NCBI GenBank assembly: GCA_029248105.1
Contig: JAQWJZ010000012.1
Span: 1 to 35,893, forward strand
From: Flavobacteriales bacterium
Lineage (GTDB): Bacteria > Bacteroidota > Bacteroidia > Flavobacteriales > UBA7312
Length of the DNA: 35,893 bases
Direction: 5' to 3'
Shown: one piece after another, positions 1 to 35,893 of the stretch
How the letters are laid out: each line of letters begins with the position of its first letter
Position numbering within the stretch: the stretch's first letter is position 1
Made by a program: the position numbers and the translations under genes
Notes under the pieces: generated by a model
What the model saw: only the letters and a program-made list of their open reading frames with translations
Told to the model about the DNA's origin: nothing
Databases searched by the model: none

Positions 1-60
1 ATACGGTACAGTTTATATTTTCTAATTAACCTATTTTATTAGTCAATAGAGACAGCCAAT

Positions 61-79
61 AAGTTAATAAAATTAACTT
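61..79 (-). terminator. Weak AT-rich hairpin after the serS operon
   Basis: A perfect 7-bp inverted repeat (AAGTTAA / TTAACTT) with a five-base loop lies just downstream of the last gene of the minus-strand operon. It is AT-rich and has no good U-tract, so it is a poor intrinsic terminator. The rest of bases 1-124 holds nothing I can identify. On the plus strand 74-81 reads TAACTTTG, which resembles a -7 element, but there is no -33 partner. Confidence 0.25.
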
Positions 80-124
80 TGTGGAGTACAAAACCCTTTA
101 ATAAAATACCATGAAAAGATTTAT

Positions 125-1060
125 CTACCTTTTTGGTGTGGACTTGATTTTTTGAAGAAGCACTTGTGCTAGTTTCAATTTGCTTTCCTTTGTCCAACCA
201 GCAACGTGAGGGGAGAGGATAACTTTTTCGGACTCAAACAATTGCGTCAATGTTTCAGAATCTCTCAGATTTTCGAAAGAACTCTTTTCGTATTCTAAAA
301 CATCTAAACAAGCTCCCAATACTTTGCCTGAATTCAGGTTTTTAACGAGAGCTTCAGTATCTACACATTTGCCTCTAGAAGTGTTGATGAGGTAAATGGA
401 TTTCTTGAATTGACTTAAAAATTTAGTATTTACTAAGAGCTCCGTTTCTTCCGTTAAAGGAATGTGTAGGCTCAAAATATCAGCTTGTTCAAAAATGGTT
501 TGCATATCACTTTCGATAGCATATTTTGGGGCGTAGTTTGTTTTGTATTTGTCATAAGCCAGTACTTTAGTGTCAAATCCACTCAATACTTTAGCTAATG
601 CCGAACCATTATTGCCATAGCCAATAATACCGACCGTTTTGCCACTTAATTCTAGCCCTCTATTTTCTTCCCTATTCCAAATTCCTTTTCGAACTTCTTG
701 GTCCGCTTTTTTTAGATTATTGAATAAGCTTAACATCAGACCTAAAGCATGTTCGGCTACAGCTTGTTTATTGCCTTCGGCAGCGTTAAAGCAATGTATG
801 TTTTTTGTTTGAGCAAAGTCGGAGTCGATGTTTTCCATACCAGAACCGGCTCTAGCAATGAACTTCAAATCCTTAAAATGATCGATAAAATGGGCATCTA
901 ACTTGAAGCGAGAGCGAATAACAATACCATGTAAATCAATGTTTTGTTGAATAATCTGTACTTTGCTTAGTGAGTAGCCTTCAACACATTGGTATCCTTC
1001 CTTCTCGAGCTCATTCCATAAGTAAGGGTGAACTGTATCCACAAAAAGTACTTTTTTCAT
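125..1060 (-). CDS. D-2-hydroxyacid dehydrogenase (phosphoglycerate dehydrogenase-like)
   Basis: NAD-dependent D-isomer 2-hydroxyacid dehydrogenase, 311 aa. The substrate could be 3-phosphoglycerate (serine synthesis) or another 2-hydroxy/2-keto acid. The Rossmann motif GIIGYGNNG is at residues 144-152. The family's catalytic triad is present: Arg229 in NTSRG, Glu256 in DVLEYE and His285 in SPHVAGW. The substrate-binding stretch RAGSGMENID is at 70-79. There is no C-terminal ACT domain, so it is a short form without the serine-feedback domain of long PGDHs. It is the last gene of the serS operon and its start overlaps the mgtE stop by 4 bases (ATGA), which suggests translational coupling. Family assignment is sure; the exact substrate is not. 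Confidence 0.85.
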   Translation of the reverse strand: MKKVLFVDTVHPYLWNELEKEGYQCVEGYSLSKVQIIQQNIDLHGIVIRSRFKLDAHFIDHFKDLKFIARAGSGMENIDSDFAQTKNIHCFNAAEGNKQAVAEHALGLMLSLFNNLKKADQEVRKGIWNREENRGLELSGKTVGIIGYGNNGSALAKVLSGFDTKVLAYDKYKTNYAPKYAIESDMQTIFEQADILSLHIPLTEETELLVNTKFLSQFKKSIYLINTSRGKCVDTEALVKNLNSGKVLGACLDVLEYEKSSFENLRDSETLTQLFESEKVILSPHVAGWTKESKLKLAQVLLQKIKSTPKR

Positions 1061-2409
1061 ATGGATAAAATCAGCTGACCGATGAGGAAATAAATAAATA
1101 AGCCCAATACATCATTTACAGTAGTGATAAACGGCCCTGTGGCTAGGGCAGGATCAATTTTATTTTTATCCAATATGAGAGGGATAAATGTGCCAAACAA
1201 TGCAGCAAAGATAATAACGGATAATAGCGCAATACTCACTGTTAAGCTAAGTAAAATGCCGTAACCCAAAAAGTAAGCAGCCAAAAGAATAATACTTGAG
1301 CATATAACACCATTAACTAATGCAACACCTAATTCTTTTAATAAGCGTTGTGAGATATTTCCAAGTGAGTTGGTTCCTCCGGCTAAACTTTGTACTACAA
1401 TAGCTGCAGACTGAACACCTACATTTCCACCCATAGCGGCAATCAATGGGATGAAGAATGCCATTTGGTAATTTTTTTCAATATCAAAAACACCGATTAC
1501 TTTTGCGCCAAAGAGTCCGCCAATCATGCCGATTAGTAGCCAGGGTAGTCTAGCACGAGTAATTTCCCATACGGTATCGCTAGACTCCACATCTTCAGAA
1601 ATACCCGATGCCATTTGATAATCTTTTTCGGCTTCCTCTTTCATGATGTGCATGACATCGTCGGCAGTAATTCGACCTATCAATTGGTTTAGATCGTTGA
1701 CCACAGGAAGAACAATTAAGTCGTACTTGTTCATTGTATTAGCGACTTCTTCTTGATCCATTGAAGCACTAACTTTAATGATATCTTCCTTCATGATATC
1801 AGAAATGACAGTTTTAGAGTCTGTTAAAAGTAATCGTTTTAGTGATAGCGTACCTAAAAGAACATTGTTGTCATCTACTACATATATAGTGTAAACTAGC
1901 TCTACATCCTCAGCTTGGCGACGCATTTCTTTAACACAACGCATTACGGACCAATTGCTGTTAACTTTAATCAGCTCTTTAGCCATTAGTCCACCAGCAG
2001 TATCTTCTTCGTAATTTAGAAGGTCAGCAATATCACTAGCTAGCTCTTGGTCTTCTATATGGGATAAAACTTCTTGTTTTTTATTTTCAGGAAGTTCAGA
2101 AATAATATCAGCAGCATCATCAGAATCCATGTTGTCCACAAATTCTTCAGCAATTTCTTTAGGCGAGTGTATTTTTAAAAGTTCTTCTCTTAAATCATCT
2201 TCTAATTCAACCAAAACATCTGCGGCAATATTATCTTCAAGAAGTTCGAATAGGAAACAGGCATTTTCAAATTCCAATTCGTCTAGTATTTCAGCAATAT
2301 CAGCGTGGTGGCAGTCTTTTATATAAGATTGAACAGACTGTGGGTCTTTATTATTGATGAGTTCATTTAACTCGCTTATAAATTCATTTGTTAATTCAAA
2401 TTTCATCAC
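1057..2409 (-). CDS. mgtE: Magnesium transporter MgtE
   Basis: Inner-membrane Mg2+ channel/transporter, 450 aa, the usual length. Order seen: an acidic alpha-helical N-terminal domain (about 1-130, rich in Asp/Glu and ending with the EDTAGGLM signature), two CBS domains (about 135-255) that act as the cytosolic Mg2+ sensor, a connecting helix, then five membrane helices (about 285-450). The pore region is recognisable by GGNVGVQSA and TTVNDVLG; Asp433 matches the conserved pore aspartate of the Thermus homologue. Start and stop both overlap neighbours by 4 bases (rsmA upstream, hydroxyacid dehydrogenase downstream). Gating by intracellular Mg2+ is family knowledge, not something seen here. 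Confidence 0.95.
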
Positions 2410-3170
2410 TCAAAACATTCTGTTAAATCAATAAACTCTTCTACGCCAAGTTGTTCTGCTCTTAGAGAAAGATAGCGTTCAGCTCTGTTTTCGTCCACCA
2501 AGTTAAGACTTTTTAAGGCATTCCTCAAAGTTTTCCTTCTTTGGCTGAAAGCTGTTTTCACAACTCTGATAAATAAAGCTTCATTACAGCTCAATTTTTC
2601 TCGATTATTTCGTCTTAGTCTTATCACTGCAGATTTTACTTTTGGTGGTGGATCAAAAACGGTTTCATCTACTGTAAATAGATATTCGATGTCGTAATAG
2701 CATTGTAAGAGGACACTTGTAATCCCGTACTTTTTACTGCCTGATGGCGAAGCAATACGTTCGGCTACCTCTTTTTGAAACATGCCCACTACTTCAGGTA
2801 TTAGGTCTTTATGGTCAAGGACCTTGAATAGTATTTGAGTGGATATGTTGTATGGAAAATTACCAATTATAGCTAGTGGCTTTTTGAATATGCTTTCAAC
2901 AGGTAGCTGCAAAAAATCGCCTTCAATAAGGTGATGCTCTAACTTGGGATAGTGTTTTTTTAGATAAGCCACCGACTCTCTGTCTATCTCTATGACATAG
3001 GTTTCTATTTCGAGAGGCAAAAGAAATTGAGTCAGCACACCCATTCCCGGACCTACTTCTAAAACCGACTCATAACCTTTTAAGCTTAGGCTATTGGCTA
3101 TTTCTCGAGCAATGCCTAAGTCAGTAAGAAAATGTTGTCCTAGGAATTTTTTTGCTCTTACTTTCGACAT
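2406..3170 (-). CDS. rsmA: 16S rRNA dimethyladenosine transferase (KsgA/RsmA)
   Basis: SAM-dependent enzyme that dimethylates two adjacent adenines in the 3'-terminal helix of 16S rRNA during late 30S assembly. The 254-aa length is normal. Visible motifs: N-terminal [12 protein letters not shown]-binding EVGPGMGVL near residues 39-47, acidic loop VIEIDRE, and the catalytic N-F-P-Y motif (GNFPYNIS), which marks N6-adenine dimethyltransferases. The C-terminal [12 protein letters not shown] helix is typical of KsgA. It lies 3 bases after the DUF4286-like gene and overlaps mgtE by 4 bases. A ribosome-maturation enzyme in one operon with serS fits a growth-linked transcript. Confidence 0.96.
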
Positions 3171-3173
3171 GAC

Positions 3174-3476
3174 TTAGTGTTGATGAACGATTTCTAATAG
3201 TGTTCTAAAAGCGCCAAACTTCCCTTTGTATCTGCTTGTGTGTTTTTCTTGAATTTTTGGAGCGTATTTTTCTTGATACTCATTAAGCTTGTCCATGTTT
3301 TCACAAGTGTACTGTATGGCATAAGTGATTTCGTCATCTACCATTAATCGGCAGATTTTATTTTCTAAAAAGAAGCCTGTTTCCATGACCTCTGGGATGT
3401 GAATATCTTTCATCCATTGTAGCCAATCTTCGTGAATGCTTTGGTCTATACTTACTGTAACATTGTAAATAATCAT
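3174..3476 (-). CDS. DUF4286-like small cytosolic protein
   Basis: A 100-aa protein with no signal peptide and no membrane segment. It resembles the DUF4286 family of small Bacteroidota proteins: beta-rich start IIYNVTVSID, then a WLQWM...HIPEVM segment, then YAIQYTC and a K/R-rich tail. The overall pattern looks like a ferredoxin-like (dimeric alpha/beta barrel, ABM-type) fold. No function is known to me. It overlaps the TPR gene by 4 bases and precedes rsmA by 3 bases. The family name comes from recognition of the sequence, not from a search. Confidence 0.7.
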   Translation of the reverse strand: MIIYNVTVSIDQSIHEDWLQWMKDIHIPEVMETGFFLENKICRLMVDDEITYAIQYTCENMDKLNEYQEKYAPKIQEKHTSRYKGKFGAFRTLLEIVHQH

Positions 3477-5287
3477 AGTTCTGTAGTTTGATCCCCTCTT
3501 AAATTTCTAAATCTTTTTCTAGATTCAACGGTATAGATACTATCCGAATAGTCTAATACTATCTTCTCGTATAACTCTTGTGCTTTGGTTTTATCGTCTA
3601 GTTTTTCTTCAAGTAATTTTGCCCATTGGAATAAAGCATCGTCTGCAAGTATATCAAAAGAGAATTCTGTTGATATTTGTTCGTAAAGCGCAGCAGCTTC
3701 AGAATAGTTTTTCTTTTTTATTTGGATTTCTGCTTGTTTGTAAAGTATCTCGTCACATAATGTGTGCCCTCCAAAAATCGTTAGCATACTGTCTAATAAA
3801 TTATAACTCTTATCGATTTTATTTTGAAAAATAAGCCATTCGGCTTTAGCATACATTTCCATAGCCATAGCTGATGTGTCTAAGCCCATATTGTCGGTGA
3901 TGAGTAATGATAATTTCATGGCATTATTGGCGATGAGTTTAGTGGTAGATCCTTTCAGAACATCGAGTTGTGCTTGTGCCCAATCAAACTGTCCTTGAAA
4001 ATAAGCCACTCTAGAACGTCTGAATTTAGCTTCGTGTCCAATAGGGTTTTCTTTATACGCTTTTTCTACTTGAGAGTATTGAATAATGGCGTCCCAATCT
4101 TTGTTATTTATTAAGTATATGTCGCCAAGCATAAGCTTGCATTCTGCCTGAAGTTCATTTTGGTCAAGCAAATCAATACATTCTTCTAGGGTCATAACAG
4201 CGCTAAAAGTATCAAAGAGATGATAAGCTTGTAGCTTAGCGTAATCTTTCATCAAATATACTATCTCTTTACTTTTGCCTAGTTCTTCAATGGTAGATTG
4301 GTATTTTTTTTCGAGAGAAGTTAATTCATCTTTAGAATATTCTCTACTCATAAGCTCTTCTCCGCTAACTATGACTTGTGAGATTTTGGCATCGAAATAG
4401 TAGGGGTTTTCAGTTCCTAAGTCGATGAGGTACTGGTAGCTTTTTATAGCGTCATCGAATGCGTTATTTTCATAAGCAATGTAAGCTAAGTCAAACATTC
4501 GCCCTCCTTGTTCTTTTAATCGTTTGTCAAGTGCTTTAGTAAAGATGTATGCCGCACCATATTCATCGGATTGTATATACAACCAAACTAATAATTCGGT
4601 CAGTGCATTATTATTTGTTTTCTGTACTCGTGACAATAATTTTTTTGATAATAAATCGTAATTGTCTTTACTACTTTTTGTTCTGCCTAAAGTATTTTGA
4701 AGCCTTATTTTTACGGTTTTAAGATGACTTGATTTTTTTTCGACCAAATTGAGGTAGGTGTCAATCATTTCTTCAGTCTTTCCTATACTACTCAATGAAC
4801 TTGCCAACTGAAAACCAAATTCATAGTTAGGATTTAATTCTTGACCTTTTTGATATGCTTTAAATAGCCATTGGTATTCTTTATTTTTTGAAAAGGAATT
4901 AGCAAGTTGAGTAACTTGATTAATACTTCCTTTTGCTAAGGCGTCCAAGCTCTTTTTGAATTCTTTTTCTGCTCGTATTTTGTCGCCTTTGGCTTTATAT
5001 ACAAAGCCTAAGTCAGCAATGTATTTAGGTTTTGAAGGGTATTTTTTTCTTACTTTTTTTACTAGAGTTAATGCTGTTGCATGTTTTTCTTCGATAAGTA
5101 AGCATTTTAAGTAATTAGAGTAGTAGCTTAAGATGTTGACCTTTGACTCAAGAGTTTTGTAAATTTCATTGGCCTTTTCACATTCCTTACTATTTGCGTA
5201 TTTATTGGCTAATCTTAAGTTAGAATTTGACTGAGCAGATATGTTTAAACCATAAATACATAATGTTATGATTAAAAACAACCTCAT
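3473..5287 (-). CDS. Exported TPR-repeat protein
   Basis: A 604-aa protein with an N-terminal signal peptide (hydrophobic MRLFLIITLCIYGL, then ISAQS, likely cleaved after Ala18), so it should act in the periplasm. The rest is an almost continuous alpha-solenoid of tetratricopeptide-like helix pairs. Examples are the repeats around residues 90-120, 270-300 (AYENNAFDDAIKSYQYLID), 390-440 and 530-580 (KKNYSEAAALYEQI, then DKTKAQELYEKIV). There is no enzymatic domain. It starts directly at the stop of the lipoprotein gene and overlaps the next gene by 4 bases. TPR solenoids usually scaffold protein complexes, so a role in envelope assembly is plausible, but the partner is unknown. Confidence 0.8.
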   Translation of the reverse strand: MRLFLIITLCIYGLNISAQSNSNLRLANKYANSKECEKANEIYKTLESKVNILSYYSNYLKCLLIEEKHATALTLVKKVRKKYPSKPKYIADLGFVYKAKGDKIRAEKEFKKSLDALAKGSINQVTQLANSFSKNKEYQWLFKAYQKGQELNPNYEFGFQLASSLSSIGKTEEMIDTYLNLVEKKSSHLKTVKIRLQNTLGRTKSSKDNYDLLSKKLLSRVQKTNNNALTELLVWLYIQSDEYGAAYIFTKALDKRLKEQGGRMFDLAYIAYENNAFDDAIKSYQYLIDLGTENPYYFDAKISQVIVSGEELMSREYSKDELTSLEKKYQSTIEELGKSKEIVYLMKDYAKLQAYHLFDTFSAVMTLEECIDLLDQNELQAECKLMLGDIYLINNKDWDAIIQYSQVEKAYKENPIGHEAKFRRSRVAYFQGQFDWAQAQLDVLKGSTTKLIANNAMKLSLLITDNMGLDTSAMAMEMYAKAEWLIFQNKIDKSYNLLDSMLTIFGGHTLCDEILYKQAEIQIKKKNYSEAAALYEQISTEFSFDILADDALFQWAKLLEEKLDDKTKAQELYEKIVLDYSDSIYTVESRKRFRNLRGDQTTEL

Positions 5288-5812
5288 TTATTCGTAGTTA
5301 AATGTTTCGGTGAGTTGGAATAGACTATCAAATCGAGCCTCATAACTGGGGTATGCAATTTGGAATTCTTTTACTTTAATAGATAAGGCTTCATAGGCCT
5401 GCTCTTCTCTCAAGACAATTGCGTTTATCTCTTCCTTATTAAAGATGGAATTATTAATGTCATTGCGTAAATTTTCGAGCTGCTCTTGATTTCTTATTAT
5501 GTTTTTGATAAACCCTTTATGTTGTCTTGGAGCATTCCTAAACTGTCGCTTCATTAGCTTCATGTCGTTGAGGAAGGTCATCGTTTTAAGACTTGGTTTT
5601 TTTTCGGTACTGAGCTTGGATTGAGAGTACTCTAATGATTCTTTGTATCGCTTTAAATTTACTCCAGCAGAGCTAATATCGATGTTTTCAACAGTTATGA
5701 ATAGGCTGTCATATTCAGCGATTAATTCATTTATTCTTAATTGCTCTTGTTCAAAACTCGAGTTTGAGCAGGCAAATAAAAGACCGATTAATATGATGTA
5801 GATAAATCTCAT
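5288..5812 (-). CDS. Small lipoprotein of unknown function
   Basis: A 174-aa protein with a lipoprotein signal: a hydrophobic stretch then LLFAC, with the lipid-modified cysteine at residue 15 followed by SNSS. The mature part is strongly charged and predicted helical, with long Glu/Lys/Gln-rich runs (about 20-170) that could form coiled coils. I recognise no domain. Its start codon overlaps the serS stop by one base (TAATG) and its stop abuts the start of the TPR gene, so the two exported proteins are very likely made together. A lipoprotein-plus-TPR pair may form one envelope complex; this is inference from position only. Confidence 0.75.
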   Translation of the reverse strand: MRFIYIILIGLLFACSNSSFEQEQLRINELIAEYDSLFITVENIDISSAGVNLKRYKESLEYSQSKLSTEKKPSLKTMTFLNDMKLMKRQFRNAPRQHKGFIKNIIRNQEQLENLRNDINNSIFNKEEINAIVLREEQAYEALSIKVKEFQIAYPSYEARFDSLFQLTETFNYE

Positions 5813-7083
5813 TAGTTGATGTATTCAAAACCAGTATAAGGGATTAACGCTTTTGGTATTTTAATGCCATTTTCATCTTGGTGATTTTCTAAAATAGAAG
5901 CCACTATTCTTGGTAGTGCCAATGCACTTCCATTGAGCGTATGGCAAAGGATATTTTTTTTGTTTTCGTCTTTGTATCTCAGTTTTAGCCTATTTGCTTG
6001 ATAGCTTTCAAAGTTTGAAATGGAGCTAACTTCTAGCCAACGTTTTTGCGCTGCCGAATAAACTTCCATGTCAAATGTTAGGGCAGAAGTAAAGCTCATA
6101 TCACCGCCACATAATTTTAAAATTCGAAATGGTAACTCTAAATCTCGGAGTAGTTCAGTAACATGTTCCACCATTACATTCAGTGTTTGGTAGGAGTCAG
6201 TAGGTTTTTGAACTTGAACAATCTCCACTTTATCAAATTGGTGTAGTCTATTTAATCCCCTCACATCTTTTCCGTATGAACCAGCTTCTCGTCGAAAACA
6301 GGGGGTATATGCAGTGTATTTTATAGGGAACTCATCATTTTTAACAATGACATCCCTAAAGATATTAGTTACGGGAACTTCTGCTGTAGGAATAAGATAA
6401 AGATTGTCGCCAGTAACATGGTACATTTGTCCCTCTTTGTCAGGTAATTGACCAGTGCCAAAACCGCTTGCTTCATTAACTAGGTGGGGTGGCTGAACTT
6501 CCAAATAGCCGGCGTCAGTATTCTTGTCTAAAAAGAAGTTGATCAATGCACGTTGAAGTTTTGCTCCCTTACCTTTATAAACGGGAAATCCTGCTCCAGT
6601 AATTTTTGTACCTAACTCAAAATCTATTAAATCGTATTTGGCAGCTAACTCCCAATGCGGTAGTGCACCATCATGCAGTTTAGGGATGTCGCCTTCTTCT
6701 TTCACGACTTCGTTATCTTCAGGAGTTTTGCCATTCGGTACACTTTCGTGAGGTACGTTGGGTATGTGTATTAGCAAATCTTGTAATTCGTCACTTATTT
6801 GGTTTAGTTGTTCGCTAAGAGTTTTGCTTTGCTGTTTTAGTGTTACAGTTTTTAATTTTGCTTCTTCTGCTTTTTCTTTTTCGCCATTTTTAAAATACGA
6901 ACCAATTTCTTTAGCTAATTGATTGGATTGAGATAAGATGTCGTCTAGCTTGTTTTGGGTTTCTTTCCTTAGCTTATCTTTAGCAATAATCTCTTCTAAA
7001 GAGGCCTTTGCATCAAACCCTCTTTTAGCCAATTTTGTTATCGCTTCATGCGTATTTTCTCGTATATAATTAATCTGTAACAT
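5812..7083 (-). CDS. serS: Seryl-tRNA synthetase
   Basis: Charges tRNA-Ser (and tRNA-Sec where present) with serine in the cytosol. At 423 aa it has the normal length. Residues about 1-110 form the long antiparallel coiled-coil arm that grips the tRNA variable loop. The class II core follows: TAEVPVTN, motif 2 (PCFRREAGSYGKDVRGLNRL, near 262-281) and motif 3 (LALPRIVASILENHQ) near the C-terminus. It is the first gene of the seven-gene operon running left to base 125, behind its own weak promoter and the rpmA terminator. Confidence 0.97.
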   Translation of the reverse strand: MLQINYIRENTHEAITKLAKRGFDAKASLEEIIAKDKLRKETQNKLDDILSQSNQLAKEIGSYFKNGEKEKAEEAKLKTVTLKQQSKTLSEQLNQISDELQDLLIHIPNVPHESVPNGKTPEDNEVVKEEGDIPKLHDGALPHWELAAKYDLIDFELGTKITGAGFPVYKGKGAKLQRALINFFLDKNTDAGYLEVQPPHLVNEASGFGTGQLPDKEGQMYHVTGDNLYLIPTAEVPVTNIFRDVIVKNDEFPIKYTAYTPCFRREAGSYGKDVRGLNRLHQFDKVEIVQVQKPTDSYQTLNVMVEHVTELLRDLELPFRILKLCGGDMSFTSALTFDMEVYSAAQKRWLEVSSISNFESYQANRLKLRYKDENKKNILCHTLNGSALALPRIVASILENHQDENGIKIPKALIPYTGFEYIN

Positions 7084-7102
7084 AAATTGAGTTCTTGTTT
7101 CA

Positions 7103-7110
7103 CAAAAATA
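7103..7110 (-). promoter_or_regulatory. Candidate -7 element of the serS operon
   Basis: The minus strand reads TATTTTTG, matching the Bacteroidota -7 consensus TAnnTTTG, about 20 bases before the serS start codon. A good -33 TTTG at the right distance is absent, so this is a moderate candidate. It would give a leader of only about a dozen bases. Confidence 0.4.
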
Positions 7111-7122
7111 ACATTCTAAATC

Positions 7123-7157
7123 AAAAAAAACTCCCAGACTTAAAAAGCAGGGAGTTT
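7123..7157 (-). terminator. Rho-independent terminator of rplU-rpmA
   Basis: On the minus strand an 8-bp stem (AAACTCCC / GGGAGTTT, at 7150-7157 and 7128-7135) with a 14-base loop runs into a run of eight T. It sits 25 bases after the rpmA stop and before serS, so it ends the ribosomal-protein transcript. Confidence 0.85.
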
Positions 7158-7181
7158 AATAATTTATTATAACGCTACCTT

Positions 7182-7442
7182 TTAATTGTTGATAGGGTCA
7201 ACGGATACGAATGATCGGTTATTCGCTTTTTTTCTAAATTGAACAATACCATCGGTAAGAGCAAATAAAGTATGATCTTTTCCCATACCTACGTTTTCAC
7301 CTGGGTGATGTTTTGTTCCTCTTTGACGTAAGATGATGTTACCAGCTATTGCGCCTTGACCACCATAGATTTTTACACCTAATCGTTTACTTTCCGATTC
7401 TCTACCGTTTTTACTACTTCCTGCACCTTTCTTATGAGCCAT
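7182..7442 (-). CDS. rpmA: 50S ribosomal protein L27
   Basis: Large-subunit protein whose N-terminus reaches the peptidyl-transferase centre. The 86-aa sequence begins [20 protein letters not shown] and carries the usual [22 protein letters not shown] core. The N-terminal start is the mature-like form, without the cleavable extension found in Firmicutes. It follows rplU by 23 bases and is the last gene before a strong terminator, the standard L21-L27 pair. Confidence 0.97.
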
Positions 7443-7465
7443 AGTATTTTAATTTAATTGTTAGA

Positions 7466-7984
7466 CTATTTGTCAGTTTTCTTTGCTGCTGGTTTTTTAG
7501 CAGCAGGTTTTTTAGCTGTTGTTTTCTTTGCAGTAGCTTTCGGCTTAGCTGCACTTGCTGCTTTAGCTTTAGGAGCTGCTTTTTTAGCAGGAGCTTTTTT
7601 AGCTGCTGGTTTAGGTTCAGCTTTAGCTTCTTTTTTCACTGTAGCTTTAGCTTCTTTTTTCGCTGTAGCACCTTTTTCAACAATACTTTGGATTTCAATT
7701 TGAGTAAACGATTGGCGATGACCATTTTTTACTCTGTATCCTTTTCTTCTTTTCTTTTTGAAGACAATAACTTTGTCTCCTTTCATGTGGCCAAGCACTT
7801 TTGCAGTTACTTTTGCACCACTGATAGCTGGGGCGCCAACATTAACTTTGCCTTTGTTGTCAATCAATAAAACGTTATCGAATTCAACTTTAGCTCCTTC
7901 TTTGTTATCTAGACGATGAACAAATATTTGTTGGTCTTTCTCTACTTTGAATTGTTGCCCTGCTATTTCTACAATTGCGTACAT
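7466..7984 (-). CDS. rplU: 50S ribosomal protein L21 with long Lys/Ala tail
   Basis: Binds 23S rRNA in the large subunit. Residues 1-105 are a normal L21 ([39 protein letters not shown]). The protein is 172 aa against about 103 in most bacteria because of a C-terminal tail (about 107-172). The tail is built almost only of Lys, Ala, Pro and Thr, with AKK/PAAKK-type repeats, and looks like a histone-H1 tail. It should be disordered and highly positive, able to bind RNA or DNA. A good promoter lies just upstream and rpmA follows. Confidence 0.96.
7469..7666 (-). repeat. Low-complexity Lys/Ala/Pro-coding repeat in rplU
   Basis: The last 66 codons of rplU consist of imperfect repeats of GCT/GCA (Ala), AAA (Lys) and CCT (Pro) codons, with units such as AAKK and PAAKK repeated. 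The DNA itself is visibly repetitive (GCAGCAGG-TTTTTT units on the plus strand) and should be prone to length change between strains. Confidence 0.8.
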
Positions 7985-8003
7985 TCTTAAAGTTTTAGTT
8001 TAT

Positions 8004-8020
8004 CCACTGTTTTTTAGTGG
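8004..8020 (-). promoter_or_regulatory. Hairpin in the rplU leader
   Basis: A 5-bp perfect stem (CCACT / AGTGG) with a 7-base A-rich loop (as read on the minus strand) lies between the rplU -7 element and the start codon, so it should be at the very 5' end of the L21-L27 mRNA. No U-tract follows, so it is not a terminator. It could be an mRNA-stability element or a site for autoregulation by a ribosomal protein. Confidence 0.35.
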
Positions 8021-8024
8021 GCTG

Positions 8025-8055
8025 CAAATGTAATAATTAATATATAATTGACAAA
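8025..8055 (-). promoter_or_regulatory. Promoter of rplU-rpmA
   Basis: On the minus strand TTTG (8052-8055) and TACATTTG (8025-8032) are separated by 19 bases, an excellent fit to the Bacteroidota housekeeping promoter TTTG-N19-21-TAnnTTTG. Transcription should start a few bases after 8025, giving a leader of about 35 bases. The -33 element starts 7 bases away from the stop codon of the transporter gene. Confidence 0.75.
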
Positions 8056-8061
8056 AAAATA

Positions 8062-8934
8062 TTAGGCTTTGTTAACCAAGTGTATTCCCCCTAAAATTAT
8101 AGCGATACCAATAAAGTGATTTAAGGTAATGATTTCGCCATCAATAAAGCCCCAAAAAATGGCCACAATAGGAATCAAATAAGTCACAGATGATGCAAAA
8201 ATTGCCGTTGTGCCTTTCACGAGTTGGTTGAATAAAACCAAGGCTATGGAGGTGCCAACCGTAGAGAGTATGATGATATAGAATAAGGCCAAATTTGCTC
8301 CTTCGCTATTCATCATTTTAAATGAAAAATCGGAAAATCCGAGTGCTAAGAGACAAAATGGACCAACTACAAAAAATGCTAAGCCTGAAATATCAATAGC
8401 GCTCATTTCTTGTAGATAATTTTTAATGGTGTTTAGGCTAATGGCATAGCACAAAGTTGCAACGATGATATACCACGAGTAGTGAGCGTTTTCAAGGACT
8501 AAGCCGCCACCAGCGATTAACCATACAGCTCCAGAAAGACCTAGTAAAATTCCAATAAGCTGACTTACTTTGACTTTAGTTTTGAATAACAACATAGCTA
8601 ACACAAAAGTAAATAGAGGCACCAAAGCATTTAATATACCGATAAGTGAACTGTCTAATTCAGTTTGAGCTTTAGTAAACAAAAAGGCCGGAAAACCATT
8701 GCCAAAAAGACCTACAACCAATATAGGAATGATGTGTTTTTTCTGTATTTTAAATAGTTTGTTCCAAACAAAAGGTAATAGGCTTAGCCATGCTATTCCC
8801 ATTCTTAGTTGAGCAACTTCTAGATCATTAAATACAATTAGTCCTTTTTTCATTAGTATAAAAGAACTACCCCAAATGAATGCTAAAAGAATCATTAAGG
8901 CCCAGTGATAAAATTTTTTGGAAGATAAATTCAC
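8062..8934 (-). CDS. EamA-family (DMT) transporter
   Basis: Inner-membrane permease of the drug/metabolite transporter superfamily, 290 aa with about ten hydrophobic helices arranged as two EamA repeats (about 10-140 and 150-288). Signatures are the N-terminal AFIWGSSFILMKKGL with RMGIAWLSL, and in the second half FNQLVKGTTAIFASSVTYLIPIVA, the typical end of EamA pumps. The substrate cannot be told from sequence; amino acids, nucleosides or other metabolites are exported by relatives. It is monocistronic, divergent from the HMA lipoprotein gene, and ends just before the rplU promoter without a clear terminator. Confidence 0.85.
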   Translation of the reverse strand: MNLSSKKFYHWALMILLAFIWGSSFILMKKGLIVFNDLEVAQLRMGIAWLSLLPFVWNKLFKIQKKHIIPILVVGLFGNGFPAFLFTKAQTELDSSLIGILNALVPLFTFVLAMLLFKTKVKVSQLIGILLGLSGAVWLIAGGGLVLENAHYSWYIIVATLCYAISLNTIKNYLQEMSAIDISGLAFFVVGPFCLLALGFSDFSFKMMNSEGANLALFYIIILSTVGTSIALVLFNQLVKGTTAIFASSVTYLIPIVAIFWGFIDGEIITLNHFIGIAIILGGIHLVNKA

Positions 8935-8949
8935 TTACAATAATTTTTG

Positions 8950-8957
8950 CAAAGATA
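8950..8957 (-). promoter_or_regulatory. Candidate -7 element of the EamA transporter gene
   Basis: The minus strand reads TATCTTTG, a full match to TAnnTTTG, 15 bases before the start codon region of the transporter. The -33 region at the proper distance is poor. It lies back-to-back with the plus-strand element at 8964-8971. Confidence 0.5.
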
Positions 8958-8963
8958 TGTTAG

Positions 8964-8971
8964 TATTTTTG
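8964..8971 (+). promoter_or_regulatory. Candidate -7 element of the HMA lipoprotein-ctaA pair
   Basis: TATTTTTG matches TAnnTTTG and lies 22 bases before the start codon of the HMA lipoprotein gene. A TTTG occurs upstream at 8946-8949, but the spacer is only 14 bases, shorter than normal, so the -33 assignment is doubtful. Confidence 0.5.
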
Positions 8972-8993
8972 TAACCCTAAAAAACATTACATT

Positions 8994-9368
8994 ATGTTCA
9001 AATTATTTTTATCATCGGTTTTGCTTTTAAGTCTTATTGTGGGCTGCGGACAGTCTAAGCCATCAGAATTAAAAGAAGAAGTTATTGAAGTTGCTGATAC
9101 CAAAGCGGAATTAATTGTTGAAGGTATGAGCTGTCAAGTAGGCTGTGCTGCTTATATTGACGAAGAATTAGAAAAAATTGACGGCGTGGTTTCTGCTGAT
9201 GTTGATTTTGAAAGCAAATCAGCTTCTATTTCTTTTGATAACAGTTTGATTAGTGAATACGATATTGTGAATACTATAAACTGTTTAAAAGATAGTGCAT
9301 ATACTGTTGCATCAGTAGATGTTGAGATTTTAAAGACTATTGAAAAGAAAAAAATAGACACTCACTAA
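8994..9368 (+). CDS. Heavy-metal-associated (HMA) domain lipoprotein
   Basis: A 124-aa envelope protein: a lipoprotein signal with the lipidated Cys at residue 18 (LIVGC), then one ferredoxin-like HMA domain (about 36-115). The metal site is GMSC-QVG-C, with cysteines 47 and 51. That is a CxxxC spacing instead of the classic CxxC of copper chaperones; a Gly before the second Cys is a form I associate with Bacteroidota HMA proteins. Copper is the likely ligand, zinc is possible. It lies 5 bases before ctaA on the same strand, so copper handling for the cytochrome oxidase branch is a reasonable guess. Confidence 0.8.
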   Translation: MFKLFLSSVLLLSLIVGCGQSKPSELKEEVIEVADTKAELIVEGMSCQVGCAAYIDEELEKIDGVVSADVDFESKSASISFDNSLISEYDIVNTINCLKDSAYTVASVDVEILKTIEKKKIDTH

Positions 9369-9373
9369 AAGAT

Positions 9374-10390
9374 ATGAGTACTTTTTCTAGACGTTTTGTT
9401 CGATTTAATTGGTGGGCTTTAGTGTTCATCTTTCTAGTTGTTATTGCTGGTAGTTTTGTACGAACTACGGGCAGTGGTATGGGATGTCCTGATTGGCCCA
9501 AATGTTTTGATCAGTGGGTGCCACCCACCGACAGTAGTCAAGTGCCTGCCGATTATAAAGAACGATTCAGTCAGAAAAGAGCTGATAAAGTGGAGAAGTT
9601 TGGTAAAATAATCTCTGTTTTTGGGATGTCCGATGTGGCGGAGCAGCTGAAGAACGACCCAAATTTATTGAAAGAGGAAGATTTTAATGTTCGCAAAACC
9701 TGGACAGAGTATGTCAATAGGTTATTCGGTTTTTTAGCAGGTAATTCTTTATTACTCATTTTCTTTTGGATTGCCTTTTATTATCGAAAGCATAAACGCT
9801 TGTTTTTTGTGTCGGTAATAAATCTTATTCTCATTGCTTTTCAAGCTTGGTTTGGATCTATTGTTGTGGCATCTAACTTAGTTCCTTGGACAATTACTTT
9901 GCATTTGTTTTTTGCACTTGTAATTATTGGTCTTCAACTCTATGTAATTCGCTTAGTGAGTCCGTCACAATCTCAAAACATAACATTGTCAAAGGAAGTA
10001 AGCTATCTGGTTTGGGCATGCTTCCTTATTACTGCTTTTCAAATGTTTTTAGGCACTCAAGTCAGAGAAGCTATTGACGAGCTAACTCGTGCTGGTATTG
10101 GTCGTGAGCTATGGACAGACTACCTCGGTTTATCGTTTTTTATTCACCGAAGTTTTTCTTGGTTGGTCTTGGCTTTATTGACTTATATGGCTTACAAAAA
10201 CGAAGTGGGCTCTAAGCACAAAATCATACGTTGGTTGTATGCCATATTAGTGATTGAATTATTAAGCGGTGTTTTATTAGCCCATTTTGATATGATTGGT
10301 TTAGTTCAAAATGCTCACTTACTATTCGCCACAATATTATTCGGAATACTGTTCATGATGATTTTTAGGATTAGACTAGCTGATAAGTGA
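9374..10390 (+). CDS. ctaA: Heme A synthase (COX15/CtaA)
   Basis: Inner-membrane monooxygenase that converts heme O to heme A for aa3-type cytochrome oxidase. It is 338 aa with about eight hydrophobic helices. Family marks: GSFVRTTGSGMGCPDWPKC (27-44), a long periplasmic insertion (about 50-108), WTEYVNRLFG (110-119), and heme-ligand histidines His177 (TLHLFF), His258 (FFIHRSFSW) and His315 (QNAHL). The first histidine of the usual ExxHR motif is replaced by Asn115. It is probably co-transcribed with the HMA lipoprotein and ends at a bidirectional terminator. No other cytochrome oxidase gene is in the window. Confidence 0.93.
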   Translation: MSTFSRRFVRFNWWALVFIFLVVIAGSFVRTTGSGMGCPDWPKCFDQWVPPTDSSQVPADYKERFSQKRADKVEKFGKIISVFGMSDVAEQLKNDPNLLKEEDFNVRKTWTEYVNRLFGFLAGNSLLLIFFWIAFYYRKHKRLFFVSVINLILIAFQAWFGSIVVASNLVPWTITLHLFFALVIIGLQLYVIRLVSPSQSQNITLSKEVSYLVWACFLITAFQMFLGTQVREAIDELTRAGIGRELWTDYLGLSFFIHRSFSWLVLALLTYMAYKNEVGSKHKIIRWLYAILVIELLSGVLLAHFDMIGLVQNAHLLFATILFGILFMMIFRIRLADK

Positions 10391-10410
10391 TTTGTACTCT
10401 GAAAAAACAA

Positions 10411-10446
10411 AAAAGCCCTTAGCAAAATGCTGAGGGCTTTTTTTTT
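10411..10446. terminator. Bidirectional terminator between ctaA and groL
   Basis: A 14-bp stem with one G-T wobble (10411-10424 with 10428-10441) and a three-base loop has an A-run on its left and a run of nine T on its right. It can therefore end both the plus-strand ctaA transcript and the minus-strand groESL transcript, whose genes converge here. Confidence 0.92.
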
Positions 10447-10464
10447 AACGTTTTTTTACATCTT

Positions 10465-12108
<1,644 letters not shown>

Positions 12109-12378
12109 TTAAATGATTGCTAAGATGTCTGACTCACGCATAATCATGTAGTCTTTACCTTCTAATTTCAACTCAGTTCCAGAATATTTGCCGTATAGAA
12201 CAGTGTCACCAACTTTAACAGTTAAAGGCTCATCCTTTTTACCATTGCCTACGGCAACTACTGTGCCTTTTTGTGGTTTTTCTTGGGCAGTATCTGGAAT
12301 TATAATTCCAGATGCAGTAGTAGTTTCAGCTTGTGCTGGTTCAACTAGTACTCTGTCTGCAAGTGGTTTTACATTCAT
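12109..12378 (-). CDS. groES: Co-chaperonin GroES
   Basis: Lid of the GroEL cage, 89 aa. It begins [14 protein letters not shown], has the mobile loop (about 17-32, [14 protein letters not shown]) that docks on GroEL, and ends with the roof and barrel strands ([29 protein letters not shown]). It heads the groESL operon. No CIRCE element (the HrcA site of many other phyla) is visible upstream; instead there is a 14-base direct repeat reaching into the start codon. Confidence 0.98.
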
Positions 12379-12412
12379 AATTGTTATAGTTTAAATTAAT
12401 AATTGTTATAGT
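12377..12412 (-). repeat. Perfect 14-base direct repeat at the groES start
   Basis: ACTATAACAATTAT (minus strand) occurs twice, at 12399-12412 and 12377-12390. The copies are 22 bases apart, about two turns of the helix, and the second overlaps the first two bases of the groES start codon. It is either a tandem operator for a stress regulator or a repeated initiation-region element. No known heat-shock operator matches it. Confidence 0.6.
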
Positions 12413-12419
12413 ACAAATC

Positions 12420-12448
12420 AAAAAGTGTGCCACAAGGACACACTTTTT
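12420..12448 (-). terminator. Hairpin terminator after secG
   Basis: Arms AAAAAGTGTG and CACACTTTTT pair perfectly over 10 bp. Two more pairs form beyond a single bulged base, leaving a four-base loop. Read on the minus strand the stem ends in five T. It lies between secG and groES and should end the miaB-secG transcript. Confidence 0.7.
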
Positions 12449-12461
12449 GAGAAATGACTTT

Positions 12462-12480
12462 TTTTCAGATTTTCTGAAAA
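12462..12480. other. Second hairpin in the secG-groES gap
   Basis: TTTTCAGA and TCTGAAAA form a perfect 8-bp stem with a three-base loop, 12 bases after the secG stop. On the minus strand it is followed by an A-run, not a U-run, so it is not an intrinsic terminator. It may protect the 3' end of the mRNA. Confidence 0.4.
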
Positions 12481-12492
12481 TTTGACAAAAAA

Positions 12493-12828
12493 CTATTCAG
12501 CTGGTGCCTCTTGTATTGGTAATGAAGGAAGGCTTTGAGCAGGGATAGCTGTTTCATCAATTTGCTCTTGCATAATTGATTGGTTTTGCATTCCCGAATC
12601 ATTAGATGATGAGATGGCAAAATTAGACGCTAAAGAAAAAACAAGGAGTGATATTGCTAAATACCATGTCGCTTTTTCTAAAAAGTCTGCAGTTTTTTTA
12701 ACTCCCATAACTTGATTTCCACCGCCAAAAGTTGCTGATAATCCGCCTCCTTTAGGGTTTTGAACCAATACTACTAACACTAGCAAAACGCAGGTTATTA
12801 CTATTAAAACAGAGAAAATCGTGTACAT
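12493..12828 (-). CDS. secG: Preprotein translocase subunit SecG
   Basis: Small inner-membrane subunit that supports SecA cycling in the SecYEG channel. It is 111 aa: two hydrophobic helices (about 3-23 and 53-73) flank the conserved loop LVQNPKGGGLSATFGGGNQVMGVKK, which identifies the family. The C-terminal tail (about 78-111) is polar with many Gln, Ile and Pro and looks disordered. It is the last gene of the miaB operon, 4 bases after the TPR gene. Confidence 0.94.
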   Translation of the reverse strand: MYTIFSVLIVITCVLLVLVVLVQNPKGGGLSATFGGGNQVMGVKKTADFLEKATWYLAISLLVFSLASNFAISSSNDSGMQNQSIMQEQIDETAIPAQSLPSLPIQEAPAE

Positions 12829-12832
12829 AAGT

Positions 12833-13543
12833 TTATTTATTTTTAGTGATCAATTGATCGATTAATCCAATTTGGCTTGCAAATAAAGAACTTTTTTGGG
12901 GATATTTCAAGGAAAGCTGCTTATATGCTGCTTTTGCTTTTTCATAGTGCCCTTGCTCTAGATATACTTTTGCAAGTGTTTCAGTAACAATATCGAAATG
13001 AAATTCAACACTTTCTTTTGCTTTATTACTAGCAGAGTAAAATTCTTTCTTTGGTGTCCTTTCTCTATTAGCAATAAAATCTTCGATCAGACTAACCTTT
13101 TTTTGTAGATTGTTTTTTGTTTCTGAAGAGCGTTGAATAGGTTTAGCTTGACTGAGCTTAAGCCATTCATTGAAAGAGTGCTTTTCTTCTTTTTCAAACA
13201 CCAGAGGTTGTCCAATTTCAAGCTCTTTTTCTAACAAACTTTTTTCGTCGTTTGTATCAGGCTCTATTTTCTTTATTGTTTTTGGTGTTTCAACCTTTTT
13301 GTTTTTTTCTTCTGTAAGAAGATAAAAAAGCCTTTGCCTATCACCAGCATAAGCTGCTGTTTCTTTTAGGACTTGGTTGTAGTGTATACTGTTTGTGTTT
13401 TGAAGACCTTTTAGGTATAAAACTCTAGATGTTGAGCAAAATGGATAAAGATTTATCAACTCCTTTAAGCTATCAGTTTCCTTAACGTCAAGTTCATTAG
13501 GGTTGCTTAGCCAATTCGAATATGTGTCTTTATTGTTTACCAA
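12833..13543 (-). CDS. TPR-containing protein of unknown function
   Basis: A 236-aa protein with no signal peptide or membrane helix. Its N-terminal part has SLKELINLYPFCSTSRVLYLKGL (about 24-46), followed by a low-complexity Lys/Glu-rich middle (about 85-165). One clear TPR unit lies near the C-terminus (LAKVYLEQGHYEKAKAAYKQLSLKYPQ, about 188-214). I do not recognise a named function. It overlaps lptE by 7 bases and precedes secG by 4 bases, so it is made together with envelope-biogenesis proteins and may be a cytosolic adaptor; that is inference. Confidence 0.75.
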   Translation of the reverse strand: MVNNKDTYSNWLSNPNELDVKETDSLKELINLYPFCSTSRVLYLKGLQNTNSIHYNQVLKETAAYAGDRQRLFYLLTEEKNKKVETPKTIKKIEPDTNDEKSLLEKELEIGQPLVFEKEEKHSFNEWLKLSQAKPIQRSSETKNNLQKKVSLIEDFIANRERTPKKEFYSASNKAKESVEFHFDIVTETLAKVYLEQGHYEKAKAAYKQLSLKYPQKSSLFASQIGLIDQLITKNK

Positions 13544-14040
13544 TTGGTGAATGCTTCGTTAAAAATATCTTCTATCAATTGAGTTATGATTTCATCATTG
13601 AGCGATTCTTCAATATTAGTAAAATCTATAGAGCTGTCATAATCTGCATACCTGCTAAACGTTTTTTTGTAGTTACTTTCTTCGTCTAAATTGTTAATGA
13701 AGTTTACCTTGACAGAAATGCTAAGTCTATTTTGTGAGGCGGTTTCATTGGCTTGTATTGCAATTGGATTAATCGAATAATTTGAAATATGACCATCAAA
13801 CTTTATATCGCCATTATCAGAAACAGGGATTAAATTTGTCTCGGATGAAAACTTATCTTTTAGCGCTTCAGTCATTTTATTTGACAAAACGGGTGGCGAT
13901 AGTGTAGCTCTGTTTTCAAAAGTTTTGATACTGACTGATTTTACATCATCAGAAATGGAAGCTCCGCTTAAGGAATAGATCCCACACGAATTGAAACTGA
14001 TAGATAAAACTAACAGACATATATTTATAACTCTTGTCAC
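13537..14040 (-). CDS. lptE: LPS-assembly lipoprotein LptE family
   Basis: Outer-membrane lipoprotein that plugs the LptD barrel and helps place LPS in the outer leaflet. It is 167 aa with a signal peptide ending SFNSC (lipidated Cys19), followed by GIYSLSGASI. The Bacteroidota LptE pattern is visible: VKSVSIKTFENRATLSPPVLSNKMTEALKDKF (about 34-65), then strands ending in IIEQLIEDIFNEAFTNW-like helix. It is distant from the E. coli protein, so the family rather than the exact role is certain. It overlaps both neighbours by a few bases. Confidence 0.85.
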   Translation of the reverse strand: MTRVINICLLVLSISFNSCGIYSLSGASISDDVKSVSIKTFENRATLSPPVLSNKMTEALKDKFSSETNLIPVSDNGDIKFDGHISNYSINPIAIQANETASQNRLSISVKVNFINNLDEESNYKKTFSRYADYDSSIDFTNIEESLNDEIITQLIEDIFNEAFTNW

Positions 14041-15191
14041 AATAAGTACTCTTTAATTTTTCTGTAAAGTGTGCGTTCCGAAATGCCTAATTCTTCGGCG
14101 GCATCTTTTCTTCTTCCTTGATGTCTTTTTAAAGCTTTTTCAATAAGGATTTTTTCTTGCTCATGCAGGGTTAAAAAGACATCTTCTTCAATTTCTTTTT
14201 CAGCAATTGATATTGTTGGTTTTTCAATCAGATGATTTATGACCTTTTCTTCTTCTATATCGTGTTTTTTTTCTCCCATTAGTTCCTTAGTGACTCTTTT
14301 TAAATCGTTAAGGTCGTTCTTCATGTCGAAAAGAACCTTGTAGAGTATTTCTCTTTCAGAAAAGTCGTTATCAGTTTTTTCATTTTTGAACAATACGGGT
14401 GTAGTATTTTGTTTTGGGATATAGTTTATTAAAATTTCTTTACTTATGCTTCTGTCTTGCTCAACAGCTGAAATTTGTTCAGCGACATTTTTAAGTTGTC
14501 TAATGTTTCCCGGCCAAGAGTAAGTTTGTAATAAATCTACGGCATCTTCTTCAAGTCGTATCGGAGGAATGTGATACCTATCAGCAAAATCTGCTGCAAA
14601 CTTTCTAAATAGTAAATGAATATCTTCAATTCGCTCTCTAAGGGAAGGCATTTTGACATTTATGGTGTTTAGTCTGTAAAACAAATCTTCTCTAAACTTT
14701 CCCTTTTGAATTGCTTCTTCAATGTTTACGTTAGTGGCTGCAATAACTCTGATGTCTACTTTTTTTATCTGGCTAGAGCCAACTTTCATAAACTCTCCGC
14801 TTTCTAAAACTCGCAATAGTCGAACCTGGGTACTTAAAGGGAGTTCGCCAACTTCATCCAAAAAAATAGTGCCGCCATCGGCGACTTCAAAATAGCCTTG
14901 TCTGTTGTCACTCGCTCCTGTAAAAGCTCCTTTTTCGTGACCAAATAACTCACTGTCTATTGTGCCCTCAGGAATAGCACCACAGTTTACAGCGATGTAT
15001 TTGTTGTGTTTTCTTTGACTATTGTAGTGAATGATCTTGGGCATAGCTTCTTTTCCTACGCCACTTTCCCCAGTGATTAACACGGATATGTCAGTAGGTG
15101 CAATTTGCAATGCTGTACTGATGGCTCGATCTAATTTATTTGAATTACCAATTATACCAAACCTCTGTTTAATGTCTTGGTGTTTTATCAT
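14037..15191 (-). CDS. Sigma-54-dependent transcriptional activator without sensor domain
   Basis: Bacterial enhancer-binding protein that uses ATP to remodel sigma-54 RNA polymerase. It is 384 aa. The AAA+ domain begins almost at the N-terminus: Walker A GESGVGKE (41-48), sigma-54-contacting loop GAFTGA (88-93), Walker B TIFLDE (108-113), arginine-rich second region of homology ([10 protein letters not shown]). A linker with predicted coiled coil (about 275-335) leads to a Fis-type helix-turn-helix ([16 protein letters not shown] at the C-terminus). No receiver, GAF or PAS domain is present, so control must act on its level or through the linker. It overlaps miaB and lptE by 4 bases each. 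Confidence 0.93.
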
Positions 15192-16636
15192 ACTAATTTT
15201 GTTGCTTTACCTTTCAACGTAGCTGAGGTGCATTCTTCAATATTCACCAAAACGTAATCGCCAGGTTTATAATTTTCCTTTGGGAATACTACAACGGTAT
15301 TCTGAGAATTTCGACCATAAAGCTCTTCTTTTGATTTTTTTGACACTCCTTCAACCAGTACTTTATGAGTTTTTCCTACTTGCTCTTTAGTTCTGATGAG
15401 AGAATGTTTCATTTGAAGCTCTATAATTTCTTGCAATCTTCTTTTTTTAGTTTCGGCTGAAACATCGTCATTTAACTTTCTTTGTGCCTGAGTGTTTGGT
15501 CTTTCAGAGTAGCTAAACATATATCCAAAATCATATTTGACAGCTTCCATTAAAGTTAAGGTGTCTTTATGGTCTTCCTCAGTTTCAGTACAGAACCCTG
15601 AAATTATATCCATAGAGATTCCACAATCGGGAATAATTTTTCTTATTGCTTTAATTCTGTTTAAATACCATTCTCTGGTATAGCCCCTGTTCATCAGTTC
15701 TAATATCCTACTATTTCCTGATTGAACTGGTAGGTGAATGTAATTACAGATGTTTTCGTATTTGGCAATAGTATGAAGTACATCGTCTTGCATATCTTTG
15801 GGGTGAGAGGTTGAAAAACGCACTCTCAAATTTGGGCTAACTTCTGCTACCATAGCTAGTAGCTGAGCGAAATTAGTACTCTTGCTTTGTTCTTCTTTAC
15901 TTAGCTTATTGAAGTCTTTTTTTAATCCGCCACCAGACCACAAGTAGGAGTCTACATTTTGCCCTAGCAGAGTAACTTCTTTGTAGCCATCAGCGACTAA
16001 TTGTTGACACTCTTGAACGATGCTTTCTGGGTTTCTGCTTCTTTCTCTTCCTCGAGTAAATGGAACAACGCAGAATGTACACATGTTGTCACAACCTCTA
16101 GTGATAGATACAAAAGCTGTTATTCCATTTCCGCCTAATCTAACAGGGCTGATTTCGGCGTAGGTTTCTTCTTTGGAAAGGATAACGTTAACTGCTTTTC
16201 TTCCGTCGTTAACTTCATCAATAAGATTGGGTAAATCTCTGTAAGCATCAGGGCCCACTACAATGTCGACGAGTTTTTCTTCTTCAAGAAATTTATCTTT
16301 AAGGCGTTCAGCCATACAACCCAAAACTCCAACTAACATTTTAGGGTTTTGCTTTTTCTTTATAGCATTATAAACTTTGAGTCTGTTTCTAACCGTTTGC
16401 TCTGCTTTTTCCCTAATCGAACAGGTGTTTACAAAGACAACGTCGGCATCTTCTAGGTTTGGAGTGGTTGAGAAACCCTCCTTAGTAAGGATAGAAGCCA
16501 CAATTTCACTGTCCGAAAAATTCATTTGACAGCCATAGCTTTCAATGTACATTTTCTTCTTGCTTACCTCTGATTTTTCAAGTTGTAGGGCTTCTCCTTG
16601 TCTTGCAATATCCACTATTTTCTCAGTGTCTTTCAT
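15188..16636 (-). CDS. miaB: tRNA-2-methylthio-N6-dimethylallyladenosine synthase MiaB
   Basis: Radical-SAM methylthiotransferase that adds the 2-methylthio group to i6A37 of tRNAs reading UNN codons. At 482 aa it has the three expected parts: N-terminal UPF0004 domain with the auxiliary cluster cysteines Cys36, Cys72 and Cys107; the radical SAM core with CxxxCxxC at 182, 186 and 189 (GCDNMCTFC); and a C-terminal TRAM domain (about 415-480). MiaB rather than RimO or MtaB is favoured by the [13 protein letters not shown] start and RGRERSR. It is the first gene of the operon ending in secG. Confidence 0.95.
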
Positions 16637-16660
16637 ATCGTTTACTCAAAATAAAGTTCA

Positions 16661-16668
16661 CAAAATTA
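16661..16668 (-). promoter_or_regulatory. Candidate -7 element of the miaB operon
   Basis: The minus strand reads TAATTTTG, matching TAnnTTTG, 25 bases before the miaB start. The -33 position is only partly matched. With the topA promoter it makes a divergent control region at 16637-16822. Confidence 0.45.
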
Positions 16669-16756
16669 ACAAAAACTGCCAAATTGACAGAAAAAATCTT
16701 TTTTTGAAAATAATTATATTATTTATAATATAAATGGGAGTTAGGCTTGTCAGTCG

Positions 16757-16789
16757 TTTGGTAATTTAAAAAAAGGTATTCTATATTTG
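16757..16789 (+). promoter_or_regulatory. Promoter of topA
   Basis: TTTG (16757-16760), a 21-base spacer and TATATTTG (16782-16789) fit the Bacteroidota housekeeping promoter. An in-frame ATG at 16787 lies inside the -7 element, so it cannot be the translation start; this decides for the ATG at 16823. Confidence 0.8.
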
Positions 16790-16822
16790 CACTCATTTTT
16801 AAACGAAAACAACTTATTTCTT

Positions 16823-19135
16823 ATGGCAAAAAATTTAGTTATTGTGGAGTCACCAGCAAAGGCAAAAACCATCGAAGGTTTCCTAGGCAAAGATTTTATT
16901 GTAAAGTCAAGTATTGGGCATATCAGAGATTTACCTAAAAAAGGTGGTATGGCTATTGATATCGAAAATGGTTTTACTCCTACCTATGAAATCTCCCCTG
17001 ATAAGAAAAAAGTTGTTGATGAGTTAAGTAAATTATCAAAAAAATCGGATACTGTTTGGCTTGCGACGGATGAGGACCGTGAAGGAGAAGCAATCGCTTG
17101 GCATTTACAAGAGGCTTTAAAATTAGAATCTGACAAAACAAAGCGAATCGTTTTTAATGAGATTACCAAATCAGCAATAACTAAAGCTGTTGATAATCCT
17201 AGAGAATTAGATATTAACCTCGTTAATGCTCAACAAGCGAGAAGAGTGCTTGATCGTTTGGTTGGTTTTGAGTTGTCGCCAGTGCTTTGGAAAAAAGTGA
17301 AATATGGCCTTTCTGCTGGTCGTGTTCAATCTGTTGCTGTTCGATTGATTGTAGATAGAGAAAAAGAAATAATAAACTTCGTTAGTAAATCTAGCTACAA
17401 GGTCTCCGCTTATTTCTTGAATAAAGATCAAAAAATATTTAAAGCAGATCTGCCTAAACGTTTTGACACGAAACAAGAGGCTGTTGCGTTTTTAGAGTCT
17501 TGCTCAACTTCAGATTTCACAATTACATCGCTGACTAAAAAACCCGCTAAAAAATCCCCTACAGCTCCGTTTACAACATCTACCTTGCAACAAGAAGCCT
17601 CAAGGAAATTGGGCTTTACCGTAGGGCAAACAATGAGTGTTGCTCAGAAGCTTTACGAATCGGGTAAAATCACCTATATGCGTACAGATAGCATGAATTT
17701 ATCAGACGATGCTATTAAAGCAGCTGGCGGTTATATTAAATCGACTTATGGAGATGAATTCTTCAATAGTAGAAAATTTGCTACAAAATCCAAAGGGGCG
17801 CAAGAGGCTCACGAAGCTATTCGTCCTACCAATCTAGCTAATGCTAAAGTAGATGGAGAGCGTAATCACCAAAGATTATATGAGCTCATTTGGAAACGAA
17901 CTATTGCTTCTCAAATGGCAGATGCTCAATTGGAAAGAACAACTGCTGAAATCACAGTTTCTAATGCTTCTCATAATTTTGTTGCTAAAGGGGAGATGAT
18001 AAAGTTTGAAGGTTTTTTGAAAGTTTACATGGAAGGTAATGATGATGAAGATTCTGAAGAGCAAGATGGAATGTTGCCACAGCTTGTTGAAGGAGATAGC
18101 GTATCTTCAAAAGAAATTAATGCTATTGAACGTTTCAGTAAGCCTAAACCTCGCTTTACCGAGGCTAGTTTGGTAAAACGATTAGAGGAACTTGGTATTG
18201 GACGTCCGTCTACTTATGCATCTACAATTACTACTATTCAAAATAGAGGATATGTAGAAAAGGGACAGAGTGAGGGTGTTTTAAAGCCTTACATCAGCCT
18301 TTCATTAAAAGATAATGAGGTAAAAGAAGAGCAAAAATCTGAAAAATCAGGCTCTGATAAGTCTAAAATGAAACCGACAGATATTGGTATCGTTGTTACG
18401 GAGTTTCTTGAAACAAATTTTGCTGCTGTTATGGATTACAGCTTTACTGCTGAGGTGGAAAAAGAGTTTGATTTTATTGCCAAAGGAGATAAGGTTTGGA
18501 ATGAGATGATTAGCCAGTTTTACGATGGTTTTCTTAAAACAGTAAATGAAGTTTCAGACAACTCAGAGGCCGCTAAAGGACAGCGTCTTTTGGGTACCGA
18601 CCCAAAAACGAATGAAAATGTATATGTTAAAATAGGTCGATTTGGACCTATGGCACAAATTGGAGAAGCTAGTGATGAAAAGAAGCCTAGATTTGCTTCT
18701 CTTTTAGCTTCACAAAGCATTACTACTATTACATTAGAAGAAACGTTAGAATTGTTTAAATTGCCGAGAGTTGTTGGTGAATTTGAAGGTGACGAGGTAG
18801 TTGCAGCTATTGGACGCTTTGGACCATATTTGCGTTTCAAAGGTAAGTTTGTGTCTATCAAAAAAGCAGACGGTGATGAGCCATTAACTATTGAAATAGA
18901 TAGAGCTGTAGAATTGATTTTAGCACATAGAAAGGCTGAGGCAGAAAAAATAATTAACCGATTTGAGGGTGATCCTTTAGTTCAAGTCCTTAATGGTAGA
19001 TATGGTCCTTTTATTCAGATAGGAGAGGGGGCACGTAAAAATAAAACAAATGTCAAGATTCCTAAAGATGTTGAGCCAAAGTCTTTAACTAGAGAAATGT
19101 GTTTGGATCTGGCAGAAAAAAGTAAGAAGAAGTAA
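16823..19135 (+). CDS. topA: DNA topoisomerase I
   Basis: Type IA topoisomerase that relaxes negative supercoils. It has 770 aa from the ATG at 16823 (MAKNLVIVESPAKAKT), chosen because the earlier ATG falls in the promoter and this one begins the conserved Toprim domain. Glu9 and the DxDxE acidic site (Asp83, Asp85, Glu87) bind Mg2+; the catalytic tyrosine is Tyr285 (ITYMRTDS). The C-terminus has no Cys4 zinc ribbons. Instead it carries three GR(F/Y)GP repeats (GRFGPMAQIG, GRFGPYLRFK, GRYGPFIQIG), the DNA-binding topoisomerase C-terminal repeat type. The next gene starts directly after its stop codon. Confidence 0.96.
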   Translation: MAKNLVIVESPAKAKTIEGFLGKDFIVKSSIGHIRDLPKKGGMAIDIENGFTPTYEISPDKKKVVDELSKLSKKSDTVWLATDEDREGEAIAWHLQEALKLESDKTKRIVFNEITKSAITKAVDNPRELDINLVNAQQARRVLDRLVGFELSPVLWKKVKYGLSAGRVQSVAVRLIVDREKEIINFVSKSSYKVSAYFLNKDQKIFKADLPKRFDTKQEAVAFLESCSTSDFTITSLTKKPAKKSPTAPFTTSTLQQEASRKLGFTVGQTMSVAQKLYESGKITYMRTDSMNLSDDAIKAAGGYIKSTYGDEFFNSRKFATKSKGAQEAHEAIRPTNLANAKVDGERNHQRLYELIWKRTIASQMADAQLERTTAEITVSNASHNFVAKGEMIKFEGFLKVYMEGNDDEDSEEQDGMLPQLVEGDSVSSKEINAIERFSKPKPRFTEASLVKRLEELGIGRPSTYASTITTIQNRGYVEKGQSEGVLKPYISLSLKDNEVKEEQKSEKSGSDKSKMKPTDIGIVVTEFLETNFAAVMDYSFTAEVEKEFDFIAKGDKVWNEMISQFYDGFLKTVNEVSDNSEAAKGQRLLGTDPKTNENVYVKIGRFGPMAQIGEASDEKKPRFASLLASQSITTITLEETLELFKLPRVVGEFEGDEVVAAIGRFGPYLRFKGKFVSIKKADGDEPLTIEIDRAVELILAHRKAEAEKIINRFEGDPLVQVLNGRYGPFIQIGEGARKNKTNVKIPKDVEPKSLTREMCLDLAEKSKKK

Positions 19136-20296
19136 ATGGAATTTGAGTTAAGCTTTAAACCTATAGTTCATCATAACGAAGACTACCAGTCTAGTCAGTT
19201 AGGACAGAATGTGATGGCTTACACTCAAGGTGATTTTCCAAATCTTTCAGAAGCAGATTTGGTAATGTTCACTGTTCCAGAATTTCGAGGAACTCCTGTT
19301 GCAAATAATGATGAATCACTCGATAATATTCGTAAAGAGTTATATCAACTTTTTGAAGGTCAAGAAAGACTTAGAATAGCCGATTTGGGACAATTGCTTT
19401 TGGGCGAAAAAATTAGCGATACCTATCAATTACTTACTGACGTTTTGATTGAGTGCGAACAACGAAATTTGTTTGCTCTTGTTATTGGTGGCGGTCAAGA
19501 TTTGACCATATCACAATATCGATCTTGTGTTAAATTAGGTAAATTGTCTAATATGGTAGGTTTTGATTCTCGTTTTGATTTTGGAGTAGATGAACATAGT
19601 CAACCTTCTGATGCCTTTTTGTCTGATATTTTAAAAACCCAGCCAAATGTTTTGTTTAATTATACTAACATAGGCTATCAAACCTATCTAAATACTCAAG
19701 ATTCAATCAAATTAATTGAAAAACTTTATTTCGATGCCTATCGATTAGGTGAAATAAAACAAAATATTGAAGAAGTAGAGCCATCACTTAGAAATGCAGA
19801 TTTTGTAACATTTGATATGAATTGTGTTCGACTTTCTGATAATCCTTCAAATATAGATGGTTCTCCTAATGGTTTTTATGCGGAAGATGCTTGTCAGATA
19901 ATGCGTTATGCAGGTATAAGTGGTCGTCTAAAAACTTTAGGTATTTATAATTTTTACAATAAAAGTGACGAAAACTTACAATCTGAAAAGTTAGTGGCAC
20001 AAATGATTTGGTGCTTTTTTGAAGGATTTTTTCATAAAATGAAGCGTTTCAAGCCAAACGACGATGATATGGTTAAATATCATGTTTCTATGAGAGAAGG
20101 TGAGTATAATGCTTGTTTTTACAAAAATAAAAAATTAGAAAAATGGTGGATGGAAGTCCCAATAATTAATTCTTCCCCAACCTTGCCTTTAGAAAATTAT
20201 TTTATTCCTTGTTCTTACAATGACTATCAGATAGCTGTAAAGGGAGATGTGCCCGAAAGATGGTGGAAAGCTTTTCAAAAAATGAATCAACATTAA
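19136..20296 (+). CDS. Ureohydrolase (arginase/formimidoylglutamase)-fold protein with altered metal site
   Basis: A 386-aa cytosolic protein of the arginase-agmatinase-formimidoylglutamase fold. The three metal-binding blocks are recognisable by position but changed: GGGQD (118-122) where active enzymes have GG-x-HD, FDSRFDFG (143-150) where they have DAHxD, and FDMNCVRLSDNP (226-237) where they have an SxDxDxxDP-type motif. Two histidines and one aspartate of the Mn2+ site are thus missing, so hydrolase activity is doubtful. Its start abuts the topA stop (TAAATG) and porP-gldKLMN follow. No hut (histidine) genes are near. I see no signal peptide. Annotation as formimidoylglutamase would be by similarity only. 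Confidence 0.8.
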   Translation: MEFELSFKPIVHHNEDYQSSQLGQNVMAYTQGDFPNLSEADLVMFTVPEFRGTPVANNDESLDNIRKELYQLFEGQERLRIADLGQLLLGEKISDTYQLLTDVLIECEQRNLFALVIGGGQDLTISQYRSCVKLGKLSNMVGFDSRFDFGVDEHSQPSDAFLSDILKTQPNVLFNYTNIGYQTYLNTQDSIKLIEKLYFDAYRLGEIKQNIEEVEPSLRNADFVTFDMNCVRLSDNPSNIDGSPNGFYAEDACQIMRYAGISGRLKTLGIYNFYNKSDENLQSEKLVAQMIWCFFEGFFHKMKRFKPNDDDMVKYHVSMREGEYNACFYKNKKLEKWWMEVPIINSSPTLPLENYFIPCSYNDYQIAVKGDVPERWWKAFQKMNQH

Positions 20297-20310
20297 AGGA
20301 ATACTTACTC

Positions 20311-20341
20311 AAGCTATTTTTCTAGTAAAAAAAAATAGTTA
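20311..20341 (+). terminator. Possible weak terminator after the ureohydrolase-fold gene
   Basis: Arms AGCTATTTTT and AAAAATAGTT can pair over 10 bp with one G-T wobble, with a 9-base loop, and a short T-rich stretch follows. It is AT-rich and thus weak. It may partly separate topA transcription from porP. Confidence 0.3.
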
Positions 20342-20387
20342 TTTTAGCCGAATATTAATTGTGATATACGTTTTGACGTTACCTTTT

Positions 20388-21293
20388 ATGAAAAAATATT
20401 TTTTGCTTTTCTTGTTGTTATCTTTCGCTTTTCATTCCAAAGCACAGCAAGATCCACAGTTTAGTCAATATATTTTTAATAACCTGTCTTTCAATCCCGG
20501 GTCGGCCGGTAGTGAAGAGGCTATTTGTGCTACTGCTTTGCATAGATCTCAGTGGGTAGGTTTTGAAGATGCTCCTGTATCAACAAATTTTGCAGTTCAA
20601 AGTCCATTATCTTTATTGCATGGAGGTATTGGTCTTAATATTTTGACAGACAAAATTGGTCAAAATGAATTTTTGTCCTTAAACCTTTCTTACGCATACC
20701 AGCTCGATATCTCTAATGGTAAGCTTGGTATAGGTCTTTCGGTCGGAGTAATTCAAGATAAAGTGAACGGTGCTAATATCATTACTCAAAATCCTGATCC
20801 ATCAATACCTACAACAGATGAAAACGGTTCTGGATTGGATTTAGGTATGGGGTTATTTTATAATTCGGAAAAATTATATGTTGGTCTATCTTCAAAACAC
20901 ATGAATGAGCCAACAATTTCTACATCATTAGATATCATTGATGTTAAAAGACATTACTACCTTACTGCTGGATATGTACACGAATTGAACGAAAAGATGG
21001 CATTAAAGCCCTCGCTATTAGTAAAAACTGAGGGGGTTACAACTACTGTTGATTTAACTTCAATCCTTGAATACAATAAAAAGTTGTGGGGTGGAGTTAC
21101 ATATAGACCGAGTTCTCGTGCGGTATTATTGCTAGGTATGCATATCAACGAAGATCTTAAGTTTGGATTTTCATATGATGTTCCTACAACAAACGTGTCC
21201 ACATCAGGAACTTTTGAATTTATGCTTGGGTATTGTTTCAAAATCGATTATAACAAAGTAGTTAAAGGGTTTAAAAATCCTCGATTCCTATAA
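20388..21293 (+). CDS. porP: PorP/SprF-family T9SS membrane protein
   Basis: Outer-membrane beta-barrel of the PorP/SprF family of the type IX secretion system. It is 301 aa from the ATG at 20388; the earlier ATG at 20361 would add nine residues ahead of the signal peptide. Signal peptide MKKYFLLFLLLSFAFHSKA is followed by the family signature QQDPQFSQYIFNNLSFNPG and then HRSQWVGFEDAPVS. The rest is alternating amphipathic strands ending in a hydrophobic-aromatic strand. It lies directly before gldK, the porPKLMN order known from Porphyromonas gingivalis. Many Bacteroidota have several PorP paralogues, so whether this is the core PorP or a substrate-specific SprF is inferred only from position. 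Confidence 0.88.
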   Translation: MKKYFLLFLLLSFAFHSKAQQDPQFSQYIFNNLSFNPGSAGSEEAICATALHRSQWVGFEDAPVSTNFAVQSPLSLLHGGIGLNILTDKIGQNEFLSLNLSYAYQLDISNGKLGIGLSVGVIQDKVNGANIITQNPDPSIPTTDENGSGLDLGMGLFYNSEKLYVGLSSKHMNEPTISTSLDIIDVKRHYYLTAGYVHELNEKMALKPSLLVKTEGVTTTVDLTSILEYNKKLWGGVTYRPSSRAVLLLGMHINEDLKFGFSYDVPTTNVSTSGTFEFMLGYCFKIDYNKVVKGFKNPRFL

Positions 21294-21299
21294 AATTGT

Positions 21300-21307
21300 T
21301 ATATTTG
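21300..21307 (+). promoter_or_regulatory. Candidate -7 element before gldK
   Basis: TATATTTG matches TAnnTTTG just 6 bases after the porP stop. No good -33 element is seen at the usual distance. If active it would start a transcript near 21313 whose leader contains the hairpin at 21324-21349. Confidence 0.4.
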
Positions 21308-21323
21308 TGACTTTCTCAAGTTC

Positions 21324-21351
21324 AATCATCACTTTTTTAAGTGGTGATTTT
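21324..21351 (+). terminator. Hairpin between porP and gldK (terminator or attenuator)
   Basis: An 11-bp stem with one G-T wobble (AATCATCACTT / AAGTGGTGATT), a TTTT loop and a short T-run after it. It looks like a leaky intrinsic terminator that would lower gldKLMN expression relative to porP, or an attenuator in a gldK leader. Confidence 0.55.
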
Positions 21352-21406
21352 GTGGCTTAGATAAAAAATAAACCCTCTTATATTGAGGTATTAAAATATG
21401 AGTATT

Positions 21407-22705
21407 ATGAAAAATTTATTTATCCTCGGATTTGTTGCAATAGTATTTGCAAGTTGTTCTACCACAGGAAATGGAGAGTTAATAGGTGTTCAAAATAGAC
21501 CTATTTGGAACCCTACCGATCCTTATGGAATGGTTTTTGTGCCTCAAGGAAGTTATAATATGGGGCCTGGAGATCAGGATGTGCCTTATGCACATGTAAC
21601 TCAGCACAAAACAGTTTCTGTAGCTGCTTTTTATATTGATGAAACGGAAATCACTAATAACGAATACAGACAATTTGTTTCTTGGGTCCGTGACTCTATA
21701 GCGCGTGTTATTCTAGGTGAAAACGGAGTAGAAGGTTACGAACTTATCGAAGAGGATGAATATGGTAATTTTATTGACCCGCCAAATATTGATTGGAGTA
21801 GACAAATACGTTGGGATGATGCAGAGGTAAGAGAGGTGCTAGAAGATGAGATGTACCTTCCTGAGCATGAGCGTTTTTATTCAAGGCGTCAATTCGATAC
21901 TAGAAAATACAATTACCGTTATGAAGATGTTGATATAGTCAGAGCATCATCAAGAACGAATAAAGAAAAAGGCAAGGAAGACAGATCTATCTTTATTGAA
22001 AAGCCAGAATTAAATATTTTTCCTGATACTTTAGTTTGGACATCAGACTACACGTATTCTTACAATGATCCGCTCTCAAGGAATTATTTTCATCACCCAG
22101 CTTTTGATGATTACCCTGTTGTTGGTGTAAGTTGGAAACAAGCAGTCGCTTTTTCTAAATGGAGAACACACATATTAGATAATTACTTAAACGATAGAGA
22201 AGAACCTCTTCACGATCAATTCCGTCTTCCTTCAGAATCAGAATGGGAATATGCGGCTAGGGGTGGTTATGATTTAGCTCCATATCCTTGGGGTGGACCA
22301 TACACTACTAATGATGCTGGTTGTTTTTTAGCTAACTTCAAGCCTAGAAGAGGTAACTATACTGCTGACGGTGGTTTAAGAACAGTGAAGGTTGCATCAT
22401 ACAACCCTAACAATTTTGGTCTGTATGATATGGCTGGAAATGTTGCCGAATGGACTAGCAATGCTTATGATGAATCTGCATTTAATTTTGCTCATGACAT
22501 GAACTTTGACTTCAACTATGATGCTGAAGATTCTGATCCAGAAATTCTAAAGCGTAAAGTTATTAGAGGCGGTTCATGGAAAGATATCTCACACTTTATC
22601 CAGGTAGGGACAAGAGATTATGAATTTCAAGATACAGCAAAATCATACATTGGATTTAGAAACGTGATATCCTTTATTGGTAGAGATAAAGCAGATTTTA
22701 GATAA
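21407..22705 (+). CDS. gldK: T9SS outer-membrane ring lipoprotein GldK
   Basis: Lipoprotein that with GldN (PorK-PorN in P. gingivalis) forms the large periplasmic ring under the outer membrane in type IX secretion and gliding. It is 432 aa from the ATG at 21407; the ATG at 21398 would add only three residues. Signal and lipobox end at Cys17 (VFASC). The rest is a formylglycine-generating-enzyme (FGE/SUMF)-like fold: MVFVPQGSYNMGPGD early, ETEITNNEYRQFV, RLPSESEWEYAARGG, NNFGLYDMAGNVAEW and VIRGGSWKD. In this family the fold serves structure, not sulfatase activation. gldL follows after 35 bases. Confidence 0.95.
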   Translation: MKNLFILGFVAIVFASCSTTGNGELIGVQNRPIWNPTDPYGMVFVPQGSYNMGPGDQDVPYAHVTQHKTVSVAAFYIDETEITNNEYRQFVSWVRDSIARVILGENGVEGYELIEEDEYGNFIDPPNIDWSRQIRWDDAEVREVLEDEMYLPEHERFYSRRQFDTRKYNYRYEDVDIVRASSRTNKEKGKEDRSIFIEKPELNIFPDTLVWTSDYTYSYNDPLSRNYFHHPAFDDYPVVGVSWKQAVAFSKWRTHILDNYLNDREEPLHDQFRLPSESEWEYAARGGYDLAPYPWGGPYTTNDAGCFLANFKPRRGNYTADGGLRTVKVASYNPNNFGLYDMAGNVAEWTSNAYDESAFNFAHDMNFDFNYDAEDSDPEILKRKVIRGGSWKDISHFIQVGTRDYEFQDTAKSYIGFRNVISFIGRDKADFR

Positions 22706-22740
22706 TTAATTTTTTTAACAACTTATAAGAACAACAAATT

Positions 22741-23364
22741 ATGGCATTATTAAACCCCAACTCAAAGAAGTTTAAAAATGGAATGGCAAAGCTTTATGGT
22801 TTTGGAGCTGCTATCGTTATACTAGGTGCACTATTTAAATTAATGGACTGGCCAGGTGCTGGAGCTATGCTTACTATCGGACTTTCAACAGAAGCAATTA
22901 TCTTTTTCTTCTCTGCTTTTGAGAAGCCGCATGAAGATCCAGATTGGAGTTTGGTTTACCCAGAATTAGCATATATGAAAGATCCAGATGATGGAACTTC
23001 TTCATCCTCGAAAAAAACTCCAGTTCAGGAATTAGATAACATGTTAGACAAAGCTAATGTTGATCAAGCCTTAATAACTCGATTAGGGGATAATTTAAGA
23101 TCCTTTAATGAAACTGTTGAGGGCGTTAATAAGTCTATGGATGCTGTATCTGCTACGGGTGATTATAGTGATCAAATGCGTGAAGCTGCTAGAAAGTTAG
23201 CTGAAATGAATACGTATTATGATTTACAGCTTAAAACAATGCAAAACATGGGTAATTCTGTCAGTGATTCCGAGAAGTTTCAAGTTGAAATATCCAAACT
23301 AGGCACTAATCTAGAAGCGCTTAACAAAATGTATGCTAACATGCTTAGCGCAATGAATAAATAA
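22741..23364 (+). CDS. gldL: T9SS motor protein GldL
   Basis: Inner-membrane stator of the proton-driven motor that powers T9SS and gliding. It is 207 aa. Two membrane helices lie near the N-terminus (about 18-34 and 42-60), joined by the short turn LMDWPGAG. Glu51, in the second helix (GLSTEAIIFFF), is the likely match to the protonatable Glu49 of the Flavobacterium johnsoniae protein. The cytoplasmic part (about 62-207) is helical and contains QELDNMLDKANVDQ, the usual GldL segment. It is followed by gldM, whose single helix fills the GldL5 ring. Confidence 0.95.
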   Translation: MALLNPNSKKFKNGMAKLYGFGAAIVILGALFKLMDWPGAGAMLTIGLSTEAIIFFFSAFEKPHEDPDWSLVYPELAYMKDPDDGTSSSSKKTPVQELDNMLDKANVDQALITRLGDNLRSFNETVEGVNKSMDAVSATGDYSDQMREAARKLAEMNTYYDLQLKTMQNMGNSVSDSEKFQVEISKLGTNLEALNKMYANMLSAMNK

Positions 23365-23404
23365 ACAATTTTTCATTTAATTTTTAGATAGAAAAAATAA
23401 ACCA

Positions 23405-25099
23405 ATGGCAGGAAATAATTTATCGCCCAGACAAAAAATGATTGGTATGATGTATTTAGTTCTAACAGCATTGTTAGCACTTAATGTATCTAAACAAGTC
23501 CTAGATGCATTTTCTAAAATTAATAGTGGAATTGTTAAAACAACCAAAAACTTCAGTTTAAAAAATGATGACGTTTACAATGAGTTTGTTTTAGCAGCTG
23601 AGACAAATCCAACTAAAGCAGGACCATGGAAAGACAAGGCTTTTACGGTTAAGTCTAAATCTGATTCACTTGTCGACATGATTCAAAGTCTAAAATTTAG
23701 CTTGGTTATGTTGGCTGAAAATAAAGTAACCCTTGAGGGTGAAAACCTTAATGAAAATGGCGCCCCACAAGCTCTTAAAGACATAACTTTCGATGATTTA
23801 ACAGACACGCAAAAAAATAAAAACATTATAAATATCAAGAAGAAAAAAGACAGACTTTCTTCTGGAAATTTTCTTGTCAAAGAACCTAACGGTCAAATAC
23901 TTGTTGACAGATTAGAATCTTTCAAAAATTATGCATTAACTCTTATCAAAGATGATTTTCTTACCAAATCAATTAAGGAAACAATGAGATATGAAGTTGA
24001 AAAAGTTAATGTTGGTGCTAAAAAATCAGATCAAACTTGGCTTGAAAGAAATTTCTCTGATATGCCATTAGTTGCTGCAGTAACTTTGCTTTCTAAAGTT
24101 CAAACAGATATTAGAAATACCGAATCAGATGTAATAAATTATTTGAAGCAAGAAATTGATGCAGGCTCTTTAAAGTTTACCTCTGCTGATGCTATACAAA
24201 TTGCAACTTCAAATTATGTGTTCCTTGGTGATTCATTCAAAGCTGACGTATTCCTTGCAGCAAAAGATACCACTCAGAATCCTTTAATCTATGTTGGTGA
24301 TTATGAAATTGATGAAGACGGAAAATATAAAATGATCGGTAGTTATGATTCAATACCAGTAGTTTCTGGAAAAGGAAAGTATGCCGTGAAAGCTAGTTCT
24401 GAAGGTTATAAAAAATGGGGAGGTCTTATTTCAATGAAGACTGATGCAGGGACTAAATTATATCCCTTTGATGGTGAGTATCAAGTGGCAAGAGCCAGTT
24501 TAGTTGTTTCACCTACCAAGATGAATGTATTCTACATTCTTGCAAGTCACCCACTTAAAGATGGAGCCTTAGGTAACCCTATTGATGTTTCTGTACCCGG
24601 TGTTCCAAAGGATAAATTAAGTGTAAGCTGTGATAACGGTGTAGTAAAAAAAGTCAAAGGTGGAGGCTGGGAAGTTTACCCTAAAACAACGGGAAAGGCT
24701 AAAATCAGTGTTTCAGCACAAATTGATGGTAAGAGAAGAAATATGGGTTCTTTAGAATATAGAGTAATGAGAACGCCTAAGCCTGAGCCTAAGTTTTTAG
24801 GTTCTAAAAACAAAAAAGTTAAAAAGAGTCAATTGCTTTCAAGTAATGCCAAGTTGTATGCTGAGCTTAGCAACTTCGTATTTGATATAAAGTACCGAAT
24901 TACAGGATTTTCTGTTGATGTTACTCAACGTGGTGAATTAGTTACAAAGTTCGCTAAGGGAAACAAAGTGACTCCTGAAATGAAAACATTATTTGAATCA
25001 CTGCAAGTTGGTTCTGTATTGTATTTTACTAATATTACCTGCAAAGGACCAGATGGCGCACCAAAATCATTGCCAGCGGTTAAATTAACGGTAAATTAA
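23405..25099 (+). CDS. gldM: T9SS motor/transmission protein GldM
   Basis: Passes inner-membrane motor motion to the outer-membrane ring. The N-terminus carries the hallmark SPRQKMIGMMYLVLTALLALN with one membrane helix (about 12-30), followed by VSKQVLDAFSKIN. The periplasmic part has a helical first domain (about 40-255) and Ig-like domains to the C-terminus (YPFDGEYQVARASLVVSPTKMNVFY; NPIDVSVPGVP; VMRTPKPEPKF linker; last domain from about 475). At 564 aa it is longer than F. johnsoniae GldM (about 513). It is followed by gldN after 12 bases. Confidence 0.95.
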   Translation: MAGNNLSPRQKMIGMMYLVLTALLALNVSKQVLDAFSKINSGIVKTTKNFSLKNDDVYNEFVLAAETNPTKAGPWKDKAFTVKSKSDSLVDMIQSLKFSLVMLAENKVTLEGENLNENGAPQALKDITFDDLTDTQKNKNIINIKKKKDRLSSGNFLVKEPNGQILVDRLESFKNYALTLIKDDFLTKSIKETMRYEVEKVNVGAKKSDQTWLERNFSDMPLVAAVTLLSKVQTDIRNTESDVINYLKQEIDAGSLKFTSADAIQIATSNYVFLGDSFKADVFLAAKDTTQNPLIYVGDYEIDEDGKYKMIGSYDSIPVVSGKGKYAVKASSEGYKKWGGLISMKTDAGTKLYPFDGEYQVARASLVVSPTKMNVFYILASHPLKDGALGNPIDVSVPGVPKDKLSVSCDNGVVKKVKGGGWEVYPKTTGKAKISVSAQIDGKRRNMGSLEYRVMRTPKPEPKFLGSKNKKVKKSQLLSSNAKLYAELSNFVFDIKYRITGFSVDVTQRGELVTKFAKGNKVTPEMKTLFESLQVGSVLYFTNITCKGPDGAPKSLPAVKLTVN

Positions 25100-25111
25100 A
25101 ACCTAAATATT

Positions 25112-25966
25112 ATGAAGAATTTAGTATTAGTTGTATCCTTAGTTTGTATCTCACATTTTTCATTTGCTCAAGATATTCTTGACGGCGCATATGAGAAAGA
25201 CATTAGAGATGGTGGAAAGGAAAGGATGATTCAAGATTATCAATACGTTAGAGAAGCTGACGTAATGTGGTCTACCAAGATTGAAAGAGTGATTGATTTA
25301 AGAGAGAAAATGAATCAAGTATTCTACTACCCTCTATTACCAATAAACGATAGACAAAACCTTATAGATGTTTTGATGCAAGCTATTGATGAAGGAACTA
25401 TCACGGCATATGGTAATGCAACAAATGATGACGAATTTCAATCTCCAATGTCTCGTTCTGAAGTTGATTTAATAGGTATAATGGAAGGAGAAAAAATAAC
25501 TGTTGAAGAAAAGTTTGATCCCGACAATCAAGAATATTATTTAGATACTACTTACAACATCTTTCAAAGACATGATGTGAAAAAGTACAGAATTAAAGAA
25601 GAATGGATTTTTGATAAGCAACGTTCTGTTATGGAAGTAAGAATTATAGGAATCTGCCCTGTAATTGATAGAAGAAATGAAGATGGTGTTTATACTGGTG
25701 AAACCTCTTTATTTTGGGTGTACTTTCCAGAGGCAAGGAAAATTCTGGCTAAATCTGAAGTCTTTAACCATAGGAAGAATGATGCAGCACGTTTAACTTA
25801 CGATGATATTTTTCACAAGAGATTTTTTAGCAGTAGAATAGTCAAAGAATCAAATAAGTATGATAGAAAAGTTTCTGAATATAAAGAAGGAATTGACGCT
25901 CTGTTAGAAGCAGAAAAAATCAAAGAAGAGATTTTCAACCTGGAACATGATTTATGGGAGTATTAA
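25112..25966 (+). CDS. gldN: T9SS ring protein GldN
   Basis: Periplasmic partner of GldK in the T9SS ring; the GldM tip is thought to push on it. It is 284 aa with a signal peptide (MKNLVLVVSLVCISHFSFA, cleavage before QDIL). Typical GldN segments: EADVMWSTKIERVIDLREKMNQ, YYPLLPINDRQNLIDVLMQAI, YRIKEEWIFDKQRSVMEVRI, IGICPV and LFWVYFPEARKILAKSEVFN. Only one copy is present here (no gldO paralogue). A strong terminator follows. Confidence 0.95.
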   Translation: MKNLVLVVSLVCISHFSFAQDILDGAYEKDIRDGGKERMIQDYQYVREADVMWSTKIERVIDLREKMNQVFYYPLLPINDRQNLIDVLMQAIDEGTITAYGNATNDDEFQSPMSRSEVDLIGIMEGEKITVEEKFDPDNQEYYLDTTYNIFQRHDVKKYRIKEEWIFDKQRSVMEVRIIGICPVIDRRNEDGVYTGETSLFWVYFPEARKILAKSEVFNHRKNDAARLTYDDIFHKRFFSSRIVKESNKYDRKVSEYKEGIDALLEAEKIKEEIFNLEHDLWEY

Positions 25967-25990
25967 TAATGCATATTCTCTAGTAAAATT

Positions 25991-26017
25991 AAAAGTCTTC
26001 ATTTGAAGACTTTTTTT
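25991..26017 (+). terminator. Terminator after gldN
   Basis: A perfect 10-bp stem (AAAAGTCTTC / GAAGACTTTT) with a four-base loop and seven T. It ends the T9SS transcript. The in-frame ATG at 26003 lies inside this stem-loop, which argues that the next gene starts at the ATG at 26042. Confidence 0.93.
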
Positions 26018-26041
26018 AATATAAATAGTACATTAACTAAA

Positions 26042-27307
26042 ATGAGTAATAAAATTGCAATTATTGGATTAGGTTACGTTGGTATACCACTAGCTGTAGA
26101 ATTTGGCAAGCTATTTCCAACTATTGGCTTGGATATTGATGAGTCACGAATTAATGAGTTAAACTCTGGTTTTGATAGAACACTTGAGATGTCAAAAGAG
26201 AATCTTGAATCTGCTACTCATTTAAGTTACACCACAGATATCACCGATACTTCAGCTTGTAATATTTTTATTATAACGGTTCCTACACCTATTAATGATA
26301 AAAATCAACCGGATTTGACTCCATTAGTAAAATCAAGTCAATCCGTTGGTAGTGTCCTTAAAAAAGGTGATGTAGTGATATATGAATCAACGGTATACCC
26401 TGGTGTTACAGAAGATGAATGTGTCCCCATTCTCGAACAAGTTTCTGGGTTGAAATTTAATGAAGATTTTTTCTGTGGTTATAGTCCTGAACGTATTAAC
26501 CCTGGTGATAAAGAAAAAACACTCACTAAAATTTTAAAAATTACTAGTGGGTCAACACCTGAAATAGCTGATTTTGTGGATTCATTGTATAATTCTATTA
26601 TAACAGCTGGAACATATAAAGCTCCTTCTATAAAAGTAGCAGAAGCAGCTAAAGTTATTGAGAATACTCAAAGAGATGTCAATATTGCCCTTGTTAATGA
26701 GTTGGCATTAATATTTGATACTATGAATATTCCAACCAATGAAGTTCTTGAGGCTGCAGGAACTAAATGGAATTTCTTAAAGTTTAAACCAGGTTTAGTA
26801 GGTGGCCATTGTATTGGTGTAGATCCTTATTACCTTACATATAAGGCCGAAAAAATGGGTTATAAGCCAAACCTTATTCTTTCATCTAGAATAATAAACA
26901 ATGGAATGTCAGCATATATTGCTAAAAAGACAATTCGTTTTTTAGTTGATAATGATAAAAATATAAAAGGTGCGAATATTCTGATATTAGGTCTGACTTT
27001 CAAAGAAAATTGTCCAGATATTAGAAATACTAAAGTTTTTGATATCATTAATGAATTAGAAGATTATGGTTGCTCTATTGATGTGTATGACCCTTGGGTG
27101 GATGCTTCTGAACTTAAAACACATTATGATAGAGAAATAATATCTGATCCATTTTCAGCAGATAAGAAATACGAAGCGATAGTTGTCTGTGTTTCTCATC
27201 ATCAATTTGTAAACTTAAAAAGGGAAGATTATAAATCTATTTCAATCGGTAGCCCTATTGTTTTAGATATCAAAGGAATTGTTAACGAACCTATATGGAG
27301 ACTCTAA
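26042..27307 (+). CDS. UDP-N-acetylhexosamine 6-dehydrogenase (TviB/UgdA-like)
   Basis: NAD-dependent enzyme that oxidises C6 of a UDP-sugar twice, most likely UDP-GlcNAc to UDP-GlcNAcA. It is 421 aa from the ATG at 26042. Rossmann motif IGLGYVGIPLA is at 8-18; the conserved block GYSPERINPGDKEKTL at 146-161; Lys203 in KVAEAAKVIENTQRD; catalytic Cys257 in GGHCIGVDPYYL. The GYSPERINPGDK and ENTQRD wording is that of the TviB/WbpO group (UDP-HexNAc) rather than UDP-glucose dehydrogenases. It overlaps the next gene by one base. With the three genes that follow it makes a full UDP-GlcNAc(3NAc)A pathway, which supports UDP-GlcNAc as substrate. Confidence 0.9.
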   Translation: MSNKIAIIGLGYVGIPLAVEFGKLFPTIGLDIDESRINELNSGFDRTLEMSKENLESATHLSYTTDITDTSACNIFIITVPTPINDKNQPDLTPLVKSSQSVGSVLKKGDVVIYESTVYPGVTEDECVPILEQVSGLKFNEDFFCGYSPERINPGDKEKTLTKILKITSGSTPEIADFVDSLYNSIITAGTYKAPSIKVAEAAKVIENTQRDVNIALVNELALIFDTMNIPTNEVLEAAGTKWNFLKFKPGLVGGHCIGVDPYYLTYKAEKMGYKPNLILSSRIINNGMSAYIAKKTIRFLVDNDKNIKGANILILGLTFKENCPDIRNTKVFDIINELEDYGCSIDVYDPWVDASELKTHYDREIISDPFSADKKYEAIVVCVSHHQFVNLKREDYKSISIGSPIVLDIKGIVNEPIWRL

Positions 27308-28245
27308 TGAAAAATTTTGCTTTAATCGGGGCAGCAGGATATATTGCTACACGACATATGAAGGCTATCAAAGATACTGACAACAACTTAATTGCTGCTT
27401 TAGATAGATTTGATAGTGTAGGTATTATTGATAGTTTTTTTCCTGAGGCTCATTTTTTTACTGAGCCAGAACGTTTTGACAGACATATTTACAAGCTTAA
27501 AAACTCCAGTAATTCTATAGATTATGTTAGTATTTGTTCTCCAAATTACTTACATGATGCTCACATAAGATTGGCCTTAAGAAATGGTGCTCATGCTATA
27601 TGTGAGAAACCTTTGGTCTTGAACCCTTGGAATATTGATGCACTAGAACAAGTTGAAAAAGAATACGGCAAAAAGATTAACAATATTTTACAGCTTAGAC
27701 TTCACCCATCCATTATAGCTTTAAAAGAGAAAGTTGATAATGGTCCTAAAGATAAAATTTACGACATTGATTTAAGTTATTTGACAAGTAGGGGAAATTG
27801 GTATTTTACTTCTTGGAAAGGTGATAGCGCTAAGTCAGGCGGGATTGCTACTAACATAGGTATCCATTTTTACGATATGTTAACTTGGATTTTTGGAGGT
27901 GTTAAAAGCAATATTTGTCATCTTTCACAAGATGATAGAGCTGCTGGATTTTTAGATTTAGAAAGAGCCAGAGTAAGATGGTTCTTAAGTGTGAATTATG
28001 ATTTAATCCCTGAAAATATTAAGGCTTTAGGTCAAAGAACGTACCGATCTATCACAGTAGAAGGTGAAGAAATAGAGTTTAGTGGTGGCTTTACAGACTT
28101 ACACACCAAAAGTTATGAAGCTATACTTGAAGGTAATGGCTTTGGCTTATTAGAAGCTAAAACATCCATTGATATAGTACATACTATCAGAAATTCAGAG
28201 CCAATAGGTTTAAATGGCGACTATCATCCCTTTTGTAAGCTATGA
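27307..28245 (+). CDS. wbpB: UDP-GlcNAcA 3-dehydrogenase, WbpB/WlbA type (Gfo/Idh/MocA)
   Basis: Oxidises the 3-OH of UDP-GlcNAcA to a 3-keto sugar for the transaminase WbpE. It is 312 aa from the ATG at 27307, which shares one base with the preceding TAA. N-terminal FALIGAAGYIATRHMKAI is the WlbA-type nucleotide loop. Catalytic Lys101 is in CEKPLVLN (99-106) and His187 in GIATNIGIHFYDML. The whole length aligns by eye with WlbA/WbpB, not with generic Gfo/Idh enzymes. It overlaps the acetyltransferase gene by 4 bases. Confidence 0.9.
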   Translation: MKNFALIGAAGYIATRHMKAIKDTDNNLIAALDRFDSVGIIDSFFPEAHFFTEPERFDRHIYKLKNSSNSIDYVSICSPNYLHDAHIRLALRNGAHAICEKPLVLNPWNIDALEQVEKEYGKKINNILQLRLHPSIIALKEKVDNGPKDKIYDIDLSYLTSRGNWYFTSWKGDSAKSGGIATNIGIHFYDMLTWIFGGVKSNICHLSQDDRAAGFLDLERARVRWFLSVNYDLIPENIKALGQRTYRSITVEGEEIEFSGGFTDLHTKSYEAILEGNGFGLLEAKTSIDIVHTIRNSEPIGLNGDYHPFCKL

Positions 28246-28814
28246 GTATTTATGTCCATCCTACATCCGTTGTTGACGATAATGTTTCGATAGGTATCGA
28301 TACAAAGATTTGGCATTTTTCTCATATCCTTTCTGATACAACTATTGGAGAGCGTTGTTCATTTGGTCAAAATTGTGTGGTTGGTCCTAAAGTGAAGATT
28401 GGTAACGGGGTGAAAGTGCAAAATAACATTTCTATTTTCGAAGGTGTTGAAATTGAAGACGATGTATTTTTAGGGCCATCTATGGTATTTACTAATGTAA
28501 TTAACCCAAGAAGTTTTATTGTTCGAAAAGAAGAATTTAAAAAGACATTACTAAAAAAAGGCTGCTCTGTTGGTGCTAACGCTACTGTTGTATGTGGCAC
28601 GACTATTGGAGAGTACGCTCTTATTGGAGCTGGGACTGTAGTAACTAAGGATGTAAAGGCCTTTGAGATGGTTTATGGTGTTCCCGCTAAACATCAGGGT
28701 TGGGTTAGTGTAGCTGGAAATCGTCTTGTCTTTAATGATAATAATATGGCTTTAGATTCGTTTGATAATACTAAATATAAGCTTTCAAATAACACTGTTC
28801 AACTTATTTCATAA
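28242..28814 (+). CDS. wbpD: UDP-3-amino-sugar N-acetyltransferase, WbpD/WlbB type
   Basis: Acetyl-CoA-dependent enzyme that acetylates the 3-amino group of UDP-GlcNAc(3NH2)A to give UDP-GlcNAc(3NAc)A. It is 190 aa. It is a left-handed beta-helix protein: hexapeptide repeats run from about residue 10 to 150 (IGIDTKIWHFSHIL, IGERCSFGQNCVVG, IGNGVKVQNNISIFEGV, FLGPSMVFTNVINPRS, VGANATVVCGTTIGEYALIGAGTVV). The RKEEFKKTLLKKG loop is characteristic of this group. The protein should be a trimer. A tail (about 165-190) extends past the usual end. wbpE starts one base after its stop. Confidence 0.92.
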   Translation: MSIYVHPTSVVDDNVSIGIDTKIWHFSHILSDTTIGERCSFGQNCVVGPKVKIGNGVKVQNNISIFEGVEIEDDVFLGPSMVFTNVINPRSFIVRKEEFKKTLLKKGCSVGANATVVCGTTIGEYALIGAGTVVTKDVKAFEMVYGVPAKHQGWVSVAGNRLVFNDNNMALDSFDNTKYKLSNNTVQLIS

Positions 28815-28815
28815 T

Positions 28816-29901
28816 ATGAAAATTCCTTTTATTGATTTACAAGCGCAGTATCAATCTTACAAAGAAGAAATAGACTCTGCCATTCATTCAGTTCTTGATT
28901 CCTCCCAATATATTATGGGTCCTTTTGTCAAAGAATTAGAATCTAATTTAGCAAAATATACAGGATCTAAACATGCTATTGCATGTTCTAGTGGAACGGA
29001 TGCGCTATTAATCGCATTATTAGCTATTGGTATAAAAGAAGGTGATGAAATTATTACGACTCCTTTTACCTTTATTGCTTCTAGTGAAGTAATTAGTCTT
29101 TTGGGTGCTATTCCAGTTTTTGTGGATATAGAAGAAGATACATATAATATAAATGCATCTAAAATTGAAGATAAGATAACGGACAAGACAAAAGCTATTA
29201 TGCCAGTTTCACTTTATGGTCAGACAGCCGACATGGATGTTATTAATGAAATTGCAGACAGAAACAATTTGATTGTAATAGAAGATGCAGCTCAAAGTTT
29301 TGGTGCGTCATATAAGGGCAAGAAGAGTTGTAATTTAAGTCATTTTGGTTGTACTAGTTTTTTTCCATCAAAGCCACTGGGTTGTTATGGAGATGGAGGA
29401 GCATTATTTACTAATGATGATGAGTTAGCTGCAAAAGCTCGATTATTTTTAGCTCATGGCTCTAAGAAAAGATATGTGCATGAAGTAATAGGTGTAAATG
29501 GAAGAATTGATACCATTCAAGCAGCTATTATTAATGTCAAATTGAAATACTTTGCTGATGAAGTTCAAAAAAGAGAAGAAATTGGAAGTCATTACATTAA
29601 TTTGTTGAAAGAGAAACAACTTAGATTACCTGTAATTAGAGAAGGCAGAACGAGTGTGTATGCCCAATTTACAGTGCAATCTAATAAAAGGGAAGAGCTG
29701 ATTAAGAATTTGAACGATAACGGTGTACCAACAGCTATTCATTATCCAACACCATTGCATTTGCAAGAATGCTACAAGCCTTTAAATTATAAAGTTGGTG
29801 ACTTCCCAATTTCTGAAAAGGCAGCTAAAGAAGTCTTTTCATTGCCAATGAGCCCATTTTTAACTAAAGAACAACAGTCTTTTATTGTTGATTTATTATA
29901 A
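28816..29901 (+). CDS. wbpE: UDP-3-keto-sugar aminotransferase, WbpE/WlbC type (DegT/DnrJ/EryC1)
   Basis: PLP-dependent transaminase that converts the 3-keto product of WbpB to the 3-amino sugar. It is 361 aa from the ATG at 28816 (MKIPFIDLQAQYQSYKEEI); the earlier ATG at 28762 lies inside wbpD and adds an unlike sequence. PLP-binding Lys186 is in SFFPSKPLGCYGDGGA; Asp157 in IEDAAQSFGA contacts the ring nitrogen; SSGTDAL (58-64) holds the phosphate. The C-terminal YPTPLHLQECY is the usual sugar aminotransferase motif. P. gingivalis PorR, needed for anchoring T9SS cargo, is a protein of the same family. Confidence 0.92.
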   Translation: MKIPFIDLQAQYQSYKEEIDSAIHSVLDSSQYIMGPFVKELESNLAKYTGSKHAIACSSGTDALLIALLAIGIKEGDEIITTPFTFIASSEVISLLGAIPVFVDIEEDTYNINASKIEDKITDKTKAIMPVSLYGQTADMDVINEIADRNNLIVIEDAAQSFGASYKGKKSCNLSHFGCTSFFPSKPLGCYGDGGALFTNDDELAAKARLFLAHGSKKRYVHEVIGVNGRIDTIQAAIINVKLKYFADEVQKREEIGSHYINLLKEKQLRLPVIREGRTSVYAQFTVQSNKREELIKNLNDNGVPTAIHYPTPLHLQECYKPLNYKVGDFPISEKAAKEVFSLPMSPFLTKEQQSFIVDLL

Positions 29902-29929
29902 ATGGGTTAAGTCTTCTAGCATTTAACCT

Positions 29930-31195
29930 ATGGTTGATTTTAAAACAGTTTTTAAAGATTCCGTATTCTACAAGAATATATTGACCTTACTAAAGGGTTC
30001 TGTTTTAGCTCAATTTATCCCTTTAATTATTTCGCCCATTATTACTAGACTGTACTCCCCAAGAGAGCTTGGTGTATTGGCCTTATTTTCGTCTCTATCC
30101 GTTATTTTAGGTTCAATCGTTAATGGTCGATATGAACAGGCACTTGTTTTGGTTAAGTCTGAAGATGAAGCTAGACATTTAACCATATTATCATTACTTA
30201 TTAGTTTTGTTATGAGTTTGCTTTTTCTGATTGTATTTATTCTTTTCAAACCTTTTCTATTAGGATTTTTTAATGAGCCTGATCTAGGGTATTGGATTTA
30301 TTGTATTCCATTAGTGGTATTTTCAATAGGGGTTTACAACACTTTGAATTACTATGAGCTTAGGAAAAAGAACTTCATATCTATATCTAAGTCTGAAGTA
30401 TATCGTTCAGCTTCTTTTGCCTCTATTCAACTGACTTTTCCATATTTAAAGTCCGGTCTTGTTGGATTAATTATGGGGAAAATAATTTCTTCAATAGTAG
30501 CGCCATTTTATTTGTGGAAAACCTCAAAATTTGAAGTTGGAAAAGTCAATTTTTCGATGTTAACTATACTAGCCAAAAAATATATTGATTTTCCAAAATT
30601 TACCAATTTTTCTATACTCTTAAATAATTTGAGTATCAATACAATCAATCTTCTCATACCTACTTTATATTCTACTACTTTATTAGGGTTATACTCGTTG
30701 ATGTATAAAGTTTTGGCAGCGCCATTCGCCTTTTTAGGCAACTCTATTAATCAGGTGTTTTTAGAAGAAGCTGTCCGTCAGAAGAATGATACAGCTGAGG
30801 CCTTTGATTTGACTAAACGAATGGTTTTACAACTATCATTACTGTCTTTTTTATTTTTTGGAGTAGCATATTTCATTGTTGAAGATTTGTTTGCGTTTAT
30901 TTTTGGTGAAGAATGGAAGATGTCGGGTTTATACGCTAAATATTTGATTCCGTTTTTTATGTTTAAATTCATTGCCTCTCCTTTGACAAGTATTCATACT
31001 GCATTTGAAAAGCAAAAACTGAGTTTCACTTTACAATTGATTATGTTTGTTATTTCTATGGGGGCAATTCTATATGCATATATTTATTCATGTAGTTTTG
31101 AGCAATATTTACTTTTATTTAGTGTCTTGATGTCAATTTTTTATATTTTCAGAATTGCAATAATTTTAAGAATTTCTAAAAACAAAATAGCTTAG
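29930..31195 (+). CDS. wzx: Wzx-type polysaccharide flippase (first copy)
   Basis: Inner-membrane lipid-linked oligosaccharide flippase of the MOP superfamily, 421 aa with about twelve hydrophobic helices. N-terminal FYKNILTLLKGSVLAQFIPLIISPIITRLYSPRELGVLALFSS is the classic opening of O-antigen translocases, and GNSINQVFLEEAVRQKN (about 270) is typical of this branch. Cargo cannot be inferred from sequence. The nearest comparison in P. gingivalis is PorS, a flippase-like protein needed for A-LPS. It starts 28 bases after wbpE and ends 1 base before the second flippase. Confidence 0.88.
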   Translation: MVDFKTVFKDSVFYKNILTLLKGSVLAQFIPLIISPIITRLYSPRELGVLALFSSLSVILGSIVNGRYEQALVLVKSEDEARHLTILSLLISFVMSLLFLIVFILFKPFLLGFFNEPDLGYWIYCIPLVVFSIGVYNTLNYYELRKKNFISISKSEVYRSASFASIQLTFPYLKSGLVGLIMGKIISSIVAPFYLWKTSKFEVGKVNFSMLTILAKKYIDFPKFTNFSILLNNLSINTINLLIPTLYSTTLLGLYSLMYKVLAAPFAFLGNSINQVFLEEAVRQKNDTAEAFDLTKRMVLQLSLLSFLFFGVAYFIVEDLFAFIFGEEWKMSGLYAKYLIPFFMFKFIASPLTSIHTAFEKQKLSFTLQLIMFVISMGAILYAYIYSCSFEQYLLLFSVLMSIFYIFRIAIILRISKNKIA

Positions 31196-31196
31196 T

Positions 31197-32519
31197 ATGA
31201 AAAAAGGTGTTTTTCATAATTCAGTATTAACGCTCATTCGTCAGGTTCTCAGTATTGGATTTGGCTTATTAGCTACAATGATTATAGCTAGAGTTTTGGG
31301 AGCTGAAGGGCAAGGAAAATATACCTTAGCGATTCTTTTACCTACATTGCTCTACACATTGTTAAATTCTGGATTATCAGCATCTACAGTTTATTTTATA
31401 GGTAAAGGGAAATATACGGACGATGAAGTATATTCAACAAACCTGCTAAGTTCCTTATTATTGAGTGCGTTCTCTATGCTTGTCGGTGGTGTAATTGTTT
31501 TATTTTTCAAAGAGTATTTTTTTGAGGGATTAGCTTCTCAATTATTAGTATACACCTTATTGATTTTACCTTTAATTTTTCTGCAAAGAAACTTGCAGAC
31601 TATTTTTCAAGGTAAAGAAGAGTTTGAAAAGTTTAATCTGATTGTTATTCTTAATCAGTTTGGTTTGTTGTTTTTTTCTTTTGTATTTCTCTATGTTCTA
31701 GATTTAGGACTTATTGGAGCTATATTTAGTTTTGCATCTTCTCAACTGATAATGCTATTTGCTTCTTTTTATTTTTTACATCAATCTTATGGTTTGTTCT
31801 GGCCAAAAAAGTATTCAATTCAATACTTCAAAGAAGGCCTTACATTTGGGGTAAAAGGTCACTTGAGTAATGTCTTGTCGTTTGTCAATTATAGAATAGA
31901 TATGTTTTTAATAGCTTATTTTATTGATGATGTGGCAGTTGGAATATATTCTATTGCAGTTTTGTTAGTCGAGCGAGTTTGGTTAGTTTCTCAATCTGTT
32001 TCCACCGTATTGTTTGCTAGAGTTGCCAATTTAAATACGGATTTAGAAAGAAACCGATTTACTTCATTGGCGGCTCGAAATACTTTTTTCATTACTTTCT
32101 TAGGAGGCTTATTTCTTGCCATCTTCAGTCATTGGATAATTGTTATTCTTTTTGGTGATGAGTATGTAAATAGTATTATTCCATTTTTATATATGATTCC
32201 TGGTGTAGTGATTTTCTCATTAGGAAAAGTTCTTGCTAATGATTTTACAGGAAGAGGTTATCCCGAAATTAACACTTATATAGCGTTTGTAGTGGCATTG
32301 ACTAATTTTGGACTTAACATTTGGTTAATTCCAACTTACGGCATTAAGGGAGCAGCCTTAGCAACTTCTACATCTTATATTTTAGACTCTACTATAAAGT
32401 CAATAGTTTTTTCAATTAAAAATAAAGTGTCTATTTTAGATATTGTCATAATTAAGATGAGTGATTTTCAGCTATATAAGACTGAGTTTTTAAAATTATA
32501 CAAATCAATTAAGCGATAA
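31197..32519 (+). CDS. Wzx-type polysaccharide flippase (second copy)
   Basis: A second MOP-superfamily flippase, 440 aa with 12-14 helices, distinct in sequence from the first. It begins FHNSVLTLIRQVLSIGFGLLATMIIARVLGAEGQGKYTLAI and contains GKEEFEKFNLIVILNQ, the ARNTFF segment, and FGDEYVNSIIPFLYMIPG, all typical of polysaccharide biosynthesis proteins of the RfbX/PST type. Two unlike flippases side by side suggest two lipid-linked substrates, or replacement in progress. Gaps to both neighbours are 0-1 base. Confidence 0.88.
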   Translation: MKKGVFHNSVLTLIRQVLSIGFGLLATMIIARVLGAEGQGKYTLAILLPTLLYTLLNSGLSASTVYFIGKGKYTDDEVYSTNLLSSLLLSAFSMLVGGVIVLFFKEYFFEGLASQLLVYTLLILPLIFLQRNLQTIFQGKEEFEKFNLIVILNQFGLLFFSFVFLYVLDLGLIGAIFSFASSQLIMLFASFYFLHQSYGLFWPKKYSIQYFKEGLTFGVKGHLSNVLSFVNYRIDMFLIAYFIDDVAVGIYSIAVLLVERVWLVSQSVSTVLFARVANLNTDLERNRFTSLAARNTFFITFLGGLFLAIFSHWIIVILFGDEYVNSIIPFLYMIPGVVIFSLGKVLANDFTGRGYPEINTYIAFVVALTNFGLNIWLIPTYGIKGAALATSTSYILDSTIKSIVFSIKNKVSILDIVIIKMSDFQLYKTEFLKLYKSIKR

Positions 32520-33653
32520 ATGCACGTTTTACTTTTACCAATCTCATATAAAAGTAAGTTTAACTTACTTAGTGCTCCATTTTTCAGAGATCAAGCATTG
32601 GCATTGAAAAACAAAGGGCTTCAGCTTGGTGTGTTGTGTCCCTTACCTGTTTCTTTGAAGTCTATTTGGAGAAACAAATTGTTTTCCTTTAAAGAAGAGT
32701 CTTACAGTGATGAAGGGATATCCACTTTTATAAGCCCATTTCTTTCTATTCCTAAAACTCCTAATAGGGCAAGAAGAATAAGGCTAGAAAAAGGAAAAGA
32801 ACTTTTTAAGAAGTATATCGAAAGTAACGGAAAGCCTGACATTATACATGTTCATTCTTTTTTAGCGGGTGAGCTCGCACTTTGGATAAAGAATGAGTAC
32901 AAGATTCCCTATGTTATAACTGAACACTCATCAGCATTCGAAAGGAAGTTACTTACTGATTCAGATTTGAAATTAGCTCTCAAGGTGTTTGAAAATAGCC
33001 ATACAAATATTGCAGTTAGTCAATCCCTTTCAAATGCTATAAAATGCTATTTCAAAGAATTAGATTTTCAGATTATACCTAATATTGTTGACACAGATTT
33101 TTTTAATTTGATAGTTAAAAAGCAAAAAGATGATTTCCAATTTATCAATATTGCTCATTTGAATAAGAATAAAAACCAATTACATTTAATAAAATCTTTT
33201 ACAAAGGTATTTAAGGGTAATCAATTTTATAAATTATTAATTGTGGGTCAAGGTCCTGAGAAAAATAATCTTCAAAATTGGATAGATTCCAATACTATGA
33301 ATTCTCAAATAAGGCTCTATGGCAGTGCAAGTAGAGAAGAAGTGAGAGATCTTTTGCATCAAAGCGATTGTTTTGTTCTATCCAGTAAAATTGAAACATT
33401 TGGCGTAGTACTTATTGAAGCTATGTCTTGTGGTTTGCCAGTCTTGTCTACGAAATGTGGTGGGCCTGAATCTATTGTCACTAATGACGATATTGGGGTC
33501 TTATGTAGTCAAGAGGAATTATCAGATATAATGAAAGAGATTTCTACAAAAACATTTAGCGGCGATACCATTAGAAAATATGTAATAGATAGGTTTTCAA
33601 AGTTTTCATTAACTCAACAACTTAAAACAATTTATTTTGATTGTAAAAAGTAA
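32520..33653 (+). CDS. Glycosyltransferase family 4
   Basis: Cytosolic or membrane-attached retaining glycosyltransferase with the GT-B fold, 377 aa. N-terminal acceptor half: PDIIHVHSFLAGELA (107-121) and TEHSSAFER (134-142). C-terminal nucleotide-sugar half: IPNIVD (186-191), INIAHLNKNKNQLHLI (209-224) and the EX7E motif with Glu292 and Glu300 (IETFGVVLIEAMSCGLPVLST). It should add one sugar to the lipid-linked repeat unit; donor and acceptor are unknown. Its start directly abuts the flippase stop, and the next gene overlaps its end by 17 bases if the TTG start is right. Confidence 0.9.
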   Translation: MHVLLLPISYKSKFNLLSAPFFRDQALALKNKGLQLGVLCPLPVSLKSIWRNKLFSFKEESYSDEGISTFISPFLSIPKTPNRARRIRLEKGKELFKKYIESNGKPDIIHVHSFLAGELALWIKNEYKIPYVITEHSSAFERKLLTDSDLKLALKVFENSHTNIAVSQSLSNAIKCYFKELDFQIIPNIVDTDFFNLIVKKQKDDFQFINIAHLNKNKNQLHLIKSFTKVFKGNQFYKLLIVGQGPEKNNLQNWIDSNTMNSQIRLYGSASREEVRDLLHQSDCFVLSSKIETFGVVLIEAMSCGLPVLSTKCGGPESIVTNDDIGVLCSQEELSDIMKEISTKTFSGDTIRKYVIDRFSKFSLTQQLKTIYFDCKK

Positions 33654-34854
33654 TTTTATTGAAAAGTTTATACTTTTAATAGTTGTTTCATCTATTTTCA
33701 TGCCCACCATACCACTTGGTCTATCAATAAGAATTGATGATTTTTTGGCATTGTTTCTAATACCACTTGTAATTCTTGCCAAGCCTAATTTTAAAACTAA
33801 TCGTTTTTTCTTCTCTTATTTATTAATACTTTTATCATTTATTACATCAACATTTTATGGTTATCTTTTTCTAAAAGTACCTTTTTCAATTCGTGATGTT
33901 AATGAGTTGTTTAGAATGTTAAAGCCGCTTTTAATAATTGTTGCTGTTAGTTATTGCAATTTAAGGACATTAGCTAACTTTTTGAATTCTTTTTTTAAAG
34001 TTGGAGCTATATTCCTAATCTTATTGGGTTTTTTGGAATATTTTAATGTTTTAAGTTTTAGGGCATTATTCTACAGTTTATATGGTTTTGAATTTGGAAA
34101 TATGGGTGGGCGTTCTGTTTTAACTGCCGGAAATCCAAATATAGCTGCAGCATTAGTTTTGTATTTTATGATTTATTTCTTGCAAAGAATGCTATTAACT
34201 GGAGATAAAATTTTAAGTGTGTTCAAAATTTTATTTTTACTTGTTGTTTTATTAATGACATCTTCACGTACAGCTTTGGTTGTGTTTGTTGTTGTTCTTT
34301 TAGCTAGTATGTATTTCCATCGTAAACACAATAAAATTCTTTCATTTGCTATAATTACTTTTTGTATTCTTTTAGCGTTCCCACTTTTACAGTACTTTGA
34401 TTATTTGACGATAGGGTTCGTTACATTTACCGATGGTAAAAACACCTCAATGTTAATAAGATATCAGCAATGGTCGGATGCAATAAATTTATTTAAACAA
34501 TCACCGATTATTGGATGGGGACCAGCGAAAGATTTACACACTTCAGTTGTGGACAATGAGTATTTTTTGTTGCTAAGAAGGTATGGTGTTATAGGTTTCG
34601 TTTTAGTCATTAATTTTTTACTCAGTTTCATATTTGTTTTTTTGAAACGAAAAAGACAAATTGACCTATTGGATACACGGACAAAGTCAATTGCATATAC
34701 TACCATATTATCTTTGCTAATGGTCTTTATAATAATGATTACTAACAATTTTTTCTCAGGTTATCAGTTAATGCCTTTGTTTGTAGTTATGATAGCTGTT
34801 ACTGAAGGTGGTTTAAAAATATTTGCTAGAGATAATAAGATTATAGATGAGTAA
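33637..34854 (+). CDS. O-antigen polymerase/ligase-like membrane protein (Wzy/WaaL)
   Basis: A 405-aa protein with about ten or more hydrophobic helices and a long periplasmic loop. NPNIAAALVLYFMIYF (about 165), SSRTALVV (about 209) and, after the loop RYQQWSDAINLFKQSPIIGWGPAKDLHTSVVDNEYFLLLRR, the next helix VIGFVLVI match the O-antigen ligase/polymerase family (PF04932). I assume a TTG start at 33637, inside the GT gene; the first ATG is at 33700 and would cut into the first helix. It cannot be told from sequence whether it polymerises repeat units or ligates them to lipid A core. Confidence 0.8.
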   Translation: MIVKSNFIEKFILLIVVSSIFMPTIPLGLSIRIDDFLALFLIPLVILAKPNFKTNRFFFSYLLILLSFITSTFYGYLFLKVPFSIRDVNELFRMLKPLLIIVAVSYCNLRTLANFLNSFFKVGAIFLILLGFLEYFNVLSFRALFYSLYGFEFGNMGGRSVLTAGNPNIAAALVLYFMIYFLQRMLLTGDKILSVFKILFLLVVLLMTSSRTALVVFVVVLLASMYFHRKHNKILSFAIITFCILLAFPLLQYFDYLTIGFVTFTDGKNTSMLIRYQQWSDAINLFKQSPIIGWGPAKDLHTSVVDNEYFLLLRRYGVIGFVLVINFLLSFIFVFLKRKRQIDLLDTRTKSIAYTTILSLLMVFIIMITNNFFSGYQLMPLFVVMIAVTEGGLKIFARDNKIIDE

Positions 34855-35893
34855 AGCCTTAATATTCATATTTATCTCATCTATTTTTTTGATGAACACC
34901 TTTGGAATAGGGTTTAATTTATATCCGTTAAGATTAGTTCTGCCAATTGCTTTTCTTTATTTTTTATCGGTATTCTTTCAGAAAGCGATACTTTTAAAAC
35001 AAAAAATTAAAGTCCAACCGATTGTTCTTTTTTCTCTTTTTTTCTTTCTTTTCATGTTTATGCATACTTATGCAGTGACTCTAGTAAGAGTAGAGCTTTT
35101 TGATACTTTTTATGAACTTAATTCTGTACTGAATTTTTCATTTTTATTATTTTTTATTTTAACGCTTTATCTTGTAATTTTCTCATTTCCAAAACAATTC
35201 TTACAATCAAGTAAGTATATCATGTTATTGTTCTACCTGTTGTACGCTGTGTTTTCATTTTATGAAATTAAAACAGGTAATCATTTGCCTACTTCTGATT
35301 TAGTAGATGCTCCATGGTGGATGCGTCATGTGCCTACAGTAGTATATTTTAATTCAAATGACTTTGCATTTGTGTTTACACTAATGCTAATGTATGGATT
35401 AAGTGTTTTTGATAGAGATAAGCATCTCTCTAGCGTATGGATTTTGGCATTATTTGTAATACATATGTTTATTATGTATAAATCTCAAAGTAGATTGTCT
35501 TTTTTGATGTCTTTCTTTTTCTTTCTGTATAGATACCCTAGAAAAATTATATACACAAGTATATTCGGTTTGTTGTTATTCTTTGTTTTAGGTTTCTTTT
35601 TTGAAAGTGCCTGGTACATGCAGGCAATGGACGGTTTAGTCAAGTTAAAATCAGATTTGTCTTTCAACGAACGTCAATCAACATCAGTAAGATTTTACTT
35701 ATATAAATATGGTATTTTGTCTGCTTTTTCGTCATATGGCTTTGGATATGGCATAGATTATTCAGCTCAATACTATCAGTCAATTAATGATGTGAATTTA
35801 CATTACATTGTTGACCCACATTCATTTATTTTTGAATTATTGATAAATAGCGGACTATTAGCCACACTATTTTATATGGGCTTAAATATTTGG
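34847..35893 (+). CDS. Second O-antigen polymerase/ligase-like membrane protein (partial)
   Basis: An open frame of 349 codons from the ATG at 34847 that runs off the window end. It overlaps the previous gene by 8 bases. It encodes many hydrophobic helices and matches the Wzy/WaaL pattern: VVYFNSNDFAFVFTLML (about 165), KSQSRLSFLMSF (about 210), the arginine-bearing loop STSVRFYLYKYG, GFGYGIDYS, and DPHSFIFELLINSGLLATLFYMG near the end. The last is the usual His-containing motif before the next helix. It is not a duplicate of the preceding gene; only the family pattern is shared. Confidence 0.8.
   Translation, partial: MSKALIFIFISSIFLMNTFGIGFNLYPLRLVLPIAFLYFLSVFFQKAILLKQKIKVQPIVLFSLFFFLFMFMHTYAVTLVRVELFDTFYELNSVLNFSFLLFFILTLYLVIFSFPKQFLQSSKYIMLLFYLLYAVFSFYEIKTGNHLPTSDLVDAPWWMRHVPTVVYFNSNDFAFVFTLMLMYGLSVFDRDKHLSSVWILALFVIHMFIMYKSQSRLSFLMSFFFFLYRYPRKIIYTSIFGLLLFFVLGFFFESAWYMQAMDGLVKLKSDLSFNERQSTSVRFYLYKYGILSAFSSYGFGYGIDYSAQYYQSINDVNLHYIVDPHSFIFELLINSGLLATLFYMGLNIW

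Follow-up and report, generated by a model that had tools for sequence, protein, structure and literature searches.

Background

Histone deacetylases have an arginase-type fold in which one of the two metal sites, the Mn(B)-like one, has been kept. The arginase-like protein of T. brucei, which Hai et al. 2015 are said to have described, reportedly lacks the binuclear Mn cluster, carries replacements of its metal ligands and has an elusive function. Formimidoylglutamase (HutG), as represented by the T. cruzi structures 2a0m, 4mxr and 4myn and the B. subtilis structure 3m1r, tolerates a residue other than His at the place of H101 (rat arginase numbering). Pseudo-arginases are known from a few cases, according to one paper (PMC11271267), which presents MetCb, a subunit of metformin hydrolase, as a metal-free pseudoenzyme and protein binder that pairs with MetCa, an active member of the arginase family.

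Here we describe ARGL (the name used here), which is encoded in a window of 35,893 nucleotides, i.e., the whole stretch of DNA that was analyzed, from a Flavobacteriales bacterium (contig JAQWJZ010000012.1), and which resembles each of these systems in part. With HutG it shares the common fold, the Asp residues of the Mn(A) site and the tolerance of a non-His residue at the H101 place; it differs from HutG in the loss of both ligands that serve Mn(B) only, in its C-terminal extension and in a hutG score below the cut-off. The T. brucei protein is eukaryotic, whereas ARGL is a class-wide bacterial family that keeps three Asp residues, and histone deacetylases keep the Mn(B)-like site, whereas ARGL keeps Mn(A)-like residues. 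Like MetCb, as presented in PMC11271267, ARGL appears to be an arginase-family member without the binuclear center; unlike for MetCb, no second arginase-family protein with which it could pair was found in its genome at E 0.01, and for the source genome the idea that ARGL is the inactive half of a pair with an active ureohydrolase was rejected on this ground.

In the open-licence literature we found no description of the ARGL family, and nothing on ARGL in work that joins arginase with topA/gldK, gliding or the type IX secretion system (T9SS). A paper that does combine arginase with type IX secretion concerns, in its passages on the subject, an arginase on mobile transposons that is unrelated to ARGL, and the passages of a T9SS paper (PMC12635249) that contain the context terms are silent on ARGL. 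Among the listed papers on arginase-like proteins and binuclear manganese clusters none deals with Bacteroidota.

The ARGL gene and its neighborhood

The genes of the window that are considered here are the following.

15188..16636, minus strand: MiaB-like radical-SAM/TRAM protein, in an often-conserved block upstream of topA (neighbor comparison across loci)
16787..19135, plus strand: topA, DNA topoisomerase I (ORF list and profile matches); its stop codon abuts the ARGL start
19136..20296, plus strand: ARGL, putative arginase-fold pseudoenzyme of 386 aa (ORF translation, profile and structure matches)
20361..21293, plus strand: PorP/SprF-family T9SS membrane protein (ORF list and profile matches), with a GTG start as listed
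21398..22705, plus strand: gldK/porK (profile match)
22741..23364, plus strand: gldL/porL (profile match)
23405..25099, plus strand: gldM/porM (profile match)
25112..25966, plus strand: gldN/porN (profile match)

The last base of topA (19135) and the first base of ARGL (19136) are adjacent, so that the two frames abut with zero gap, and the order downstream of ARGL is PorP/SprF, GldK, GldL, GldM, GldN. The initial annotation had placed an arginase-fold gene between topA and the T9SS genes, and the ORF list, the Pfam match and the structural model all agree with it. The PorP/SprF frame has an in-frame ATG at 20388 that is followed by a signal-peptide-like stretch, and this ATG is the likelier start as compared to the listed GTG at 20361.

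ARGL scores 42 bits against Pfam PF00491 (Arginase), above the gathering cut-off of 22, and 40.1 bits against the NCBIfam hutG equivalog (TIGR01227), for which the cut-off is 229.15. Judged by these sequence scores, it is a relative of formimidoylglutamase that falls far under the curated hutG limit. The source genome (1.74 Mb, 99.23% complete) has a single copy of ARGL, which is its sole PF00491 match, and no other arginase-family protein was found there at E 0.01. By eye, the N terminus of ARGL is devoid of a signal-peptide-like stretch, and the protein is presumably cytosolic.

Predicted fold

An AlphaFold2 model of ARGL, built from 53 sequences, has a mean pLDDT of 88.9 and a pTM of 0.91. 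Its top VIA match is the T. cruzi formiminoglutamase 2a0m (Z 34.5, 2.2 A over 277 residues, spanning model residues 17-302), followed closely by another T. cruzi formiminoglutamase entry, 4myn (Z 34.4), and in the Foldseek ranking by E-value the two-subunit metformin hydrolases are on top. The predicted model thus has the arginase alpha/beta fold by both comparisons, and the structure prediction that had been proposed in the initial annotation yields the fold of arginase and formimidoylglutamase. Searched with phmmer, the single ARGL protein found no match in the PDB at E 1 or better, and a profile (A2) found 23 at 0.01.

Metal-ligand positions

The ligand positions were compared in an alignment of 158 rows, i.e., the window protein and 157 others. 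Eight arginase-type proteins (L071-L078) and five very divergent members of the group f6 (L042-L046) were set aside before the ligands were counted; f2 and f6 are anonymous codes for groups of genomes. The 145 counted members are the window, L002-L041, L047-L070 and L079-L158, some of these rows being partial, and L079 and L080 are probably the same contigs as L003 and L004. Conservation was ranked over 386 columns with near-duplicates down-weighted (effective n 64.1). The six places, together with the rat arginase residues to which we take them to correspond, are listed below.

19496..19498, plus strand: Q121 (Q in 125, H in 15 and N in 5 of 145; rank 80/386), presumably the place of the Mn(A) ligand His H101
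19565..19567, plus strand: D144 (D in 141/145; rank 35/386), presumably the place of the bridging Asp D124
19571..19573, plus strand: R146 (17 residue types, including R in 38, K in 35 and H in 11 of 145; rank 358/386), presumably the place of the Mn(B) ligand His H126
19577..19579, plus strand: D148 (D in 138/145; rank 42/386), presumably the place of the Mn(A) ligand Asp D128
19814..19816, plus strand: D227 (D in 142/145; rank 24/386), presumably the place of the bridging Asp D232
19820..19822, plus strand: N229 (12 residue types, including S in 55, G in 28, N in 26, T in 16 and D in 3 of 145; rank 245/386), presumably the place of the Mn(B) ligand Asp D234

The complete set of ligands (H, D, H, D, D, D) occurs in none of the 145 members. 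The window reads Q, D, R, D, D, N, in which three of the six ligands (D144, D148 and D227) are kept, and the translation shows them within the blocks GGGQD (Q121/D122), DSRFD (D144/R146/D148) and DMN (D227/N229), as these had been read in 19136-20296 in the initial annotation. The three substituted residues whose conservation it had proposed to check, Gln121, Arg146 and Asn229, fare unequally in the alignment, the first being shared by most of the family and the other two falling at variable positions. We take the division of labor in rat arginase to hold here, under which the positions that ARGL has kept bind Mn(A), and each of the two that it has lost contributes to Mn(B) alone. The columns of the three Mn(A) Asp residues rank with the best conserved in the family, and the Mn(B)-only positions are variable. 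The loss of ligands in ARGL is more than chance, because no member has a complete set and because the pattern of substitutions matches the Mn(A)/Mn(B) division. Six of the eight arginases have all six ligands, the other two having N at 121 (L077) and N at 148 (L075).

Q121 aligns with the residue that the N114H variant of T. cruzi formiminoglutamase (4myn) alters; 4mxr, the entry without this change, bears the title 'with Mn2+2', and the B. subtilis enzyme 3m1r also has Asn there. Since formimidoylglutamases with Asn at this place exist, one of them so titled, Q121 alone is not diagnostic. Taken together, the ligands suggest that ARGL should not perform ordinary binuclear ureohydrolysis, and the reading as a pseudoenzyme or as a protein with a changed chemistry, as first proposed for the window protein, is supported, for a family whose examined members all lack the full set.

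C-terminal extension and family-specific residues

Three further features of the protein lie in or beyond the C-terminal part of the fold.

19892..19894, plus strand: C253, family-specific cysteine (C in 142/145; no C at this place in the 8 arginases)
20045..20293, plus strand: C-terminal extension, about residues 304-386, past the arginase core (the 50 VIA rows shown stop at model residues 297-304)
20210..20212, plus strand: C359, cysteine in the PCSY motif of the extension (C in 144/145, with one gap; nothing aligns here in the 8 arginases)

At 39 positions of ARGL the same residue is found in at least 95% of the 145 members, and four residues, R219, W292, F328 and W337, the last two of which lie in the extension, are invariant in all 145. 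W292, F328 and W337 are absent from the eight arginases, in which the places of F328 and W337 have no aligned residue at all, and at the R219 place one of the eight (L073) has R. The extension and the two cysteines, which the family conserves, go unmentioned in the initial annotation, as does the Mn(A)/Mn(B) asymmetry. When it was modeled alone, the extension gave a pLDDT of 75.8 and a pTM of 0.68. No PDB entry matched this model at the threshold of E 0.001, the lowest E being 0.77, and Pfam searches with 15 ARGL members found nothing consistent in the extension, the best being SH3b_P2 in 2/15 at E 0.0012. Four PARP2/ARTD2 entries, two of them titled WGR domain, occur in the weak part of the match list, at noise level (E at least 1.3, probability at most 0.06). 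A profile of the extension (A3) was run on 28 chosen genomes; 19 gave a match, once each and inside the frame of ARGL, and the nine others are two f2 genomes that have ARGL (G104 and G340) and seven that lack it.

Distribution and selection

Of 325 genomes of the class, 303 match the family profile at E 1e-20, some of these matches being weak or fragmentary, e.g., G529 (3.3e-21) and G600 (4.1e-40); the named loci suggest that the class is Bacteroidia. Within the source family ARGL is present in 9/10 genomes, and the genome that lacks it is 66% complete. A draw from the phylum gave matches in 157/395 genomes at E 1e-15, and among the matches listed, those from outside the class reach no further than profile position 321, which is what ordinary arginases would do. 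In the contig search at least 585 stretches encode relatives of ARGL, and the best 80, which were kept, include Flavobacterium, Tenacibaculum, Mucilaginibacter, Solitalea and many Bacteroidales assemblies. The change, for which conservation in flavobacteria had been surmised, therefore reaches well past that group, and decay of this copy alone, the case that had been named as fatal to such a reading, is excluded by the class-wide matches and the uniformly incomplete ligand sets. By its scores ARGL is kin to arginase and hutG, yet it is probably not an ordinary representative of arginase or of hutG.

A quick tree was built from 63 rows, 55 ARGL members and the 8 arginases, with SH-aLRT values only and without bootstrap. 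ARGL forms one side of a branch that separates it from the eight arginases with an SH-aLRT of 99; 24 of the 60 inner branches of this tree are open, and the branches of L042 and L073 are long. When the window is compared with L002, L003, L079 and L080 (Nei-Gojobori), dN is 0.104-0.158 and dS 1.05-1.34, a ratio of 0.09-0.12. ARGL is under purifying selection.

Association with type IX secretion genes

Counts of neighbors include the window and ignore relatedness, and for topA the denominator consists of loci with at least 600 bases upstream. By this count topA lies directly upstream of ARGL on the same strand in 93/146 loci. Where there is enough downstream sequence, GldK is found within 2.6 kb in 36/97 loci and is absent nearby in 61/97; these 97 loci divide into 34 with topA and GldK (the window included), 18 with topA only, 2 with GldK only and 43 with neither. 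Many Bacteroidales loci have the topA-ARGL pair without T9SS genes, and in the Mucilaginibacter and Solitalea loci neither topA nor T9SS genes adjoin ARGL.

Across the 325 genomes, 293 have both ARGL and GldL, 10 have ARGL only, 11 have GldL only and 11 have neither, three entries being inferred from another list (G258 and G716 without ARGL, G710 without GldL); a Fisher test on this table gives p 2e-9, a value that is inflated by kinship and incomplete assemblies. GldL is also over the cut-off in 40 of 43 genomes whose ARGL loci were mostly chosen for having no adjoining T9SS genes (these genomes derive from 44 of the best 80 loci, with L138 left out). SprA was found in 11 of 17 chosen genomes. 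Five genomes, with five different group codes, have the T9SS (GldL and SprA) without ARGL (G199, G356, G403, G640 and G462), and two have ARGL without GldL and SprA (G368, 99% complete, and G498, 95%); loss of ARGL and loss of the T9SS thus do not go together. ARGL, GldL and SprA are all present in G270 and all absent from G239, G247 and G360. SprA is present without a GldL match over the cut-off in G579, G710, G433, G420 and G436, in which GldL probably falls in an assembly gap or is too divergent. A component of the T9SS would be present wherever the system is and lost with it, and ARGL does not follow this pattern.

Two other observations concern these loci. G011, which consists of one contig, has ARGL and GldL and no SprA match, and G368, which is without both GldL and SprA, belongs to the same genus. 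There are also apparent duplications, with two GldM-GldN pairs in L100 and two GldN in L087.

Interpretation

We consider it very improbable that ARGL is an active formimidoylglutamase, or another binuclear ureohydrolase with unusual ligands, even though formiminoglutamase is its closest fold by VIA and the source genome encodes a urocanase, hutU (667 aa, 421 bits, over the cut-off; G000:C20:9882-11549, L159:6805-8805, with 85 residues before the match). The low hutG score and the loss and variability of both Mn(B)-only ligands speak against such activity, as do the surroundings of hutU, which lies on a contig other than that of ARGL amid recG and the pyruvate dehydrogenase E1-alpha/E2 genes, with no hut gene among the 7 neighbors scanned. 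A neighborhood of hut genes is usual for such an enzyme, if not strictly defining, and ARGL adjoins topA and T9SS genes instead; moreover, G139, G038 and G175 have a ligand-complete arginase (L071-L073) besides ARGL. A place for ARGL in histidine degradation was rejected in view of the same hutU surroundings, with some residual chance left to it by the presence of hutU itself. That the gene is decaying and has been kept only by recent inheritance is barely credible: the N-terminal half is degenerate or shortened in f6 (L042-L046), but for the lineage of the window the open frame, a dN/dS of about 0.1, the class-wide presence and the residues invariant in 145/145 refute decay. It is also unlikely that ARGL, with its gene beside gldKLMN, assists the machinery for type IX secretion or gliding. 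The 34 loci with topA upstream and GldK downstream, the joint presence with GldL in 293 genomes and the GldL matches in 40 of the 43 genomes favor this; against it stand the independent losses in seven genomes, the 61 loci without an adjoining GldK and a p value that ignores kinship and the missing pieces of draft genomes. The task linked to its T9SS neighbors that had been suggested in the initial annotation, for which position and shared presence are the evidence, is thus not supported.

It seems to us probable, with some reserve, that ARGL is an ancient pseudoenzyme that is not a ureohydrolase and has a binding or regulatory task, possibly with one metal kept. Its ancestor would have been formimidoylglutamase-like, if we infer the direction of change correctly; the Mn(B) half of the binuclear center may have been lost at or near the base of the ARGL clade; and selection maintains the fold, the C-terminal extension, the two cysteines and, in almost every member, the Mn(A) aspartates. 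Because these features are under selection, ARGL would most likely act as a binder, of a partner protein or of a small ligand in a remodeled pocket, and serve as a scaffold or regulator. D144, D148 and D227 are conserved in the manner of active-site residues and therefore allow for metal binding and some chemistry. The best-supported of the bold alternatives, which we hold to be possible and no better than tentative, is that the Mn(A) site (Q/H/N121, D144, D148 and D227) binds one metal for catalysis or sensing, the Mn(B) site being gone. The ranks of the Mn(A) aspartates (35, 42 and 24, as compared to 358 and 245 of 386 at the Mn(B)-only positions) are consistent with such a mononuclear site, as are the formimidoylglutamases that have Asn where ARGL has Q121, including the entry titled 'with Mn2+2'. 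It is weakened by the absence of all three aspartates from f2 (3/3 loci), by the R or K at position 146 in 73/145 members, which could occupy the site in place of a metal, and by the chance that the kept aspartates are structural. The fuller claim, that ARGL is a class-wide mononuclear metalloprotein with the Mn(A) half-site kept under strong selection, a C-terminal domain for which no relative was detected and two conserved cysteines, and as such a new enzyme or a metal or redox sensor, is rather doubtful. If the mononuclear reading were true, ARGL would mirror the histone deacetylases, which kept the other half. A class-wide family that has kept one metal half-site and released the other provides a natural test of what the arginase fold can do without ureohydrolysis, and in metabolic reconstructions caution is advisable against annotating ARGL genes as formimidoylglutamase.

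Divergent groups f2 and f6

Under the pseudoenzyme reading that we prefer, two groups of genomes deserve separate mention. All three f2 loci that were read (L039-L041) have also lost D144, D148 and D227 and have D at 229, and they retain both C253 and C359; the branch that leads to them is long (2.22 in the quick tree). With the three aspartates lost and both cysteines kept, what is conserved in f2 is something other than the metal site. The f6 members (L042-L046) have kept much of the C-terminal half, and their N-terminal half is degenerate, shortened or missing. These exceptions are evidence for a conserved role that does not depend on the metal site, at any rate in f2 and f6. In L043, L044 and L045 the next genes, on the opposite strand, are a Mur-ligase gene (scanned in L044, assigned by cluster in L043 and L045) and a GldK-like gene of ~500 aa.
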